A stretch of DNA of 64,000 nt, from contig CAMAXV010000008.1 in NCBI GenBank assembly GCA_945862385.1, positions 1-64,000 of the forward strand, given 5' to 3'. Origin of the DNA: Chitinophaga pinensis (GTDB taxonomy: Bacteria > Bacteroidota > Bacteroidia > Chitinophagales > Chitinophagaceae). Positions 1 through 64,000 of the stretch are shown here, piece by piece (the stretch's first letter is position 1; each line of letters begins with the position of its first letter). The notes beneath the pieces are model-generated. The model made no database searches. It worked only from the letters and a program-made list of their open reading frames with translations, and was not told the origin of the DNA. The translations under genes and the position numbers were made by a program.

Positions 1-56
1 AAGATCCATTCTGAACCACCAGGCATTGCCAGCAAAAACGTGCTATTGGATAACAT
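1..56 (-). CDS. N-terminal fragment of an unidentified small membrane-type protein, cut by the window edge
   Basis: On the minus strand an ATG at 54-56 opens a frame that runs off the window after 18 codons (reads MLSNSTFLLAMPGGSEWI). The short hydrophobic start followed by a Gly-Gly-x-Glu-Trp-Ile turn resembles the start of TatA-like single-span proteins, but too little is visible to name it. It would lie downstream of rplS, beyond the rplS terminator. Low confidence. Confidence 0.25.
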   Translation of the reverse strand, partial: MLSNSTFLLAMPGGSEWI

Positions 57-120
57 ATCTGTATTTTTTGATAGATAACAAATTTAATGAATTTTTATCG
101 CAACCGGTAATCATTGACAT

Positions 121-146
121 AAAAAATCCCGCACGAAGGCGGGATT
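121..146 (-). terminator. Rho-independent terminator after rplS
   Basis: An 8-bp G+C-rich inverted repeat (AATCCCGC / GCGGGATT) is followed on the minus strand by a run of T. It starts about 20 bp past the rplS stop codon and fits an intrinsic terminator. Confidence 0.8.
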
Positions 147-167
147 AACAAACTTATATGTAATAAA

Positions 168-521
168 TTACCTGATTCTTTTTTCTTTAATCCTTGCGCT
201 TTTACCACTTCTTTCTCTCAGGAAGAAGAGTTTAGCACGGCGAACTTTACCTGTTTTGTTCAGGGTTACTGAATCAATGTTAGGTGAGGCAATCGGGAAA
301 GTACGTTCTACGCCGATACCATCAGAAACTTTTCTTACAGTAAAGGTAGCAGTGGCACCTTGTCCCTGACGCTTAATTACATCGCCTTTGAAGCTCTGGA
401 TTCTTTCTTTGTTACCTTCAATGATTTTATAATTAACAGTGATGTTATCACCAGCTTTGAAGTTAGGTAGGTTGCCGACTTTTGTCAACTGCTCATGTAC
501 GAATGCGATAGCCTGATTCAT
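168..521 (-). CDS. rplS: 50S ribosomal protein L19
   Basis: The product is ribosomal protein L19 of the large subunit, at the 30S-50S interface. At 117 residues the length suits the family, and the C-terminal block with [16 protein letters not shown] and the basic tail ([16 protein letters not shown]) are L19 hallmarks. The frame extends upstream to an ATG at 554, but the ATG at 519-521 ([11 protein letters not shown]) matches the usual L19 start. A consensus promoter -7 box lies at 542-549, so the 554 start would precede the transcript. The gene is monocistronic between its own promoter and terminator. Confidence 0.95.
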
Positions 522-541
522 AATCTGTTCGATTTGGGGGG

Positions 542-571
542 CAAAGGTAATCAATGCCCTTGTTAAAACAA
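542..571 (-). promoter_or_regulatory. Bacteroidota-type promoter of rplS
   Basis: Minus strand: TTG (569-571), exactly 19 nt, then TACCTTTG (542-549). This matches the TTG-N19-TAnnTTTG consensus of the Bacteroidota primary sigma factor. Transcription would begin around 535, leaving a short leader before the ATG at 521. Confidence 0.8.
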
Positions 572-601
572 AATCTATTTCAATAAAACCTTATAATATG
601 C

Positions 602-2170
602 TTATCTGGCAACATTGACAGTACGTTTTTCACGGATTACAGTTACCCTGATTTGTCCGGGATAGGTCATTTCTGTCTGTATTTTCTGGGCCATTTCAAA
701 GCTCAGTTTTTCGCTGTCGCCGTCACTAACCTTGTCTGCTTCCACAATAACCCTTAGTTCTCTTCCTGCCTGAATGGCGTAAGCTTTTTCTACACCGGTA
801 TAGGTGAGTGCGAGGTTTTCCAGGTCTTTGATACGCTGGATATACTGTTGCATGATTTCTCTCCTGGCTCCTGGTCTTGCGCCGCTTATGGCATCACAAG
901 CCTGGATGATAGGGGAAATAACATACTGCATTTCTGTTTCATCGTGGTGGGCTGCAATGGCGTTCACAACGGCAGGATTTTCACCATATTTTTCAGCCAG
1001 TTTACCTCCAAGCAATGCATGGCTCAGCTCGGTTTCTTCATCCGGAACTTTTCCTATGTCATGTAAAAGACCTGCACGTTTTGCCAGTTTGGGGTTCATG
1101 CCGAGTTCTGCTGCCATGATACCACAGAGGTTAGCTACTTCACGGCTGTGCATAAGCAAGTTTTGTCCGTATGATGAACGGAACCTCATCTTACCAACTA
1201 CACGTACTAATTCTTTGTGTAAGCCATGAATACCGAGTTCAATGATGGTTCTCTCACCTATTTCCATCACCTGCTCTTCCAGCATTTTTCTTGTCTTCTC
1301 AACTACTTCTTCAATTCTAGCAGGGTGGATTCTTCCATCGCTTACCAAACGTTGTAAGGCGAGGCGGGCGATTTCCCTCCTGAGCGGATCAAAAGATGAC
1401 AACACAATTGCTTCAGGAGTATCATCAACTACAAGGTCTACACCAGTAGCTGCTTCGATGGCTCTGATATTTCTTCCTTCTCTTCCGATGATCTGACCCT
1501 TGATTTCGTCGCTTTCAAGCTGGAATACTGTAATGGTATTTTCGATGGTCTGCTCTGCAGCCGTGCGCTGAATGCTTTGGATGATGATTTTTCGGGCTTC
1601 CTTATTGGCTTTTTGCCTGGCGTCTTCAATTATTTCCTGCTGGAGTGAAAGTGCCCTGGTTTGAGCTTCCTGTTTCAGACTCTCAATCAACTGAGATTTT
1701 GCCTCTTCTGCACTCAGGCCTGCAATCTTTTCTAGTTTCCTGATATGCTCTTCCTGGTGTTTCTCCAGTTCGGTTCTTTTCTGGTTAACAATCTCAATTT
1801 GTCTGTTCAGGTGTTCCTTGATAGTGTCATTTTCCTTGACCTGCTTTTCAAGGTTCTCCATTTTCTGGTTAATGGATTGTTCCTTTTGTTTGATCCTGTT
1901 TTCAGCATCGTTGATTTTTCTGTTCTTTTCCAGAAGTTCCTTGTCGTGATCTGCCTTTAACTGAACAAACTTTTCCTTTGCTTCAAGCAGGCGTTCTTTT
2001 TTGAGGTTTTCTGCTTTGAACTGTGCATCTGAAAGAATGTTTTCCGCCTGCTTTCTTGCTTCTTCTACCTTATTTTTAGTGTCTTTGGCAAAGATGGTCT
2101 TACCCAGACCAAGACCAGCCAATGCGGCTAGAATCCCGGTGATGATGGGTATAATGAGTTGCGATTCCAT
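602..2170 (-). CDS. rny: Ribonuclease Y
   Basis: RNase Y is a membrane-anchored endoribonuclease that starts mRNA decay. The 522-residue protein has the full family layout: an N-terminal membrane helix (about residues 5-25, with the GLGLGKTIF stretch), a long charged coiled coil (about 35-190), a KH RNA-binding domain (about 220-280, [19 protein letters not shown]) and an HD metal-dependent phosphohydrolase domain (about 335-440, with LLHDIGK holding the HD pair). The C-terminal segment with [10 protein letters not shown] is typical. It follows zapA on the same strand with a gap of about 100 bp. No defect is seen. Confidence 0.96.
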
Positions 2171-2270
2171 GAATGTTTTGTTTTTGCTGTTTCATAATCA
2201 ATCCCTTCGAAATAAATTTCATGTGGGGCAATAGCAGGTAAAGTTAGCAAAAATTAGGCAATTGTTATTT

Positions 2271-2570
2271 TCAGAGGCTTCCTGTGTCTTCTAGCGCACT
2301 GTCAAGCTGACTTTCAAGTCTAACGAGGCTTAATGTCAATTCTCTATCATCCAGGGCAGGTGCTGCCGATTGTGTGTCTGTTACATAAGACAATAAGACC
2401 ATTGCCATATAGTCTTGCATATCTTTTCCTGCATATTGCGATTTGAATTGAGCGATTTGTTCGTTGAGTTTCTTGGCTGTTTTTCTCACAACTTCTTCAT
2501 CCTCAACTTTCAGGCGAATTCTGTACGTTCTGTCAGCTACGAGTAGGTTGACGGCGAGTAAATCGGACAT
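2271..2570 (-). CDS. zapA: Cell division protein ZapA
   Basis: This 99-residue protein fits the ZapA family, which binds FtsZ and stabilises the Z ring at midcell. The N-terminal segment (VNLLVADRTYRIRLKVEDEEVVRKTAKKLNE) is the ZapA globular head, and the rest is predicted helix. The gene lies between a ZapB-like coiled-coil gene (2899-3195) and rny, the order pheT/coiled-coil/zapA/rny seen widely in Bacteroidota. Here a small gene on the opposite strand (2648-2902) interrupts that order. Function is inferred from family and context. Confidence 0.85.
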   Translation of the reverse strand: MSDLLAVNLLVADRTYRIRLKVEDEEVVRKTAKKLNEQIAQFKSQYAGKDMQDYMAMVLLSYVTDTQSAAPALDDRELTLSLVRLESQLDSALEDTGSL

Positions 2571-2627
2571 TTTTAAAATTTATTTTGTTTTTCCACAATT
2601 TATGCACTAAATTAGCTTTCCGTCTCT

Positions 2628-2646
2628 GTGATATAAAAAATATCAC
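2628..2646. repeat. Short perfect inverted repeat just before a small gene
   Basis: GTGATAT and ATATCAC, separated by five A residues, end one base before the ATG at 2648. It could be an operator or an RNA hairpin occluding the start. No function can be assigned from sequence alone. Confidence 0.45.
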
Positions 2647-2647
2647 T

Positions 2648-2902
2648 ATGCAAGCCAGAACTACCACTTTTAGTTTCATTGATAACCTGACAATTGAATT
2701 TGAACAGGTTGGTACTTCGGTGCTGAACTTTGCCCTTCGAGGTGAAGATGGCAAAATTTGTTGTGTTACTGAAAAAAAAATCAAGCCAGGCATTTCTTCA
2801 GTCCGCTGGGAAGGTCTCAATGACTTGCCCTATGGTGTCTATACCCTGGAGTGTTCCCAGGGGGGGGATGTTGTTGAACTGAAGACCGTTAAGCGTGTTT
2901 AG
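2648..2902 (+). CDS. Small conserved-looking beta-rich protein of unknown function
   Basis: This is an 84-residue frame starting at the ATG at 2648; an upstream start at 2585 would overlap the zapA promoter region. No signal peptide or membrane segment is seen. Alternating hydrophobic and polar residues, and the ending LPYGVYTLECSQGGDVVELKTVKRV read as two short pieces around a turn, look like the last strands of an Ig-like or FlgD-like beta sandwich of the kind found in T9SS tails, but here as a free cytoplasmic protein. It lies on the plus strand inside an otherwise minus-strand cluster, and its stop overlaps the end of the convergent coiled-coil gene by 4 bp. Function unknown. Confidence 0.65.
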   Translation: MQARTTTFSFIDNLTIEFEQVGTSVLNFALRGEDGKICCVTEKKIKPGISSVRWEGLNDLPYGVYTLECSQGGDVVELKTVKRV

Positions 2903-3195
2903 TCGTTTTCTCCCAATAGTGCAATACACCTGTCTATTTCCCGGATATAGTCATTAAGTTTTTTGACCAGTACGCTGTTGTCTTTTTTTGGATTGTTATC
3001 ATCTCCCTCAGACTTTACAAGTGCGATTTGAAGCATCAGCTGTTCATTTTGTTTTTTTAATGCTTCATTTTCTTTTTTAAGTATACCAAGTTCTTTTTTT
3101 AGTTTTTCAGATTCCTTGCTCTGCACTTTCATCCTGCTTGCAAGGATAGCGGCTTTTTCTTCTATTCTTCTGATATGGTCAATGTGTCCAGCCAT
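2899..3195 (-). CDS. ZapB-like coiled-coil protein
   Basis: This 98-residue protein is almost wholly heptad-patterned: KESEKLKKELGILKKENEAL and the following KKQNEQLMLQIALVK form one coiled coil, and a short C-terminal helix ends in CIALLGEND. Size, composition and position between pheT and zapA suggest a ZapB-like partner in division, but coiled coils give weak homology evidence. Only 1 bp separates it from pheT, so the two are probably one transcript. The gene overlaps the convergent small gene by 4 bp at its 3' end. Confidence 0.75.
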   Translation of the reverse strand: MAGHIDHIRRIEEKAAILASRMKVQSKESEKLKKELGILKKENEALKKQNEQLMLQIALVKSEGDDNNPKKDNSVLVKKLNDYIREIDRCIALLGEND

Positions 3196-3196
3196 T

Positions 3197-5623
3197 TCAT
3201 TTTCTTATCTCAGCACCATGCTGATTACTGATTCCAGCGTTAATCTGCCTCATCATTTCATCAACCTCTGTGTCTTTCAGTGTTTTAGTTTCATCCTGAA
3301 AGGTAAAATTCATGGCAATGGATTGTCTGTCTTTACCCAGTTTTTCACTGGTGAAGATGTCGAAAATGCTGAAATCTTTGAGGAGTCCGATTTTGAGGTT
3401 TTTGATTGTTTTTTCCAGCTGGGCATAGGTTAGCTGTTTGTCTGAAACAAAAGAAAGATCCCTGGTAACAGCAGGGAACCTGGGTATCTCCCTGTATCTG
3501 ATTGCATTGGATGCTGCTGCCTTAAGCCATAACTGCCAGTTGATGTCTGCATACCAGACCGGATTTCTGATATCGAACTTTTTCAATGTTTCCTGTGAAG
3601 GTTTTCCGATTACAAGCACCTTCGTTTTTCCTGCATTACCAGTTAATGCGTATTCAAATCTTTCTGCAGTGGTTTCTGTGAACCTGAGGTCAGTGATGCC
3701 TGATAGTTTCGCCAGACTTTGCAGCACGCCTTTTAGGTAAAAGAGGTCTGCCTGGGCTTCAGGACTATTCCATGATTTCCCTGAAATTTTTCCTGAGCTG
3801 AAAAGGGCAAGGTGATCTTCTTCAAAATATTTTTCACCACTTTTCAGGTAAGTCTTTCCGAATTCAAAAAGCTTCAGGTTATCATTCCGGTGGTTCAGGT
3901 TTCTGGCCATTGTCTGCAAACCCGTTTCGAGCATGGTCAGCCTGAGTGTATCCAATTCTGAACTCAGGTTATTCAGCATTCTGACAGACTTTTCAAGTTC
4001 TGCTTCAGTATAATTGGCACTGTGCGTGATGGAGTTGTTCAGCATTTCGTTGAATCCAAGTCCTGCCAAGGCCCCAGACAATTTTTCCCGCATCGGGTAA
4101 TCCGGGTTTCCGGATGAAACTGCAGGAGATATGGTAATACTTTGTGGTATGGCAATATTGTCAAAGCCATCAATGCGCATGATCTCTTCAACAAGATCTG
4201 CGGGTATGCTCACATCAGTTTTGTGGGAAGGAGTAAGCACTGTGATGGCATTTTCGTCTGATGCAGTTATTTCAAAGCCCATGCCACTGAGGATACTTAC
4301 GATGGTCTCCGGTGGATACACTTTGCCACTCATTTTTTGCACATAATCGAAACGGAGTCTGATGCTTGCCTGCTCTTTGGCAACAGGATAAATATCTGCA
4401 GGATCGGTATTGATGTTGCCGCCAGCCAGATCAACAATCAGAGATGCGGCCTGTTTAAGGACATGGAGCGTATTGCCAATGTCAACACTTTTTTCAAAAT
4501 GCATGGCAGCATCTGTTCTGAGTTGATGCCTGAATGAACTTTTTCTGATATTGACGGGGTGAAACCAGGCACTCTCCAAAAAAATGCAGGTTGTTGTTGA
4601 CGTCACGCCCGACTCATTACCGCCAAAAACGCCACCCATACACATGGGATTGTCGTTGCCATCACAGATCATCAGGTCTGTGGCATCAAGCTTTCTTTGT
4701 TTTTCATCCAGACCAGTAAATAGGGTGCCGGCAGGCAGGTTTTTAATCCTTACCACATTTTCCAGAATTTTATCTGCATCAAAGGCATGCAGGGGCTGGC
4801 CGGTATCATGCAGGATATAATTAGTGATATCCACAATGTTGTTGATGGATCTTTGTCCGATTGCCTTCAACCTTTGCTGGAGCCAGAGGGGTGAGTCCTG
4901 AACAGTGATACCTTCGATCAGGATACCTGTATAACGCAGACAGTCTGACTGGTTTTCAATGCTGACTTTAACCGGACAGGAATTTCCGGTAACCGGAATT
5001 GTTGTTTTATTTCTTATAAGCGGTTGAATACCAAGTCCTTCATGGTGATTGAGCCAGGAACAGATATCTCTGGCTACGCCCAGGTGGCTCATCGCATCGC
5101 TGCGGTTTGGTGTTAGTCCGATTTCAATGACATGATCCGTATAAGGCCTGAAAATATCAGCCACTGCCTGTGCTACCAGTGTTTCAGCAGGTAACACTTT
5201 AATACCGCTGTGATCACTTCCCATGCCGATTTCATCATCGGCGCAAATCATCCCCATACTTTCCACGCCCCTGATCTTGGCTGCACGCATGGTAAGGGGT
5301 TCTCCGGATACGGGGTATATTGTTGTTCCTACCGGTGCTACAATAACTTTTTGTCCCACTGCCACATTGGATGCTCCGCAAACAATCTGAAGCGGGGCAT
5401 CACCGCCAATATTAACCGTAGTAACAGACAACCTGTCTGCATTGGGGTGTTTTTCAACTGTAAGCACTTCTCCGGTAACCAGTCCAGCCAGTCCACCTTT
5501 AATTTCTTCAAACTGTTCATAGCCTTCAACCTCCAGTCCGATGGAGTTGAGTATTAAAGACAGCTTATCATGAGGGATTGGCTGTGTGAAATAATCCATC
5601 AGCCAGTTGTATGAAATTGTCAT
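3197..5623 (-). CDS. pheT: Phenylalanine--tRNA ligase beta subunit
   Basis: The beta subunit of the alpha2-beta2 enzyme charges tRNA-Phe. The 808 residues include the N-terminal EMAP/tRNA-binding domain (about 42-155, with HPNADRLSVTTVNIGG and CGASNVAVGQKV), the B3/B4 editing domain, the B5 domain (about 400-480), the catalytic-like core and the C-terminal anticodon-binding FDX-ACB domain (YREIPRFPAVTRDLSFV). Full length, no defects seen. On the minus strand TATCTTTGC lies only 5 nt before the ATG, so a very short leader is possible. pheS is not in the window. Confidence 0.97.
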   Translation of the reverse strand: MTISYNWLMDYFTQPIPHDKLSLILNSIGLEVEGYEQFEEIKGGLAGLVTGEVLTVEKHPNADRLSVTTVNIGGDAPLQIVCGASNVAVGQKVIVAPVGTTIYPVSGEPLTMRAAKIRGVESMGMICADDEIGMGSDHSGIKVLPAETLVAQAVADIFRPYTDHVIEIGLTPNRSDAMSHLGVARDICSWLNHHEGLGIQPLIRNKTTIPVTGNSCPVKVSIENQSDCLRYTGILIEGITVQDSPLWLQQRLKAIGQRSINNIVDITNYILHDTGQPLHAFDADKILENVVRIKNLPAGTLFTGLDEKQRKLDATDLMICDGNDNPMCMGGVFGGNESGVTSTTTCIFLESAWFHPVNIRKSSFRHQLRTDAAMHFEKSVDIGNTLHVLKQAASLIVDLAGGNINTDPADIYPVAKEQASIRLRFDYVQKMSGKVYPPETIVSILSGMGFEITASDENAITVLTPSHKTDVSIPADLVEEIMRIDGFDNIAIPQSITISPAVSSGNPDYPMREKLSGALAGLGFNEMLNNSITHSANYTEAELEKSVRMLNNLSSELDTLRLTMLETGLQTMARNLNHRNDNLKLFEFGKTYLKSGEKYFEEDHLALFSSGKISGKSWNSPEAQADLFYLKGVLQSLAKLSGITDLRFTETTAERFEYALTGNAGKTKVLVIGKPSQETLKKFDIRNPVWYADINWQLWLKAAASNAIRYREIPRFPAVTRDLSFVSDKQLTYAQLEKTIKNLKIGLLKDFSIFDIFTSEKLGKDRQSIAMNFTFQDETKTLKDTEVDEMMRQINAGISNQHGAEIRK

Positions 5624-5852
5624 AAATGCAAAGATAATACAATAGATATAAGAGATTAGAGAGAAGTGAATAGTGGGGAGAAGGCACGAGTGGAAAACTT
5701 TGTGTGTAACCTGTGAATGAAATGGAATAACCTGTGGATATGGGGTGGATAGCCTGTGCGCATTAATGTTTTTCTAAAATTGTCATGCCCTCATGCTTTG
5801 GTGGTATATTCGCAGACCGGATAGGTTTTTTACAATTATTTAAAGCGGAACA
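5624..5852. other. Divergent intergenic region between pheT and dnaB
   Basis: This 229-bp region holds the divergent promoters. A candidate -7 box for dnaB, TATATTCG, lies at 5805-5812 with a TTG about 22 nt upstream. The stretch around 5700-5760 has repeated CTGTG(G/A)AT words, including one near-match to a DnaA box (TGTGGATAT instead of TGTGGATAA). No RNA gene is recognised. Confidence 0.4.
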
Positions 5853-7424
5853 ATGGAGTCGACTAACCTGAATAGGGACAGAAGAGGCAGACGGAAGGGT
5901 AATACAGAGTTCAATGCCCTTGCTTATGGAAAGATTCCGCCACAGTCGCGGGAACTGGAGGAAGCTGTGCTGGGTGCTGTAATGCTGGAGCGTGCTGCAT
6001 TTGATACAGTGATCAATATCCTTAAGCCGGAGTGTTTTTATGTTGAGGCACATCAACATATTTTCAAAGCGATTGTGCAGTTGAATGCAGACAGCAAGCC
6101 GATTGATCTCCTGACAGTTGTGGAAGAACTGAAGGGGATGGAGATGTTGGAAGCAGTTGGAGGTCCTTACTACATTTCAAAACTTACCAATGCGGTTGTT
6201 TCTGCTGCCAATATTGAGGCTCATGCCAGGATTGTTCAGGAGAAGTTTATTCAACGTGAATTGATTCGCATCAGCAGTGAAATCATCACTGAAGCATATG
6301 ATGACTCTACGGATGTATTTGAACTGCTGGATAGTGCAGAGCAAAAACTTTTTGAGATAGCCAATGACCAGCTTAAAAAGGAGTTTGATACACTGGAAAA
6401 GAGTGTGATGGAAACGCTGAATCGCATTGATGAAATGCGTGCCCGGAATGAAGATATCACGGGTGTACCCTCAGGGTTTCCAACACTGGACAAAACCACC
6501 TATGGTTGGCAGAAATCTGATTTGATCATCCTGGCTGCCCGTCCTTCAGTGGGTAAAACAGCGTTTGCGCTTAACCTGGCGCGCAATGCAGCCATGCATC
6601 CAACCAAACCGACACCAGTTGCATTTTTCAGCCTGGAGATGAGTTCCAGTCAGCTTGTTCAGCGTATTCTCTCTGCTGAAAGTGAGATCTGGCTTGAAAA
6701 GATTTCAAGAGGGCGTATGGAAGACCATGAGATGAAGCAACTCTACAAGAAAGGGATTGAACCACTTGCCAATGCCAAAATGTTCATCGATGATTCCGCG
6801 GCACTCAATATTTTTGAATTGCGGGCAAAGTGCCGCCGGTTGAAAAGTATTCACAATGTTGGACTGATCATCATCGACTACCTTCAGTTGATGAGTGGTT
6901 CGAGTGATAACAGGAACTCCAACCGAGAGCAGGAGATCAGTACGATTTCCCGTAACCTCAAACAGCTTGCCAAGGAGTTACAGGTGCCAATCATTGCCCT
7001 GAGTCAGCTGAGTCGTGAAGTTGAGAAAAGAAAAGACTCGCAGAAGGTACCTCAGTTGTCTGATTTGCGTGAATCGGGTGCAATTGAACAGGATGCGGAC
7101 ATGGTGATGTTTCTTTACAGGCCTGATTATTATGATATTACCACCAATGACATGGGTGAGGATACAAAGGGGGATGTTTATGTAAAGATTGCCAAGCACA
7201 GAAATGGTTCTCTGGAGAATATCAAGCTGAAAGCAAAACTCTATATTCAGAAATTCGAAGAACATGAAAGCCTTGACCCATTCGGAAGGCCTGGTGAGGG
7301 TGGATTCCCAGATGGCGGAAGCTGGAAGCCGGTAAGTGATGATGGTGGCGCCAAGCTTTACATCCAGAAAGGTAGCAGGATGAACGATGGTTCTTCTCAG
7401 GATATGGAAGACACACCCTTTTAA
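5853..7424 (+). CDS. dnaB: Replicative DNA helicase DnaB
   Basis: DnaB is the hexameric 5'-3' helicase that unwinds DNA at the replication fork. The 523 residues show the N-terminal DnaB_N domain (about 30-135, PPQSRELEEAVLGAVMLE), the linker and the RecA-like C-terminal domain. Walker A is LAARPSVGKTAFALNLA (about residue 230), Walker B is around VGLIIIDYLQLM, and the DLRESGAIEQDADMV motif is the family signature. The C-terminal tail is glycine-rich and probably disordered. No intein or frameshift is seen. rsmE follows 19 bp downstream. Confidence 0.97.
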   Translation: MESTNLNRDRRGRRKGNTEFNALAYGKIPPQSRELEEAVLGAVMLERAAFDTVINILKPECFYVEAHQHIFKAIVQLNADSKPIDLLTVVEELKGMEMLEAVGGPYYISKLTNAVVSAANIEAHARIVQEKFIQRELIRISSEIITEAYDDSTDVFELLDSAEQKLFEIANDQLKKEFDTLEKSVMETLNRIDEMRARNEDITGVPSGFPTLDKTTYGWQKSDLIILAARPSVGKTAFALNLARNAAMHPTKPTPVAFFSLEMSSSQLVQRILSAESEIWLEKISRGRMEDHEMKQLYKKGIEPLANAKMFIDDSAALNIFELRAKCRRLKSIHNVGLIIIDYLQLMSGSSDNRNSNREQEISTISRNLKQLAKELQVPIIALSQLSREVEKRKDSQKVPQLSDLRESGAIEQDADMVMFLYRPDYYDITTNDMGEDTKGDVYVKIAKHRNGSLENIKLKAKLYIQKFEEHESLDPFGRPGEGGFPDGGSWKPVSDDGGAKLYIQKGSRMNDGSSQDMEDTPF

Positions 7425-7443
7425 AATCTGTTAGTGCATTGCC

Positions 7444-8148
7444 ATGAGTGAACTGCCTTTGTTTTTTTATGCCGGTTTGCAGGCTGGATCAGGAGAAATA
7501 CAACTTGATGAAGAAACGCGCAGGCATGTAGTTACCGTTCTGCGCATGCAGCCTGGTGAGGAAATTGAGCTTACAGACGGACAGGGAAATTCATGCACTG
7601 CGCGTATTTCTCTGGCTGATAAGAAAAAATTACTGATTGCGCCAGGAGCACTCATCAAGCATCCCCCAGTTGGGAGAACCCTATGGCTTGGCGTTTCCCT
7701 TTTAAAAAATGCATCGAGGTTTGAGTGGATGCTTGAAAAGGTTACAGAAATTGGCATCACACATATTATTCCCTTACTCACAGAACGCACTGCCAGGCAG
7801 CATTTTCGTCAGGAACGGATGCAGCAGATTGTTGTAAGTGCCTGCCTGCAGTCCAGGCAATATCATTTCCCTGAGCTTATTTCCCCACAGTTTCTGGATC
7901 AGTTTCTGCAAACAGCATTGCCCGCTTCCAGGTATATCGCGCACTGTATGCACGGCGAGAAGTCCCTTTTACCCGGAACTGATCAGGACGCCGTTTTGCT
8001 GATTGGTCCTGAAGGTGATTTTACTGCAGGGGAATTAAGCCAGACAATCGAAGCAGGTTTCAGACCTGTATCACTGGGACAGTCCAGGCTGCGCACAGAA
8101 ACAGCAGGTATTGTTGGAGCTGTTTTGCTTCGCGGAAATTTCCTCTAA
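7444..8148 (+). CDS. rsmE: 16S rRNA (uracil(1498)-N(3))-methyltransferase RsmE
   Basis: RsmE methylates N3 of U1498 in 16S rRNA, using S-adenosylmethionine. The 234-residue protein has the N-terminal PUA-like domain (HVVTVLRMQPGEEIELTDGQG) and the C-terminal SPOUT knot with the two diagnostic loops LLIGPEGDFTAGEL and LGQSRLRTETAGI. It starts 19 bp after dnaB on the same strand, probably co-transcribed, and ends 9 bp before the convergent TerC-type gene. Confidence 0.95.
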   Translation: MSELPLFFYAGLQAGSGEIQLDEETRRHVVTVLRMQPGEEIELTDGQGNSCTARISLADKKKLLIAPGALIKHPPVGRTLWLGVSLLKNASRFEWMLEKVTEIGITHIIPLLTERTARQHFRQERMQQIVVSACLQSRQYHFPELISPQFLDQFLQTALPASRYIAHCMHGEKSLLPGTDQDAVLLIGPEGDFTAGELSQTIEAGFRPVSLGQSRLRTETAGIVGAVLLRGNFL

Positions 8149-8157
8149 TCAGTCTTT

Positions 8158-8925
8158 TTAAGCTGATGGCTCATGTAGTTTAACGGGTTTGGACTTTTTC
8201 CTGAGCCGCATGTTGAGCATTTCCACACCAAATGAAAAGGCCATCGCAAAATAGATATATCCTTTATCGATATGACTGCCATGAACAGGTTGCAATCCTT
8301 CAAAGAAAAGGCTGAAGCCAATCATGAGCAAAAATGCCAGTGCCAGCATTTTCAGCGTTGGATGGCGGTGTATGAAACCGGAAATTTTTTCTGAGAAGAA
8401 AAACATGATAACCATGGCAATGATTACTGCAACAATCATGATTTCTACATGATTGGCCATACCCACAGCGGTAATGATGCTGTCGAATGAAAAAATCATG
8501 TCAACAAGAATTATTTGAGCCATAATACTGAAGAAGGATGCCTGTTGCTTAGCTCCATTTTGACCGTGATCTTCCTCTCCTTCCAGTTTTCCGTGTATCT
8601 CCTTTACCGTTTTATACAAGAGGAATAATCCACCTGCAAAAAGAATCAGGTTTCGTAAATTGAATGCATAGTGTGTTCCACTGAGGTCAATGCCAAACAG
8701 TTCTTTATTGCCGTTTTCCACAAGCCATCCCAGTGCCATCAGCAATAAAACCCGGGTTGTGATGCCGAGGAACATCCACAACCTCCTCGACAGCAGTTTT
8801 TGTTCTTCTTTGAGTCTGCCCATCAATATAGAAACAAAAATCACATTGTCAATTCCCAGTACAATTTCAAGCAGGGCCAGTGTTACCAGGCTTATGAGTG
8901 AGTCTACAGTTAATAAATCAGTCAT
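8158..8925 (-). CDS. TerC family integral membrane protein
   Basis: A 255-residue polytopic protein with about seven membrane segments, matching the TerC/Alx/MeeF group linked to Mn2+ or other metal export. The LEIVLGIDNVIFVSIL segment near the N-terminus and LVDMIFSFDSIITAVGM near the middle are the paired TerC motifs with acidic residues in the membrane. The basic cytoplasmic tail (MRLRKKSKPVKLHEPSA) closes the protein. It starts 18 bp downstream of pyrD on the same strand. The substrate cannot be read from sequence. Confidence 0.9.
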   Translation of the reverse strand: MTDLLTVDSLISLVTLALLEIVLGIDNVIFVSILMGRLKEEQKLLSRRLWMFLGITTRVLLLMALGWLVENGNKELFGIDLSGTHYAFNLRNLILFAGGLFLLYKTVKEIHGKLEGEEDHGQNGAKQQASFFSIMAQIILVDMIFSFDSIITAVGMANHVEIMIVAVIIAMVIMFFFSEKISGFIHRHPTLKMLALAFLLMIGFSLFFEGLQPVHGSHIDKGYIYFAMAFSFGVEMLNMRLRKKSKPVKLHEPSA

Positions 8926-8943
8926 TGTTTATGCTTTTGATGC

Positions 8944-10011
8944 TTATGCTTTTTGTGTAAGTAAGGTGTTACATATTTTTTTAACAATACCTGGTCCTTC
9001 ATAGATGAAGCCCGTCCACACTTGTATCAGTTGCGCACCCAGGTTTATTTTTTTCAATGCATCGTTGCCAGTAAAGATACCGCCGCTTGCAATCATCGGA
9101 ATACGCTTCTCTGTTAATGTGGCGATTTCACCCAGAACCTTGTCTGCATTGTCTTTTAGCGGTTTGCCACTGAGTCCGCCCATGCCAATTTCCTGAGCGA
9201 GGATGGTAGATTGGGCAGAAAGGTTATCTCTCGAAATGGTTGTATTGCTGGTTACTATGCCATCAAGCTGAATTGTTGCTGCCAGGTCTGCAATATCCTG
9301 CAGTTGACCGGTGGTGAGGTCGGGTGCAATTTTCAGTAAAATTGGTTTTTGGGATGGTCTCTGTTTGTTGTTCTCCTGCAGTCTGACCAAAATTTCCTTC
9401 AGTGCATCTTTGTCCTGCAACGCCCGCAATCCGGGTGTATTGGGTGAACTAACGTTTACTACAAAATAATCAACAACATCGAAGAGCCTGTTGAAGCAGA
9501 TTTCATAATCTTTCCAGGCTTCTTCGTTGGGTGTATGTTTATTTTTACCAATATTTCCGCCAATGATAAACTGACCCATGCCAGGACAAGTTGCATGTTT
9601 TGTGGTATGCCAGTCTTCAAGTCTTTTTTTTACAGCTTCCACGCCATCGTTGTTAAATCCCATCCTGTTGATGAGGGCCTGATCTGCAGGCAGTCTGAAG
9701 AGCCGTGGTTTGGGATTGCCTTCCTGTGGAAGGGGCGTTACAGTTCCGATTTCCACAAAGCCGAATCCAAGGGTTTTTAGCTCCCTCAGGTATCGCGCAT
9801 TTTTATCGAATCCGGCTCCCAATCCTACCGGATTGCGAAACTTCAATCCTCCCAAATCCCTCACAAGCAAGTTGCTCGAGGGGGTAAATAATTGCTCCAG
9901 TAATTTCCGCAAGGGTTCTATGGAACAGGCTGTTTTGAGCAGGTTCATCGAAAGGTAATGAGCCTGTTCTGCTTCCAGCCTGAAAAGGATATTCCGGATT
10001 AATTTATACAT
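8944..10011 (-). CDS. pyrD: Dihydroorotate dehydrogenase (quinone), class 2
   Basis: The enzyme oxidises dihydroorotate to orotate in pyrimidine synthesis, passing electrons to quinone at the inner membrane. The 355 residues include the N-terminal membrane-associating helix pair (ILFRLEAEQAHYLSMNLLK), the FMN-binding barrel with GLGAGFDKNA and GFVEIGTVTP, the NVSSPNTPGLR motif that contains the class 2 catalytic serine, and the phosphate-binding GGIFTGNDA. It lies 10 bp after the RND permease gene on the same strand, so it may be read through from the efflux operon. Confidence 0.95.
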   Translation of the reverse strand: MYKLIRNILFRLEAEQAHYLSMNLLKTACSIEPLRKLLEQLFTPSSNLLVRDLGGLKFRNPVGLGAGFDKNARYLRELKTLGFGFVEIGTVTPLPQEGNPKPRLFRLPADQALINRMGFNNDGVEAVKKRLEDWHTTKHATCPGMGQFIIGGNIGKNKHTPNEEAWKDYEICFNRLFDVVDYFVVNVSSPNTPGLRALQDKDALKEILVRLQENNKQRPSQKPILLKIAPDLTTGQLQDIADLAATIQLDGIVTSNTTISRDNLSAQSTILAQEIGMGGLSGKPLKDNADKVLGEIATLTEKRIPMIASGGIFTGNDALKKINLGAQLIQVWTGFIYEGPGIVKKICNTLLTQKA

Positions 10012-10021
10012 GGCTGCAAAG

Positions 10022-13000
10022 TTAAGTGGTCTCGACTTTCGGGGGAATCAATTTATAGATAACTGGGGTAACAATTCTTGAAAGAAGTGTGGAGCTGATC
10101 AGTCCCCCAATCATCACAATGGCAAGCGGCGATATGAGTGGGTTTGTTGATATTGCGATGGGGATTAATCCGCCAATCGCAGTAAGTGTAGTCAGTATGA
10201 TGGGCAGAAACCGCACTTCACCAGCTTCCCGGATTGCTTCATCCAGTGACTTACCTTCCATCCGTAACTGGTTTGTAAAGTCTACCAGTAGGATGGTATT
10301 TTTCACTTCTATGCCGGCAAGTGCAATGATGCCAATTGTGGCTACAAATGACAGGGAGTTGCCGGTGAGAAGCAGGGCCAACACTGCACCTACAATGCCC
10401 AGAGGAATCACAGAGAGCACAATCAAGGTGCTTTTGAATGTTCTGAACTCAAGCACAAGCACTGCAATGAAGAAGAAGACGGTGATGATGATGATTTTTT
10501 CGAATCCACCGAAAGATTCATTCCTGCTTTCCAGCTCACCGCCCATCTGATAGCTATAACCTGCAGGCAGTTTGAGTTTTTTCATGGCTTCATTAACGGT
10601 GTTGATCAGCTCTCCATTTAATACTCCCTCCCCGGCAAATGAGGAGACGGAAACTGTTCTGTTTTTGTTGATATGGTTGATATGCAATGCAGATGTTTCG
10701 AACTGCAGTGTTGCTACTTCAGAAAGGGGATAAGACCTGCCGGAAATGCTGTTCACATAAAGCGTTTTTAAAGTCTGAATACCTGGTGTGCCTTCCTGTG
10801 GTCTTTTCAGCATGATATTGAAATCATTGCCGTTATGATCTGTAAGTTTACCTATTTCCAGTCCTGCTACTGCCAGCCTTACAGCTTTGTCTATGTTCAC
10901 TGTTGGAATGCCCAGCATGCTTGCTTTTTCGCGGTTAATCCTGACGCGAATATCTGATTTGAGGTTTTTGATTGGGTTAATGATATAAATAGTGCCTGGT
11001 GTCTTGTTAAGCATGTTTTCAACAGTCATGGCCAGGTTTCTGAGGGTGTCAAGATTTTCACCGAGGAGCCTGACTTCAACCGGTGCAATCACTGGCGGGC
11101 CCTGTTCGAAGTTTTTTACTTCTATTTCGGCACCTGCATAGGGGCTCCATTTTTTCCTCAGTGATTCTATGATCGCCAGTTTTCTGGTTGACGAAGTGTG
11201 GTCGTCCATCTGCACAAATAGCTGGGCATAATCTGCTTGTTCGTTTTTGGGGATCACATTGTAATAAATTCTGGGATTTCCCTTCCCCACATTTGTAGAG
11301 ACATACCTTATTTCAGGCACGGATTGCAATTCTTTTTCGATCAATCTGGTTATGGAATCTGTGTATCCAATGTTCGATTGAAGCGGACTCAGAATATTGA
11401 CAACAAACTGTGGTTTTTCTGATGCCGGGAACAGGCTGAAGCCCAATACCGGTATGAGTTGCAGGGAACCAATGAAGACAAGTGCTGCCAGTACCACTGT
11501 AAGTATGGGTTTCTTCAGGGCTTTTTCAAGGATTGGCGCATAACTTTTGTGTATGCCTTTTTTGAAGGCCCTTAGTATTGCGTTGCCATCTGAATGTCCC
11601 TGGTGACTTTTTAATATCCTGCTCGAGAGAAAGGGTACAACTGTAAGGGATACTATAAGAGAAGCCAGGATGGAAAAAATCACTGCCAGTGGCAGGCTGC
11701 GGATGAATTGACCTGATGCTTCCGGTAAAAATACCAGTGGCATAAACGCGATGATGAGGGTCACCGTGCAGCCCAGCACAGCCAGTCCGATCTGGCTGGT
11801 AGCTTTAAGGGTGGCCTCCGTTCTGGAATAACCATCCCTCAGCCAGCGTTCAATATTTTCAACAACAACAATACTGTCATCTACGAGTAATCCCAATGCT
11901 ACAACAAATCCTACAATACTCAACTGGTTGAGGTTGAATCCAAACAAGTTGAGAATGACAATGCCTATGGCGAGGGAGAGGGGGATTGAAACCATCACTA
12001 CTGAAGCGGCCCTTAGCCCCAGTGGCAGGAGGGTTATCAGTACAAGCAGGATGGCTATCAGAAAATCCTTACCCAAGCCTGCCAGCCTGTTGTTCACATT
12101 TACGGCCTGGTCAAAATTCACCACCATGTCAATATTAGCAGGCAAGGATTTTTTGAAATTTTCCAGCACAGGCAGGTATTGATGCTGCGTTTTTGATATG
12201 TTTTCTCCTCCTTTTTGAGCTGCGGTAACAAATACAGCCCTGTGACCATTCAGGCGGGTGATATGTTTGCGTTCAGCAAATTCAAAGTGGATATTGGCTA
12301 TATCCTGGAGAAGTACATTCCTGCCTTGATAACTGAAAACGATTGTTTGGCTGATTTCGTCAATATCTTCAATGTTGCCACTTGTTTTGATGTTGTAGGA
12401 TTTGTTGTTTGCAGTGATGCTGCCTCCCGGAATATTGGCTATTTCGCTTTGCATCGCACGAATCACCATATCAGTGCTGATATTCAAATGTGCCATTTTA
12501 TCCAGGTTCAGGTCTATGCTTACCTGTTGCTCCGGAATGCCATGAATGTCTGCATTTTTTAGGGAAGCAATTTTCTCCAGTTCATCCTGCAGTGATTCTG
12601 CCGTTTCTTTCATCCTGATCATCGAAGCATTGTCTGATATCAGGGAAATTTGAAGGACATTAACTGTAGTAGGTGTGACCTTCTGTACTTCTATCCGGGT
12701 CACTTCGCGCGGAAGTTCATCCCGGATGGCATTGATTTCCCGGATCAGTTCGCTGTATTTTTCATCAACATTGCTGCCGAACTTGTATTCCACATTGATT
12801 AAGGCCAATCCGTCGCTGATGGTTGAACGGATGCGTTTGATATTCTCCAGACTGTATATCTTTTTTTCAATGGGGTTGATGACCAGTTCTTCGATGTCTG
12901 CGGGACTCGTGCCGGGGTAAACTATGATGATTGGATATTGGGGCGAATTCATTTCAGGGTCTTCAGCCCTGGGCATATCCATTATGGTAGTGACACCCAA

Positions 13001-13069
13001 TACTGCAACCATGAGGAACATGATCAGGGTGAACTGGTAGTTTTTTACAGCGTAGTTTGAGATTTTCAT
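10022..13069 (-). CDS. Efflux RND transporter permease subunit (HAE1/AcrB type)
   Basis: This 1015-residue inner-membrane pump drives proton-coupled export of drugs or other amphiphiles through a tripartite complex. It has the RND plan: a first helix (YQFTLIMFLMVAVLGV), a large periplasmic loop starting with YPIIIVYPGTSPADIEELV, a helix cluster with GLLVDDSIVVVENIERWL (the proton-relay aspartates), a second periplasmic loop and a C-terminal helix cluster (IGIIALAGIEVKNTILLVDF). Motifs favour the hydrophobe/amphiphile group rather than the metal group. It lies 9 bp after its adaptor gene. The substrate is unknown. Confidence 0.93.
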   Translation of the reverse strand: MKISNYAVKNYQFTLIMFLMVAVLGVTTIMDMPRAEDPEMNSPQYPIIIVYPGTSPADIEELVINPIEKKIYSLENIKRIRSTISDGLALINVEYKFGSNVDEKYSELIREINAIRDELPREVTRIEVQKVTPTTVNVLQISLISDNASMIRMKETAESLQDELEKIASLKNADIHGIPEQQVSIDLNLDKMAHLNISTDMVIRAMQSEIANIPGGSITANNKSYNIKTSGNIEDIDEISQTIVFSYQGRNVLLQDIANIHFEFAERKHITRLNGHRAVFVTAAQKGGENISKTQHQYLPVLENFKKSLPANIDMVVNFDQAVNVNNRLAGLGKDFLIAILLVLITLLPLGLRAASVVMVSIPLSLAIGIVILNLFGFNLNQLSIVGFVVALGLLVDDSIVVVENIERWLRDGYSRTEATLKATSQIGLAVLGCTVTLIIAFMPLVFLPEASGQFIRSLPLAVIFSILASLIVSLTVVPFLSSRILKSHQGHSDGNAILRAFKKGIHKSYAPILEKALKKPILTVVLAALVFIGSLQLIPVLGFSLFPASEKPQFVVNILSPLQSNIGYTDSITRLIEKELQSVPEIRYVSTNVGKGNPRIYYNVIPKNEQADYAQLFVQMDDHTSSTRKLAIIESLRKKWSPYAGAEIEVKNFEQGPPVIAPVEVRLLGENLDTLRNLAMTVENMLNKTPGTIYIINPIKNLKSDIRVRINREKASMLGIPTVNIDKAVRLAVAGLEIGKLTDHNGNDFNIMLKRPQEGTPGIQTLKTLYVNSISGRSYPLSEVATLQFETSALHINHINKNRTVSVSSFAGEGVLNGELINTVNEAMKKLKLPAGYSYQMGGELESRNESFGGFEKIIIITVFFFIAVLVLEFRTFKSTLIVLSVIPLGIVGAVLALLLTGNSLSFVATIGIIALAGIEVKNTILLVDFTNQLRMEGKSLDEAIREAGEVRFLPIILTTLTAIGGLIPIAISTNPLISPLAIVMIGGLISSTLLSRIVTPVIYKLIPPKVETT

Positions 13070-13078
13070 GGTTGCCGA

Positions 13079-14125
13079 TTAGGGTTTTATCCTGATTGGT
13101 GTGTGGTTGTTCAGGTAGGCATTGCCAGCAATGATGACATGATTATCATGCTCCAATCCCCCGGTTATGGTTACAAACCCGTTTTCGATGCTTCCAAGTT
13201 CAACTGCTACTTTTTCTGCTGTTTTCATATCCCGGGTAGTAAATACAAATCCTGTGCTGCCATCACCTTCCAGTAAAGCATTATAGGGAATGCGCCAGCC
13301 TTTTGCAGCTGCAGCAGGTGTTATGACTGCCTTACCGAAAATCCCTGCTGCGATTTTATCAGGGAGCGAACCAAGTGGTTTAATGTTAACCCAGAGTGTG
13401 CCGGTTACAGGGTCAACACCAGCTGAGCTGGATTGAACAGTCCCTTTGATGTTCATATCGCCGGAAGCATTGCTGATTATAGTGGCCGGATCTCCTTTTT
13501 TAATCCTGCTCCAGTCTGATTCACTCACAAATACCTTCAGAACCCAGGGCGATTTACCCAATCCGTTGACCTGGAAGATTGGGGTACCCGGACCAACTAC
13601 CTGCCCTTCCTGGGCCATTTTTTTTAATACGACTCCTTTACTGCCAGCCCTGATTGCTGCATATTGCCGGTTGAATGTGGCTATCTGCAGTTGCTGGGTC
13701 GCGATGGAAAGGGCAGTTTTGCTATTCTGGAACTGTTCCAGTGTTGCAACACTATCGAGGTACAAGTTTTCTGCCCTTTTGAAATCACGTTTCGCTTTTT
13801 CCAGTGCTGTTTCAGCCTGGTCTACCTGTGCCTGTATCTCTACCGGATTCAAAGTTGCCAGCAATTGACCCTCTTTAACATAATCTCCCTCTCTGACCAT
13901 AACCTGCTGGATTACACCACCAATTTTGAATGCCAGGAAAGTTTCATCTTCCGTGGTAAATTGTCCCGAAGCTTCTACTTTTTCCTGCAACACTTCTTCC
14001 TGAATTGGTATGATCCTTACAGGTATCGTGTCGCTGTTGACAGATACACTATTGGACTGTTTATCCTGGCATGCCGAAAGCATGCTGACCAGTAAAATGG
14101 CTGAAAATGGAAAACGATATGACAT
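13079..14125 (-). CDS. Efflux RND transporter periplasmic adaptor (membrane fusion) lipoprotein
   Basis: The 348-residue adaptor joins the RND pump to the outer-membrane channel. The start at 14123-14125 gives MSYRFPFSAILLVSMLSACQ, a lipoprotein signal with lipobox LSAC. The longer frame to 14248 would overlap the end of the TolC gene and lacks a signal. A biotinyl-lipoyl-like half (VMVREGDYVKEGQLLATLNP), an alpha-helical hairpin (about 95-150), the returning lipoyl half (GSKGVVLKKMAQEGQVVGPG) and beta-barrel segments follow in order. It begins 4 bp after the TolC stop, indicating an operon. Confidence 0.92.
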   Translation of the reverse strand: MSYRFPFSAILLVSMLSACQDKQSNSVSVNSDTIPVRIIPIQEEVLQEKVEASGQFTTEDETFLAFKIGGVIQQVMVREGDYVKEGQLLATLNPVEIQAQVDQAETALEKAKRDFKRAENLYLDSVATLEQFQNSKTALSIATQQLQIATFNRQYAAIRAGSKGVVLKKMAQEGQVVGPGTPIFQVNGLGKSPWVLKVFVSESDWSRIKKGDPATIISNASGDMNIKGTVQSSSAGVDPVTGTLWVNIKPLGSLPDKIAAGIFGKAVITPAAAAKGWRIPYNALLEGDGSTGFVFTTRDMKTAEKVAVELGSIENGFVTITGGLEHDNHVIIAGNAYLNNHTPIRIKP

Positions 14126-14129
14126 GAGA

Positions 14130-15488
14130 TTATTTATTTTCAAGTTGAAATGTTGCCTGTTCACGCTCCAGTATGGCTTCTGCAATGAGTACCCTATATT
14201 GGTTGATATTGACCAGGAGGCGGGATTGTATAACCTGATTTCTGGCATCCAGTGTTTCCAGATACGAATTCACACCTTCTCTGAAACCCTTGTCTATCAG
14301 CCGCTGGTAGGCAGATGCGGCTTCATCTTGTTTGTGTGCGGCCTGTAAATTGGCTGATGCTGTCTGAAGTCCATTCCATGCTGCAGATTGGCTGATCTTG
14401 AGTAGCGCTTCGGTTTCTGCATATTTGTTGCCGGCAGACATGATATCCAGTTTTGTTTGTTTGATTTTCCGGATATTTCTTTTTCCATTGAAAAGAGGCA
14501 TGTCTATCTGCAAACCTGTAATGTAATATGTCGATTTGCTGTTGAATTTCCATTCAGAAGATTGTGAACCCAGTTGAAGGAATCCGTTGATTTTAGGAGT
14601 ACTGAATTTTTCCTGCATGTTAAGCAGGTTATTGCTGATGTTTATGTTTTCTTTGAGCAGACTCAATTCTTCCCGACTGGCGTTCCATTCGTTTTTTGGC
14701 TGTGGGCGTGTGTTCAGCCCGGAATTTGCTGTATCAACAATAATTTCAGTGTCTTTGGGTCTGTTCAATAGGAAGTTGAAATACATGCCCGCTGTCTTGA
14801 CCTGATTCAGGGCTTCGTTCTGCTGGGCTTTGAGCTGACTGATTTCACTTTCAGAACGGAGCAGGTATGCGGTCAATCCTTTGCCGTTTGCAAGCAATTT
14901 TTCGTTGGCTTTTTTTCCTGCTTCTGCCAGCTCCAGGGCCTTGCTGAATATGGCTGTTGCTTCCATAGCAGATAGATAATTATAGTAGGCTGTCTTTACC
15001 TGCAGCACAAGTTCACGCTTGTAAAGGAGCATGTCTGTTTTTTGCATGGTTGTTTGGATGGTATGGATTATCTTATTGTATTTCAGGTCAGTGTTCAGGA
15101 TGGGGATTACAGTTGCTACTTTGATGTCATAGAAATTCTGCGGCAGAAAGTAAGTCTCTGCATTTTGAATGGGGGGAAATGCGTTTGAGGCAGTCAGTTT
15201 ATTGAGTGTGTTATAAACCGGGTTCAGCAGGTCTCCAACTGGCAGTGCGATGCTTCTTCCACCTTCACCGGTCTGGTACCCACCCTGAAGATTGAGGGAT
15301 GGCCAGTATAGGCTTTGGGCCGACTGCAAAGCCAGCAGGGATTTTTCCAGGCTGATATTTTTCTGCTGCAAGGCCAGGTTGTTGCTGAATGCCGAATCAA
15401 TGTAGTTGTTCAGGACTGATTGGGAATGGGCTGCTACAGGTTCAATCAGGACTATCGTTATAAAAAAATATTTTATCAAGAAACGCAT
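14130..15488 (-). CDS. TolC family outer-membrane efflux protein
   Basis: The 452-residue protein is the outer-membrane exit duct of the tripartite pump. A signal peptide (MRFLIKYFFITIVLIEPVAAHSQ) is followed by two internally repeated alpha-hairpin blocks rich in Leu, Gln and Ala (LALQQKNISLEKSLLALQSA near the start; YAETEALLKISQSAAWNGLQ near the end), as in TolC/OEP proteins. The order regulator, TolC, adaptor, RND on one strand with gaps of 4-29 bp indicates a single operon. Confidence 0.92.
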   Translation of the reverse strand: MRFLIKYFFITIVLIEPVAAHSQSVLNNYIDSAFSNNLALQQKNISLEKSLLALQSAQSLYWPSLNLQGGYQTGEGGRSIALPVGDLLNPVYNTLNKLTASNAFPPIQNAETYFLPQNFYDIKVATVIPILNTDLKYNKIIHTIQTTMQKTDMLLYKRELVLQVKTAYYNYLSAMEATAIFSKALELAEAGKKANEKLLANGKGLTAYLLRSESEISQLKAQQNEALNQVKTAGMYFNFLLNRPKDTEIIVDTANSGLNTRPQPKNEWNASREELSLLKENINISNNLLNMQEKFSTPKINGFLQLGSQSSEWKFNSKSTYYITGLQIDMPLFNGKRNIRKIKQTKLDIMSAGNKYAETEALLKISQSAAWNGLQTASANLQAAHKQDEAASAYQRLIDKGFREGVNSYLETLDARNQVIQSRLLVNINQYRVLIAEAILEREQATFQLENK

Positions 15489-15517
15489 ATGTATAAAAAT
15501 ATATTTCTGAAATCTTA

Positions 15518-16144
15518 TTATTTTTCCGTGATGTCAACTGATTGAATCAACCATTCGAGCGATCTGTGCATGGTCTGCAGAACTTCGCTGGCATCTACCA
15601 GTTTGTCAAATCGTTTACAGACCCTAAGCGAAATCAATCCGTGAACCGTGCCCCATATAGCCATGGCAATGACATCTATATCTCCCTTACGGATCATCCC
15701 TTGCTCGATGCATTCAACTATGATCTCTTTCAGTTGCGCCAATGCCTTATCACCACTGTCCCACTCTGAGTTGTCCATGGTAGCCAGTCGCTCCATGGGA
15801 GCTGCCTGATTGAACATGAGGTCATAATAGGCAGGATGTTCCATCCCGAATGTGATGTAGTTTTCACCCATACGGTGCAGCCGCTCAAGGGGATTTTGAA
15901 TGGATGATAGGTTATTGTTTATTTCTGCCATCCGGAGAAATCCCAGCTCACAGAGTTCAAAGAGCAGGTGGTTTTTGTCATTAAAATAGAGGTAGATTGT
16001 GGTGGCAGAATAGCTAATCATGTCCGCAATTCTTCTGATGCTCAGGTGTTCCAATCCCTCTTCCACAAAAACCTTTAGGGCGGCATCCAGAATCAAATCC
16101 CGGAGTTCCTCTTTCCGATTCGTTTTTCTTGTTTTTGTGACCAT
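15518..16144 (-). CDS. TetR/AcrR family transcriptional regulator of the efflux operon
   Basis: This 208-residue protein has an N-terminal TetR helix-turn-helix (about residues 10-57, with HLSIRRIADMISYSATTIYLYFNDKNHLL in two parts) and a helical ligand-binding C-terminal domain. The ATG at 16142-16144 is preferred over one at 16159 because a TATATTTG -7 box occupies 16159-16166, which would put the upstream ATG inside the promoter. It is the first gene of the operon, and a perfect 21-bp palindrome over its promoter predicts that it represses itself and the pump. The inducer is unknown. Confidence 0.92.
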   Translation of the reverse strand: MVTKTRKTNRKEELRDLILDAALKVFVEEGLEHLSIRRIADMISYSATTIYLYFNDKNHLLFELCELGFLRMAEINNNLSSIQNPLERLHRMGENYITFGMEHPAYYDLMFNQAAPMERLATMDNSEWDSGDKALAQLKEIIVECIEQGMIRKGDIDVIAMAIWGTVHGLISLRVCKRFDKLVDASEVLQTMHRSLEWLIQSVDITEK

Positions 16145-16158
16145 AATTTTCAGCGGCA

Positions 16159-16184
16159 CAAATATACTTAACAGTGTTAAGTAT
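16159..16184 (-). promoter_or_regulatory. Palindromic operator over the promoter of the efflux operon
   Basis: A perfect 21-bp palindrome at 16164-16184 is centred on G16174, with core ACTTAACAGTGTTAAGT. On the minus strand its edge overlaps a TATATTTG -7 box (16159-16166); no TTG is present at the -33 position. The size, symmetry and place 20 bp ahead of the TetR start fit a TetR-family autoregulatory site. Confidence 0.75.
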
Positions 16185-16270
16185 TGTGTTAATTATTTAT
16201 GATTGGAATATAAACGCTGTTTTTTTACAGGGGGCATTTATTTCTTAATTTAGAGGTACAAAGAAGAGCT

Positions 16271-17449
16271 ATGCAAGAGGCGTATATTGTAGCGGGATAC
16301 AGAACAGCGGTAGCAAAAGCCAAGAAAGGCGGGTTCAGGTTTACCCGTCCTGACGACCTGGCCATAGAAGTCATTCAGGCATTGATGCAGTCAATCCCAC
16401 AGCTTGAAAAATCCAGGGTGGAGGATGTAATTGTAGGCAATGCTGTTCCTGAGGCGGAACAGGGTTTGCAGGTGGGCAGGATCATTGCCGCTCGGGCACT
16501 CGGCCATCAGGCTCCAGGGATAACCGTTAACCGTTATTGCGCTTCAGGACTCGAATCCATTGCCATTGCTACAGCCAAAATACGATCAGGTATGGCAGAT
16601 TGTATCATTGCCGGTGGGGTAGAGAGCATGTCATTTGTTCCGCTGGCTGGTTGGAAAGCTGTTCCTTCATTCGCCATAGCCAGTCAAGAGCCTGATTATT
16701 ACCTCAACATGGGATTAACAGCTGAAGCTGTGGCCCATGAATATGGGATTTCCCGCACAGATCAGGATGCATTTTCACTTGAGTCTCATCAGAAAGCAGC
16801 GCAGGCCATAACACACGGCTATTTCAAACAGGGTATTTTGCCGGTTACGGTGAATGAGGTTTACCTCGATGAATCAGGGCGTAAGAAGAACCGTTCATTT
16901 GTGGTAGATACCGATGAGGGCGTTCGCACAGATACTTCGCTCGAAGGCTTGGCCAAGTTGAAGCCAGCTTTTGCACAGGGAGGAACTGTTACTGCCGGAA
17001 ATTCCTCACAGATCAGTGATGGAGCAGCATTTGTAGTGGTTATGAGCGAGAGCATGGTAAAGGAACTCGGTATTCAACCCATTGGCAGGCTTATGCATGC
17101 AGCTGTAGCAGGCGTTAACCCGAGGTTGATGGGGATTGGTCCCGTTGAAGCCATTCCAAAGGCATTGAGGCAATGCGGCATGAATCTGGCTCAGGTTGAT
17201 CTCATAGAACTCAATGAGGCATTTGCAGCACAATGTCTGGCTGTGATGCGTCAGTTGGAACTTGATCCAGGCAGGGTTAATGTAAATGGCGGCGCCATTG
17301 CACTCGGACATCCTTTGGGATGCACAGGAGCTAAATTGACTGTTCAATTGTTAGGCGACCTGAAGAGACTCCGCAAAAAGTATGGCATGGTTTCTGCCTG
17401 TGTTGGTGGTGGCCAGGGGATAGCAGGTATTTTTGAACATTTTGACTAA
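16271..17449 (+). CDS. Acetyl-CoA C-acyltransferase (thiolase)
   Basis: The 392-residue thiolase cleaves or condenses acyl-CoA and acetyl-CoA. The acyl-accepting cysteine is in NRYCASGLESIA, the His of the active site in GGAIALGHPLGCTGA, and the second Cys in MVSACVGGGQGIAGIF; ELNEAFAAQ is the other family motif. Its length and motifs suit a FadA-like degradative or PhaA-like biosynthetic enzyme, and the sequence does not decide between them. It is divergent from the TetR gene. No beta-oxidation partner lies beside it. The operator of the next gene begins immediately after its stop codon. Confidence 0.93.
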   Translation: MQEAYIVAGYRTAVAKAKKGGFRFTRPDDLAIEVIQALMQSIPQLEKSRVEDVIVGNAVPEAEQGLQVGRIIAARALGHQAPGITVNRYCASGLESIAIATAKIRSGMADCIIAGGVESMSFVPLAGWKAVPSFAIASQEPDYYLNMGLTAEAVAHEYGISRTDQDAFSLESHQKAAQAITHGYFKQGILPVTVNEVYLDESGRKKNRSFVVDTDEGVRTDTSLEGLAKLKPAFAQGGTVTAGNSSQISDGAAFVVVMSESMVKELGIQPIGRLMHAAVAGVNPRLMGIGPVEAIPKALRQCGMNLAQVDLIELNEAFAAQCLAVMRQLELDPGRVNVNGGAIALGHPLGCTGAKLTVQLLGDLKRLRKKYGMVSACVGGGQGIAGIFEHFD

Positions 17450-17513
17450 TTGCAATATTGTTGCAAAAATATTTGCAATGTTGTTGCAAATATTGATTAT
17501 TTTCTTAGATTTG
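17450..17513 (+). promoter_or_regulatory. Promoter with four phased TTGCAA hexamers ahead of the TonB-dependent receptor
   Basis: TTGCAA occurs at 17450, 17461, 17473 and 17484, spaced 11, 12 and 11 bp, so all lie on one face of the helix. The last two form a perfect palindrome with 11-bp arms (AATATTTGCAA) and a 5-bp spacer (17468-17494). The fourth hexamer supplies the TTG (17484-17486) of a perfect TTG-N19-TAGATTTG promoter (-7 box 17506-17513). A protein on these sites would block the promoter. Confidence 0.75.
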
Positions 17514-17529
17514 ACCTTCAATTCCATTC

Positions 17530-19902
17530 ATGAGGTCATTGCTGCTTATACTGCTGATATTTTCTTTTTCATCCCGGGTAACAGGACAATGTATCCTGCG
17601 TGTTTCAGGAGTGGTAAAGGATGCAGATACCCGCACCGTACTTCAGGGGGCCACTGTAACGATAACAGAACTTAAGCTAACTGTTCAGACAGACAGTTCC
17701 GGCAATTATGTTTTTTCAGGAGTTTGTCCGGGCGATTATAGCCTGCTGATAACCCATGCAGATTGTCAGGCTATGGCGTTTCATTTTCACCTCAAAGAAG
17801 ATTATATCCAAAATGCGCAACTATCGCATACTGAAAATGTGTTGAAGGAGGTTGTGGTTGTAGGGGCAGCCGGGATTAGAAACGAAGGGATGACAGGGGA
17901 GCTCAGGGGAAAAGATCTGGCATCAACCCGGGGATTGTCTTTGGGCGAATCACTGCAGCGCATAACTGGCGTTTCCGTCTTACAAACGGGTAATAACATC
18001 TATAAGCCGGTCATACAGGGATTGCACAGCAGCAGGGTGCTTATTTTAAACAATGGAATCCGGCAGGAAGGACAGCAGTGGGGCAGTGAACATGCGCCTG
18101 AAATTGATCCATATGTGGCCAATAGGATTACCGTTATCAAAGGGGCATCTTCTGTGAGATATGGTGGTGATGCAATAGGTGGTGTTGTTTTGGTTGAACC
18201 AAGGTTGTTGCAATATAATCCGGAGTTGAATGGAGAATTGAACCTGGCTGCATTTTCCAACAACCGTCAGGGTGTTTTATCCGCCATGTTTGAAGGGGGC
18301 CTCAACAAATCTGGTCAGAATGCCTGGCGGTTACAGGGAACTGTCAAGCGCGGCGGGAATGCCCGGACGCCTGCTTACTGGCTGCAGAACAGTGGTGTGG
18401 AAGAGTTTAACATGTCTGCTGCAGCTGGATGGAAGAAAAAGGATAAGGGACTTGAGCTTTTTTACAGTTTATTTAATACCAGGCTTGGAATTTTTACGGG
18501 TTCTCATATCGGTAACCTGACTGACCTGGAAAATATCATCCGAAACGGAGAGCCACCGGTATATATCCGCGATGCTGCATTCAGCTACCAGCTTGACCGG
18601 CCCTACCAGGCTGTACAGCATCAGTTGTTTAAGGTCAGGGCATTTGCTGAGGAAGCCGGCAAAAGCAGGCTGAGTCTGACACTTTCAACACAGTATAATA
18701 TACGAAAAGAATTTGACATTACCCGCACTGAAAGAGATAACCCCCAGCTTGAGCTTAATCTGTTTACTACCATGGCTGACCTGGTATGGGAGCATTTCAG
18801 GCATAAAAAAATAAGGGGTTCGATGGGCTTTAATACCATGTACCAGCGGAATGATATCAATTACCGGTATTTTGTTCCGAATTATTCTTCATTGGACATG
18901 GGTATCTGGGCTGCTGAAAGGCTGCAACTGGATAAATGGCAGTTTGAGATGGGACTCCGGTATGATTACCGCAACAGGTATGGCATTACCGATAATGATA
19001 AAGTTCCATTTGACCGCTTAATGGGGAACGCACTTGTATCAGGTGAGCCATACGGGAACCGAATTTTTTCCGGACTTTCAGGCACAGGTGTTGCTGCATT
19101 TCAGGTCAACAGCTATCTGCGCGCTTCAATGACTTTTGCCAGCGCCTGGCGTTCTCCCCAGGTGAATGAACTGTTCAGTAACGGACTGCACCATGGCGCA
19201 GCCCGTATCGAGAAAGGTGATCCTGCCATCAGTACTGAACGGGCATACAGTGTTTTGGCTAACCTTGTTTTTAACAAGGAGAAGTGGGATGTGGAAGCGG
19301 GGATTTATAACAAGGAAATAAGCGATTTTATTTACCTCAAGCCAGTATACCCTGCCTTGTTAACGATAAGAGGTGCATTCCCTGCATTTCTGTATGCTCA
19401 GACCGATGCGGCACTTTCCGGTGCAGATGTTTCAGTTGGTTATGCGGTGAACAGACACTTAAAAACAAAGGTTAAAACTTCCTTACTCCGAGCATATGAT
19501 AAATCTGCCAAAACATGGCTTATTCAGATGCCGGCAGATCGCTATGAATCAGAGATTGAATACCTTTTTGTAGATGGCAAAAAGTTTAAGAATCAGTCGC
19601 TTCGTGCTTCTTTTCAGTACATCACCCAACAAAAAAGGGTACCTCCAACAGGTAATATAAAAGTAAAGGACGCCAATGGGGTTGAAGTAATGCAGTCTGA
19701 TTACATGATGCCTCCACCTGCGTATAGTCTTGTTAATCTCGAATACTTCACTTCTTTAGAAATCCAGGCAACAAGAATTGAATGCATACTTGGCGTAAAC
19801 AACCTTTTGAATACATCCTACCGGGATTATATGAACGCATTCCGGTATTTCGCCCTGGACCGCGGCAGAAATTTATCTATTAAAGTCAAAATTCTTTTAT
19901 AA
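17530..19902 (+). CDS. TonB-dependent outer-membrane receptor with carboxypeptidase-like N-terminal domain
   Basis: This 790-residue gated porin imports a substrate with energy from TonB. In order it has a signal peptide (MRSLLLILLIFSFSSRVTGQ), a CarboxypepD_reg-like beta domain (about 22-110), the plug (about 118-225, with GVSVLQTGNNIYKPVIQGLHSSRVLIL in two parts and NRITVIKGASSVRYGGDAIGGVV) and a 22-strand barrel ending in an aromatic-charged strand. The plug segment RQEGQQWGSEHAPEID recalls ZnuD-like receptors, so a metal such as zinc is possible but unproven. It is followed 10 bp later by a small lipoprotein, probably in the same operon under the TTGCAA operator. Confidence 0.92.
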   Translation: MRSLLLILLIFSFSSRVTGQCILRVSGVVKDADTRTVLQGATVTITELKLTVQTDSSGNYVFSGVCPGDYSLLITHADCQAMAFHFHLKEDYIQNAQLSHTENVLKEVVVVGAAGIRNEGMTGELRGKDLASTRGLSLGESLQRITGVSVLQTGNNIYKPVIQGLHSSRVLILNNGIRQEGQQWGSEHAPEIDPYVANRITVIKGASSVRYGGDAIGGVVLVEPRLLQYNPELNGELNLAAFSNNRQGVLSAMFEGGLNKSGQNAWRLQGTVKRGGNARTPAYWLQNSGVEEFNMSAAAGWKKKDKGLELFYSLFNTRLGIFTGSHIGNLTDLENIIRNGEPPVYIRDAAFSYQLDRPYQAVQHQLFKVRAFAEEAGKSRLSLTLSTQYNIRKEFDITRTERDNPQLELNLFTTMADLVWEHFRHKKIRGSMGFNTMYQRNDINYRYFVPNYSSLDMGIWAAERLQLDKWQFEMGLRYDYRNRYGITDNDKVPFDRLMGNALVSGEPYGNRIFSGLSGTGVAAFQVNSYLRASMTFASAWRSPQVNELFSNGLHHGAARIEKGDPAISTERAYSVLANLVFNKEKWDVEAGIYNKEISDFIYLKPVYPALLTIRGAFPAFLYAQTDAALSGADVSVGYAVNRHLKTKVKTSLLRAYDKSAKTWLIQMPADRYESEIEYLFVDGKKFKNQSLRASFQYITQQKRVPPTGNIKVKDANGVEVMQSDYMMPPPAYSLVNLEYFTSLEIQATRIECILGVNNLLNTSYRDYMNAFRYFALDRGRNLSIKVKILL

Positions 19903-19911
19903 AAAACGGAT

Positions 19912-20460
19912 ATGAAAAAGACACAGGTTATTATCAGCATGATGCTTTTGGTTTTTATGGGATTGCAGGGTTGCAAAAAAGACAAGGTTGATCCCAACGA
20001 AGAAGAGTTGATTACAACAGTGAGGGTGAAGCTTACCGAATCAGGTACCAATACCCAGTCTGTTTTTGAATTCAGGGATCTAGATGGAGATGGCGGTGCT
20101 GCACCATCCAAATTTGATCAGATCTTACTGACACGCGGGAAAGTTTACAGCTGTACACTTGAAATTCTGAATGAGAGCGTGTCTCCGGCAGACAATATCA
20201 CCAATGAGATCCTGGCAGAAGCCGATGATCATGAATTCTTTTTTCAGGCAACAGACGCACTGGTTGCCGTTTCTAACCTGAGCAAGGATGGTAAGGGGTT
20301 GCCACTTGGCGTAACATCAACATGGACCGCTGGTGCAACAGCAGGAACCGGCACAGTCAATATAACGCTCAAGCATAAACCAGGACTTAAAGCAGCGGGT
20401 GATACATTCGCTAAGGGAGATACAGATATTTCGCTTGATTTCACCCTGAGGGTTCAATAG
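19912..20460 (+). CDS. Lipoprotein partner of the TonB-dependent receptor
   Basis: This 182-residue protein has a lipoprotein signal (MKKTQVIISMMLLVFMGLQGC, cut in two by the LQGC lipobox) followed by a lysine/aspartate-rich linker. The mature part is beta-rich and includes the acidic stretch FRDLDGDGGAAPS and the segment ADDHEFFFQATD, features that could bind metal or substrate. Proteins of this type are often annotated as type 1 periplasmic-binding-fold lipoproteins next to such receptors, but no enzymatic motif is seen. It lies 10 bp downstream of the receptor gene and is likely co-regulated. Confidence 0.8.
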   Translation: MKKTQVIISMMLLVFMGLQGCKKDKVDPNEEELITTVRVKLTESGTNTQSVFEFRDLDGDGGAAPSKFDQILLTRGKVYSCTLEILNESVSPADNITNEILAEADDHEFFFQATDALVAVSNLSKDGKGLPLGVTSTWTAGATAGTGTVNITLKHKPGLKAAGDTFAKGDTDISLDFTLRVQ

Positions 20461-20484
20461 AAAAGAATGATTTAGTTTTGCGGG

Positions 20485-20892
20485 ATGGAAATATCAATTA
20501 CCACTCCCGCATTACTTTTTCCTGCCATCAGCTTATTGTTACTGGCATACACCAACCGGTTTCTGGCTATTGCCAGTCTGGTGAGGAAGTTGTTTGATGA
20601 GTATATCCATTTCAAAAACAAAAAGAATCTCCTGATACAAATCAAAAGCCTGCGGAAACGGTTGAACTATATCCGCTTCATGCAGGCTTCCGGTGTATTT
20701 AGTTTTCTGTTATGTGTGGCTTGTATGTACTGCATTTACAACAGCTGGACAACCCTAGCTAATACACTCTTTGCAACCAGTCTGATTACATTACTTGTGT
20801 CGCTCGTTTTTTCACTCATCGAAATCTTCCAGAGCACCAATGCTCTGGAAGTGCTGCTCAGTGAAGTAGAAGACCTCGGAAGAAATGATTAA
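20485..20892 (+). CDS. DUF2721 domain-containing membrane protein
   Basis: This 135-residue protein matches the DUF2721 family: a first membrane segment with the conserved pattern TTPALLFPAISLLLLAYTNR, a basic helical loop (VRKLFDEYIHFKNKKN), then two more membrane segments (FSFLLCVACMYCIY and LFATSLITLLVSLVFSLIEI) and a short acidic tail. The function of the family is unknown. TAGTTTTG (20473-20480) sits 5 bp before the ATG, so the message may have almost no leader. Confidence 0.85.
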   Translation: MEISITTPALLFPAISLLLLAYTNRFLAIASLVRKLFDEYIHFKNKKNLLIQIKSLRKRLNYIRFMQASGVFSFLLCVACMYCIYNSWTTLANTLFATSLITLLVSLVFSLIEIFQSTNALEVLLSEVEDLGRND

Positions 20893-20896
20893 ATCC

Positions 20897-20937
20897 TCGT
20901 GCCCAGCCTACGGCTGGTAAACTTGTGCCTTTTTTAA
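20897..20937. repeat. Dispersed intergenic repeat with a small hairpin
   Basis: GTGCCCAGCCTACGGCTG with an adjacent GTGCCTTTT recurs in diverged form at 32404-32442. The CCAGCC/GGCTGG hairpin (20903-20917) followed by T-rich sequence may also end the convergent DUF2721 and ABC transporter transcripts. Confidence 0.5.
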
Positions 20938-22701
20938 TTACTTCCTCTCCCCAATCTGCTGCCTCCACATGGCATAATACAAACCTTTCTCATCCAGCAG
21001 CTGCTGATGTGTGCCGGTTTCAACAATTTCACCTTTTTCCAGCACATAAATCCGGTCTGCATGCATGATGGTACTAAGCCTGTGTGCAATGAGGAGGGTG
21101 ATCTGTTCTTTTCTGGATGATATTTTACGGATGGTTTCAGTAATTTCTTCTTCTGTAATGGAATCCAGCGCAGAGGTGGCTTCATCAAACAAAAGCACTT
21201 TAGGATGACGGAGTAAGGCCCTGGCGATCGATATCCTTTGTTTCTCTCCACCAGATAATTTCAGTCCACCTTCACCAATCACACTGTTCAGGCCTTTTTC
21301 AGCCCTTTGCAAGAGCGACTGGCAAGAGGCTTGGTCAAGTGCAGACTGCACTTCTTCATCAGTTGCCTGCGGGTTCACAAAAAGAAGGTTGTCTTTGATG
21401 GTGCCGGAAAAAAGCTGGGTATCCTGTGTAACAAAACCTATTTGTTTTCTCAGGTCTTCAAAGTTGATTTCGTTTTCATCCAGTCCATTGTACAGAATTT
21501 TTCCTTCCTGGGGTCTGTACAATCCAACCAGTAATTTCATCAGGGTGGTTTTACCGGAGCCAGATGGACCAACAAAAGCAACTGTTTCTCCTCTGTTTAC
21601 ATTGAAGCTGATGTTTTCTATGGCTTTTTGTTTGGCGGTAAGGTGCTGGAAACTGATTTGCTGGAATTGAAGTGTTTCTACGTCTCCCAGGTGAACAGGA
21701 TCGCTTGGTATTTTCTCTGGTTCTTTCTGCATCAGGTTATGGTAGTTGGCGATGGATGCTTCAGCTTCTCGGTAGGAGAGGATGATGTTGCCAATTTCCT
21801 GAAGTGGACCAAAAATGAAGAAGGAGAAGAACTGCATGGTTACCATTTCATGGGGTTGCATGGAGTCTTTAAAAACGAGCCACATGAGCAGGAAAAGGAT
21901 TACCTGACGAAGGGTATTGACCAGGGTGCCCTGCAGAAAGCTAATGCTTCGAATCCTTTTCACTTTGGTCAGTTCCAATCCGAGTATCTTGTAAGTATCT
22001 GCGTTCAGGCGTTTAACTTCCTGCTGGGTGAGTCCGAGACTTTTGACCAGTTCAATGTTTCTCAGGCTTTCTGTTGTTGTACCGGCGAGTGATGTGGTGC
22101 TGCTGACAATTTTTTTCTGGATGATTTTTACCTTCTTACTCAGTGCATTGGTTCCCCAGGAAAGCAGGGAGATGCCCAGTACATAGGCAACAGGAACTGA
22201 CCAGTGGATGTAAACGGACGCATATACAAAAACGAAAACAACGCCCACAACGATTGCAAAAAGCGCGTTAACGAAGTAATTGATGAACTTCTCTGTATCT
22301 GTTCTTACTTTGGTGAGCACACTCAATGTTTCACCGCTTCGCTGGTCTTCGAACTCCTGGTAAGGAAGTTTCATGGCGTGTTGCAGCCCGTCTGTAAAGA
22401 TTTTCGCCCCGAATTTCTGAATCACTACATTGGCGAAATAATCCTGCATGTTTTTCGCAATACGGCTTACCATAGCAGTTCCCATCGACATCAGCAGCAG
22501 TAAAACTGTAGCAGAAAAGAACTCATCCCAGCCAAAAGGTGAACCATTTTCCTGTCTGGTGTTGATATCCTGAGACAGTTTGATGATTTTTCCGAAGATG
22601 ATGGGGTCAATCAGTGAGAATACCGTGTTGGTTGTAGCCAGCAACATGGTGAGTGCTATAAGCCCCTTGTAGGGCTTCAGGTAACCGTATAATAGTTTCA
22701 T
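20938..22701 (-). CDS. ABC exporter, fused membrane and ATPase domains
   Basis: This 587-residue half-transporter has six N-terminal membrane helices (about residues 1-320) fused to an ATPase domain (about 340-585). Walker A is GPSGSGKTTLMKLLVG, the signature is LKLSGGEKQRISIARALL, Walker B is VLLFDEATSALD, and the switch His is in IAHRLSTIMHADRI. It belongs to the MsbA/multidrug/peptide exporter class and should act as a homodimer in the inner membrane. The gene stands alone, with no partner beside it, so the substrate is open. Confidence 0.93.
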   Translation of the reverse strand: MKLLYGYLKPYKGLIALTMLLATTNTVFSLIDPIIFGKIIKLSQDINTRQENGSPFGWDEFFSATVLLLLMSMGTAMVSRIAKNMQDYFANVVIQKFGAKIFTDGLQHAMKLPYQEFEDQRSGETLSVLTKVRTDTEKFINYFVNALFAIVVGVVFVFVYASVYIHWSVPVAYVLGISLLSWGTNALSKKVKIIQKKIVSSTTSLAGTTTESLRNIELVKSLGLTQQEVKRLNADTYKILGLELTKVKRIRSISFLQGTLVNTLRQVILFLLMWLVFKDSMQPHEMVTMQFFSFFIFGPLQEIGNIILSYREAEASIANYHNLMQKEPEKIPSDPVHLGDVETLQFQQISFQHLTAKQKAIENISFNVNRGETVAFVGPSGSGKTTLMKLLVGLYRPQEGKILYNGLDENEINFEDLRKQIGFVTQDTQLFSGTIKDNLLFVNPQATDEEVQSALDQASCQSLLQRAEKGLNSVIGEGGLKLSGGEKQRISIARALLRHPKVLLFDEATSALDSITEEEITETIRKISSRKEQITLLIAHRLSTIMHADRIYVLEKGEIVETGTHQQLLDEKGLYYAMWRQQIGERK

Positions 22702-22754
22702 ATGGCAAGATTACGCCAAAAACCATGCCAATGTTTAAACTTTGATGAACTTTG

Positions 22755-24089
22755 TCAGCTTTTTTTAACAACCCAGCGGATCATTTCCTTCCAGGTGGTT
22801 TTTTTGCCATACATCAGGATTCCCGTGCGGTATATTTTACCAGCCAGCCAGGTTGTTAAAATGAAACCGCCGATAAGGGTTAACATGGATAAGCCAAGTT
22901 GCCAGTACGGTACAGTTGTTGGCATACCAAACGGGATTCTCCCCATCATGATGATAGGTGAAGTAAAGGGTATGATACTCGTCCAGACAGCAAGCGGACT
23001 GCCCGGATTGGCCAGAACAGATTGCAGGATAACAAACGAAAAGATGATGGGCATGGAAATGGGCAGCATGAGCTGCTGAGCTTCCTGTGGATCTTCATTG
23101 ATGACACTGCCTACAGCAGCAAAGAGTGAAGCATAGAACAGGTATCCACCCAGGAAGTAGAAGAGGAAGCAGCCTATGATCAGGATCCAGTTTACCCCTT
23201 CAACCAGGGTAGCCTGGGCTTCAAGAATTTTCATGGCTGCCGGGTTGCTCGCTCCTGCTGCACCGATTGCAGAGCCAGACTGTTGCATCTGCTGGAATTC
23301 CTGGTAGGATTCAGCGGGTATGAAGGCTGACAAAGAGCTGGATATCGCCAGCATCAGTCCGATCCAAAGCAACAACTGTGTGAGGCCCACACCGGCTATG
23401 CCGATTATTTTTCCCAGCATGAGCTCAAATGGCTTGCAGGATGAAACGATTACTTCTGCGATTCTGTTGGTTTTTTCTTCAGCAACACCACGCATCACCA
23501 TGGCACCAAAGATGAACATGGTCATGTAGATCAGCAATCCGCTGCCAAAGCCAATGCCGTAAGCAAGACCCGCGTTTGCTTCTTTCGATTCACCAGCTTC
23601 ATCAGAAACCATGTTTTTCAGGGAAACATTCGCCTCTGATGCATCAGAGATAGAGTCAAGCGTGGATTTCTGGATTCCTTTTTCAAGCAGCAGTTTGTTT
23701 TCAAGTGCTTTGTTGAGTTGTCTTTCAATGTATCGGCTTGACTCAAAACCAAGTTGTTCTGATGAATACAGTTCCGCCTTGATTTTTCCATCCTCGAATG
23801 TTGGATAGAGCACGCCATTGAACGACTTTTCTTTGTAATTCAGGGAGTCTGTGCCTTCCGGAAAGCTAAAGACCACCCTGTCGCTGTCGCTTTTCAGGTG
23901 TTCCTGTAAAAATCCAGGATCATTGACAACCGCAATGCTGGTTGTTTCCCGTGAGGTAGCCGCAAAATAGGCTGAGCCGCCGATGAATAAGATGAAAATG
24001 ACTGGCATGAGGAAGGTCATCAGTAAAAAACGTTTGTTTTTGACCCTGGTGATGTATTCCCTTTGTATGATAAGTAAAACCTTGTTCAT
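22755..24089 (-). CDS. ABC transporter permease, NatB-like
   Basis: The start at 24087-24089 gives 444 residues beginning MNKVLLIIQREYITRVKNKRF; a start at 24113 would overlap the ATPase stop. The layout is that of ABC-2/NatB permeases: an N-terminal membrane helix (FLLMTFLMPVIFILFIGGSAYF), a long extracytoplasmic domain (about residues 50-160) and five further membrane helices. The motif VSSCKPFELMLGKIIGIAGVG is the typical coupling region. The ATPase gene lies 20 bp upstream. Family members export Na+ or other substrates; this one is undefined. Confidence 0.9.
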   Translation of the reverse strand: MNKVLLIIQREYITRVKNKRFLLMTFLMPVIFILFIGGSAYFAATSRETTSIAVVNDPGFLQEHLKSDSDRVVFSFPEGTDSLNYKEKSFNGVLYPTFEDGKIKAELYSSEQLGFESSRYIERQLNKALENKLLLEKGIQKSTLDSISDASEANVSLKNMVSDEAGESKEANAGLAYGIGFGSGLLIYMTMFIFGAMVMRGVAEEKTNRIAEVIVSSCKPFELMLGKIIGIAGVGLTQLLLWIGLMLAISSSLSAFIPAESYQEFQQMQQSGSAIGAAGASNPAAMKILEAQATLVEGVNWILIIGCFLFYFLGGYLFYASLFAAVGSVINEDPQEAQQLMLPISMPIIFSFVILQSVLANPGSPLAVWTSIIPFTSPIIMMGRIPFGMPTTVPYWQLGLSMLTLIGGFILTTWLAGKIYRTGILMYGKKTTWKEMIRWVVKKS

Positions 24090-24109
24090 GTGGATGATGT
24101 TGGATGTGA

Positions 24110-25042
24110 TCAATGCTGAAACTGTCTGGCTTCCGGAGTACCCTGCACCAGCCTGATGAAAATGTCGTTGAGAGAAGGGAGCACTTCGTGGAAGGAACGG
24201 ATATTCAGTCCTTTGTTGATGAAGTACTGGATTACATCATTGTTGGTAAATCCTTCGTTGATCTGAATTTTGAGCTGGTGTGTTGCAGCTGATTTCAGGT
24301 TGAAGAGGTGTATGGCGGTAAGTTCAGGTAACACAGGCTGATCGAAACCTATTTCGAAGATATTTTCCTTGAAATCCTGTTTAACCTGTGATACAGTTCC
24401 GTCAAGTATTTTCTGCCCTTTGTTTACCAGGACGATCTGGTCACATATTTCTTCAACCTGTTCCATCCGGTGGGTGCTGAAAATAATTGTTGCGCCAGCT
24501 TTAGCCAGGTTGAAAATCTCATCTTTGATCAGGTTGGCATTCACCGGATCCAGTCCGCTGAACGGCTCATCCAGGATGATGAGTTTTGGGTTATGCACTA
24601 CTGTGGTTACGAACTGCAGTTTCTGGCTCATCCCTTTAGAGAGGTCTTCTACTTTTTTATTCCACCAGGATTCCATCTGGAATTTAATGAACCAGGATTT
24701 GATATTTTCCATGGCTTCCTTTTTGGAAAGGCCTTTCAGTCGTGCCAGGTAGAGTACCTGTTCGCCGATTTTCATTTTTTTGTAAAGTCCCCTTTCCTCT
24801 GGCATGTAACCAATCAGTCCATTGTCTCGCAGCGGCTCAAACGGATTGCCGTTCAGTGTAATGTTACCTTCATCCGGCAGGAAAATGCCGGTAATCATGC
24901 GCAGCAGGGTTGTTTTGCCGGCACCGTTGGGGCCCAGCAGTCCGAATACAGATCCCTGGTTGATGGAGAAGCTGATGTCATCCACTGCTTTTTGTCCTGA
25001 AAAGTTCTTTTTCAGTCCGTTTATTTTGAGAATGGTTTCCAT
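24110..25042 (-). CDS. ABC transporter ATP-binding protein, NatA-like
   Basis: The 310-residue ATPase powers the adjacent NatB-like permease. Walker A is GLLGPNGAGKTTLLRMITG, the signature region is DLSKGMSQKLQF (LSKGM rather than LSGGQ, common in this class) and Walker B is LIILDEPFSGLDP. A C-terminal DUF4162-like domain follows. The ATG at 25040-25042 (METILKINGLKK) is chosen. The open frame continues upstream to 25129, but only through the AGTTGAGAGA repeat array. Confidence 0.93.
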   Translation of the reverse strand: METILKINGLKKNFSGQKAVDDISFSINQGSVFGLLGPNGAGKTTLLRMITGIFLPDEGNITLNGNPFEPLRDNGLIGYMPEERGLYKKMKIGEQVLYLARLKGLSKKEAMENIKSWFIKFQMESWWNKKVEDLSKGMSQKLQFVTTVVHNPKLIILDEPFSGLDPVNANLIKDEIFNLAKAGATIIFSTHRMEQVEEICDQIVLVNKGQKILDGTVSQVKQDFKENIFEIGFDQPVLPELTAIHLFNLKSAATHQLKIQINEGFTNNDVIQYFINKGLNIRSFHEVLPSLNDIFIRLVQGTPEARQFQH

Positions 25043-25070
25043 GGTATGAAGGTAAGAAGAAGTTGAGAGA

Positions 25071-25112
25071 GATAAGTTGAGAGAGAAGAAGTTGATAGAA
25101 TTAAGTTGAGAG
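25071..25112 (+). repeat. Left arm of the hairpin repeat element flanking a four-helix-bundle gene
   Basis: Three GTTGAGAG words and one variant (GTTGATAG) in forward orientation, separated by (A)GATA, AAGAA and AATTA. They match the 14-bp unit AGTTGAGAGA(A/G)TTA seen seven times at 55003-55100. The reverse-complement arm lies at 25558-25628. Confidence 0.8.
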
Positions 25113-25113
25113 T

Positions 25114-25473
25114 TTATGATTTTATACATCCCTTTCTTAGCCCACTTATCATCCTTGCAACTTCATGGAGTTCCTTTCTGAATTGATCGAGTTCAACATC
25201 GTTAATATAACCCATATCATGAGAAAGGATCAATTGATTTACTAGTTCCAGTAGGCTTGAATAAGCGATTGTGTAGAAATGTGCCTGATCTTTTTGACTA
25301 GACCTTCCCGAACCTTCTGCCAGATTTGATGCAATACTGATTGACGATCTTCTCATCTGGCTTGCAAGCCCGTGTTTTTCATAATCAGGGAAAATTTTAA
25401 CTGCAATGTAAATCCTTTTGATAACCAGTCGCGTTTTCTGCCATGCCAAAAGTTTTTCAAAAAGGAAATTCAT
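25114..25473 (-). CDS. Four-helix-bundle protein (S23 / 23S rRNA intervening-sequence family)
   Basis: This 119-residue helical protein of the S23/IVP family is related in fold to the Avd accessory protein of diversity-generating retroelements. Diagnostic segments are LLAWQKTRLVIKRIY, the central RRSSISIASNLAEGSGRSSQKD (in two parts) and FYTIAYSSLLELVNQLILS. It is basic and probably forms a barrel-shaped pentamer, as known for the family. Its molecular role is not established. The gene sits in the loop between inverted repeat arrays (25071-25112 and 25558-25628), unlike any other gene in this window. Confidence 0.9.
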   Translation of the reverse strand: MNFLFEKLLAWQKTRLVIKRIYIAVKIFPDYEKHGLASQMRRSSISIASNLAEGSGRSSQKDQAHFYTIAYSSLLELVNQLILSHDMGYINDVELDQFRKELHEVARMISGLRKGCIKS

Positions 25474-25557
25474 AAAGCAAAAGAAAAAAATAAACAGTTA
25501 TTGCAACTGTGTAAAAAACAATTCAAAAATGTTTTTTTCTCAATGCTAAAAAAATCA

Positions 25558-25628
25558 GCTCTCAACTAATCTCTCTCAACTCTCTCAACTAATCTCTCTC
25601 AACTAATCTCTCTCAACTCTCTCAACTA
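25558..25628 (-). repeat. Right arm of the hairpin repeat element
   Basis: Seven CTCTCAACT words, separated by AATCT(CT) or CT, form the reverse-complement partner of the left arm at 25071-25112. The end of the array codes the last residues and the TGA stop of the FAD oxidoreductase gene (25622-25624), so the element abuts or has inserted into the 3' end of that gene. Confidence 0.8.
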
Positions 25629-27172
25629 ATCCTCATGGCCACCTTCTGCCCATCCATGGCGGCGCTTACAATACCGCCGGCATAGCCTGCGCCTTCGGCG
25701 CAGGGGAATAGATTTTCAATTTGTGGATGGCGGAGTGTTTCGGGGTCGCGAGGTATGCGCACTGGCGAAGAAGTGCGGCTTTCCGGCGCAATGAGTATGG
25801 CTTCTTCGGTGAGGTAGCCTTTCATTTTTTTCCCGAATTGCTTAAAAGCTTCCCGGAGTGTGGCACTTACAAATCCAGGTAAAACGTCTTGCAGGTTAAC
25901 CGAATTGACGCCACGCAGGTATGAATTGGGTGGTAGTGTTGAGGATGAGCGGTTCATGACAAAATCTGTCATGCGCTGCGCCGGTGCAACGAATTGTCCG
26001 CCGCCAGCTTCGTATGCTTTCCTTTCCACCGATTCCTGAAAATCGTGCAGCGCCAGGGGACTTTCAATTTTTTTCAGGTCTGTCAGCTCCACCTGAACCA
26101 CCATGCCGGAGTTGGCGAATGGATTGTTGCGTTTACTCGGACTCCATCCATTTACCACCAGGGCTTCCTGGCTGGTGGATGCTGTGGCAATGATGCCACC
26201 CGGACACATACAAAATGAGAAGGCTCCTCTTCCCCTCACCTGTTCTACCAACTGGTATGCGGCGGGAGGCAGGTTGGGGTCTCGTGAAGTGTTAAGCGGA
26301 CAGTGATACTGGATCGAGTCGATCAGTGTCTGTGGGTGTTCGATACGCACCCCCATGGCAAAGGGTTTGGCTTCTATCAGGATTTGTTTGCGGTGCAACA
26401 GTTCAAAAATATCTTTTGCAGAATGCCCTGTGGCGAGGATGATATCCTTTCCACTAAAACTATTGCCGTTGGCAGTGATGACGGCCTTGATGCAGTTATT
26501 TACAATGGTGAGGTCCGTTACCCTTTCATTAAAATGCACTTCTCCTCCCGCGGCAATTATTTGTTCCCGCATCGCCTGGATGATACCAGGTAATTTATTG
26601 GTGCCGATATGGGGGTGAGCGGTGTAAAGTATGGAAGGATCTGCGCCGAACTGAACAAAGAGCTGCAGGATTTTGTCGATGCTGCCTCGTTTGTTGCTAC
26701 GCGTATAGAGTTTACCATCACTGTAGGTGCCAGCACCCCCTTCTCCGAAACAATAGTTACTGTCGTCATCCAGTATGCCATCCCGGTTAAGCGCAGCCAG
26801 ATCCCGCCGCCTGTCGCGCACATTTTTACCCCTTTCCAGGATTACCGGTTTGATACCCCTTTCTATCAGTTCCAGGGCTGCGAATAGTCCAGCCGGACCA
26901 GCCCCGATGATGACAACCCTTTCGGCATCAGGTTTCAGGTTAGGGAAGTTTACCTGCGGATAGGAGAAGTCTGAGAAAGGTTCATCAATAAAGGCATTAA
27001 CCTTCAGGGTGAACAATACATTCCTTCTCCTCGCATCGATGGATTTTTTCAGTATCCTGAAGCCGGTTATAGCGGATGATTTTTTACCCAGGTGATTGGC
27101 AATAGCAGTCTTGATGCTGTATTCCTGTGATGCTTCAGCCGGGGTAAGCTGCAATTGGATCTCCTGCTGCAT
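25622..27172 (-). CDS. NAD(P)/FAD-dependent oxidoreductase
   Basis: The 516-residue protein starts with MQEIQLQLTPAEASQEYSIK at 27170-27172; an upstream frame to 27265 would overlap the DUF3127 gene. After an N-terminal domain of about 85 residues comes the FAD Rossmann motif VVIIGAGPAGLFAALELIERG, then the GGAGTYSDGKLYTR segment and a C-terminal motif ENLFPCAEGAGYAGGIVSAAMDG. This is the pattern of the 'FAD-dependent protein' or BaiN-like flavoprotein family with uncertain substrate. It follows the DUF3127 gene by 7 bp. Its last codons and stop lie inside a repeat array. Confidence 0.88.
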   Translation of the reverse strand: MQQEIQLQLTPAEASQEYSIKTAIANHLGKKSSAITGFRILKKSIDARRRNVLFTLKVNAFIDEPFSDFSYPQVNFPNLKPDAERVVIIGAGPAGLFAALELIERGIKPVILERGKNVRDRRRDLAALNRDGILDDDSNYCFGEGGAGTYSDGKLYTRSNKRGSIDKILQLFVQFGADPSILYTAHPHIGTNKLPGIIQAMREQIIAAGGEVHFNERVTDLTIVNNCIKAVITANGNSFSGKDIILATGHSAKDIFELLHRKQILIEAKPFAMGVRIEHPQTLIDSIQYHCPLNTSRDPNLPPAAYQLVEQVRGRGAFSFCMCPGGIIATASTSQEALVVNGWSPSKRNNPFANSGMVVQVELTDLKKIESPLALHDFQESVERKAYEAGGGQFVAPAQRMTDFVMNRSSSTLPPNSYLRGVNSVNLQDVLPGFVSATLREAFKQFGKKMKGYLTEEAILIAPESRTSSPVRIPRDPETLRHPQIENLFPCAEGAGYAGGIVSAAMDGQKVAMRIS

Positions 27173-27179
27173 GAAATAA

Positions 27180-27560
27180 TCAGAAAGGCAGGTCGTCTGC
27201 CGCACCTGATTGTCCCATTGGATCAGGTGAGAAAGCAGGAGGTGTTTCGATGCCACCGCCAGCACCCATGCTCACTTGTTCAATTCTCCAGGCGTCGAGG
27301 TTGGTGATGTAGTTAACCTGTCCGTTTTTCTCCCAACGGGATCCTTTGATATTAAAATGTACTTTTACAGTGTCTCCAACGTTGAAGCGATCGAGGATAC
27401 CTGTGCGATCCTGAACAGTCTGAAATTTTACAAAGTTGGTGATGGTCCTGCCATTGATATCTTCATTCGTTTCAACAACGAATTCCCTTGTTTTGAAGGT
27501 AGCGCTACGCTGGATGGTTTCAAATTTGGCAACAATTTTGCCTGTGAGATCAAATGCCAT
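27180..27560 (-). CDS. DUF3127 (OB-fold, SSB-like) protein
   Basis: The 126-residue protein starts MAFDLTGKIVAKFE at 27558-27560; an upstream ATG at 27590 is less likely because a TAACTTCG box lies between them. The N-terminal 90 residues match DUF3127, an OB-fold family (FVVETNEDINGRTITNFVKFQ; VHFNIKGSRWEKNGQVNYITNLDAWRI in two parts). A disordered Gly/Pro-rich tail ends in DDLPF, which closely mimics the acidic, Phe-terminated tip of single-stranded DNA-binding proteins. A role in DNA binding or protein recruitment is therefore plausible but inferred. Confidence 0.85.
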   Translation of the reverse strand: MAFDLTGKIVAKFETIQRSATFKTREFVVETNEDINGRTITNFVKFQTVQDRTGILDRFNVGDTVKVHFNIKGSRWEKNGQVNYITNLDAWRIEQVSMGAGGGIETPPAFSPDPMGQSGAADDLPF

Positions 27561-27625
27561 GATAAAAAACAATTTGGGCGAAGTTACCATAAAAAATGAC
27601 TAATTTCCGCAATCTACTATTCTAT

Positions 27626-28363
27626 ATGAGACGTTTCCTTTTATCGGCCCTTTTTCCGTTACTTCTAACTGCATGCAGCACAGGAAGCAGCTTGTCTGGC
27701 ATCACGTACAAGGGATATCCGGTTAATCCCACCCGTTCGGTTGATACCGCTTTGTTGCAGTTAGTCAGGCCTTACCGCGACAGTGTTGGCAAGACGATGG
27801 ATGAGGTGTTGGTTCAGAATCAGCAGCAGCTGTTAAAGGAACTGCCCGATAGTCCGCTTGGCAATTTCCTCGCAGATGCTTACCTCTGGGCCGCACGCAC
27901 CATGTTTGACGGGAAGGCTGATGTGGCATTTATGAACCACGGTGGCGTGAGGGTCAACCGGTTTGCGGCTGGTCCGGTTACACGCGGAATGGTTTTTGAG
28001 GTGATGCCCTTCGACAATCAGTTGGTGATTGTACCCGTGCAGGGAGCGGTCTTGCAGCAGTACATAGATCGACTCGCTGCAGAAGGCGGTGGCGGCGGGG
28101 TAGCCGGACTCAGTTACCGGATTCAAGACAAGAAGGCTGTGGATATAAGGATAGGGGATAAGCCGCTGAACCCTGCTGTAATATATAATATGGTTAATTC
28201 TGATTATGCGGTAGATGGTGGTGGCGGTTTCAGGGCATTCAAGGAATTGAAACAGAACAGGACCGGTTATTTGCAGCGCGATGCTATCATAGCGTATTGC
28301 CTGTGGCATCAACGGGAGGGACGGAAGATTACTACAGCAACCAATACAAGGATAAGCAAATGA
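27626..28363 (+). CDS. 5'-nucleotidase C-terminal-domain lipoprotein
   Basis: The 245-residue protein starts MRRFLLSALFPLLLTACSTG at 27626, an SPase II signal with lipobox LTAC. The rest matches the 5'-nucleotidase C-terminal domain (substrate-specificity domain of UshA): SPLGNFLADAYLWAAR, FMNHGGVRVNRFAAG, and the EVMPFDNQLVIVPVQGAVL and YNMVNSDYAVDGGGGF blocks. The catalytic metallophosphatase half is absent here and is encoded by the next gene, which overlaps this one by ATGA. The two should together form one periplasmic or surface nucleotidase. Confidence 0.9.
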   Translation: MRRFLLSALFPLLLTACSTGSSLSGITYKGYPVNPTRSVDTALLQLVRPYRDSVGKTMDEVLVQNQQQLLKELPDSPLGNFLADAYLWAARTMFDGKADVAFMNHGGVRVNRFAAGPVTRGMVFEVMPFDNQLVIVPVQGAVLQQYIDRLAAEGGGGGVAGLSYRIQDKKAVDIRIGDKPLNPAVIYNMVNSDYAVDGGGGFRAFKELKQNRTGYLQRDAIIAYCLWHQREGRKITTATNTRISK

Positions 28364-29283
28364 ACAGGAGAAATTTCATCGCATCAGGCAGCATGGCTGC
28401 AGGAAGTCTTTTGTGGCAACCCGCTGTTTTTGCAGCTGATATGACAAGCCGGCTCACCATCCTTCATACCAATGATGTACACAGCAGGCTTGATCCATTT
28501 CCTAAAGACGGCACAAGGAATGCCGGTATGGGCGGTGTGGCAGCCAGGGCGGCATTGATAAACAGCATACGGAAACAGGAGGAGCATGTACTCCTGCTGG
28601 ATGCCGGAGATATCTTTCAGGGAACACCTTATTTCAATGTTTTCAAGGGAGAGCCTGAGATGAAAGCCATGCGCATGATGGGATATGATGCTGGCATTAT
28701 GGGTAATCATGATTTTGATGCCGGACTGGAAAATTTCGCACTGCAATTGACCACACATGGCAGGTTTCCCATCGTGATGTGTAATTATGGTTTTGCAGGC
28801 ACACCCATGGAAAGTTTGTATGTTCCCTATAAGGTGTTTAAGAAAGGCGACATCCGAGTAGGCGTAACGGGAGTAGGTATTGAGCTTGAAGGATTGGTGC
28901 CTGAATTGTTATATGGTAAAACGGTTTATCAGGATCCCGTTGTGGCCGCTAACAATACTGCCGATTATCTCCGAAAGAAATTGAATTGCGATATGGTTAT
29001 CTGCATTTCGCATCTTGGGGATAAGTATGCTGACGATCAGGTAAGCGATGAAGTTTTTGCAAAAACATCAGAAAATATTGACTTGATTATAGGCGGACAC
29101 ACCCACCGTTTTTTTGAAAAACCACGTGAATACCGCAATGCATCAGGCAGGCAGGTTTGGGTTAATCAGGTGGGTTGGGGAGGCCTGCAATTAGGTAGAC
29201 TAGATTTTGAATTTTCCAAAAAAAATGAGCGTAAAATGATAAAAAATCAATCCATTTCAATAGTGGAAAATAATGTGGAATAA
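28360..29283 (+). CDS. 5'-nucleotidase metallophosphatase domain protein with Tat signal
   Basis: The 307-residue protein begins MNRRNFIASGSMAAGSLLW, a twin-arginine-type signal (NRRNFIASG). The calcineurin-like metallophosphatase domain follows with LTILHTNDVHSRL (metal-binding D and H), LLLDAGDIFQG, GIMGNHDFDAG (GNHD motif) and IGGHTHRFF (GGHTH motif). It lacks the UshA C-terminal domain, which the preceding gene supplies. The start overlaps the previous stop (ATGA), so translation is probably coupled. Confidence 0.92.
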   Translation: MNRRNFIASGSMAAGSLLWQPAVFAADMTSRLTILHTNDVHSRLDPFPKDGTRNAGMGGVAARAALINSIRKQEEHVLLLDAGDIFQGTPYFNVFKGEPEMKAMRMMGYDAGIMGNHDFDAGLENFALQLTTHGRFPIVMCNYGFAGTPMESLYVPYKVFKKGDIRVGVTGVGIELEGLVPELLYGKTVYQDPVVAANNTADYLRKKLNCDMVICISHLGDKYADDQVSDEVFAKTSENIDLIIGGHTHRFFEKPREYRNASGRQVWVNQVGWGGLQLGRLDFEFSKKNERKMIKNQSISIVENNVE

Positions 29284-29521
29284 AAAATTTTTTTTGTTGA
29301 AACATGATTCTATATTCGCCGTCTGCCCACTCATTGTGGATAAGATGTTGAGAGTTTGACTTTGAGTTGACAAATAACACCGACCCCGTAGAACCCTTTG
29401 AAAATCCGATACTTATAAAGAAGTCATACCAATTGTGATATCAAACAGTTGTCATGTTCTTTATGTGAAGGAAGGCTAACAAGAACCTGTAAATCAGGCA
29501 AGTAAAACTGTTTATTGAGCA
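29284..29521. other. Region upstream of dnaA with a perfect DnaA box
   Basis: This 238-bp region holds TGTGGATAA at 29335-29343, the exact reverse complement of the TTATCCACA DnaA box, next to an A+T-rich run (29281-29296). Only one perfect box is seen, so it may autoregulate dnaA or be part of an origin. No clear TAnnTTTG promoter is found. Confidence 0.45.
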
Positions 29522-30955
29522 ATGGAAAAACCGTTCGAGAAAATTTGGAGTAATTGTCTTGTAATCATCAAGGACATTGTGGAGTGGCAACACTTCAAAA
29601 CATGGTTTGAGCCTATCAGGCCTGTTGGGTTGAAAGACAATGTGCTTACTATCCAGGTACCCAGTCAGTTCTTCTACGAGTATATTGAAGAGCATTATAT
29701 CAACCTGCTTGCCAAGACGCTCAAGCGTGAATTGGGCAAGGATGCCAGACTTGAATACAGGATCATGGTAGACAGCGGCAATGGGAAGTCGAAGCCATTG
29801 ACGATGGATGTAAGTGGACAGACCTTCAAGAGTTATTCAAACAATGAAATGGATTTTCCGCTTGTGATCAATAATCATGTCAAGAATCCATTTGTGATAC
29901 CCGGGCTGAAGAAGATGCAGATTGATTCACAGCTCAACCCCATTTACACTTTTGATTCATTTGTGGAAGGAGATTGCAACAGGGTAGCCCGCAGGGCCGG
30001 TAAAACGGTTGCCGAGAAGCCCGGAGCCACCTCTTTCAATCCACTTGTTGTTTATGGCGGTGTTGGATTGGGCAAGACGCATCTGGCCCAGGCTATAGGC
30101 AATGAAGTGAAGCGTTTACATCCCAACAAGGTAGTATTGTATGTAAGTTCTGAGAAGTTCATTAATCAGTTTCAGGACCACAGCAGGAATAATGCGATCA
30201 ATGATTTCATTCATTTTTACCAGATGATTGATGTGTTGATACTGGACGATGTGCAGTTTTTCAACAGGGCGGAGAAAACACAGGATGCGTTCTTTGCGAT
30301 ATTCAACCATTTGCATCAATCAGGCAAGCAGCTCATCCTCAGTTCAGACAAGCCACCCAAAGACCTTGAAGGTTTACAGGAGCGTTTGCTCAGCAGGTTC
30401 AGGTGGGGGTTAAGTGCGGATTTGCAGGTACCTGATTACGAGACCCGGATAGAGATCCTGGAGAAGAAGATGAAGAATAACGGGCTGGATTTGCCGAAGG
30501 ATGTGGTGAAGTATATAGCTTATAATATACAGAACAATGTGCGGGAGTTGGAAGGTGCGTTGATATCGTTATTGGCACAGTCGTCTTTAAACAAGCGTGA
30601 GATAGATTTGGATTTGGCCAAGAAGGTGTTGCGGAATTTCATCAAGACTACATCTAAGGAGATTACGATCGATACCATACAGAAGATGGTTTGTGATTTC
30701 TTTGATTTGCCTTATGACAGGTTGTTGCAGAAGACCAGGAAGCGTGAGATTGTGCAGGCCCGTCAGATTACGATGTACCTGGCCAAGATATTCACTAAGA
30801 ATTCGTTGAAGACCATTGGTGAACATTTTGGAGGCAGGGATCATACTACGGTTATACATTCTTGTCAGACTGTTAAAGACCTGATGGATACCGACAATAT
30901 GTTCAGGGAGAGTGTGATGGAATTGCAGCAGAAGGTGCAGTTGGCGGCTATGTGA
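29522..30955 (+). CDS. dnaA: Chromosomal replication initiator protein DnaA
   Basis: DnaA binds origin boxes and melts oriC. The 477 residues contain the N-terminal interaction domain (about 1-90, IVEWQHFKTWFEPIRPVGL), a variable linker, the AAA+ core (about 140-335; Walker A VYGGVGLGKTHLAQA, Walker B VLILDDVQFF, sensor LLSRFRWGL) and the C-terminal helix-turn-helix domain with GGRDHTTVIHSC, the DnaA signature that reads the box. Full length. It is followed by two tRNA genes on the same strand. Confidence 0.97.
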   Translation: MEKPFEKIWSNCLVIIKDIVEWQHFKTWFEPIRPVGLKDNVLTIQVPSQFFYEYIEEHYINLLAKTLKRELGKDARLEYRIMVDSGNGKSKPLTMDVSGQTFKSYSNNEMDFPLVINNHVKNPFVIPGLKKMQIDSQLNPIYTFDSFVEGDCNRVARRAGKTVAEKPGATSFNPLVVYGGVGLGKTHLAQAIGNEVKRLHPNKVVLYVSSEKFINQFQDHSRNNAINDFIHFYQMIDVLILDDVQFFNRAEKTQDAFFAIFNHLHQSGKQLILSSDKPPKDLEGLQERLLSRFRWGLSADLQVPDYETRIEILEKKMKNNGLDLPKDVVKYIAYNIQNNVRELEGALISLLAQSSLNKREIDLDLAKKVLRNFIKTTSKEITIDTIQKMVCDFFDLPYDRLLQKTRKREIVQARQITMYLAKIFTKNSLKTIGEHFGGRDHTTVIHSCQTVKDLMDTDNMFRESVMELQQKVQLAAM

Positions 30956-31042
30956 TTATTTTACCACTTTTTTTCCTGAATACATTTTGGGGTTTGCAGC
31001 TTTTTATTTAATTTTGCAGTCCCTGAAAACAAGGTTTCAGAC

Positions 31043-31131
31043 GGTGAGGTGGATGAGTGGCTGAAATCAGTAGTTTGCTAAACTGCCGTACGGGTAACTC
31101 TGTACCGCGGGTTCGAATCCCGCCCTCACCG
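31043..31131 (+). tRNA. tRNA-Ser (anticodon GCT)
   Basis: An 89-nt class II tRNA. Acceptor stem GGTGAGG/CCTCACC, anticodon stem GTAGT/ACTGC with loop TTGCTAA (anticodon GCT, reading AGC and AGU), a variable arm and a T loop in GGGTTCGAATCCC. The discriminator base is G31131 and CCA is not encoded. Confidence 0.93.
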
Positions 31132-31144
31132 CAGTTAAATTTTT

Positions 31145-31218
31145 CGGGAAGTAGCGCAGGCCGGTAGCGCACCTGGTTTGGGACCAGGGGGTCGCAGGTT
31201 CGAATCCTGTCTTCCCGA
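31145..31218 (+). tRNA. tRNA-Pro (anticodon TGG), attachment site of the island
   Basis: A 74-nt tRNA with acceptor stem CGGGAAG/CTTCCCG, anticodon stem CCTGG/CCAGG with loop TTTGGGA (anticodon TGG) and T loop in CAGGTTCGAATCCTG. CCA is not encoded. Its last 51 nt plus one flanking base are repeated exactly at 39428-39479, so it acts as the left boundary of the genomic island while staying intact. Confidence 0.95.
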
Positions 31219-31219
31219 C
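31168..31219 (+). repeat. attL-like direct repeat: 3' part of tRNA-Pro
   Basis: These 52 bp are identical to 39428-39479. Similarity continues on both sides' downstream flanks through the terminator (to 31255 and 39516) with scattered differences. Site-specific integration into the 3' end of a tRNA gene leaves such a pair. Confidence 0.85.
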
Positions 31220-31220
31220 A

Positions 31221-31251
31221 AAGAGCATCAAGCAATTGGTGCTCTTTTTTT
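31221..31251 (+). terminator. Terminator after the tRNA-Pro gene
   Basis: AAGAGCATC pairs with GGTGCTCTT (one G-T pair) across a short loop and is followed by T residues. A diverged copy stands at 39482-39512 beside the tRNA-Pro fragment. Confidence 0.8.
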
Positions 31252-31397
31252 ATGCCTAAAATTTGTTGCTTTCCCGACGGGAGGCTTTGTCTTCCTTTGG
31301 TAGGTAAACTAGTGCTTAGTGCCTTTTCCTCCTGTTTTTTTCTCCCTTCATTTCGTGTTTCCCCCTTTTTTATAGCTGCAGGTCTTTTCATCTTTGA

Positions 31398-32303
31398 ATG
31401 ATGAAAAGAGACCTACTTAAACCCACTGCGGATGTTGTTTTCAAGCGGATTTTCGGACAGGAAAAAGAGATCACAATTGAGTTTATAAACTTGTTTGTCG
31501 AGCCACCGGAGCCAGTTGTAGACATTACTTACTTGAAACAGGAAATGCTGGCAGATAACCGGGATGGAAAAGTTTCTGTAGTGGATATCAGATGCACAGA
31601 TACCAATAACCAGCATTTTATTTTAGAGATGCAGGTTGTGCACCATGATGGTTTCTTGAACAGGCAATTGCTTTATGCCTGCAAGGCTTATGCCCTACAA
31701 TATATTTCTGGCGAAAAATACAAACCAAAGCATCCTGTATTTTTATTGACCATTGTTGATCATGAAATATTACCCGGTGTTGCCGACTGGAATCATGAAT
31801 TTTCATTTAACCATCAAACACATCCGGAAATTAAAGTAGAAGGACTTTCCCTGCGTTTTATAGAGTTGGCAAAAAGAAGAAAATTGGATAATTTTAATAT
31901 GGAAAACCCTACTGACCGTTGGTTGAAATTTTTAGCCGAACCTGAAAAACTCATCACCATGCAAAAATTTGATATTTCCGTTTATCCCAATTTACTCAAA
32001 GCAACCGAATTGCTGGACAGGTCAAATTTTACCATAGAACAGCAAATTGCTTACGACAGGCATTGGTTTGCCGTGGCAGATATTAACCAGGTCCGCATTG
32101 ATAGCTATGACCGGGGGCATGGAGATGGTCGTGAAGAAGGTAAAGTCGAAGGTCGTGAAGAAGGTCGTGAAGAAGGTTTTGACCTTACCTTGAATTTAAT
32201 TGATGAATTAGAAAAAGGTGTTCTGTCTAATGAAGAACTTGCAGAGAAATATTCAAAACCGCTGGCAGTAATTGAGAAATTAGCTGCAAAATTCAGGAGA
32301 TGA
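31398..32303 (+). CDS. Rpn family recombination-promoting nuclease / putative transposase
   Basis: The 301-residue protein belongs to the Rpn/PDDEXK_2 family of DNA nucleases. The start (DLLKPTADVVFKRIFGQ) and the nuclease core VVDIRCTDTNNQHFILEMQ (D...ExQ metal site), followed by RQLLYACKAYALQYISGE, are diagnostic. A middle helical region with TDRWLKFLAEPE comes next, then a charged Gly-Arg-Glu-Glu repeat (about 245-265) before a short C-terminal helix pair. Rpn proteins promote RecA-independent recombination and some act in phage defence; the role here is unproven. It is the first gene of the tRNA-Pro island, and a truncated relative follows. Confidence 0.9.
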   Translation: MMKRDLLKPTADVVFKRIFGQEKEITIEFINLFVEPPEPVVDITYLKQEMLADNRDGKVSVVDIRCTDTNNQHFILEMQVVHHDGFLNRQLLYACKAYALQYISGEKYKPKHPVFLLTIVDHEILPGVADWNHEFSFNHQTHPEIKVEGLSLRFIELAKRRKLDNFNMENPTDRWLKFLAEPEKLITMQKFDISVYPNLLKATELLDRSNFTIEQQIAYDRHWFAVADINQVRIDSYDRGHGDGREEGKVEGREEGREEGFDLTLNLIDELEKGVLSNEELAEKYSKPLAVIEKLAAKFRR

Positions 32304-32608
32304 GCTTGCCTGCCTTCGTAAGGAGAAATTAGTTGAGAGAATTAAGTTGAGAGCATTTATTTCTCAACCCTCAACTAAATTCTCTCAATCTGCCTTTCAC
32401 CCTTGTGCCCAGCCTAAGGCTGTCAAGATCGTGCCTTTTGCCTAATTTAGTTCCCAAGCTCCCCTCACCTGCCTACCGTCAGGCAGGCTCGTTCCGCTTC
32501 GCGAAACTCGGAGCCCCTTCCGCCACGGCGGACAGGCTCTGGCCATTCGCTTCACTCATGGCAGGAGGGGAATTTTAATGGTAATTGAACATGTAGTAAA
32601 AGTTAAAA
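32304..32608. other. Repeat-rich gene-free stretch between the two Rpn copies
   Basis: These 305 bp hold a minimal copy of the AGTTGAGAGA hairpin element (32333-32387), a diverged copy of the GTGCCCAGCCTA repeat (32404-32442) and a G+C-rich block with short inverted repeats (for instance CCTGCC and GGCAGG near 32470-32490). No open frame of note is seen. Confidence 0.6.
32333..32387 (+). repeat. Minimal copy of the AGTTGAGAGA hairpin element
   Basis: AGTTGAGAGAATTA plus AGTTGAGAG in forward orientation, about 8 bp of spacer, then TCTCAACCCTCAACT and AATTCTCTCAA in reverse orientation. It would fold into a hairpin with no gene in the loop. It lies just downstream of the intact Rpn gene. Confidence 0.75.
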
Positions 32609-33025
32609 TTGGGTAATTTTAACTTTGATGATCCGGTAGACAGGTGGTTGTCTTTTCTCACTGAACCTGAAAAAATACTATCTATGACCAAGTTTGATTT
32701 ATCTGTTTATCCCAACCTGCTCAAAGCTGCTGAACTTTTAGATGAGTCCAACTACAGTCAGGCACAGCTAGATGCCTATGACCGCCATTTAATGGCAGTA
32801 TACGACATCAATAGATCTCGCATTGAAAGTTTTGATAAGGGACATGAAGAAGGTCGGGAGGAAGGAGTTCAGCAAGGTAAGCTGGTTGGCCGTTTAGAGG
32901 GTTTGCATTTATCCAGAGCCATCATTAAGGAGTTGAAGCGAGGAGAACTTTCACATCAAGAAATAGCTGACAAATTTTTAGTTCCAGTTGATGAAGTGAA
33001 AATGATGGCTGAGGATTTAGGGTGA
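32609..33025 (+). pseudogene. Truncated second Rpn family gene (C-terminal half only)
   Basis: The frame codes 138 residues that align with residues from about 165 to the end of the intact Rpn protein at 31398: NFNFDDPVDRWLSFLTEPEK against NFNMENPTDRWLKFLAEPEK, and the same GHEEGREEG-type charged repeat. The nuclease core is missing and the frame opens with TTG, not ATG, straight after repetitive sequence. It is best read as a remnant of a duplicated copy. Confidence 0.8.
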
Positions 33026-33149
33026 TTTTCCAATTCCCGTTAAATAACGTGCACTAAGAAATCATATCCGGGAAATTGAATAGATGTGTTTTGGTAAAGC
33101 CTATGCTTGATGTAATTGCAACCTGTTTTGAATATGTTTCGGTATTGCA

Positions 33150-33188
33150 AAAAAAGAACCACACAATTTACTGTGTGGTTCTTTTTTT
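33150..33188. terminator. Bidirectional intrinsic terminator
   Basis: AAAAAGAACCACACA pairs with TGTGTGGTTCTTTTT around a 6-nt loop, with A and T runs on both sides. It can stop the Rpn remnant (plus) and the LamG lipoprotein operon (minus). Confidence 0.85.
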
Positions 33189-33190
33189 AT

Positions 33191-34456
33191 TTAATTATTT
33201 GCGAGGTAGGTTATTTCCTGTTGCGTTAAAACACGATTATATATTCTAAAGTCGTCAATAATGCCATTAAAAAAATCTGTATTACCTGTACTGACTGAAT
33301 TGCCACATCCAAATAAATTTGTTGAATTTGAATTGCCACCTGCTGTTTGTGCAAAGTCTACAAATCCAGCCATATTATTGGATATAAACGCTCCTGATTG
33401 ACTTGATGTTCCATTAGTCGTTTGAACTATAATGCCATTCACATATAGCGTACAATTTACATCATCATATACCATAACGATACTATACCATTTATTTAAC
33501 TCGATTACTCCAATTGAACTATTAGCACCCTGATATTGAAAAGTAGGTATACTTGTTCCAAAACCAATTGTTCCATCTGGTGATATACTAATACCTACGC
33601 CTTGCCAAAAACCATTTTTTGTCCAAATAGAACCAACTGGTAAAGAATATTGATTAAGTTTAAATGTAGTTGCAATACTAAATCTTGAAACTCTCGATCC
33701 ATTAAAAAATGGTTTAGGAATTGAAATATTACTTCTAATACCATCAAATAAATAACCAGAATTAGGTGTGTCCTTTTTTCCAGCTGTTAATGTCGCTGCA
33801 TTAACAGTTCCATGATTTGCATTCCCACTGCTATCTCCAGCATTACCATTAAATGGATAATAAGCAACTAATCCTGTAGTGACATCCACTGGAGGATTGA
33901 GCTGTAATAGAATTGCATTCAACTTTTCCAGTTGTTTTAGTTGTTCTGCTTGTAGTGCTGCAATCTGCGTGTTAATTGTCTGTAAGCTTGCATTCAGTGT
34001 AGCATACTGTCCAGCAAGTCGCGACACATCAGCTGAAAGTGCTCCCATTTGTTGATTAAGCTGAGAAAGCTGAGTGGTAATTGAGGTGAGTTGTAAGTTC
34101 AATTGGGTTAGCTGTCCACTAATTGTTGCAATCTGTGTTTTAATCGAATCAACAGATCTGGAGATGTTTGCAAGATTTGAATTTGTCAAACCCAGCGCTA
34201 ATGCCAAAGAATCAGATTTTGTTCTCAATACAATGGATAGTGAGTCAGACCTTTTCTGAGCAGTTGAAAGTGCTTGTGATAATGAATCTGCTCTGGCATT
34301 TAAAATACCATTTAAAGCATCATTCAGTTTTTGCATATTAGTTACCTGAGTCTTCAAATCATTGATTTCTTTCAATAAATCATCCTTAAAACAAGAATTG
34401 AATACAATAATGGTTGCGACTAAAAATCCAAAATATTTCAATCTTCTGTTGCTCAT
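33191..34456 (-). CDS. LamG-domain lipoprotein with coiled-coil stalk (copy B)
   Basis: The 421-residue product starts MSNRRLKYFGFLVATIIVF at 34454-34456 and has an SPase II site (FNSC). A heptad-repeat stalk spans about residues 25-195 (LNLQLTSITTQLSQLNQQMG and similar), then a LamG/concanavalin-like beta-sandwich (about 210-420: GLVAYYPFNGNAGDSSGNANHG, in two parts; DDFRIYNRVLTQQEI). The domain order suggests a surface-anchored adhesin or glycan-binding stalk. It lies directly after copy A, with which it shares signal and stalk. The binding target is unknown. Confidence 0.85.
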   Translation of the reverse strand: MSNRRLKYFGFLVATIIVFNSCFKDDLLKEINDLKTQVTNMQKLNDALNGILNARADSLSQALSTAQKRSDSLSIVLRTKSDSLALALGLTNSNLANISRSVDSIKTQIATISGQLTQLNLQLTSITTQLSQLNQQMGALSADVSRLAGQYATLNASLQTINTQIAALQAEQLKQLEKLNAILLQLNPPVDVTTGLVAYYPFNGNAGDSSGNANHGTVNAATLTAGKKDTPNSGYLFDGIRSNISIPKPFFNGSRVSRFSIATTFKLNQYSLPVGSIWTKNGFWQGVGISISPDGTIGFGTSIPTFQYQGANSSIGVIELNKWYSIVMVYDDVNCTLYVNGIIVQTTNGTSSQSGAFISNNMAGFVDFAQTAGGNSNSTNLFGCGNSVSTGNTDFFNGIIDDFRIYNRVLTQQEITYLANN

Positions 34457-34481
34457 ATGTGAATTAATTGATTGGGACATT

Positions 34482-35771
34482 TTAATTTTTTGATAGGTAG
34501 GTGATTTCAGACTGGGTTAGTGCCCTATTGTAGATTCTAAAATCATCGATCGATCCGTTGAACTGAGCAAGTGTGCCTGAAGGACTAAATGCTCTACCAA
34601 AACCAGATGTGCTATAGTCTCCAAATCCATTGTTTATATCTGTGCCATTGCTAGGTCTAACATTCATTATGGCAGATGCTTTACCTACTTTCACAAACAC
34701 GCCATCAATGTATAATTTGGGGATATGGTTTTCATATACTACGGTAATGTGATGCCATCCGTTTAGAGATGTACTATAGACTAATGGAGCAGAAATAAAT
34801 AAATGCGTATGTTCAACCACTGCAACTTGATTCTTTCCTACGAAAAGACCTACACCTGCATTTTGACTTGCATTTCCCCAGTTACCACCATGTGCAGGAT
34901 GCAAAACAGCTTGATTTCCATAACCTTCACCACCTGTAATACCTTCAGGAATGAGTTTGTCATCTGAAAGTGAGCTTACCCAGCAAGAAATTGTGAATGT
35001 ATTTACCACGTTATTAATAATTGCTGGAGTTCTAACATATTCAACATTAGGTGAGGTGAATGATATTGCTCTCAAAGGCACTCCAAATCTGTCTGTTGTA
35101 TATTTTGCATTTGAAATCGTAGCATGGTTATTTTGTCCAGAGCTATCACCAGCATTTTCAGAAAATCTATAATACGCCAAAATTCCATTTAATGGATTGG
35201 TTTGAGGTGGATTAAGTTGTATTAGTATCGCATTTAACTTTTCAAGTAGCTTCAATTGTTCAGCCTGAAGGGCTGCTATCTGGGTATTGATAGTCTGAAG
35301 ACTAGCTGAAAGTGCCTGGTATTGCGCAGCAAGCTGTGAAACATCTCCACCCAGTGCACCAAGTTGCTGATTCAATTGGGTGAGCTGAGAAGTGATGGAG
35401 GTAAGCTGAAGGTTAAGCTGAGTGAGTTGTCCGCTAATCGTGGCAATCTGTGTTTTAATGGAATCAACAGATTTGGTCAGATTTGCCAAGTTGGCATTGG
35501 TAAGACCTAGCGCCAGAGAAAGTGAGTCGGATTTGGTCCGCAGAACATTTGCCAGTGAATCAGAACGCTTTTGAGCATTGCTCAATGCCTTGGATAATGA
35601 ATCAGCTCTAACATTCAGCACATTATTCAGAGAATCATTGCGCTTCTTCATGTCAGAAACCTGTGTCTTCAAAGCATCAATTTCCTTTAGTAAATCATCC
35701 TTGAAGCAGGAGTTGAAAATGAATGCAAGGATTATAAAGCCCAGAAGGGTTTTACGGGGTGTAAGTTTCAT
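34482..35771 (-). CDS. LamG-domain lipoprotein with coiled-coil stalk (copy A)
   Basis: The 429-residue product starts MKLTPRKTLLGFIILAFIF at 35769-35771, with SPase II site FNSC. Residues 20-190 form the same coiled-coil stalk as in copy B (KSDSLSLALGLTNANL against KSDSLALALGLTNSNL), and the C-terminal LamG-like domain (ILAYYRFSENAGDSSGQNNHA; DDFRIYNRALTQSEITYL) is much more diverged. The copies are a tandem duplication with a conserved anchor and stalk and a diversified head. Both end in the LTQxEITYL motif. Copy A is the first gene of the two-gene operon. Confidence 0.86.
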   Translation of the reverse strand: MKLTPRKTLLGFIILAFIFNSCFKDDLLKEIDALKTQVSDMKKRNDSLNNVLNVRADSLSKALSNAQKRSDSLANVLRTKSDSLSLALGLTNANLANLTKSVDSIKTQIATISGQLTQLNLQLTSITSQLTQLNQQLGALGGDVSQLAAQYQALSASLQTINTQIAALQAEQLKLLEKLNAILIQLNPPQTNPLNGILAYYRFSENAGDSSGQNNHATISNAKYTTDRFGVPLRAISFTSPNVEYVRTPAIINNVVNTFTISCWVSSLSDDKLIPEGITGGEGYGNQAVLHPAHGGNWGNASQNAGVGLFVGKNQVAVVEHTHLFISAPLVYSTSLNGWHHITVVYENHIPKLYIDGVFVKVGKASAIMNVRPSNGTDINNGFGDYSTSGFGRAFSPSGTLAQFNGSIDDFRIYNRALTQSEITYLSKN

Positions 35772-35789
35772 AGCTAACAACAATTTGTA

Positions 35790-35821
35790 CGAAAATTAAG
35801 TGCATTTGCAGTGAAAAGCAA
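35790..35821 (-). promoter_or_regulatory. Candidate promoter of the LamG lipoprotein operon
   Basis: Minus strand: TTG (35819-35821), 20 nt, then TAATTTTCG (35790-35798), a near match to TTG-N19-TAnnTTTG. It lies 19 bp ahead of the start of copy A. Confidence 0.45.
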
Positions 35822-35886
35822 ATCATCATGTCTCACTTTAACAAACACATTGACAATCAATTACAAACACATAAACAAAATCAATC

Positions 35887-36381
35887 ATGAATCAACTAGA
35901 AACAATTCCTGTTCCAGCTATTATTCCTGCTGAGGAACAAATCATTTCCACATCAAAACAATTTATTGATGCCAACACAATTGAATCCACCCTGGAACAA
36001 ATGAGAACGGAACACATCATTCCTGTGTTTGTGAAGGACAACGAAACGCTGATTTCCCATGTGGAATTCATTGAATCCGAAAAAGCATTACCCATGATTT
36101 ATTAAGTGGGGACTATTATCTATCTGAACTCTTGTTACCGAAAACTATGTATTAATTGTTGCCGATTTCTATGTATTCCTGATTGCCGAAAACTATGTAG
36201 TTGTAATTCCAGATTACATGAAAACGGAAGCATCAACCTCTGGAGGCTATACAACCTGTTTACAAGGGTGAACAAGAACAGCTACATAGATAGCTTCCTG
36301 GAACGTTCTGTTAATGCTTTCAGCCTCTCTGAAGAAATCAAATGGGCTTTGGAAGGAAGACAGAGTTGGTATTTGAATTAA
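35887..36381 (+). pseudogene. DUF3871 gene with large internal deletion
   Basis: The first 72 residues (35887-36105; KQFIDANTIESTLEQM, EHIIPVFVKDNETLISH) match the N-terminus of DUF3871 proteins of Bacteroidota plasmids and conjugative elements. After a stop at 36103-36105, a second frame carries the C-terminal end (GSINLWRLYNLF, YIDSFLERSVNAFSLSEEIKWALEG; about 36218-36381). Roughly 150-200 central residues are missing. Three 24-bp repeats sit at the junction. This is a broken passenger of a former mobile element. Confidence 0.75.
36134..36205 (+). repeat. Three 24-bp tandem repeats inside the DUF3871 deletion
   Basis: Units start at 36134, 36158 and 36182 with consensus (G/A)TT(G/A)CCGAAAACTATGTA followed by a variable 5-6 bp. 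Units 1 and 3 share ACCGAAAACTATGTA/GCCGAAAACTATGTA, and unit 2 has GCCGATTTCTATGTA. Multiple short repeats like this occur at the ends of IS21-family elements, so a leftover IS end is one explanation. Confidence 0.7.
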
Positions 36382-36383
36382 AA

Positions 36384-36420
36384 TAACACCCCCACCTGAG
36401 TGATTGGGTGGGGGGTGTTA
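36384..36420 (+). terminator. G+C-rich hairpin after the DUF3871 remnant
   Basis: TAACACCCCCACC pairs with GGGTGGGGGGTGTTA (one bulged or extra G) around a short loop. It follows the stop at 36381 directly. No strong T run is present, so efficiency is uncertain. Confidence 0.6.
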
Positions 36421-36670
36421 TGAAAATATCATTAACGATAATGAATTACTTCTAGCCAATTAGTTTATTCTTGAAACAATTAATGGCGATAAAAATTTAA
36501 TCTTCTATTACAAATTCTTGACTTTTATCTATTTTTATAGCAAACCTTTGACTAAATGCCGCTTTCATGGAACGAGATAAAGATACGGGCAGTTAATTTC
36601 ACCCACACGCGGGAAAATATATCAAGAAGGGCATATTCTCTAATTAAACATTCTTTAATTCATACTTTTG

Positions 36671-37597
36671 ATGAACACTAACAATGTAAGTGATAGCGTA
36701 CCTGGATTCCAGTTTTTTATGACATCCTTCCTTAAGGTTCTGGAAGATGGTTCAACTAAACATGTTAGAGTCATTATAGATGATGTAATAAAACTTGAAG
36801 GTCTAACTCCAGAACAATGTGCGGTGAGGCTTCCTTCACAAGGTGATACACAGGTAGTTAACAGAATAGCTTGGGTAAGAACGTATTTAAACAAAGCTGG
36901 ATTAATCAAACAGGTGTCCAGAGGATTCTATCATATAACTCCCAACGGATTAGAAGCTCTGAAACAACCTGGCAGAATTGATATCAAGTATCTAAAAACC
37001 TTGCCTCCATATCAACAGTGGATTACTTCATTTACCAAGGGTAAGAATAATCAGGAAGCAGTAAATGAACTTGAAGATTCTAGCACCCCTCAAGAAAGAC
37101 TTGAAGCAGCATATCAAACCTTAACAAATGAGATAGCTGAGGAACTTCTGGATCGAATAAAAAAAATAACTCCTGCGTTCTTCGAGAGGTTGGTAGTTGA
37201 TGTCCTGATGGCTATGGGATACGGAGGCTTTGATAGCTCAAACGGACAGGTAACACAATACTCAGGAGACGGTGGTATCGATGGAATAATTAAGATGGAC
37301 AAACTGGGCTTAGATACAATCTATATACAAGCAAAACGCTGGGAAAATACTGTAACTGTATCTGCTGTCAGAGACTTTGCGGGCTCACTACTGTCCAAGA
37401 AAGCACGTAAGGGTGTGTTTATTACAACATCCAGCTTCCCACAATCAGCATACGACTTTGTCCGAAGCATTGATCCTACCATTATTCTTATAGATGGTGA
37501 GCAGCTGACCAAGATGATGATAGAATATAACGTTGCTGTTGCAAAAAATAAGGTCTATGAGATCAAACGGATTGACAACGACTATTTTGAGCTCTAG
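36671..37597 (+). CDS. Mrr-like restriction endonuclease
   Basis: The 308-residue protein has an N-terminal winged-helix Mrr_N domain (about 5-100: KVLEDGSTKHVRVIIDDVI; RGFYHITPNGLEAL) and a C-terminal Mrr_cat PD-(D/E)XK nuclease (about 165-300): FFERLVVDVLMAMGYGG, the DGGIDGII metal aspartate and IYIQAKRW with the QxK catalytic pair. Mrr enzymes cut modified DNA. It starts at the ATG at 36671; the frame could also open at TTG 36668. No methyltransferase lies nearby, as expected for modification-dependent enzymes. The gene lies in the A+T-rich island and is probably a defence gene. Confidence 0.9.
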   Translation: MNTNNVSDSVPGFQFFMTSFLKVLEDGSTKHVRVIIDDVIKLEGLTPEQCAVRLPSQGDTQVVNRIAWVRTYLNKAGLIKQVSRGFYHITPNGLEALKQPGRIDIKYLKTLPPYQQWITSFTKGKNNQEAVNELEDSSTPQERLEAAYQTLTNEIAEELLDRIKKITPAFFERLVVDVLMAMGYGGFDSSNGQVTQYSGDGGIDGIIKMDKLGLDTIYIQAKRWENTVTVSAVRDFAGSLLSKKARKGVFITTSSFPQSAYDFVRSIDPTIILIDGEQLTKMMIEYNVAVAKNKVYEIKRIDNDYFEL

Positions 37598-37684
37598 AAG
37601 TATTTCAGTTATAATGAACTGGAAAACTTTTTATATTGATTAATCTCAAATTTACACCAGAGTAAAAACATTAATTTTCACAAA

Positions 37685-38779
37685 ATGAAAAGCACATATA
37701 TTTTAACTACCACTACCTCAACAATTGAAGGCTATAATATTGAGCAATACCTACAGACTGTTTCTTCACATATTGTACTTGGAACAAATTTTTTTAGTGA
37801 TTTCGCTGCATCATTTACGGATTTTTTTGGAGGACAATCAACTATCTATGAAAATAAATTGAAAGAAATCTATAATAAAGCGTTAGATTCTATAAAGCGA
37901 GAAACTCAAAAAGTTGGAGGTAATTGTATTATCGGACTGAAGTTTGACTTTGATCAAATTTCAGCTAAGAATATGGGTATGTTTATGGTTACAGCTGTTG
38001 GAACAGCAGCAATAGTTTCTACAATAAAAAATGAAGAAAAAAGTAAAATATATAAAGACAAGAAATATATCAATGGATCTGAAATTGATAAAGAAATAAA
38101 GAAAAATAAAATTAAAAGAGAATTAAGAGAAAACCCTAAGAATTCTTTTGAAGACAACAATTGGAATTTTATTATTGAAAATAACATTTCAGAAATTTGT
38201 TATGATCTTGTTCTTTGCTCTACAGAATGGTATAAAACAACTGTTGTTGATAAAGCGAATTACTGCTTAGAAAAAGTCAAACAATATCTTTATTCTCTTC
38301 CAGATGAAGATGCCAAAACACTTCTTTATACAATGTATTTGGATGAAAAATTTTCGACTTTTGGAAAGACAATTTTTAATGTAATAAAAAACAGGAACAT
38401 TCTTGATAATAAAAGAATTTTAAATGAACTTGAAAATATTGATAGTGATGTCAAACTGAAATATAAATTATTTTCCTTATTAACGGTTCGAGATGAAAAG
38501 ATTGACGTAGATGATTTAGCAGATTATAAAGCACTATTAGAATGCATTGAATCAAAATTCCCAGTAGTTGTTAGCTATGGAAAGCAAAAGAAAATGTTTA
38601 GCTCAACGGAAATAGACGTTTGGATCTGTACTTGCAAACAAGAAAATGATATGCTCTTAGAATATTGCTTTAAATGTCTGAAAGATAAATATGGATTTTA
38701 CACTGATAAAGTAAATCCGCCTAAAGCAAAGGAGTGGCTCATGAATACAATCAATTTTTTAGAATCATTTCAACCTTAG
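37685..38779 (+). CDS. YbjQ (UPF0145)-domain protein with C-terminal helical region and zinc ribbon
   Basis: The first 120 of 364 residues match the YbjQ/UPF0145 heavy-metal-binding-like domain: TTTSTIEGYNIEQYLQTVSS, VLGTNFFSDFAASFTDFFGG, LKEIYNKALDSIKRETQKVGG and the NMGMFMVTAVGTAAIV end. A lysine- and glutamate-rich linker follows, then a helical region (about 170-320) and a zinc-ribbon-like pattern near the C-terminus (WICTCKQEN ... CFKC, about 315-335). Free-standing YbjQ proteins are about 105 residues, so this is a fusion. It is markedly A+T-rich. Function unknown. Confidence 0.75.
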   Translation: MKSTYILTTTTSTIEGYNIEQYLQTVSSHIVLGTNFFSDFAASFTDFFGGQSTIYENKLKEIYNKALDSIKRETQKVGGNCIIGLKFDFDQISAKNMGMFMVTAVGTAAIVSTIKNEEKSKIYKDKKYINGSEIDKEIKKNKIKRELRENPKNSFEDNNWNFIIENNISEICYDLVLCSTEWYKTTVVDKANYCLEKVKQYLYSLPDEDAKTLLYTMYLDEKFSTFGKTIFNVIKNRNILDNKRILNELENIDSDVKLKYKLFSLLTVRDEKIDVDDLADYKALLECIESKFPVVVSYGKQKKMFSSTEIDVWICTCKQENDMLLEYCFKCLKDKYGFYTDKVNPPKAKEWLMNTINFLESFQP

Positions 38780-39045
38780 TGTAGTTAAGTAAACACTGAT
38801 TTTCTTGGTTAGAAATATGTTTTAGATAATATGCCTGCCTTACCTGCCTTCAATGAATTACTATGTAAACATGTTTTTCTCATTCAGGTTATCTAATAAG
38901 CTGGAATTATTCCATTTAATCATCTTATGCTTAAATAATCATGGGTTGGTTTTTCTTTCGAACCTGTTTTACCCTTAAAACATAATAACTAAAGTAATAA
39001 TCATTAATACTAAATAAGTTAGCTACATTGCTACATAATTTAGCA

Positions 39046-39261
39046 ATGCCGTATTACAGGATAACCATTTGGACAAAACAGCGAAAAGAACCCTATCAAG
39101 GGGTCAGATTGATAGAAATATGGAATCCTGATGCGGCATACAGAATGATTGAATCAAAAGCAAAGAGTCATTTTGGATCATCCATAGTAACCAAGCTGGA
39201 AGTTGTTATGCTTCCCAAGAACTCCCAAGAGGTGAAGGAAATGCTGAACAGGAAAAAATAA
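39046..39261 (+). CDS. Small hypothetical protein of the island
   Basis: A 71-residue frame starting at ATG 39046 (MPYYRITIWTKQRKEPYQG). It is basic, with no signal or membrane segment; a beta-alpha-beta-like pattern (YYRITIW; DAAYRMIESKAKSHFG; KLEVVMLPKN) is suggested. The start MPYYRITIWT-like pattern and the C-terminal KNSQEVKEMLNRKK recall small proteins near integrases and mobilisation genes, but no family is assigned. Confidence 0.55.
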   Translation: MPYYRITIWTKQRKEPYQGVRLIEIWNPDAAYRMIESKAKSHFGSSIVTKLEVVMLPKNSQEVKEMLNRKK

Positions 39262-39427
39262 GTTTTTGAAAATATGCCTGCCCTCCTTGCCCTAATTACC
39301 TCTGAAGGATAAAAAGGGTAGATTAGTAAAGTAAACAACATTTTGGGACACGTTTGGGTATCGCAGCTCTTCGAAATACTTGAAAAAGCAAATAACTCAT
39401 TGTTAGACAATTAGTTAGGATGATGTA
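39262..39427. other. Gene-free right end of the island
   Basis: No convincing gene. A short open stretch (about 39334-39411) could code a decayed C-terminus but lacks a start codon. The 52-bp att repeat begins at 39428. Confidence 0.4.
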
Positions 39428-39479
39428 CGCACCTGGTTTGGGACCAGGGGGTCGCAGGTTCGAATCCTGTCTTCCCGAC
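39428..39479 (+). repeat. attR-like direct repeat: fragment of tRNA-Pro
   Basis: An exact copy of 31168-31219 (anticodon stem to the 3' end of tRNA-Pro plus one base). The 5' half of the tRNA is absent, so it is not a gene. It marks the right edge of the island and is followed by a diverged copy of the tRNA terminator (39482-39512). Confidence 0.88.
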
Positions 39480-39570
39480 GTAAGAGCATCAAGAAATTGG
39501 TGCTCCTTTTTTATGCTTGAACTTTAAAGTATAGTTTGTTTTACAATTTATAACCTACATTAGCTTCTAT

Positions 39571-40011
39571 ATGCCCAATCGTATTAAGTCCATATTGCTT
39601 GTTGTATTACAGTTTGTATTTATTTTGCTGTTGCTTTCGGGTTCTCCTTTAAAAAATATTCCAGCATTGTCTTACACATTTATTATTTTTTCTATCCTAT
39701 TGGTTTTTTGGGCTATAGCGACCATGAAAAAAAGCAAATTAAGAATCCTGCCCGAACCTTCACCTCATGCTACTTTAATAACCAATGGCCCCTATCGCTT
39801 TATCCGTCACCCAATGTATACAGCTATTTTAATGGGTAGTGTAGGGTTATTAATTCATCAGTTTACATTGTTGCGTTTATCAATTTTAATCGCTTTGGCT
39901 ATTGTATTAGTCATTAAACTGACTTGGGAAGAAAGGATGCTGCTGCAAAAATTTGAAGCCTATGGGGATTATATGCGGCGGAGTAAAAGACTACTCCCTT
40001 TTATTTTTTAA
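39571..40011 (+). CDS. Isoprenylcysteine carboxyl methyltransferase (ICMT) family membrane protein
   Basis: This 146-residue protein has about four membrane segments and the PEMT/ICMT C-terminal motif GPYRFIRHPMY followed by WEERMLLQKFEAYGDYMRR, the SAM-binding part of integral-membrane methyltransferases. The bacterial substrate is unknown. It is the first gene outside the island, on the plus strand, immediately after attR. Confidence 0.85.
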   Translation: MPNRIKSILLVVLQFVFILLLLSGSPLKNIPALSYTFIIFSILLVFWAIATMKKSKLRILPEPSPHATLITNGPYRFIRHPMYTAILMGSVGLLIHQFTLLRLSILIALAIVLVIKLTWEERMLLQKFEAYGDYMRRSKRLLPFIF

Positions 40012-40181
40012 TCTTTCTATTCAGTAGTTAACACTTCAAAAGAATTGAATATTACCACATCTATAGTTTGTTCCAATCTGAATGATGATGAGATTTTAAA
40101 AATCCAGGAAATATATAAGAAAATCTATGAGGTCGGATAATATAAAAAAGTAAGTTTGATACACCTTGTGTCGCCTAGTTC

Positions 40182-41117
40182 CTATTTAATTTCCACCACT
40201 GGCTCTTTACTTAAATAGCCCAGGGATTGTAAAAATGTATCTGTTTCTGCGACCGTTTTTTTATAGTACTCGAAATTCTTATAGTTGAAAAATCCATGCT
40301 CCTGTCCTTCGTATAAGAATAGTTCACACCTGCTCTTAACTTTCTCCATTACTTTTTTATAGTACCTGGCTGTTTCTACTGCCACTAATTCATCTTTTTC
40401 TCCCAGAAAAACAATCGTGGGTGGTGCACCAATTTTAATATTATGTAGTGGCGAAAAGTTTTTATACGCATCCCCAATTCTTTCATATCCATATCCGCCC
40501 GGACCATTATCAAATACCGGATTAAACAGGATTAATGCATTGGGGATGCAGCTGATATTTTGGTTGTCTGTACTTTCATTGTAATCAGTTATCAGTGCTG
40601 TGGCTGCAGCCAAATGACCTCCCGCCGATCCGCCCGCTGCAATAATTTTTGACGGGTCTATATTCAATTCGCTGGCATGTTCTCTTACATACCTGATTGC
40701 TGATTTGGCATCTTTTAATGATTCAAATGGCGTTGTTTTGTGCCGTTCTCTGACCCTGTAATCAACAAGTATACAGGTAATACCTCTTTTGCTGAAATAG
40801 ATTGCCTGGGGTTCAAATTGTTTAATGGTGCCGCTTGTCCATCCGCCTCCAAAATAGAAGACCATCGCTGGTGATTTTTTTGTTGGATTAGCTAATATTG
40901 ATGGGTAGACAGTTAAATAGAGACTGGTAGAATCAATTTTTTTATACAACAATGGTTTTTCGGCATTGCCGGTTTTATTGCTAATATGCATACCTTCCTG
41001 TGATCCTGTTTGTATATAATTAATATTTGGATCTTGCCCCCTGGCAATGAAAGAGATTACCAAAAAGGGAATTAAAGTCCATATCCGAAAGTGATTGATT
41101 GCTTTGTAAGTAGGCAT
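40182..41117 (-). CDS. Alpha/beta hydrolase (esterase/lipase-like), secreted
   Basis: The 311-residue protein has an N-terminal signal segment (IWTLIPFLVISFIARGQ) and an alpha/beta-hydrolase core. The oxyanion loop is VFYFGGGWTSGT (HGGG-like, with F replacing H), the nucleophile elbow is AAGGSAGGHLAA, and the Asp and His lie in LGEKDELVAVE and EGQEHGFFNY. The pattern is that of the BD-FAE/hormone-sensitive-lipase-like esterases. It is divergent from the metalloprotease-like lipoprotein gene. The natural substrate is unknown. Confidence 0.87.
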   Translation of the reverse strand: MPTYKAINHFRIWTLIPFLVISFIARGQDPNINYIQTGSQEGMHISNKTGNAEKPLLYKKIDSTSLYLTVYPSILANPTKKSPAMVFYFGGGWTSGTIKQFEPQAIYFSKRGITCILVDYRVRERHKTTPFESLKDAKSAIRYVREHASELNIDPSKIIAAGGSAGGHLAAATALITDYNESTDNQNISCIPNALILFNPVFDNGPGGYGYERIGDAYKNFSPLHNIKIGAPPTIVFLGEKDELVAVETARYYKKVMEKVKSRCELFLYEGQEHGFFNYKNFEYYKKTVAETDTFLQSLGYLSKEPVVEIK

Positions 41118-41183
41118 CTTACAAAATACGTAATTGAGGCGTACCTCCGATATATTTATTGTTTTTTGACCTTATATTCGGGC

Positions 41184-42791
41184 ATGATTCGAAGGCTCCT
41201 GATTATCATTGTTATCGTGTTGCCGGGCATGTCTGCCTGCAAGAAAAAGGAAGTATCCACTGCCACTCCGCCTCCTGTAACGCCTCCTGCAGTTTCCTAC
41301 TCCTATTCAAGCGACCGCTCACAGAACCTGAACGTAGTCTATTTCATCCCCAATGATGTTTCCATCCCTGCCGATCACCACAGGCGGTTGAGTGAGATAC
41401 TGCTGAATGCGCGGGAGTTTTTTGGAAAGGAAATGCAGCGGAATGGGTATGGATTGAAAACATTCGGACTGCTGACAGATGATGCCAAGAAACGCATCAA
41501 GCTGATTGAAATCAAAGGAAAACAGGGAAAAGCAGCCTATCCCTACAATGGGGGATCGGGCGCAGTGCAGGCTGAAATCGCTGAATTCAAATCCGCCAAT
41601 CCCACCGCATTCACCAGCGACCATTACCTGGTAATCATCCCTGCCTATACTTATGATGCCAGTGGTGAACCGGGTGGACCACCCTTCTATGGGGTGGGTA
41701 AGACCTGCTTTGCACTGGATTATGCGGATCAGGATATCAAACACCTGGGTGCCGGTGGAACCCTGGGGAACAGGGCCACCAAATGGATCGGAGGGATGAT
41801 TCATGAGCTGGGGCACGGACTTAACCTCCCGCACAACCGACAAAAAGCAGTCTCTGAAAATAACCTGGGCATGTCACTCATGTGGGCGGGAAACAGCACC
41901 TGGGGCGTATCGCCCACCTTTTTGACGGCTGCAGATTGCGCTGTGTTGAATACCAATCAGGTTTTTAACACGGAAAATAAAACCTATTACGGGCAGGTAT
42001 CATCTTCCATCCTGCGGATTTATGTGGTTTATGAAGCTGGGAGAAAAGCCATAGTAGCCAGAGGGAAGTACAAAAGTAGCGCACCGGTAACCGACCTGAT
42101 CTTCTTCCATGATCCCAATGTGAACAATGAAGGGGTTGGGGTTAACCGGGATTACAATTCCATTGCATGGACAGCTAAGCCAATTGCAGCGGATAGTTTT
42201 TATGTTGAAATGCCGGTAGCTGATTTGGTTGAAAAGGCGGATAATATCCCGTATGAGTTCAAAGTCAAACTGGTACATGATAATGGATCAGTTAATGAAA
42301 ATTATTATGCTTACACTTTTCTGGGAGGGCTGCCTGTACTGGATTTCAGCACAAAAGCTGAATTGACTAAGCAAGGCTGGTCTGTAATGGGTTTCAGCTC
42401 AGAAGAAACAAGCGGAGAAGGTGCAAGTAATGGTCGTGCGCTGCAGGTGATTGATGGCAATGCAACTACTTATTGGCATTCTCGGTGGACCAGCAACGCA
42501 GCGGCCTATCCCCACGAACTGATCATTGATATGGGTGCAGTGGCAACTGCAAAGGGGTTGTCAATCACCCAGCGCGGAGGTTTGAGCCGGGCTGTGAAGG
42601 ATGCAGAATTGTTCATCAGCACAGATGGAATGACCTATGTGTCAGCCGGTATTTTTCAGTTCCGCAATGCCAATGGTGTGCAATATTATGATTTCAATTC
42701 ACCCAAATCGTTTCGTTATTTCAAACTGGTGGTGCGGTCTGCATGGGACGGATTGCAGTTTGCCTCCCTGGCGGAAGTTGGGTTCTATTGA
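41184..42791 (+). CDS. Secreted lipoprotein with metalloprotease motif and discoidin (F5/8 type C) domain
   Basis: The 535-residue product starts MIRRLLIIIVIVLPGMSACKKK at 41184 (in two parts; lipobox MSAC). A Pro/Thr linker and a catalytic-looking domain follow, with the zinc motif IHELGHGLNLPHN (HExxHxxxxxH, about residue 210) and a possible Met-turn GMSLMWAGN. The C-terminal 140 residues form an F5/8 type C carbohydrate-binding-like domain (LQVIDGNATTYWHSRWTSNA; YFKLVVRSAWDGLQFASLAEVGFY, each in parts). It is probably a surface metallopeptidase targeting glycoproteins; the activity is inferred. Confidence 0.82.
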   Translation: MIRRLLIIIVIVLPGMSACKKKEVSTATPPPVTPPAVSYSYSSDRSQNLNVVYFIPNDVSIPADHHRRLSEILLNAREFFGKEMQRNGYGLKTFGLLTDDAKKRIKLIEIKGKQGKAAYPYNGGSGAVQAEIAEFKSANPTAFTSDHYLVIIPAYTYDASGEPGGPPFYGVGKTCFALDYADQDIKHLGAGGTLGNRATKWIGGMIHELGHGLNLPHNRQKAVSENNLGMSLMWAGNSTWGVSPTFLTAADCAVLNTNQVFNTENKTYYGQVSSSILRIYVVYEAGRKAIVARGKYKSSAPVTDLIFFHDPNVNNEGVGVNRDYNSIAWTAKPIAADSFYVEMPVADLVEKADNIPYEFKVKLVHDNGSVNENYYAYTFLGGLPVLDFSTKAELTKQGWSVMGFSSEETSGEGASNGRALQVIDGNATTYWHSRWTSNAAAYPHELIIDMGAVATAKGLSITQRGGLSRAVKDAELFISTDGMTYVSAGIFQFRNANGVQYYDFNSPKSFRYFKLVVRSAWDGLQFASLAEVGFY

Positions 42792-42896
42792 ACGGTGTTT
42801 TCCGGCTAAATTCCTTACATAGCACAGTTATTTTTTAAATTCACCTCAAACTGGAACTTCTTTTTTGCGGAATGGATATTATTTCAACAATTACGC

Positions 42897-42925
42897 TTGA
42901 CAAATTGCCGGACTTGTCATAATAA
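42897..42925 (+). promoter_or_regulatory. Sigma70-like promoter candidate before the desaturase gene
   Basis: TTGACA (42897-42902), 17 bp, TAATAA (42920-42925). This matches the proteobacterial sigma70 pattern rather than the Bacteroidota TAnnTTTG pattern. It may be chance, but it lies 33 bp before the ATG. Confidence 0.35.
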
Positions 42926-42958
42926 AGGATACATTCACCGGATATAATACCCTGAATC

Positions 42959-43930
42959 ATGAAGACAAGCAGGATTGAAGTGATGCAGCATCTGGGACAG
43001 CATATTGATGGTGAAATTGAAACATTTCTCAAAGACATCGATACCAACTGGCAACCTGCTGATTTTCTTCCCGAAAGCAGTCATCCTGACTTTGCCCGTG
43101 AAATTAAGGATATACAGGAGCAGTGCCGCGAGCTGCCTTATGACTACATGGCTGTGTTGGTGGGTGATATCATCACAGAAGAGGCGCTGCCTACTTATGA
43201 GAGCTGGCTGATTGATATCGAAGGTATCAGTAAGTCTGAGCCACAGGGGTGGAGTAAGTGGATCAGAAAATGGACCGCTGAAGAAAACAGACATGGCGAC
43301 TTGCTGAACAAATACATTTATCTTTCCGGACGGGTGAATATGAAACAGATGGAGATCACCACCCAACACCTGATTTCCGATGGTATGGAAATAGGCACCG
43401 CCAGGGATCCATACCGCAATTTTGTCTATACATCTTTTCAGGAACTCGCCACCAACATCTCCCACAGACGAACTGCTACAATAGCAAAAAATCATGATAA
43501 TTTCCAATTGTCGAAAATCTGCGGTGTGATAGCCGCTGATGAGATGCGCCATGCCCGGGCCTATAAGAGTTTTGTCACCAAAATTTTTGAGCTCGATCCC
43601 AGTGAGATGATGCTCGCATTTGAAGACATGATGCGGAAAAAGATTGTCATGCCCGCCCATTTCATGCGCCAGCAGGGAGAGAAAATAGGACAAACCTGGA
43701 CCCATTTCAGTGATGCGGCCCAGCGGCTTGGGGTCTATACCAGCATGGATTATACCCAGATTCTGGATTCACTCATCAAAGAGTGGAAAATCGGCGATAT
43801 CTGTAATTTGACAACTGCAGCAGAGAAGGGCAGGGATTACCTGATGGCCCTGCCGGAGCGGTTTATGAAGGTGGCCGAAAGAACGAGCATCAAATCCCCC
43901 ATTGATTACAAGTTCAACTGGATTTATTAA
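42959..43930 (+). CDS. Acyl-ACP desaturase (ferritin-like di-iron)
   Basis: The 323-residue soluble desaturase inserts a double bond in acyl-ACP and belongs to the fatty acid desaturase type 2 (FA_desaturase_2) family. The di-iron ligand pattern is EENRHG (about residue 109) and DEMRHA (about 195), with another E upstream in DIITEEALPTYE. The length fits the family. It is the sole gene of its transcript. Such enzymes make unsaturated fatty acids aerobically. Confidence 0.9.
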   Translation: MKTSRIEVMQHLGQHIDGEIETFLKDIDTNWQPADFLPESSHPDFAREIKDIQEQCRELPYDYMAVLVGDIITEEALPTYESWLIDIEGISKSEPQGWSKWIRKWTAEENRHGDLLNKYIYLSGRVNMKQMEITTQHLISDGMEIGTARDPYRNFVYTSFQELATNISHRRTATIAKNHDNFQLSKICGVIAADEMRHARAYKSFVTKIFELDPSEMMLAFEDMMRKKIVMPAHFMRQQGEKIGQTWTHFSDAAQRLGVYTSMDYTQILDSLIKEWKIGDICNLTTAAEKGRDYLMALPERFMKVAERTSIKSPIDYKFNWIY

Positions 43931-44104
43931 TTACTGTTTTTTATTGAGTCATTTAAGTCCATGCAGGCGGTAGGCCTGCAATAATCTCTATTTATAAACG
44001 TTTTAGTACATAAACACCCCCATTTTGTTGGAATTGCCTTGCGGTAACCCATCAAGTGGGGGTATTTTTTGGTCCAGCCAATACACTTTTCAACCCCGTA
44101 AAGT

Positions 44105-46793
44105 ATGTCCAAATTGAAGTTTTTATGCATGATTTTCCTGCTCATCGCTTACATGACAGGTTCAGCGCAAATCAATAGAATCGGGTCAAACGAATTATGT
44201 CTGGACGATACCCGGAACATTGAATACCGATTATACTATTACTTCTGGCGGAGTTGGCACTTCAAGCAATACAGTAACTTTGAAATGGTTAACAACAGGA
44301 AGTAAAACGGTAACCATCAACTATACAAATTCAAATGGTTGTACTGCAGCAACTGCTACTTCGTCAACTGCAACAGCGGTGAGCGTTATACCCTCTACAG
44401 CCAATGCTGGCGCTGACCAAATTGGATCTTCTACCTGTGGATTAACCAGCGTGACCCTTGCTGGTAATATCCCAACATCTGGAACAGGGGCATGGAGCAT
44501 CATTAGTGGTGCGGGAGGAACAATCACAACTTCATCAAGTGCAACATCCAGTTTTAGCGGAGTAGCAGGAACAACGTATACTTTAAGGTGGACAATATCT
44601 AGTAGTCCATGTGCTGCTTCAACAGATGATGTGCTGATTGCCTTCAATCGAAATCCTACTGTTGCCAACGCAGGACCTGACCAAAATGCATCATCATCTG
44701 GAACTGTCATATCAGCAACCCTTGCAGGCAATACACCTACAGTCGGAACTGGACTTTGGACGATTGTGAGTGGTACGGGAGGTTCAATAACAACGCCTTC
44801 AAGCCCAACATCTACGTTCAGCGGAACAGCGGGTGGAACATATATTTTAAGATGGACTATATCGAACAGTCCATGTAATGCATCATCAGATGAGATGACG
44901 ATAACTTCAACTTATGTCTGGACAGGTTCAGGTGGCGATGATATATGGGGTAATGGTAACAACTGGTCAACGGGTACTGCTCCTGCAGCAGGGGCGGAGA
45001 TTGTGATCAGTTCGGGTAATCCAAAATTGAATGTAGATTATATTATTAGTGGTTCCTTCACCCTGAGTGGCACGGCAACACTTACCGTAAATTCAGGTAA
45101 TACGTTGAGTATACCTTCTGGTGGTGCTGCTGATTTTGGTGGTAAACTGGTGACTTTTAAGTCCGATGCTACAGGTACTGGTCAGCTTGGTATTGTTGCT
45201 GGTACGCTAACAGGTGCTACGAATGTGGTGGTAGAAAGACATATTCCTGCGGGGAAAAGGGCATTCCGGTTTTTCAGTTCATCGGTGACTACCACAGGTA
45301 GCATCCGCGACAACTGGATGGAGGGTGCCACACCCGCTGTGGGCAACTTATACCCATACCGGACACAGTCGGTCTACAACCCGAATCTGGGATATGGAAC
45401 CTTGATTACAGGCACCGGAGGAGCAACCAATGGTTTTGATGCTTCTGAGACGAATAATGCTTCATTGTTTACTTTCAACAACAGCACCAATGCCTGGGCA
45501 GATGTAACGAGTACAGCAGGAACAATCAGTGCGGGTACCGCATATCGTATGCTGGTTCGTGGCGACAGGAGTTATAATATCATGGCAAACACACCGCCTA
45601 CACCAACGCAGACGGTTTTGCGCACGCGCGGAACCATTGGCACGGGTACAATGACGAGCGGTGTGCAGTTGCCGGCATTGAATCAGTCGGCCGGCGGCTG
45701 GAGCCTGGTGGGTAACCCTTACCAGAGTGTGGTGGATATGTCGGCTGCAAGCGTGGTGAAAACTAACCTCACGGACTATTACTATGTGTGGGATCCACGC
45801 ATGGGAACAAGAGGAGCATACGTAGCCTACAATTACGTAACGAGTATAAGTGCCAATGTGAGCAGCGCGGTCAATCGTTTTGTGCAACCAGGTCAGGCCT
45901 TCTTTGTGCAAAGCAGTGCTGCTGGTAGTGCGATACAGTTCACAGAGGCAGCTAAGGGTGCAGCAACTAACCAGTCGGCCACTTTCGGGAAGAATGAGGT
46001 TAAGGATGGCTACAAAATCGAAGTAACCCAGCAAAGGAATGAAGTGACACAGACGGGCGGTTTTGCATCGCTGAGCATGCTGCTGTACGAGACGGACAGT
46101 CTGACTACGGGTGGAACACCAGCTGATGCCACCAGGGTCTTGTTTGCAGCAACATACAGCAACAATGTGGATCTGAAGGATGGTAGGAAGTTCACCAACC
46201 TCGATGAGACGATGGCTGTGAAGCAGAACAATACATTGTTGAGTATGGAGCTGCGTGCTTTGCCGGATACGGGAACGGTGTTACCACTCAGTATCACACA
46301 GTACCGTGCAACGAAGTACACCCTCAGGGTTTATTGGGATAAGATGCTGACCGACAGCACGCGCCGGGCGTATCTGAAGGATAAGTTTACGGCGAAGGAG
46401 TACATGATCGACAGAGGCGGCAATTACACAGATCTGGCATACACCATAACATCAGACTCCAAAAGCAGTGCTACGGACCGTTTTGAGGTGGTGTTTAAGA
46501 ACAGCGCAAACGTAGTAACATCCGTAACGAATTACAGCAACGGAGATTACGTGCGGACCTATCCCAATCCTGTGCTCAATCTGCTGAAAGTGGAATACAA
46601 ACTCCGCATGCAGCGGGAGCTGACGCTGAAGGTATATGACATGAGCGGCAGGGTAGTGCTGGAGCAGAAGAAGGTGAAGAGCGGCGACCAGGTGAACATG
46701 AGCCAACTGCTGCGTGGCATCTACCACTATCAACTCATCGACAAAACCGGAAAACTGCTCATGGCAGATAAACTGATGAAGGCATCAAATTGA
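44105..46793 (+). pseudogene. T9SS cargo protein with a frameshift after the signal peptide
   Basis: A frame from 44105 codes a good signal peptide (MSKLKFLCMIFLLIAYMTGSAQ) and then leaves the protein's frame. The main frame, one base different, begins about 44181 with SGQTNYVWTIPGTLNTDYT and runs to 46793. It holds two PKD/Ig-like repeats of about 85 residues (44400-44625 and 44660-44890), a beta-rich middle part and a C-terminal T9SS type A sorting domain (YPNPVLNLLKVEYKLRM; LLRGIYHYQLIDKTGK). The +1 shift lies between 44168 and 44185. Either a broken gene or a sequencing error. Confidence 0.75.
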
Positions 46794-46807
46794 TGTACTT
46801 TTGCGGA

Positions 46808-48130
46808 ATGCAGTCAAACACATTTTCGATTCCTGATACGCTCGTTAATTTACAGATAAAAGCATTGAATGAAATGCAGCTGGCTTCCATCGAAGCCAAC
46901 AACAATTCAGATGAAGTAATATTACTCGCCGATACAGGTTCTGGTAAGACCCTGGCTTTTTTAATCCCCATAGCAAATTTACTAGACAGGAGCAATCCCG
47001 TAACACAGGCATTGGTAGTTGTTTCCTCCCGTGAACTGGCATTACAGATTGAACAGGTGTTTAAGAAAATGGGAACGGGTTTTAAAGTTACCTGTTGTTA
47101 TGGGGGGCATTTAAGAGAGACAGAAGAGAATAACCTGAAACAGGCTCCGGCGCTCATTATTGGAACGCCTGGCAGGCTGGCCGATCATATCAGAAGAGGA
47201 AATATACATACAGGTACTATATCAACCCTGGTGCTGGATGAATTTGATAAGTCGCTGGAACAGGGCTTTGAAGCTGAGATGTCATTTATCCTTTCCTCCC
47301 TCCCGGCACTGAAAAAGAGAATTCTCACCTCTGCAACAGAAGCCGTGGAAGTTCCGGATTTTGTTGGACTTAAGAATCCTGAAAAACTCAATTTTTTAAC
47401 AGGCGAGCAATCGCCTGCATTGGCAGTTCAGTTTGTGAGGTGTCCTGATGCCGATAAGCCAACTGCCTTGTTCAATCTGATTTGCGCATTGGGTAACCGA
47501 TCAACTATTGTTTTCTGCAACCAGCGTGAGATGGTTGAACAGGCAAGTTATTTCCTGAAAGATAAAGGCATTGTGAATGTGTTTTATCACGGTGCCATGG
47601 AACAGCAGGAACGAGATGTGGCCTTGTGTAAGTTCCGCAATGGTACTTCAAGTTTACTGATCACCACAGACCTGGCTGCGCGTGGACTCGACATTCCACA
47701 CATCCGTTATATCATCCATTATCAGCTGCCTACTTCACAGGAATCATTTATTCACCGCAACGGAAGGACAGCGCGGATGGATGCCAGCGGAACAGCTATA
47801 TTGTTGCTTGCTCCACATGAAACAATTCCGCCATACATAGAACCAGAACCTCTTGAAAAGGTTTTACCTGAGCAAGCTGAGTTACCTGCAAAGCCCGACT
47901 GGACTACCTTCTATGTAAGTGCAGGTAAAAAGGACAAGGTTAATAAAATTGATATTGTTGGTTTTCTTTCCAATAAGGGTCGTCTGAAAAAAGAGGATAT
48001 AGGACTGATTGAAGTCAAGGATTTCTTCTCATTTGTGGCTGTCAGAAAATCCAAAGCAGGTGCCACTTTACAGTTGATCAAAGAGGAGCGGATAAAGAAC
48101 AAAAAGGTGAAGATTGAAATAGCGAAATGA
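46808..48130 (+). CDS. DEAD-box RNA helicase
   Basis: The 440-residue ATP-dependent helicase remodels RNA or ribonucleoproteins. Motifs are in order: Q motif region (MQSNTFSIPD start), Walker A LLADTGSGKTLAF, GG motif, PGR (IGTPGRLADH), DEFD in place of DEAD (VLDEFDKSLEQ), SAT as TSATEA, and motifs V/VI (TTDLAARGLDIP; HRNGRTARM). The C-terminal third has a conserved RNA-binding-like tail. The ATG at 46808 is preferred; TACTTTTG (46796-46803) lies 4 bp upstream. It lies 14 bp after the T9SS gene. Confidence 0.92.
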   Translation: MQSNTFSIPDTLVNLQIKALNEMQLASIEANNNSDEVILLADTGSGKTLAFLIPIANLLDRSNPVTQALVVVSSRELALQIEQVFKKMGTGFKVTCCYGGHLRETEENNLKQAPALIIGTPGRLADHIRRGNIHTGTISTLVLDEFDKSLEQGFEAEMSFILSSLPALKKRILTSATEAVEVPDFVGLKNPEKLNFLTGEQSPALAVQFVRCPDADKPTALFNLICALGNRSTIVFCNQREMVEQASYFLKDKGIVNVFYHGAMEQQERDVALCKFRNGTSSLLITTDLAARGLDIPHIRYIIHYQLPTSQESFIHRNGRTARMDASGTAILLLAPHETIPPYIEPEPLEKVLPEQAELPAKPDWTTFYVSAGKKDKVNKIDIVGFLSNKGRLKKEDIGLIEVKDFFSFVAVRKSKAGATLQLIKEERIKNKKVKIEIAK

Positions 48131-48195
48131 TTTTTCCCTAACTACGGTTAGTTAAAAAAAATTAAGTAATTAAATTAAATTCATAAATATATTTT

Positions 48196-48345
48196 ATGAA
48201 ATATTTTTTTAGTTTATGTCTTTGCTTGGTTTATTTAAATGGACAAGCACAGCATCCTGGAGGTAGTTTGTCCTTTATAGCCTATCTAAGTCAATTTAAG
48301 CCGTGCGGTGATTATCTCCATTATTCTCCGCATATTATGCGGTAA
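48196..48345 (+). CDS. Possible 49-residue secreted peptide or 5' remnant
   Basis: ATG 48196 to TAA 48345 codes MKYFFSLCLCLVYLNGQAQ followed by 30 further residues. The start looks like a signal peptide. The rest shows no known motif, and its last codons lie over a perfect palindrome (CCGCATATTATGCGG, 48328-48342). It may be the start of a gene whose body was lost when the adjacent Fic gene was truncated. Low confidence. Confidence 0.35.
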   Translation: MKYFFSLCLCLVYLNGQAQHPGGSLSFIAYLSQFKPCGDYLHYSPHIMR

Positions 48346-48360
48346 TATGAGGAATTTCGT

Positions 48361-48936
48361 ATGAATCAATTGCTGAATTGGCTCAACCAGCCATCTTCAC
48401 TTGATCCGGTATTAAAATCTGCAATTGCACACTTATGGTTTGTAGCCATTCATCCTTTTGATGATGGTAATGTAAGAATAGGAAGCGCCATAATGGACAG
48501 GCAACTCGCGGTAGCAGATGGAAATGAGAAAAGATTTTATAGTATGAGCAGCCAGATTCTCAAAGAGAGAAAAGAATATTATTTGCAATTGGAAGCAGCA
48601 CAAAAAGGAATGCTTGATATCACTGCATATTTAAAATGGTTTTTATCTTGTCTTGACAGGGCTATACTAAACACCGATAATGTGTTGAGTAATATTTTAG
48701 CCAAGTCGCATTTCTGGAAACAACACGCTGAGGTTTCACTTAATGCAAGACAAATAAAAATGATCAATCAATTGTTGGATGGATTTGAAGGAAACCTAAC
48801 CACTAAAAAATGGGCTAAGATCTGCAAATGCTCTGAAGATACAGCATTGCGTGATATTACAAGGTTAATGGAATTGGATATGCTGAGAAAAACAAATTTA
48901 GGTGGGAGGAGCACGAGTTATGAATTGGTGGTATAG
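48361..48936 (+). pseudogene. Fic family protein, N-terminally truncated with altered active-site motif
   Basis: The 191 residues match the C-terminal part of Fic (AMP-transferase) proteins with an N-terminal DUF4172 domain. Residues 30-45 read HPFDDGNVRIGSAI, whereas the canonical motif is HPFxxGNGRxxR. The catalytic His is kept, but the second Gly and the final Arg are changed (GNVR; IG for xR). The N-terminal DUF4172 and first Fic helices, about 170 residues, are absent. A C-terminal winged-helix-like region (TKKWAKICKCSEDTALRDI) is intact. It is probably inactive as an AMPylator. Confidence 0.82.
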
Positions 48937-48983
48937 CATAAAATCAGTAATCCTAAAATTGCCAGCAGAACTATCCCAATAAT

Positions 48984-49019
48984 AAAAAAGCCGCTTCCCA
49001 TCAGGATAGCGGCTTTTTT
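48984..49019. terminator. Bidirectional terminator between the Fic remnant and the S8 protease gene
   Basis: AAAAAAGCCGCT pairs with AGCGGCTTTTTT across a 12-nt loop, with A and T tracts on each side. It serves both convergent genes. Confidence 0.85.
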
Positions 49020-49037
49020 AATTGAATTGTGTTCTAA

Positions 49038-52000
49038 TTACAGAACCACCATCCGCCTCATGTATTGATTCAGTCCGTGTGTAACCTTGATCATGTAAAC
49101 ACCGGGCTGTGGTTTGTTCAACCGGATATTTTCCTTAAATGTTCCGCTGAACCTGGATTTGTTTTGTCTGTACACTTCCTGTCCGGATGCGTTGAGTACT
49201 GATATGCCCAGATCCTCCCGGCCACTGACACTGAAGTTGAGCTGGAAACTGCCGTTATTCGGATTGGGTGCAAGGGTGAATCCAATGCTTTCAGGTGCCA
49301 GGTTGATGATGGTAGTCACTGTTACATTCTGCTCGGCAGATAAACTTTCGCACTTGAATTCATCAGTCACCTTTGTTCTGTATTTGCCAGACTCCGTGAC
49401 CTTGATTTTTTGTCCGCGTTCCCCACCAATATCGAGTCCGTTCAACTGCCATTGATTACCAGTAGCCATGGAGCTGATGAGGGTGTCTCCATTTCTGGTT
49501 ATTGTGGGTATGGTATTGCTGATGGCTGTGACAGCAACCTTGGGAGCCGGACAGGTTTCAGCTAATAAAGACACTTTCATGTCGTAAAAGAAATAATAAA
49601 ACTGACTGGGATCAGATGTGGCAGATGGTACAACACTGTTGCCCGTTATTGCAAAGGCATTGTTGATGTTATTGATTTTTTGTGGATAGGGTGAGGTGGT
49701 CAGTGCATTGTTCCGGTACACTGTGGCTCCATCTGTACATTGCATGATGAGGATATGGTTACCTGGCTCGAAAACCCCGAAATTGAGGTTGAATACCATG
49801 CCTTTATCATTCGGGTCATTTTCAGTCAAGGAACCGCCTTGTGCAACTGGCCTGGAATTGGAAACGAGGAAGGTGCGTTCATCGCGCACAAAATAACTGT
49901 AACTGCCATCACCTGGTTCGCTGGCTATGTCTGCATAGATGATTCTGATCTTGCCGGGATTGCCAACATACATTTTTACAGATTCCATAATCATGGGTGC
50001 TGTATTGGAAAACCGCACAAAATTGCCATTGAACTGGTTGTAGCCTCCAGAAGGGAAAACGAGCTTGTCTTTGGGGCCAACACTGCCAGACAGACTATTG
50101 CGTGCCGCATAATATTTTTTATCGGCTGTAATGGTGTTTGTACTGGCTACGATATTATTTGCCGTAGTTGCAAAAGGCATGGATGAAGTGTCTGATACAA
50201 ACCAGCTGATGTAATTGCCTTCAGTTACAGCGCCTTTTAGCTGGGCTGATGCATTGTTGCAGACGAGGGCCTGGAGCGATGTCAGTGCTTGTCCTGCTCC
50301 GCTGGAACTTACTTCTGTTACCACGGCATTGTTTTCTGCGTTCTGGTCTGTGGTGAGTCCGGATTTCACATCAAAACTATATCTGCTGTTCTCTTTCATC
50401 ACAAACGGCGTCTGGAACGTGTATTCAGTTGTTGTGCCGGGTGTAAGCGGACCATTGAAAACACCAGTAATTGTTTGCAGGGTGTTGCCGTTTTCCCTGA
50501 TGTCTACTGATAGTGGGATATTCCGCAATTCCTTTGTGCCGAAGTTTTTCATTTCAATGGTTACATATTGCGTTCCGTCTGCACATTCTCCACCATATGG
50601 GTAAACCAGTTCATTGATGCCGAGATCCCTTGAGGGCCTGGCTATTGTAAGGGTATAGTCCTGTGTTTCTCCCTTGTTATATATGCCGGAAGGCTGAATT
50701 GCAGCTGGGTCAGTGGTTTCAGAAAGAACCAGCCTCATCAGCATTTTGTCGCCTGCTGTAAATCCATTGGGGAGGCTAATGGGGGCCTTGAATATGCTGT
50801 CGTTGAGCAAAACACCACTTGTTGCAAAGAGTTCTCCCGCATCTGTAAAGTCGCCATCACTGTTGGTGTCGATGAAAACTTTCGCATACCGGGCATTGTT
50901 GGAACTATCACAGCTCTTTACCCTGAGAAAAAGGGTATCAGTACTGCCAGATTCAATGACTCCTGTTTGCATGCGGTTGTCTGTGTAGCTTGCACAGGTA
51001 TCTTTGAATTTTATTTTGATGCCTCCAAAAGATAGGGTGTCTACATAAGATCCGGAACCAGCTGCTGGTGCAGATGCTGCATAGGCATTGCCGCCAATCC
51101 CTGATACAATCAAAGAAAAATTCTGGGTACTGTCGCCATAAGTGAATTTCCCCTTATGTCTGACCGTAATGGTATAGGTCTCTCCAAGAAGCACAGAATC
51201 CACTTCAATTTTTTCAACATTGTCAACATCATTATCTCCTCTTGTAGCGGCTGCCCGCGGAGCCAGTCCGTTTAATTTCCAGGGTAAAAATGTTTTGCTT
51301 CCCTGAGTGATTCTGATGTCCAGGTCATTGACAAGTCTTTTTGTTCCATCATCCAGTGAATTGGTGGCAACAGCCTGACCTGCAGGGTCCGTCCAGCAAA
51401 TCGTTGCAGTAAGCGGACCTTTTCCGGATGCTACTACTTTGATGGTGTAGCTCGAGTCATTCCGAAGGTTTTGTTCTTTTACGAGGTTATTGGAAGTATT
51501 GTCAAGTATGCTGGCTGCCCTGGCGATGTTGGCGAGACCCCATCCATGCAGGTAATCTGGTCCGGGTACTGCTGTGGCTTTATCTGTGGTATGGATGATA
51601 AGACCTTTGATGGTGGATGACCAGGCAAACCTGTTGTTGTTTTTCTTCATAAATAACTCCTCCAGCAACACTGCAGATCCTGCTACGGTAGGTGAAGACA
51701 TAGAGGTTCCTGAAAGGGTTGTGTAACTCGAATTGCTTCCGATGGTGGTTGAGGTGATCGCAGAACCGGGAGCCACCACATCAGGCTTAATCCTGCCATC
51801 GTCTGTTGGTCCAACCGAGCTGCTCGCCGCCAGCAACACATCTAAAGCATTGGTATATCCACCCGGAATAAGTGCAGTATTTCCTACAGTCAGGATGTTT
51901 TTAGAGGTGGAATAAGTAGGAAGCAGGTCATATTCAGTCTGGTCACTGATATCTGCTCCACGGGCTCCCGCGTTGATCCACTGATTGCTTTCATTTTGTC

Positions 52001-52829
52001 TCCAGAAGGTAGTTCCTAAGGCCGGACCTTTTTCGTTCCTGTTGTTACCGGAAGATTTTACAATCAGGTAGTTTGGCGCAAAATAGGCGATGGAATCCCA
52101 CAACATGGCTTCAGTAGAATAGGCACCGAATTTCCAGTCTTCCAGAGCACCCGGAGCTCCCCAGAATTCCCAGCGGGATTGTCCGGAATTGAAGCGCCAG
52201 CCTGCAATTGAGCCATAGCTGTGGTTAGAAACGAGCAGGTTTGGAGATGCAACAGCCATCTCTGCAAGGTGGTTGCTAAAGTCATAGGCCCAGATGCCGG
52301 GTATGCCATTGGCCATGCCTTTGGCAACAGGGTTTACACCTGATGCAATCAGGGTTCCCGCAACATGGGTTGCATGTCCGTCAACAACACTGGCATTGTC
52401 TTTTGGTGTGATTCTCCCCCCGAATTCAACATGGGTTTGGTTGATCAGGCCGCCATCCCAAATACCAAGTTTATTGAGCAATAAAACATTAGATCCGTTG
52501 AGGTTGAGTCCGGAGCTGCCGCCAGTCCAGAGCCTGCTTGTTCCTATGGTTGCTGCAGCCACGAGGTTGCTTTGTGTGCCTACATACATCGGGAAGCCTT
52601 TGTCGTCAACTCCTACCAGTTTGGCGGTATTGCCTTTGTCATCTTTTAAAGTGAGGCTCCATCCTTTCTGAGTGGCCATCTTCAATGCCCGTTCGTATCG
52701 ATCTGTTTCAATGATTTGCTGATCTGTGGCAATTTTATCGAGCACTTTCAGCTGGGGTCCATTTTGTCTTTGGGCCTTTGAAGATATCAACACGAATAAT
52801 GACAGTCCTGCGAGTAAAAATGATTTCAT
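49038..52829 (-). CDS. Secreted S8 subtilisin-like serine protease with T9SS sorting domain
   Basis: The 1263-residue protein starts MKSFLLAGLSLFVLISSKAQ (signal; ATG 52827-52829). The S8 triad is Asp in KLGIWDGG (about 133), His in DGHATHVAGTL (about 161) and Ser in LSGTSMSSPTVAG (about 374), with the oxyanion Asn in SSGNNRNE. A GEVED-like beta domain (KGETQDYTLTIARPS), beta-sandwich repeats and a C-terminal T9SS type A domain (LAPNPNNGSFQLNFSV; QPGVYMIKV) follow. The product should be exported across the outer membrane and digest extracellular proteins. Confidence 0.93.
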   Translation of the reverse strand: MKSFLLAGLSLFVLISSKAQRQNGPQLKVLDKIATDQQIIETDRYERALKMATQKGWSLTLKDDKGNTAKLVGVDDKGFPMYVGTQSNLVAAATIGTSRLWTGGSSGLNLNGSNVLLLNKLGIWDGGLINQTHVEFGGRITPKDNASVVDGHATHVAGTLIASGVNPVAKGMANGIPGIWAYDFSNHLAEMAVASPNLLVSNHSYGSIAGWRFNSGQSRWEFWGAPGALEDWKFGAYSTEAMLWDSIAYFAPNYLIVKSSGNNRNEKGPALGTTFWRQNESNQWINAGARGADISDQTEYDLLPTYSTSKNILTVGNTALIPGGYTNALDVLLAASSSVGPTDDGRIKPDVVAPGSAITSTTIGSNSSYTTLSGTSMSSPTVAGSAVLLEELFMKKNNNRFAWSSTIKGLIIHTTDKATAVPGPDYLHGWGLANIARAASILDNTSNNLVKEQNLRNDSSYTIKVVASGKGPLTATICWTDPAGQAVATNSLDDGTKRLVNDLDIRITQGSKTFLPWKLNGLAPRAAATRGDNDVDNVEKIEVDSVLLGETYTITVRHKGKFTYGDSTQNFSLIVSGIGGNAYAASAPAAGSGSYVDTLSFGGIKIKFKDTCASYTDNRMQTGVIESGSTDTLFLRVKSCDSSNNARYAKVFIDTNSDGDFTDAGELFATSGVLLNDSIFKAPISLPNGFTAGDKMLMRLVLSETTDPAAIQPSGIYNKGETQDYTLTIARPSRDLGINELVYPYGGECADGTQYVTIEMKNFGTKELRNIPLSVDIRENGNTLQTITGVFNGPLTPGTTTEYTFQTPFVMKENSRYSFDVKSGLTTDQNAENNAVVTEVSSSGAGQALTSLQALVCNNASAQLKGAVTEGNYISWFVSDTSSMPFATTANNIVASTNTITADKKYYAARNSLSGSVGPKDKLVFPSGGYNQFNGNFVRFSNTAPMIMESVKMYVGNPGKIRIIYADIASEPGDGSYSYFVRDERTFLVSNSRPVAQGGSLTENDPNDKGMVFNLNFGVFEPGNHILIMQCTDGATVYRNNALTTSPYPQKINNINNAFAITGNSVVPSATSDPSQFYYFFYDMKVSLLAETCPAPKVAVTAISNTIPTITRNGDTLISSMATGNQWQLNGLDIGGERGQKIKVTESGKYRTKVTDEFKCESLSAEQNVTVTTIINLAPESIGFTLAPNPNNGSFQLNFSVSGREDLGISVLNASGQEVYRQNKSRFSGTFKENIRLNKPQPGVYMIKVTHGLNQYMRRMVVL

Positions 52830-52953
52830 ACAAGTTTTTAAAGAATGCTGCATTAACATTCAATTCAAGATATTAATAATTGGTTGAAAAAATCTAAATT
52901 GTACATGCCGCCAATCATTTTTTCGGTGGGCGTCAACACAAAATGACCATCTG

Positions 52954-53394
52954 ATGATCAAATCAATAGCGTTATCGTTCATGCTTGCCTTTTTTCTAAC
53001 TGGCTGCAGCACTTCCAGAGGTTTGTTAACAGGTAAACTACAAAGGGTTACTGGTAACAACATGCCTTCACCCGATATCGCCAGAGAAGAACCTCCTGGT
53101 TTCGCAGGAACCATTTATTTTTTTGAGCCTATTATGGCCAGTCAGGCTGACCCCACCCGTGAGCCTGGGGTTTACAGGATGTCTGGCAAAATGCCTTTGG
53201 CAAAGACCATGGCAGACAGTCTGGGACAATTCCATATCAGGCTCAAGCCAGGCCGGTATTCTGTACTGATTGGCAGGGATGGTTTCTTTTACAGTAACAT
53301 CACCGATCTGGATGGCAGCATCAATCCGGTTACCATCACCCGGCGGGAAACAAAGCAGCTGGTTTTGCGGGCAGACTGGGATGCGGTTTATTGA
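52954..53394 (+). CDS. Lipoprotein with carboxypeptidase-regulatory-like domain
   Basis: This 146-residue protein has lipobox LTGC in MIKSIALSFMLAFFLTGCS. The mature part begins with a flexible segment and contains a beta domain GTIYFFEP ... ADSLGQFHIRLKPGRYSVLIGRDG, typical of CarboxypepD_reg-like or transthyretin-like folds. It lacks an obvious enzyme motif. It is divergent from the S8 protease gene and lies 44 bp ahead of the M28 peptidase, which it may precede in an operon. Role unknown. Confidence 0.8.
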   Translation: MIKSIALSFMLAFFLTGCSTSRGLLTGKLQRVTGNNMPSPDIAREEPPGFAGTIYFFEPIMASQADPTREPGVYRMSGKMPLAKTMADSLGQFHIRLKPGRYSVLIGRDGFFYSNITDLDGSINPVTITRRETKQLVLRADWDAVY

Positions 53395-53438
53395 TCCCGA
53401 TAGAATATTTTCCTTATTTTCATACAAATAACTTTTGT

Positions 53439-54992
53439 ATGAACAGGTTTGCTTTATGCGTTTTAGCAGTTTTTTGTCTATTCGTATCTCCGGTCATGTC
53501 TCAGGAAAAAGTGGACACAGACATGATGAGCAGGATCAGGGAAGAGGGACTGAATAAGTCTCAGGTAATGGATATAGCGCTCCACCTGACCGACCTGAAT
53601 GGCAATCGACTCGCCAATTCTCCTGGATATACAAGGGCAGCAAACTATGCCATCAGCAAACTCAATGCCTGGGGTGTGCAAAATGCCAGGCAGGAAGCCT
53701 GGGGAGAATTCGGTAAAGGCTGGGAGCTCGAGAAAATGTACTTCGCCATGACGGCGCCTTATTATAAGCCTATTATGGCATATCCCAAGACCTGGACCTC
53801 TGGTACAAAAGGTCTGAAGTCTGGAGAGCTGATCGTTGTTGAACTGAAAGATTCAGCATCTCTCATGAGCATGAAGGGTAAATTGAAAGGTAAAGTCATC
53901 ATCCCGGATATGACTTATGAATACAAGATGAGCTTCAAAGCGGATGCAGTTCGCTACACTGAAGAAGAATTGAAACAAATGGAAGCCGCACAGAGTGGTG
54001 GACAGCAGCAGCGTCAGGTGAGGGATACCGCACAGATGCGCAGGATGCGTGAACAGATGCAAAGAACTATGGGGCCGCAAAGGGTTCTTGCCCTGTTAAA
54101 GGAAATGGCTAAGGCTGAAGGTGCAGTTGCCCTGCTCAGCAGCTCCACACGCAACCATGACGGGACGGTATTTGCTCAGGGCGGTGGTGCATACAAGGGT
54201 AAGGATCCTGAAAATTTTCTGGATATGGCACTTCCCGTGGAAGATTACAACACTTTGCTGCGTATTGCGAAATCCGGTGCTGTAGTGAAACTAGAAACCG
54301 ATGTGAAAACAAAATTCTATACTGATGACCTCAAGGGCTACAATGTGATTGCAGAAATACCAGGTACCGATCCTGCCCTGAAAGATGAAGTGGTGATGAT
54401 TGGTGCACACCTCGATTCCTGGCAGGCAGGTACAGGTGCTACAGATAATGCTTCCGGATCTGCAGTGATGCTGGAAGCCATGCGCATCATCAAGGCGCTG
54501 GGTATTCAGCCGAAAAGAACGATACGCATAGGGTTATGGAGTGCTGAAGAGCAGGGACTGATGGGGTCAAGGGGATATGTGGCGAACACATTTGGCGGTG
54601 TGGGTGGCAATGCCAAAACAGCTGCACATGAAAAGTTTTCAGGATATTATAACATAGACAATGGAACAGGTAAAATCAGGGGTATTTACCTTCAGGGTAA
54701 TGAGGCATGCAGGTCAATTTTTGCTGCATGGCTCGCTCCATTCAAAGACCTGGGAGCTACAACCGTGACCATCAGCAATACAGGCGGAACCGATCACCAG
54801 GCTTTTGATGCAGCCGGGTTGCCAGGTTTCCAGTTTATTCAGGATCCGATGGAATATGATACACGCACACACCACAGTAATATGGATGTGTATGATCACC
54901 TGTCTGCCGACGACCTGAAACAGATCGCAACCATCGTTGCTGCATTTGTTTATAATACTGCCCAGCGTGATGCAAAGTTGCCGAGGAAGTAG
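53439..54992 (+). CDS. M28 family metallopeptidase, secreted
   Basis: The 517-residue protein starts MNRFALCVLAVFCLFVSPVMS (two parts; signal, ATG 53439). A protease-associated (PA)-like insert spans about residues 130-270. The M28 zinc sites follow: GAHLDSWQAGTGATDNASGS (His and Asp), SAEEQGLMGSRGY (catalytic Glu pair), YNIDNGTG (Asp) and THHSNMD (His). The layout is that of bacterial aminopeptidases such as those in the peptidase-processing loci of Bacteroidota. The protein should act in the periplasm or outside. The gene ends 10 bp before the long hairpin repeat. Confidence 0.92.
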   Translation: MNRFALCVLAVFCLFVSPVMSQEKVDTDMMSRIREEGLNKSQVMDIALHLTDLNGNRLANSPGYTRAANYAISKLNAWGVQNARQEAWGEFGKGWELEKMYFAMTAPYYKPIMAYPKTWTSGTKGLKSGELIVVELKDSASLMSMKGKLKGKVIIPDMTYEYKMSFKADAVRYTEEELKQMEAAQSGGQQQRQVRDTAQMRRMREQMQRTMGPQRVLALLKEMAKAEGAVALLSSSTRNHDGTVFAQGGGAYKGKDPENFLDMALPVEDYNTLLRIAKSGAVVKLETDVKTKFYTDDLKGYNVIAEIPGTDPALKDEVVMIGAHLDSWQAGTGATDNASGSAVMLEAMRIIKALGIQPKRTIRIGLWSAEEQGLMGSRGYVANTFGGVGGNAKTAAHEKFSGYYNIDNGTGKIRGIYLQGNEACRSIFAAWLAPFKDLGATTVTISNTGGTDHQAFDAAGLPGFQFIQDPMEYDTRTHHSNMDVYDHLSADDLKQIATIVAAFVYNTAQRDAKLPRK

Positions 54993-55002
54993 AGGGGGGC
55001 TT

Positions 55003-55195
55003 AGTTGAGAGAGTTAAGTTGAGAGAGTTAAGTTGAGAGAGTTAAGTTGAGAGAATTAAGTTGAGAGAATTAAGTTGAGAGAATTAAGTTGAGAGAATTA
55101 AGTAGTAATTTCAACTATCATCTCTAAACTCTAATCTCTAATCTCTCAACTCTGATCTCTCAACTCTAAACTCACAACTCTAATCTCTCAACTCA
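55003..55195 (+). repeat. Long AGTTGAGAGA hairpin element (empty)
   Basis: Seven perfect 14-bp tandem units, AGTTGAGAGAGTTA x3 then AGTTGAGAGAATTA x4 (55003-55100), about 17 bp of spacer, then several 14-bp reverse units of the TAATCTCTCAACTC type (55118-55195). The two arms are complementary and can fold into a long stem. The ATG of the next gene begins directly at the end of the right arm. Confidence 0.85.
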
Positions 55196-56215
55196 ATGAA
55201 ATACTCCTTCTGGTTTACTTTATTAACCCTGGCTGCTTTCGCCTGCCAGCAACCATCCGGTGTTTCCACTGCAGACTATTTTGCCAGGCAGGATTCAGGC
55301 ATGCAGACGGGCAATGTAAAAGTTGTGGAAATTGAAAGCATGGGGAAGAAGTTCAACATCTGGACCAAAAGATTTGGCAATAATCCCAAGACTAAAATTC
55401 TTCTCCTGAATGGTGGTCCGGGGGGTACCCATGAATATTTTGAATGCTTTGAGAATTTCCTGCCACAGGAAGGAATAGAATTCATTTACTACGACCAGCT
55501 TGGTTGCGGTCTCTCTGATAACCCGAATGACACAGCATACTGGGATCTCCCTCGTTTTGTGGAAGAAGTAGAACAGGTCAGAACTGCTTTGGGGTTGTCT
55601 AAAGATAACTTTTACCTGCTTGGTCATTCCTGGGGTGGTATCCTGGCCATGCAATATGCCCTGAAATATCAGCAAAACCTGAGAGCCCTGGTCATTTCCA
55701 ATATGATGTCCAGTTGTCCGGATTACGGCAAATATGCTGATGAAGTACTGGCTAAACAGATGGATCCGGCTTTGGTAGACACCATCAATGCCATGGAAGC
55801 CAGGGGAGCCTATACTGATCCCGGCTATATGCAAATTCTCATACCCAATTATTATGAAAAGCATATCCTGCGTCTGCCTTCGGCACAATGGCCGGAACCT
55901 GTTAACCGTTCATTTGCCAAAATGAACCAATCACTTTATGTCACCATGCAGGGCCCAAGTGAATTCGGAATTGCAGGCAGGCTGTCTAATTGGGATGTCA
56001 GCAAAAGATTGCCGGAAATTGGAGTGCCCACATTGGTAATTGGTGCACAGCACGATACCATGGATCCCGAGCATATGAAGTGGATGTCTACTCAGGTGAA
56101 GAATGGTACCTTCCTCTATTGTGAGAACGGCAGTCACATGGCTATGTACGACGATCAGCAGACCTATTTCAAAGGTCTCATTGATTTTGTTAAAAAGACA
56201 TCTGCCGGGAAATAA
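55196..56215 (+). CDS. Proline-iminopeptidase-like S33 alpha/beta hydrolase lipoprotein
   Basis: This 339-residue protein has a lipoprotein signal MKYSFWFTLLTLAAFACQQ (lipobox AFAC). The S33 motifs are LNGGPGGTHEYF (in place of HGGPG) and the nucleophile elbow LLGHSWGGILAM; YYDQLGCGLSDNP is the third family block. Asp in IGAQHDTMDPE and His in CENGSHMAMYD complete the triad. It probably removes N-terminal prolines or amino acids from peptides. The start lies at the end of a repeat array, so no ordinary promoter is visible in the 30 bp before it. Confidence 0.9.
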   Translation: MKYSFWFTLLTLAAFACQQPSGVSTADYFARQDSGMQTGNVKVVEIESMGKKFNIWTKRFGNNPKTKILLLNGGPGGTHEYFECFENFLPQEGIEFIYYDQLGCGLSDNPNDTAYWDLPRFVEEVEQVRTALGLSKDNFYLLGHSWGGILAMQYALKYQQNLRALVISNMMSSCPDYGKYADEVLAKQMDPALVDTINAMEARGAYTDPGYMQILIPNYYEKHILRLPSAQWPEPVNRSFAKMNQSLYVTMQGPSEFGIAGRLSNWDVSKRLPEIGVPTLVIGAQHDTMDPEHMKWMSTQVKNGTFLYCENGSHMAMYDDQQTYFKGLIDFVKKTSAGK

Positions 56216-56347
56216 GATATTAGATCGGGATGGTAAGGTTGACAGTTATACACATTTTTATTCAGCTCATGTGTGAGGTAACAATCCAGTCATTTTGCGG
56301 TAATCATTTGTTCACGCAGGAAAAACTTTAGCTTAAGACTGCCCTCA

Positions 56348-56355
56348 TAGTTTCG
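56348..56355 (+). promoter_or_regulatory. Candidate -7 box of the SusC/SusD operon
   Basis: TAGTTTCG lies 22 bp before the susC ATG, with an imperfect TTT at the -33 position 18 bp further upstream. A weak fit to the Bacteroidota promoter. Confidence 0.35.
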
Positions 56356-56377
56356 CTTTCAAATCAAAGCAAAAATT

Positions 56378-59300
56378 ATGAGAAGATTTTATGTGGTCAC
56401 TGTAGCAGTGGCATTGTTCCTGATCGGACAATCCCCTTTTTATGCTGCAGCCCAGAAAAAATTTACAGGAAAAGTAGTGGCCATCACCAACAACCAGCCT
56501 GTATCAGGCGCATCAGTTCAGGTGAAAGGCAAGCAGAAGGGAACAGCAACCAATGCTGAAGGTGCTTTCAGTATTGAAGCTGAGGAGAGCGATCTCCTTG
56601 TTGTTAGTGGTGTAGGTGTACGTCAGAAGGAGCACCTGGTTAAATCTGCTGGTTTCCAGCTTATTCAGGTTGAAGTGGTTGCTGAAGAACTCAATGAAGT
56701 TGTGGTAACTGCCCTGGGTATTCGCAAAGACAGAAAGAAGTTGGGTTATGCCGTGCAGGATATCAAAGGTGATGCCCTAACCGTAGCCCGTGAAACAAAC
56801 GTTGTTAACCAGCTTGCCGGTAAGGTAGCGGGTGTAACTGTCGTATCAAGTCCCTCAGGTGTGGGCGGTTCTTCTCGCGTAACGATCCGTGGAGAGCGTT
56901 CAGTAGACCTCAATAAAAACCAGCCACTTTATGTTGTTGATGGTGTGCCTATCAGCAATTCAATTACCGGAGGTAATGGAAGGGGTAATCTTGAAGTTGA
57001 CTTTGGTAACGGCGCAAGCTTTGTCAATCCCGATGATATTGAAAGCATCAGCGTACTGAAAGGTGCTGCTGCATCTGCCTTGTACGGTTCACGTGCAGCC
57101 AATGGCGTTATCGTAATCAAAACCAAATCAGGTGGTCGCAACAAAGGTGTTGGCGTAGAAGTATCCAGCAATTATGTTGCAAGTACGCCACTGAAGTTAC
57201 CAGAGTATCAGACAGTATATGGTCAGGGTAATGGTAATGGTGGCGTTTTTGCATTTGTTAACGGAGCAGGAGCTGGTCTTACAGATGGTACCGATGAAGC
57301 ATGGGGACCAGCTTTCAAGGGGCAGCTTTATCCACAGTTCAATTCACCCAGAACTTTAAATGGTCAGGTTATTTCATTTTTCGGTGGAGACCTCAATGCT
57401 CCTGCAGGGTCTGTCATTACACCCACACTTTGGGAAGCAGATAAAGACAACCTGAAAAACTTTTTGCAAACAGGTTCAATACTTACCAACTCAGTTGCTT
57501 TCACAGGAAGCAATGAAAACGGCGACTTCCGTTTGGGTTATACTCGCCTTGATGAAAAAGGGATGATTCCGAATACGGATCTCAAACGTAATTCTTTATC
57601 TTTCTCCGGAGGTTATAACCTGAGCGAAAAGCTTACTGCAAAAGCGTATGTTTCTTATATCAAAAGCAGTAGCGATAACAGACCGAGCATCAGCTATGGT
57701 ACTGAAAGTCTGATGTATCTTTTCAATTGCTGGTTACCACCAAGTGTAAAGGTTTCAGATATGAAAAGATTGTGGATGACTGGTGCTGACAACCTGCGTC
57801 AGTATGGTTTCAACTATAACTACCATGATAATCCGTACCTTACCCTTAACGACAATACAAATGGTCAGTATTATGACCGTATCATAGGTAATGCTTCTTT
57901 GCGTTATGCATTTACTGATTGGTTGAGTTTGCAGGTTCGTGCAGCTACAGACTGGTCTTTAGAGAGAAGAGAGTTCCGTCGCGCTTTCAGTACACAACGT
58001 TTCCCATTCGGCCAGTACCGTGAAGTTAACCTGCTCAATGAAGAGACCAATGCTGATTTCCTTTTATCTTTCAACAAAGAGTTGAACAGCGACTTCAGTG
58101 TGAATGCTAATTTCGGTGGAAACCAGATGAAGCAGCTGAGCAAATTTGATGAGGTCAATGCAGGTCAGCTCAATATTCCCGGTATCTATAACCTTACGAA
58201 TAGCCGCATTCCCCTTCAATCAGCACAACGTGCGGTATCAAAACGCATAAACAGTTTGTATGGTGCTGCAGGTGTTTCTTACAGAAACTGGTTGTTCCTT
58301 GATTTTACTGCGCGTAACGACTGGAGCAGCGCCCTTACATTACCTGAAGACCTGAAGGCTTTTGGCAGTGAAGACAATTCATACTTATACTCTTCACTGG
58401 CATTGAGTGCAGTGTTGAGTGATCTGGTAACTTTGCCCAAGGCCATCAGCTTTGCTAAAGTGAGGGGTAGTTTTGCACAGGTGGGTAACGATACTGATCC
58501 TTTCACCTTTACACAGTCATTCAATCCGAGTACAGCCTTTGGAAATTTCCAGATCTACGGTGAAACAAGCAGACTTACAAACCTCAACCTGAAACCTGAA
58601 ATCAGCAATGCCTGGGAGATGGGAGCTGAGTTTAAATTTTTCAAAAACAGAATAGGACTTGATGTAACTTATTATAATAGCACAACTTCAAACCAGATTC
58701 TGAATATTCCTTTATCTATCACAAGTGGTTACGACAGTCGTAGTATCAATGCAGGTAAAATCAAGAACTACGGATTTGAAGCGATGTTGAATGTTCAGGC
58801 AATCCGCAACAAGAATTTCAAATGGAGCACTGATTTCAACTTTGGATCTAACCGCAGTAAAGTACTTGAATTAAGAGATGGTCTTACAAACTTCGTGATG
58901 GCAAGTCGCCGTGTAACTGTTGAAGCTCGTGTAGGTGAGCGCATGGGAGACCTTTATGGTATTGGTTTTGCAAGGGTTCAAAATAAAGATGCCAATGCAC
59001 CTTACTATGATGCTTCAGGAAAATTTGTAGGTCAGATGGTGTTTGACGCCAATGGTCGTCCGGTAAGAACAACTAACCGTATCAAATTGGGTAACTATAA
59101 CCCAGACTTCCTGCTCGGTATTAACAACAGCTTCCAGTTTAAAGGTGTTAACGTAAGCTTCCTGTTTGACATCCGCAGTGGTGGCAGGATCTACAGTGAA
59201 ACACAAACAGTGGGTCGCGAAGGTGGAATCATTGTTGAAACCCTGGAAGGAAGAGCTGATGGCTACGACCTTACAAAAGCTGGTAATGGTGTAATCGGAC

Positions 59301-59662
59301 AAGGTGTTGTATTTGTAGGTGGCGTGCCACAGGCAAATACCAAGAAAGTTGCTGCAAGAGAATGGCATACCGCCTGGACTGGTGGTCGTGGTATTGCAGA
59401 GGGTGTAATGTATGATGCATCATTTATCAAATTGCGTGAGTTACAGATTGGATACAGCATTCCAGATAAGTTCTGGGGTAAGTTGCCTTTCCGTGGTGTG
59501 AATGTTTCCCTTGTTGGTCGTAACCTGCTGTTGTGGGATAGGGTGCCACATGTTGATCCAGAGAACATGAGCTACTCAGGTGGAACAGCGTTGCCTGGTA
59601 TCGAAAACATGTCTATGCCAACATCCCGCAGCTTTGGATTTAATATCAATGTGAAGCTCTAA
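56378..59662 (+). CDS. SusC/RagA family TonB-linked outer-membrane transporter
   Basis: The 1094-residue transporter imports large nutrients with a SusD partner. After a signal peptide (about 1-25) come a CarboxypepD_reg-like domain (FTGKVVAITNNQPVSGASVQ; about 28-110), the plug domain (about 115-240: QPLYVVDGVPISN and the SusC-type IESISVLKGAAASALYGSRAANGVIVIKT in parts) and the barrel with C-terminal strand GFNINVKL. Its SusD partner follows 19 bp later. With three peptidase genes just upstream, the system may take up peptides like RagAB, but no substrate motif proves it. Confidence 0.94.
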   Translation: MRRFYVVTVAVALFLIGQSPFYAAAQKKFTGKVVAITNNQPVSGASVQVKGKQKGTATNAEGAFSIEAEESDLLVVSGVGVRQKEHLVKSAGFQLIQVEVVAEELNEVVVTALGIRKDRKKLGYAVQDIKGDALTVARETNVVNQLAGKVAGVTVVSSPSGVGGSSRVTIRGERSVDLNKNQPLYVVDGVPISNSITGGNGRGNLEVDFGNGASFVNPDDIESISVLKGAAASALYGSRAANGVIVIKTKSGGRNKGVGVEVSSNYVASTPLKLPEYQTVYGQGNGNGGVFAFVNGAGAGLTDGTDEAWGPAFKGQLYPQFNSPRTLNGQVISFFGGDLNAPAGSVITPTLWEADKDNLKNFLQTGSILTNSVAFTGSNENGDFRLGYTRLDEKGMIPNTDLKRNSLSFSGGYNLSEKLTAKAYVSYIKSSSDNRPSISYGTESLMYLFNCWLPPSVKVSDMKRLWMTGADNLRQYGFNYNYHDNPYLTLNDNTNGQYYDRIIGNASLRYAFTDWLSLQVRAATDWSLERREFRRAFSTQRFPFGQYREVNLLNEETNADFLLSFNKELNSDFSVNANFGGNQMKQLSKFDEVNAGQLNIPGIYNLTNSRIPLQSAQRAVSKRINSLYGAAGVSYRNWLFLDFTARNDWSSALTLPEDLKAFGSEDNSYLYSSLALSAVLSDLVTLPKAISFAKVRGSFAQVGNDTDPFTFTQSFNPSTAFGNFQIYGETSRLTNLNLKPEISNAWEMGAEFKFFKNRIGLDVTYYNSTTSNQILNIPLSITSGYDSRSINAGKIKNYGFEAMLNVQAIRNKNFKWSTDFNFGSNRSKVLELRDGLTNFVMASRRVTVEARVGERMGDLYGIGFARVQNKDANAPYYDASGKFVGQMVFDANGRPVRTTNRIKLGNYNPDFLLGINNSFQFKGVNVSFLFDIRSGGRIYSETQTVGREGGIIVETLEGRADGYDLTKAGNGVIGQGVVFVGGVPQANTKKVAAREWHTAWTGGRGIAEGVMYDASFIKLRELQIGYSIPDKFWGKLPFRGVNVSLVGRNLLLWDRVPHVDPENMSYSGGTALPGIENMSMPTSRSFGFNINVKL

Positions 59663-59681
59663 TCAACCCAAATTTAATTTT

Positions 59682-61208
59682 ATGAAGAAAATATTTTCAA
59701 TCGTTCTTTTTGCTGCATTGGGCTTGGTTAGTTCATGCACTAAAGAATTCAGCGATGTCAACACCGATAAGAATGTGCCCACGGCTGTAACACCAGATTT
59801 GTTGTTGAGTGGAGTTATTTTGAGTACTGTTAATCAGCAGGTAAGTGAAGCATGGGGAATTGGAAATCTGGTTGCTCAATACAATGCCAAAATACAGTTT
59901 GTTAACGAAGACAGGTACCTTTGGAATGAGAAAAATGGGGTTTGGAATAATGTTTTCAGTAATTACCGAAATCTCCAAAATATTCTCAGCACAGTAAGTA
60001 GCGATAATAAAAATAGTTATCACGGGGTAGCGTTGATCCTCAAGTCGTATATGTTTGAAACCCTCACTGCTGCATACGGTGATGTGCCATATAGTGAGGC
60101 TGGACTTGCTAAGCAGTCAGGTACTTATCTCCCCAAGTATGATAAGCAGGAAGACATTTATACAAGCATCCTTGCCGATCTCAAAAAAGCAAATGAAATC
60201 CTGGCAGCAAGTACCAATGCTATTGGTGGTGATGTATTATACAATGGTGGCACAGGTGCTATCATCAAGTGGAGAAGACTTGCAAACGCACTGAGAATCA
60301 GAACACTGATGCGTATTTCTACTAAGCGAAACGTAGCTGCTGAGTTACAGGCTATTGTTTCAGATCCTGTAAACAATCCCATATTTACCGGTAATGCAGA
60401 CAATGCAGAACAGAAGTATCAAGTGCTGGCTCCTTATCAATGGCCACTTTATGGTACAAGGGTTGGTTCTTTTGATGAAATCAGGGTTAGTAAAACACTG
60501 AGCGACAGACTTACCAGCCTGAAAGATTCCCGTCTTGTAGTATTTGGTAGGCCTTCACAAAAATCTGTTGCTGCCGGAACACCTGTAGTTGAAGGTATTC
60601 CAAACGGATTGGGTGATGTGCAGGCATTGAATTACAATGGTGGTCCACAAGGTGTTTCCCGCGTAGGTTATACTTTTGCATGTCTGGTTTGTAATGATCA
60701 GGGTCAGGCTGCTCCTGATCCAGCTGCACCAAGAGGTATCATCATGACCTATTCACAACAACAACTGTTGTTGGCCGAAGCAAGGGAAAAAGGACTGATC
60801 ACAACTGGAGATGCTGCTACCTATTACACCACCGGTATCCAGTCTAATTTTGATTATTGGTCTGCCGTTGTTCCAGCTTCTTATGGTATCAATGTAAAAC
60901 CTGATGCAGATTATTTTACACAGCCATCTGTTGCGTACACCGGGACTACATCAGAAAAACTGGAAAAGATTTACCTGCAGCGCTGGATTGCCAATTATTT
61001 CACAGGATTGGAAGCATGGTTCGACTGGCGCAGAACCGGAAGCCCTGCAATTCTTCCGGGGGCCAACAACCTGAACAATAATCTTGTTCCTGTTCGTTTC
61101 ATCTATCCTGTTATTGAGCAATCCCTTAATGGAGACAACCGGAAGGAAGCAGTAGCTCGTCAGGGAAATACCGATGACATCAACACAAAGATGTGGTTAA
61201 ATAAATAA
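59682..61208 (+). CDS. SusD/RagB family nutrient-binding lipoprotein
   Basis: The 508-residue surface lipoprotein (MKKIFSIVLFAALGLVSSC; lipobox VSSC) caps the SusC barrel and captures substrate. Helical TPR-like segments and the KTYLQRWIANYF-like end (QRWIANYFTGLEAWFDWRRT) match the SusD-like_2 group. The start FSDVNTDKNVPTAVTPDLLLS is typical of this branch. It forms one operon with susC. A strong hairpin follows at 61237. Confidence 0.93.
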   Translation: MKKIFSIVLFAALGLVSSCTKEFSDVNTDKNVPTAVTPDLLLSGVILSTVNQQVSEAWGIGNLVAQYNAKIQFVNEDRYLWNEKNGVWNNVFSNYRNLQNILSTVSSDNKNSYHGVALILKSYMFETLTAAYGDVPYSEAGLAKQSGTYLPKYDKQEDIYTSILADLKKANEILAASTNAIGGDVLYNGGTGAIIKWRRLANALRIRTLMRISTKRNVAAELQAIVSDPVNNPIFTGNADNAEQKYQVLAPYQWPLYGTRVGSFDEIRVSKTLSDRLTSLKDSRLVVFGRPSQKSVAAGTPVVEGIPNGLGDVQALNYNGGPQGVSRVGYTFACLVCNDQGQAAPDPAAPRGIIMTYSQQQLLLAEAREKGLITTGDAATYYTTGIQSNFDYWSAVVPASYGINVKPDADYFTQPSVAYTGTTSEKLEKIYLQRWIANYFTGLEAWFDWRRTGSPAILPGANNLNNNLVPVRFIYPVIEQSLNGDNRKEAVARQGNTDDINTKMWLNK

Positions 61209-61236
61209 ACATCAGCAAGTGCTATGTAATACTCAT

Positions 61237-61260
61237 AAGCCCCTGCAAGTGCAGGGGCTT
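61237..61260 (+). terminator. Hairpin ending the SusC/SusD operon
   Basis: AAGCCCCTGCA and TGCAGGGGCTT form a perfect 11-bp stem with a 2-nt (effectively longer) loop. The following sequence is A+T-rich without a long T run, so the stop may be partial. Confidence 0.65.
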
Positions 61261-61291
61261 ATATATGTAACAATTAGCTTAAATTTATACC

Positions 61292-64000
61292 ATGTTACCG
61301 CAACGTCTTAAGTACGCTTTTTTCTCTTTTATTTTTCTTTGTAGTTCACAGCTTTCAGCTCAGCACTTGCTTGAAGTGCCGGGAAAGTCAATGTTTTCTG
61401 CAGTCAATCCGGATGGCATTTCTGTGTTACCCAGTGGCAGGTTTGTAAAACCTGCAGGAAAGGTTACCCGCATCACGCATGACCCGTTTGGCCTAACTGT
61501 TTCTCCCGATGGAAAGCGGGCTGTAAGTCTGCATAATGGCGTGCTTACGATATTCCACCTGGATGCTGACCGGGTTGTGCGTGTACCTGATTATGCCAAT
61601 ACTACTGCATCACCCTTTACAAAAGGATCCCTCCTCGGTGCCTCTTTTTACAAAGACAGCAGAACTGTTTTCCTGAGTGGCGGTGATGCAGGAACAGTCA
61701 TCGCTTTTGATACAGACAGCCTGCGTATCGTCAACACCTACACACTTGATGGCAAATCAGGTAACCTACTTTTTCAGGATAGTTTCACTTCAGACCTGAT
61801 TTACCTCTCTTCATCCAACGAAATAATTGTACTTGATCAGGCTAACTACAGGCTGGTCAGGATTGATGCCACTACCCGTTCTATACTGGCCTCCATTCCA
61901 GTTGGAAGACTGCCGTTTGGGCTTGCCATCAGCGAGGATAACAAAACGGCAGTTGTTGCCAATGTTGGCATGTATGCATATCCGCTTGTACAGGGAATGA
62001 CACCTGGTAATTACGACAGCATGGTTATTAACCATCATCCATTCGGACATAATACAATGGAATCAAGAAATGGCACTGTTGTTGACGGAAAAATTATCCC
62101 GGGTGTTGGTGATCCCAATGTTGATGAGTCCATGAGTGTTTTCACCATCGATCTCTCAACAAACACAGTAACTTCAAAGTTGAAAACAGGCTACAAGGTT
62201 GGGGACATGGTTGAGGATGCCGAAGTTATCGGTGGATCCAGTCCTAACAGCATTGCTATCCACAGCAACCTGGCGTATGTGACCAATGCTACAAACGACA
62301 ATATCGCAGTCATCGATTATGCGCAGGGCAAAATCACCAGGCATATTCCTATTAAAGTTGATGCCCGGCTGGATAAGTACAGAGGCCTGCTTCCTTTTGG
62401 CATAACCATTTCAAAAGATGGCTCCCGACTTTTTGTTGCCCTTTTAGGCTTTAATGCGGTGGCCGTTATCGATACAAAAACAGATGCTACAGTTGGACTC
62501 ATACCTGCAGGATGGGGACCAACAAGGGTTAAGCTATCACCAAACGAAAAAGAAATGTATATCATCAGCTGCCGTGGACTCGGAGCTGGTCCCAATGGCG
62601 GTAAAGATTTTAAAACACCAGAACAGGGATCCTATGTTGGGGATATCCAGCTGGCTACATTTCAACGCCTGGCAGTACCTGATCAGCAGGCACTTGCAGT
62701 GTTTACCAAAGAGGTACTCGATTACACTTATCAGGTTGTGCCTTTTAAAAAGTCGAATAATCCATTGCCGGCATTCCCCGGTGAGAAAGCTACGCCCATC
62801 AAACATGTGGTTTATATCACCAAGGAAAACCGTACTTATGATGAAGTATTCGGACAAATGGAGGGCGGAAAGGGAGATGCTACCCTTGCGAGATTTGGTT
62901 TGAATGCAGAGGTAACAGGTAAAGCCAAAGTGAACGTCAATGGAAAAAATAACACAAAAGATACCTTATACTACGCTGGAGTCAAAGTGACGCCTAATCA
63001 CCACAAAGCAGCCAGAGAGTTCGCATTTTCGGATAATTTTTACTGCGACAGTGATGCATCGATTCACGGACATCACTGGATGATGGGCGTCATTCCCAAC
63101 GAATGGGTGGAAACCAATTCCAATACCAGTAAAACAGCTAAATTCTTTTCAAATGCTCCCGGCAGAAGGTTCCCTGGTTCTACGGGCAGTATGGATCCGG
63201 AAGATTTTGCCGAAACAGGCGGATTATGGGAAGCATTGGAACGCAAAGATGTTTCGTTTTACAATTTCGGCGAAGCCAATGAAACAGCACACGTAAGGGA
63301 AGAATGGAATGATACGGCAACCGGCGCTGCACATGGCGTCATGGTGCCCATGCAGGATGCACTTTTCCGCAGAACCAGCCGCAACTATGCGGGATACAAT
63401 ACCAATATCCCTGACCAGTTCAGGATGAATCAGTTTGAATCGGAGTTTACAAAAATGTGGCTCAGTGGTAAAGAGAAAATGCCGGCACTGGTGACTGTTC
63501 AGATTCCCAATGACCATACAGCATCTCCAAGACCTCAGGATGGATATCCTTACACAAGTAGTTATGTGGCGGATAATGACCTGGCTGTAGGGCGAATCTT
63601 GCATTTTCTTTCCAGAACTCCTTATTGGAAAAATATGCTTGTGGTCATCACCGAAGACGATCCTCAGGGTGGTGTTGACCATGTGGATGCACACAGGAGT
63701 ATCCTGATGCTGGCTGGTCCGTATGTGAAGCGCAATTATGTCTCGCATACGCATGCCAATTTTGGTTCCATCCTCAAAATGATTTACAATATTCTGGGCG
63801 TGCCTTATGTCAATCAGTATGATGTAACTGCGTCTGGATTGAGTGATTTTTTCACTCCTAAACCCAATTATAAGCCCTATACACTGGAACTGTCAGACAA
63901 GCGTGTTTTTGATCCATCTCAGGCCATGAAAAAATACAAGCGTGATATTGACTGGCGGAAAATCATGCAGGGTCCTGCTATGGATGATGAAGCGGAACAG
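61292..64000 (+). CDS. YncE-like beta-propeller fused to phosphoesterase (alkaline phosphatase superfamily), 3' end outside the window
   Basis: The frame opens at ATG 61292 and stays open to the window edge, 903 codons. It has a signal peptide (MLPQRLKYAFFSFIFLCSSQLSA in parts), a YncE/SMP-30-like seven-bladed propeller (about 30-490; blades with SPDGKRAVSLHNG and SKDGSRLFVALLG) and a phosphoesterase domain with VVYITKENRTYDEVFG (metal-binding core), DSDASIHGHHWMMG and ITEDDPQGGVDHVDAHRS (metal ligands). It is probably periplasmic or secreted, acting on phosphate esters, and follows the SusC/SusD operon. Confidence 0.88.
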   Translation, partial: MLPQRLKYAFFSFIFLCSSQLSAQHLLEVPGKSMFSAVNPDGISVLPSGRFVKPAGKVTRITHDPFGLTVSPDGKRAVSLHNGVLTIFHLDADRVVRVPDYANTTASPFTKGSLLGASFYKDSRTVFLSGGDAGTVIAFDTDSLRIVNTYTLDGKSGNLLFQDSFTSDLIYLSSSNEIIVLDQANYRLVRIDATTRSILASIPVGRLPFGLAISEDNKTAVVANVGMYAYPLVQGMTPGNYDSMVINHHPFGHNTMESRNGTVVDGKIIPGVGDPNVDESMSVFTIDLSTNTVTSKLKTGYKVGDMVEDAEVIGGSSPNSIAIHSNLAYVTNATNDNIAVIDYAQGKITRHIPIKVDARLDKYRGLLPFGITISKDGSRLFVALLGFNAVAVIDTKTDATVGLIPAGWGPTRVKLSPNEKEMYIISCRGLGAGPNGGKDFKTPEQGSYVGDIQLATFQRLAVPDQQALAVFTKEVLDYTYQVVPFKKSNNPLPAFPGEKATPIKHVVYITKENRTYDEVFGQMEGGKGDATLARFGLNAEVTGKAKVNVNGKNNTKDTLYYAGVKVTPNHHKAAREFAFSDNFYCDSDASIHGHHWMMGVIPNEWVETNSNTSKTAKFFSNAPGRRFPGSTGSMDPEDFAETGGLWEALERKDVSFYNFGEANETAHVREEWNDTATGAAHGVMVPMQDALFRRTSRNYAGYNTNIPDQFRMNQFESEFTKMWLSGKEKMPALVTVQIPNDHTASPRPQDGYPYTSSYVADNDLAVGRILHFLSRTPYWKNMLVVITEDDPQGGVDHVDAHRSILMLAGPYVKRNYVSHTHANFGSILKMIYNILGVPYVNQYDVTASGLSDFFTPKPNYKPYTLELSDKRVFDPSQAMKKYKRDIDWRKIMQGPAMDDEAEQ

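What the first reader, a model, noticed from the sequence alone, without database searches (positions are those of the whole stretch)
25071..25628. Four-helix-bundle gene lies in the loop of an inverted repeat array
Forward copies of GTTGAGAG (25071-25112) and reverse copies CTCTCAAC (25558-25628) flank one gene, a 119-residue S23/IVP-family four-helix bundle. Two other loci in this window (32333-32387 and 55003-55195) carry the same inverted layout with nothing between the arms. The simplest reading is a hairpin-bounded mobile or structured unit whose full form carries the gene and whose other copies are empty derivatives. S23-family genes are known inside 23S rRNA intervening sequences and their relative Avd acts in diversity-generating retroelements, but I know of no described link to a 14-bp hairpin repeat family. 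The repeats could instead be incidental.
Basis: partly seen in the sequence, partly recalled or inferred. Interest (0 to 1): 0.78.

Follow-up and report, generated by a model that had tools for sequence, protein, structure and literature searches.

The report
Jumping gene framed by seven-letter repeats
A small gene sits inside a DNA hairpin whose two arms are matching runs of a seven-letter repeat, and the same design, with different letters from place to place, recurs in several bacterial phyla as an insertion behind the ends of other genes, which points to a widespread and little-noticed kind of mobile element.

Summary
A 119-aa S23/IVP gene (PF05635) lies between inverted arrays whose unit is about 7 nt. 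In relatives and in named genomes of several phyla, S23/IVP genes sit between inverted heptad arrays far more often than control ORFs: 40 of 66 against 2 of 81, and 47 of 79 against 8 of 127. Letters differ between loci, but the two arms of a locus usually match. Arms and gene are missing together from the same gene pair in 21 relatives. In cyanobacterial plasmids a 428-nt copy is absent from flanks about 98% identical, and the same element (78-82%) lies among other genes. Solo hairpins, an internally deleted copy and a nested solo occur. The Coxiella 23S rRNA intervening sequence has a like plan in print: heptads before an S23p ORF, complementary ends, RNase III cleavage in vitro. Best reading: an S23-encoding, intervening-sequence-type mobile element that settles behind stop codons between protein genes. 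The enzyme that moves it is unknown; no reverse transcriptase domain was found in this genome. Excision from mRNA by RNase III is inferred. A 5-bp target duplication is clear at one site only.

The parts
25622..27265 (-). Upstream co-directional gene (FAD-dependent oxidoreductase-like; name by inspection, no family search run); its TGA stop (25622-25624) lies in the first array unit (AGTTGA)
   Evidence: ORF list; protein ends ...VAMRIS, DNA ...ATT AGT TGA
25559..25631 (-). 5' arm in gene sense: GATTAGTTGAGAG... with GTTGAGAG copies spaced 14 or 9 nt
25494..25510 (-). Small hairpin ACAGTT-GCAAT-AACTGT followed by a T-rich stretch, inside the arms, terminator-like
   Evidence: read from the sequence; not scanned separately
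25114..25473 (-). S23/IVP-family four-helix-bundle ORF, 119 aa, in the loop
   Evidence: PF05635 6.2e-33; TIGR02436 6.4e-32; PDB 2gsc 5.8e-18
25061..25112 (+). 3' arm in gene sense (inverted copies of the heptad array)
   Evidence: pairs with the 5' arm in the predicted RNA fold, z -4.2 with 20 shuffles
24110..25042 (-). Downstream co-directional gene, ABC transporter ATP-binding protein by inspection (METILKINGLKK...)
   Evidence: directly follows the oxidoreductase in 21 relatives without the insert
32331..32388 (.). Solo inverted heptad array without the gene, behind a PD-(D/E)XK transposase-family gene (31398-32303)
55003..55195 (.). Solo inverted heptad array that fills the spacer between two co-directional genes (stop at 54992, ATG at 55196)

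Best explanation
A mobile element of the intervening-sequence type: [heptad array]-[S23/IVP ORF]-[complementary heptad array], about 420-570 nt, inserted just behind (or into) the stop codon of a gene, often inside an operon. Shown: the architecture, its generality, arms that differ between loci and usually match within a locus, lineage-specific insertion, solo and deleted derivatives. Inferred: in the transcript the arms pair into a long stem with the S23 gene in the loop. As with the Coxiella 23S rRNA intervening sequence, RNase III probably cuts this stem, freeing the S23 message and separating the neighbouring messages. The S23 protein (a five-chain ring in its solved relative) probably binds the heptad stem or arms, and a borrowed host nuclease or transposase moves full and empty copies. 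The heptad letters drift by slippage and arm-to-arm correction, so lineages end with their own motifs.
For: Arm pairing: score >=36 in 40 of 66 loci of the own genome and relatives vs 2 of 81 control ORFs, and in 47 of 79 named loci vs 8 of 127; at >=40, 34 of 66 vs 1 of 81 and 38 of 79 vs 4 of 127. With the last 45 nt of the ORF added, 45 of 66 and 55 of 79 vs 10 of 127 controls, and 8 of 8 cyanobacterial plasmid loci. Own partner in the top 5% of swapped partners in 97 of 145. Period: lag identity 0.54/0.53/0.47 at 7/14/21, 0.27-0.31 at other lags except 8 (0.37) and 16 (0.35) (87 loci). Array start relative to the upstream stop codon: median -3 nt in 72 loci. Insertion: oxidoreductase-ABC pair adjacent without the insert in 21 of 29 relatives' loci, 8 uninformative; secDF-iscA site filled in 3, array-only in 1, without the gene in 22, unreadable in 4 of 30. 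Cyanobacterial plasmids: 428-nt insert against sites about 98% identical (6 records), 5-bp repeat GTAAT by strict overlap against two of three sites read; same element 78-82% identical where flanks show no blastn match. Derivatives: internal deletion (L369), array-only hairpin at the same site (L366), solo nested in an S23 ORF (L372). S23 ORF under purifying selection, dN/dS 0.04-0.13 in three orthologues, two of the three dS values saturated. Published parallel: two or three GACAGAT heptads and a variant before S23p, 28-bp terminal stem, RNase III site at the first repeat (PMC4990558).
Against: Many loci do not reach the arm threshold (26 of 66, 32 of 79), and the threshold was set after seeing the scores; only 25 of 66 exceed the 99th percentile of swapped pairs. 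Control ORFs were not matched for intergenic position. Arms do not always match best within a locus: at secDF-iscA G024 is clear (63 vs 32-47), but G023 scores 44 with itself and 64 with G012, and at fadB-fadA G038 scores 30 with itself and 32-36 across. Arrays occur in genomes without a detected S23 gene. A clear target duplication is seen at one site only; site 2 is ambiguous because the right-hand copy coincides with the element's terminal GAATTCT unit, site 2b is imperfect, the nested solo shows none. Terminator-like hairpins lie inside the arms at the secDF site and in the window. The element encodes no known enzyme; no reverse transcriptase domain in G000. In Coxiella the S23p is probably not made and its ORF decays, and the paper passages do not say that the 3' end carries heptads. 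No RNA data.
Confidence: 0.66

Rival explanations
1. Arrays first: inverted heptad hairpins are a general, slippage-made feature of gene ends in these genomes, and S23 genes are passengers that land in them or survive best there.
For: Array places without the gene outnumber the one with it in this genome (10 to 1); arrays also in genomes without a detected S23 gene; up to 995 hits of one motif in one genome; G045 has an array pair around the plain terminator at the secDF site.
Against: Empty sites lack both arms and the gene together; the cyanobacterial element carries like arms to several sites; control ORFs rarely have such arms.
Confidence: 0.2
2. Reverse-transcription route: the S23 protein acts like its relative Avd with a host reverse transcriptase, and the element moves through an RNA hairpin.
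For: Weak profile kinship with Avd (bAvd 30.7 bits, under its cut-off of 40; DivGenRetAVD 31.5 bits, cut-off 80).
Against: RVT_1 found in 4 of 25 genomes only, and in none of G000, G001, G002, G008, G010, G012, G015, G032, all of which have the S23 gene. Three genomes (G025, G026, G029) have both.
Confidence: 0.08
3. No mobility now: a vertically kept regulatory hairpin that tunes expression of the two genes beside it, with the S23 protein as its binding partner.
For: Upstream neighbour co-directional in 126 of 143 loci against 186 of 241 control pairs; purifying selection on the ORF; fadB-S23-fadA neighbours in three families (gene names by inspection).
Against: Patchy presence at orthologous pairs, near-identical empty sites and several landing sites.
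Confidence: 0.12

Closest known systems
S23p-encoding intervening sequence (IVS) of 23S rRNA, e.g. Coxiella burnetii (PMC4990558; passages and the whole Discussion read)
   Same: S23/IVP ORF between complementary ends; tandem heptads directly 5' of the ORF; similar size (428-444 nt)
   Different: Here between protein genes, not in rRNA; both arms are heptad arrays; solo arrays share a motif with the S23 arms of the genome; excision by RNase III is shown there in vitro, only inferred here
TAACTGA heptamer repeats of Beggiatoaceae, some cyanobacteria and Bacteroidetes (PMC4679880; abstract and passages read)
   Same: Intergenic heptad arrays next to genes
   Different: One fixed heptad, direct arrays mostly upstream of start codons, one inverted case; 'S23' does not occur in the main text
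BrickBuilt MITE with a minisatellite, Porphyromonas gingivalis (PMC4596501; passages read)
   Same: Intergenic stem-loop element with tandem repeats, no transposase of its own, target duplications of varying length
   Different: 23-nt repeats, ends like IS5-family elements, no gene inside
DGR accessory protein Avd
   Same: Distant kin of the S23/IVP family (PMC10053308 passage)
   Different: No reverse transcriptase found in this genome; scores under both curated cut-offs
REPIN/RAYT systems (recalled; not tested beyond Pfam)
   Same: Hairpin repeats in many copies, possibly served in trans by one gene
   Different: RAYT is an HUH nuclease (recalled); the gene here is PF05635 with no known catalytic site

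Membership tests
S23p-encoding 23S rRNA intervening sequence | lies inside a 23S rRNA gene | tested here: not met
   window S23 gene lies between two protein genes; Rfam finds only two tRNAs in the window; a 26-base 23S core segment was not found in any of the S23 loci scanned, most of which hold only 1.5-4 kb per side
S23p-encoding 23S rRNA intervening sequence | S23/IVP ORF between complementary ends | tested here: met
S23p-encoding 23S rRNA intervening sequence | excised from the transcript by RNase III | not testable with these tools
   needs RNA end mapping; in vitro result published for the Coxiella element
PF05635 / TIGR02436 protein family | profile score over the curated cut-off | tested here: met
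   113.6 bits vs 33.8; 110 vs 24
Diversity-generating retroelement with Avd | reverse transcriptase present | tested here: not met
   0 RVT_1 matches in G000, 99.5% complete
Diversity-generating retroelement with Avd | Avd model over cut-off | tested here: not met
   31.5 bits vs 80; bAvd 30.7 vs 40
MITE / transposable element with inverted ends | lineage-specific insertion with empty sites | tested here: met
MITE / transposable element with inverted ends | target-site duplication | tested here: inconclusive
   5 bp GTAAT at one site by strict overlap; other junctions ambiguous or without; none could be read in the window locus
RAYT / REPIN | HUH (Y1) transposase encoded | tested here: not met
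   the gene matches PF05635 and, weakly, bAvd only

The most novel reading that the evidence does not exclude
A widespread class of mobile element, from Bacteroidota to cyanobacteria and candidate phyla, that encodes no transposase or reverse transcriptase, only a ring-forming S23 protein, and is defined by heptad inverted arrays whose letters diversify from lineage to lineage while both arms stay matched. Full copies serve many empty hairpins of the same motif in trans, settle behind stop codons, and are cut out of messages by RNase III; the classical S23-bearing 23S rRNA intervening sequences are its rRNA-resident branch.
Probability: 0.4. Interest if true: 0.92.

Novelty: new variant of a known kind. 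Interest (0 to 1): 0.8.

Why it matters
S23/IVP ('four helix bundle protein') genes are found in many bacteria and have no known function. This places them in one recurrent anatomy, may tie them to the intergenic heptad repeats seen in several phyla, gives the origin of S23-bearing rRNA intervening sequences a testable answer, and may explain why S23 genes turn up as CRISPR-linked (some sit in cas operons here). It also raises a sharp question: how does an element without a known enzyme move?

Tried and rejected
A de novo array detector was too strict and missed known arrays in the window; a hairpin count and a lag count replaced it. Whether genomes with the S23 gene carry more arrays is not settled. 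Hairpins: 4 in 0.70 Mb without the gene, 12 in 0.96 Mb with it. Lag-7 arrays: 2 in 1.1 Mb against 14 in 1.01 Mb, but G002 C3/C6, the window and G000 C5 were chosen knowing that they hold arrays, the G015 stretch holds its own S23 locus, and G017 (no gene found) has seven lag-8 arrays. The motif count, 8 of 10 non-source genomes with the gene against 1 of 10 without, is confounded by kinship and by incomplete genomes, and the motifs came from genomes with the gene. Motif and S23 arms do not always agree: G008 has 27 GGGACRA hits but GTTGAAG arms. One motif's reversed control fired in G014 (103 hits). I first noted a second 5-bp target duplication (TTCTA, site 2; notebook entry 8) and withdraw it: the right-hand copy coincides with the element's terminal GAATTCT unit and strict overlap fails. 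In one search the ABC query was translated in the wrong frame; one search repeats it in frame, with the same 21 empty sites. Of the 88 S23 places (own genome and 39 relatives), 69 were analysed and 66 had both flanks; the 19 left out are mostly weak or partial matches and some that I did not fetch. The 80 named loci are the best 80 of 551 confirmed in a capped scan, so they lean towards the query. The viral contigs (11 of 18) had no control. No phage record matched. Type III toxin-antitoxin arrays were set aside without a test. Promoter scan, structure prediction and fold search were not used.

Full report
What is there. The window holds a 119-aa S23/IVP-family ORF (25114-25473, minus strand) between inverted arrays of GTTGAGAG units (25061-25112 and 25559-25631). 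GTTGAGAG occurs 24 times in the window, against 1.9 expected. The genome (3.07 Mb, 80 contigs) has one S23/IVP gene. The doubled motif occurs 32 times at 11 places, one with the gene and ten without. Seven of the ten show an inverted partner, one is unclear, two show none. The exact doubled motif is absent from the 39 relatives searched.

The generality test. S23/IVP genes occur at 88 places in 29 of 40 genomes (the own one and 39 relatives). The flanks of relatives' genes often held inverted arrays too, but with other letters: GGGACAA, GGTTGTA, GTTATGA, AACGTTA and so on. I analysed 69 of the 88 places; 66, the window's own among them, had at least 150 nt on both sides. The upstream flank aligned with the reverse complement of the downstream flank at a score of 36 or more in 40 of 66. 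Control ORFs of the same loci, away from the gene, reached this in 2 of 81 (Fisher p 5e-16). In 80 named loci, the best 80 of 551 confirmed in a capped collection scan, 47 of 79 reached it against 8 of 127 controls and 2% of swapped flank pairs. The threshold was set after seeing the first scores; at 40 the counts are 34 of 66 against 1 of 81 and 38 of 79 against 4 of 127. Controls were not matched for intergenic position. The 3' arm often overlaps the end of the ORF; with the last 45 nt of the ORF added, the counts are 45 of 66, 55 of 79 and 10 of 127 controls of the named loci. The true partner was in the top 5% of swapped partners in 97 of 145 loci, though only 25 of 66 in the first set exceed the 99th percentile of all swapped pairs. 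Named loci at 36 or more include, by record title, Bacteroidota, Verrucomicrobiota, Planctomycetota, Armatimonadota, Acidobacteriota and candidate phyla; those titled Nitrospira, Cloacimonadota and Gottesmanbacteria did not reach it. Eleven of 18 loci in viral contigs did, some of them near-identical to each other and without controls.

The shape of the arms. Over 87 strong loci, self-identity is 0.54, 0.53 and 0.47 at lags 7, 14 and 21, and 0.27-0.31 at other lags except 8 (0.37) and 16 (0.35). The best lag is 7 in 52 and 8 in 15 of 80 arms of at least 28 nt. The 5' arm has more G than C in 79 of 87. In the 72 strong loci with a co-directional upstream ORF the array starts at its stop codon (median -3 nt, quartiles -15 and +3). 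The loop has a median of 427 nt, and the upstream neighbour is co-directional in 126 of 143 loci (186 of 241 control pairs). In the window the first unit supplies the stop codon of the upstream gene (AGT TGA). The predicted RNA of the window locus pairs its arms (-168.4 kcal/mol, z -4.2, 20 shuffles).

Insertion. In 21 of 29 relatives' loci the upstream gene is followed, after 22-188 nt, by the ABC gene, with no S23 gene between and, by eye, no array. The other eight are uninformative (contig end or another neighbour). At the convergent secDF-iscA site (names by inspection), 3 of 30 loci have arms plus gene and one (G045) has an array pair without the gene. Twenty-two have no S23 gene and, by eye, no clear array pair, though G021 has a short heptad-like hairpin, and four could not be read. 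Do the arms change together? G024 scores 63 with itself and 32-47 with G012 and G023. But G023 scores 44 with itself and 64 with G012, which shares its GGGAGAA motif. At the fadB-fadA site G038 scores 30 with itself and 32-36 across. So the evidence is clear for one of these orthologues only.

Cyanobacterial plasmids gave the sharpest view. S23 genes lie there between genes annotated as cas6 and cas4 (two plasmids), cas10 and a Cmr3-family gene, ribonucleotide reductase subunits, and beside a TrbI/VirB10 gene. All eight loci fetched reach 36 when the ORF end is included (3 of 8 without it). The Trichormus variabilis copy is a net insertion of 428 nt against sites about 98% identical in six plasmids. 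I read three of these. Strict overlap gives the 5 bp GTAAT, which hold the stop codon, against two; the third has a base change nearby. The same element, 78-82% identical, lies in plasmids of Nostoc and Aulosira where the flanks show no blastn match. Derivatives were seen: an array-only hairpin at the same site in Brasilonema (L366), a decayed copy (L360) and an internally deleted one (L369) in Nostoc C052, an array-only copy in Halotia that still holds the sequence around the S23 start (L371), and a solo hairpin nested in an S23 ORF (L372). A second gene cluster has S23 insertions with different arms at two neighbouring gene borders in different plasmids (L354/L363 and L365). Only the first site shows a clear target duplication.

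Motif families. Within the genus each motif tested is confined to some genomes: ACGTTNN 822 hits in G019, 995 in G048, 15 in G051, none in the other 38; GGGACRA and GTTGTAN each in 13 of 41. G019, G024, G002, G010, G001 and G015 carry the motif of an S23 locus of their own; G008 does not (27 GGGACRA hits, GTTGAAG arms). G045 and G048 were not searched for the gene. Arrays also exist in genomes where no S23 gene was found, so I do not claim that the gene is needed for arrays to persist.

How it probably works. The nearest published anatomy is the S23p-encoding intervening sequence of the Coxiella 23S rRNA: two or three tandem GACAGAT heptads and one variant before the ORF, a 28-bp terminal stem, and an RNase III site at the first repeat, with cleavage shown in vitro (PMC4990558, passages and Discussion read). 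The passages do not say that the 3' end carries heptads. The authors think that S23p is not made in Coxiella and that its ORF decays. I infer the same RNA handling for the elements between protein genes. A solved relative is XCC0516 of Xanthomonas (2gsc, E 5.8e-18), reported as a homopentamer of four-helix bundles (passage in PMC4990558). In three secDF-site orthologues the S23 ORF is under purifying selection (dN/dS 0.04-0.13, two of three with saturated dS), so the protein seems to matter there. Movement needs an enzyme that the element lacks. A reverse transcriptase is unlikely here: none was found in G000 and in several other genomes with the gene. The agent remains open.

Print. The ten paper searches listed no paper that, by title or start of abstract, links S23/IVP genes between protein genes with heptad inverted arrays. 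Several listings were cut, few papers were opened, and subscription papers and preprints are not held. A terascale CRISPR survey names a 23S rRNA IVP in a figure legend on CRISPR-linked proteins (PMC10910872), which insertions into cas operons could explain.

Noticed in passing
window 31398-32303 and L046 (G000 C59, about 1951-2070): Two reading frames with similar ends (by eye), one of them a PD-(D/E)XK nuclease family transposase (PF12784, 8.7e-37), are each followed directly by a heptad array; such enzymes are candidates for moving the arrays.
   Followed up: partly
L352, L353, L356 (cyanobacterial plasmids): S23/IVP genes inserted inside CRISPR-Cas operons (cas10-cmr3, cas6-cas4), which could account for a published CRISPR-linked IVP label.
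   Followed up: partly
L006, L008, L013 and window 25494-25510: Terminator-like hairpin between the 5' arm and the S23 start codon; it may be the neighbour's old terminator or belong to the element.
   Followed up: no
G019, G048: The ACGTTNN triple-unit pattern occurs 822 and 995 times (both strands, overlapping hits) in these genomes, an unusually dense repeat.
   Followed up: partly
L039, L044, L045 (G000): A second palindromic repeat of the kind GCCTGCCTNNGGCAGGC lies within or beside several solo heptad arrays.
   Followed up: no
L367 (Dolichospermum 0315A, cas6-cas4 spacer): Where Anabaena 90 has the S23 element, this plasmid, 99% identical over the parts that match, holds a different inverted repeat (GTAGGTTGGGTT...AACCCAACCTAC).
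   Followed up: no
L040 4327 and window 54992-55003: Some solo arrays of this genome also begin at or just behind the stop codon of the gene before them, as the S23 elements do (by eye).
   Followed up: no
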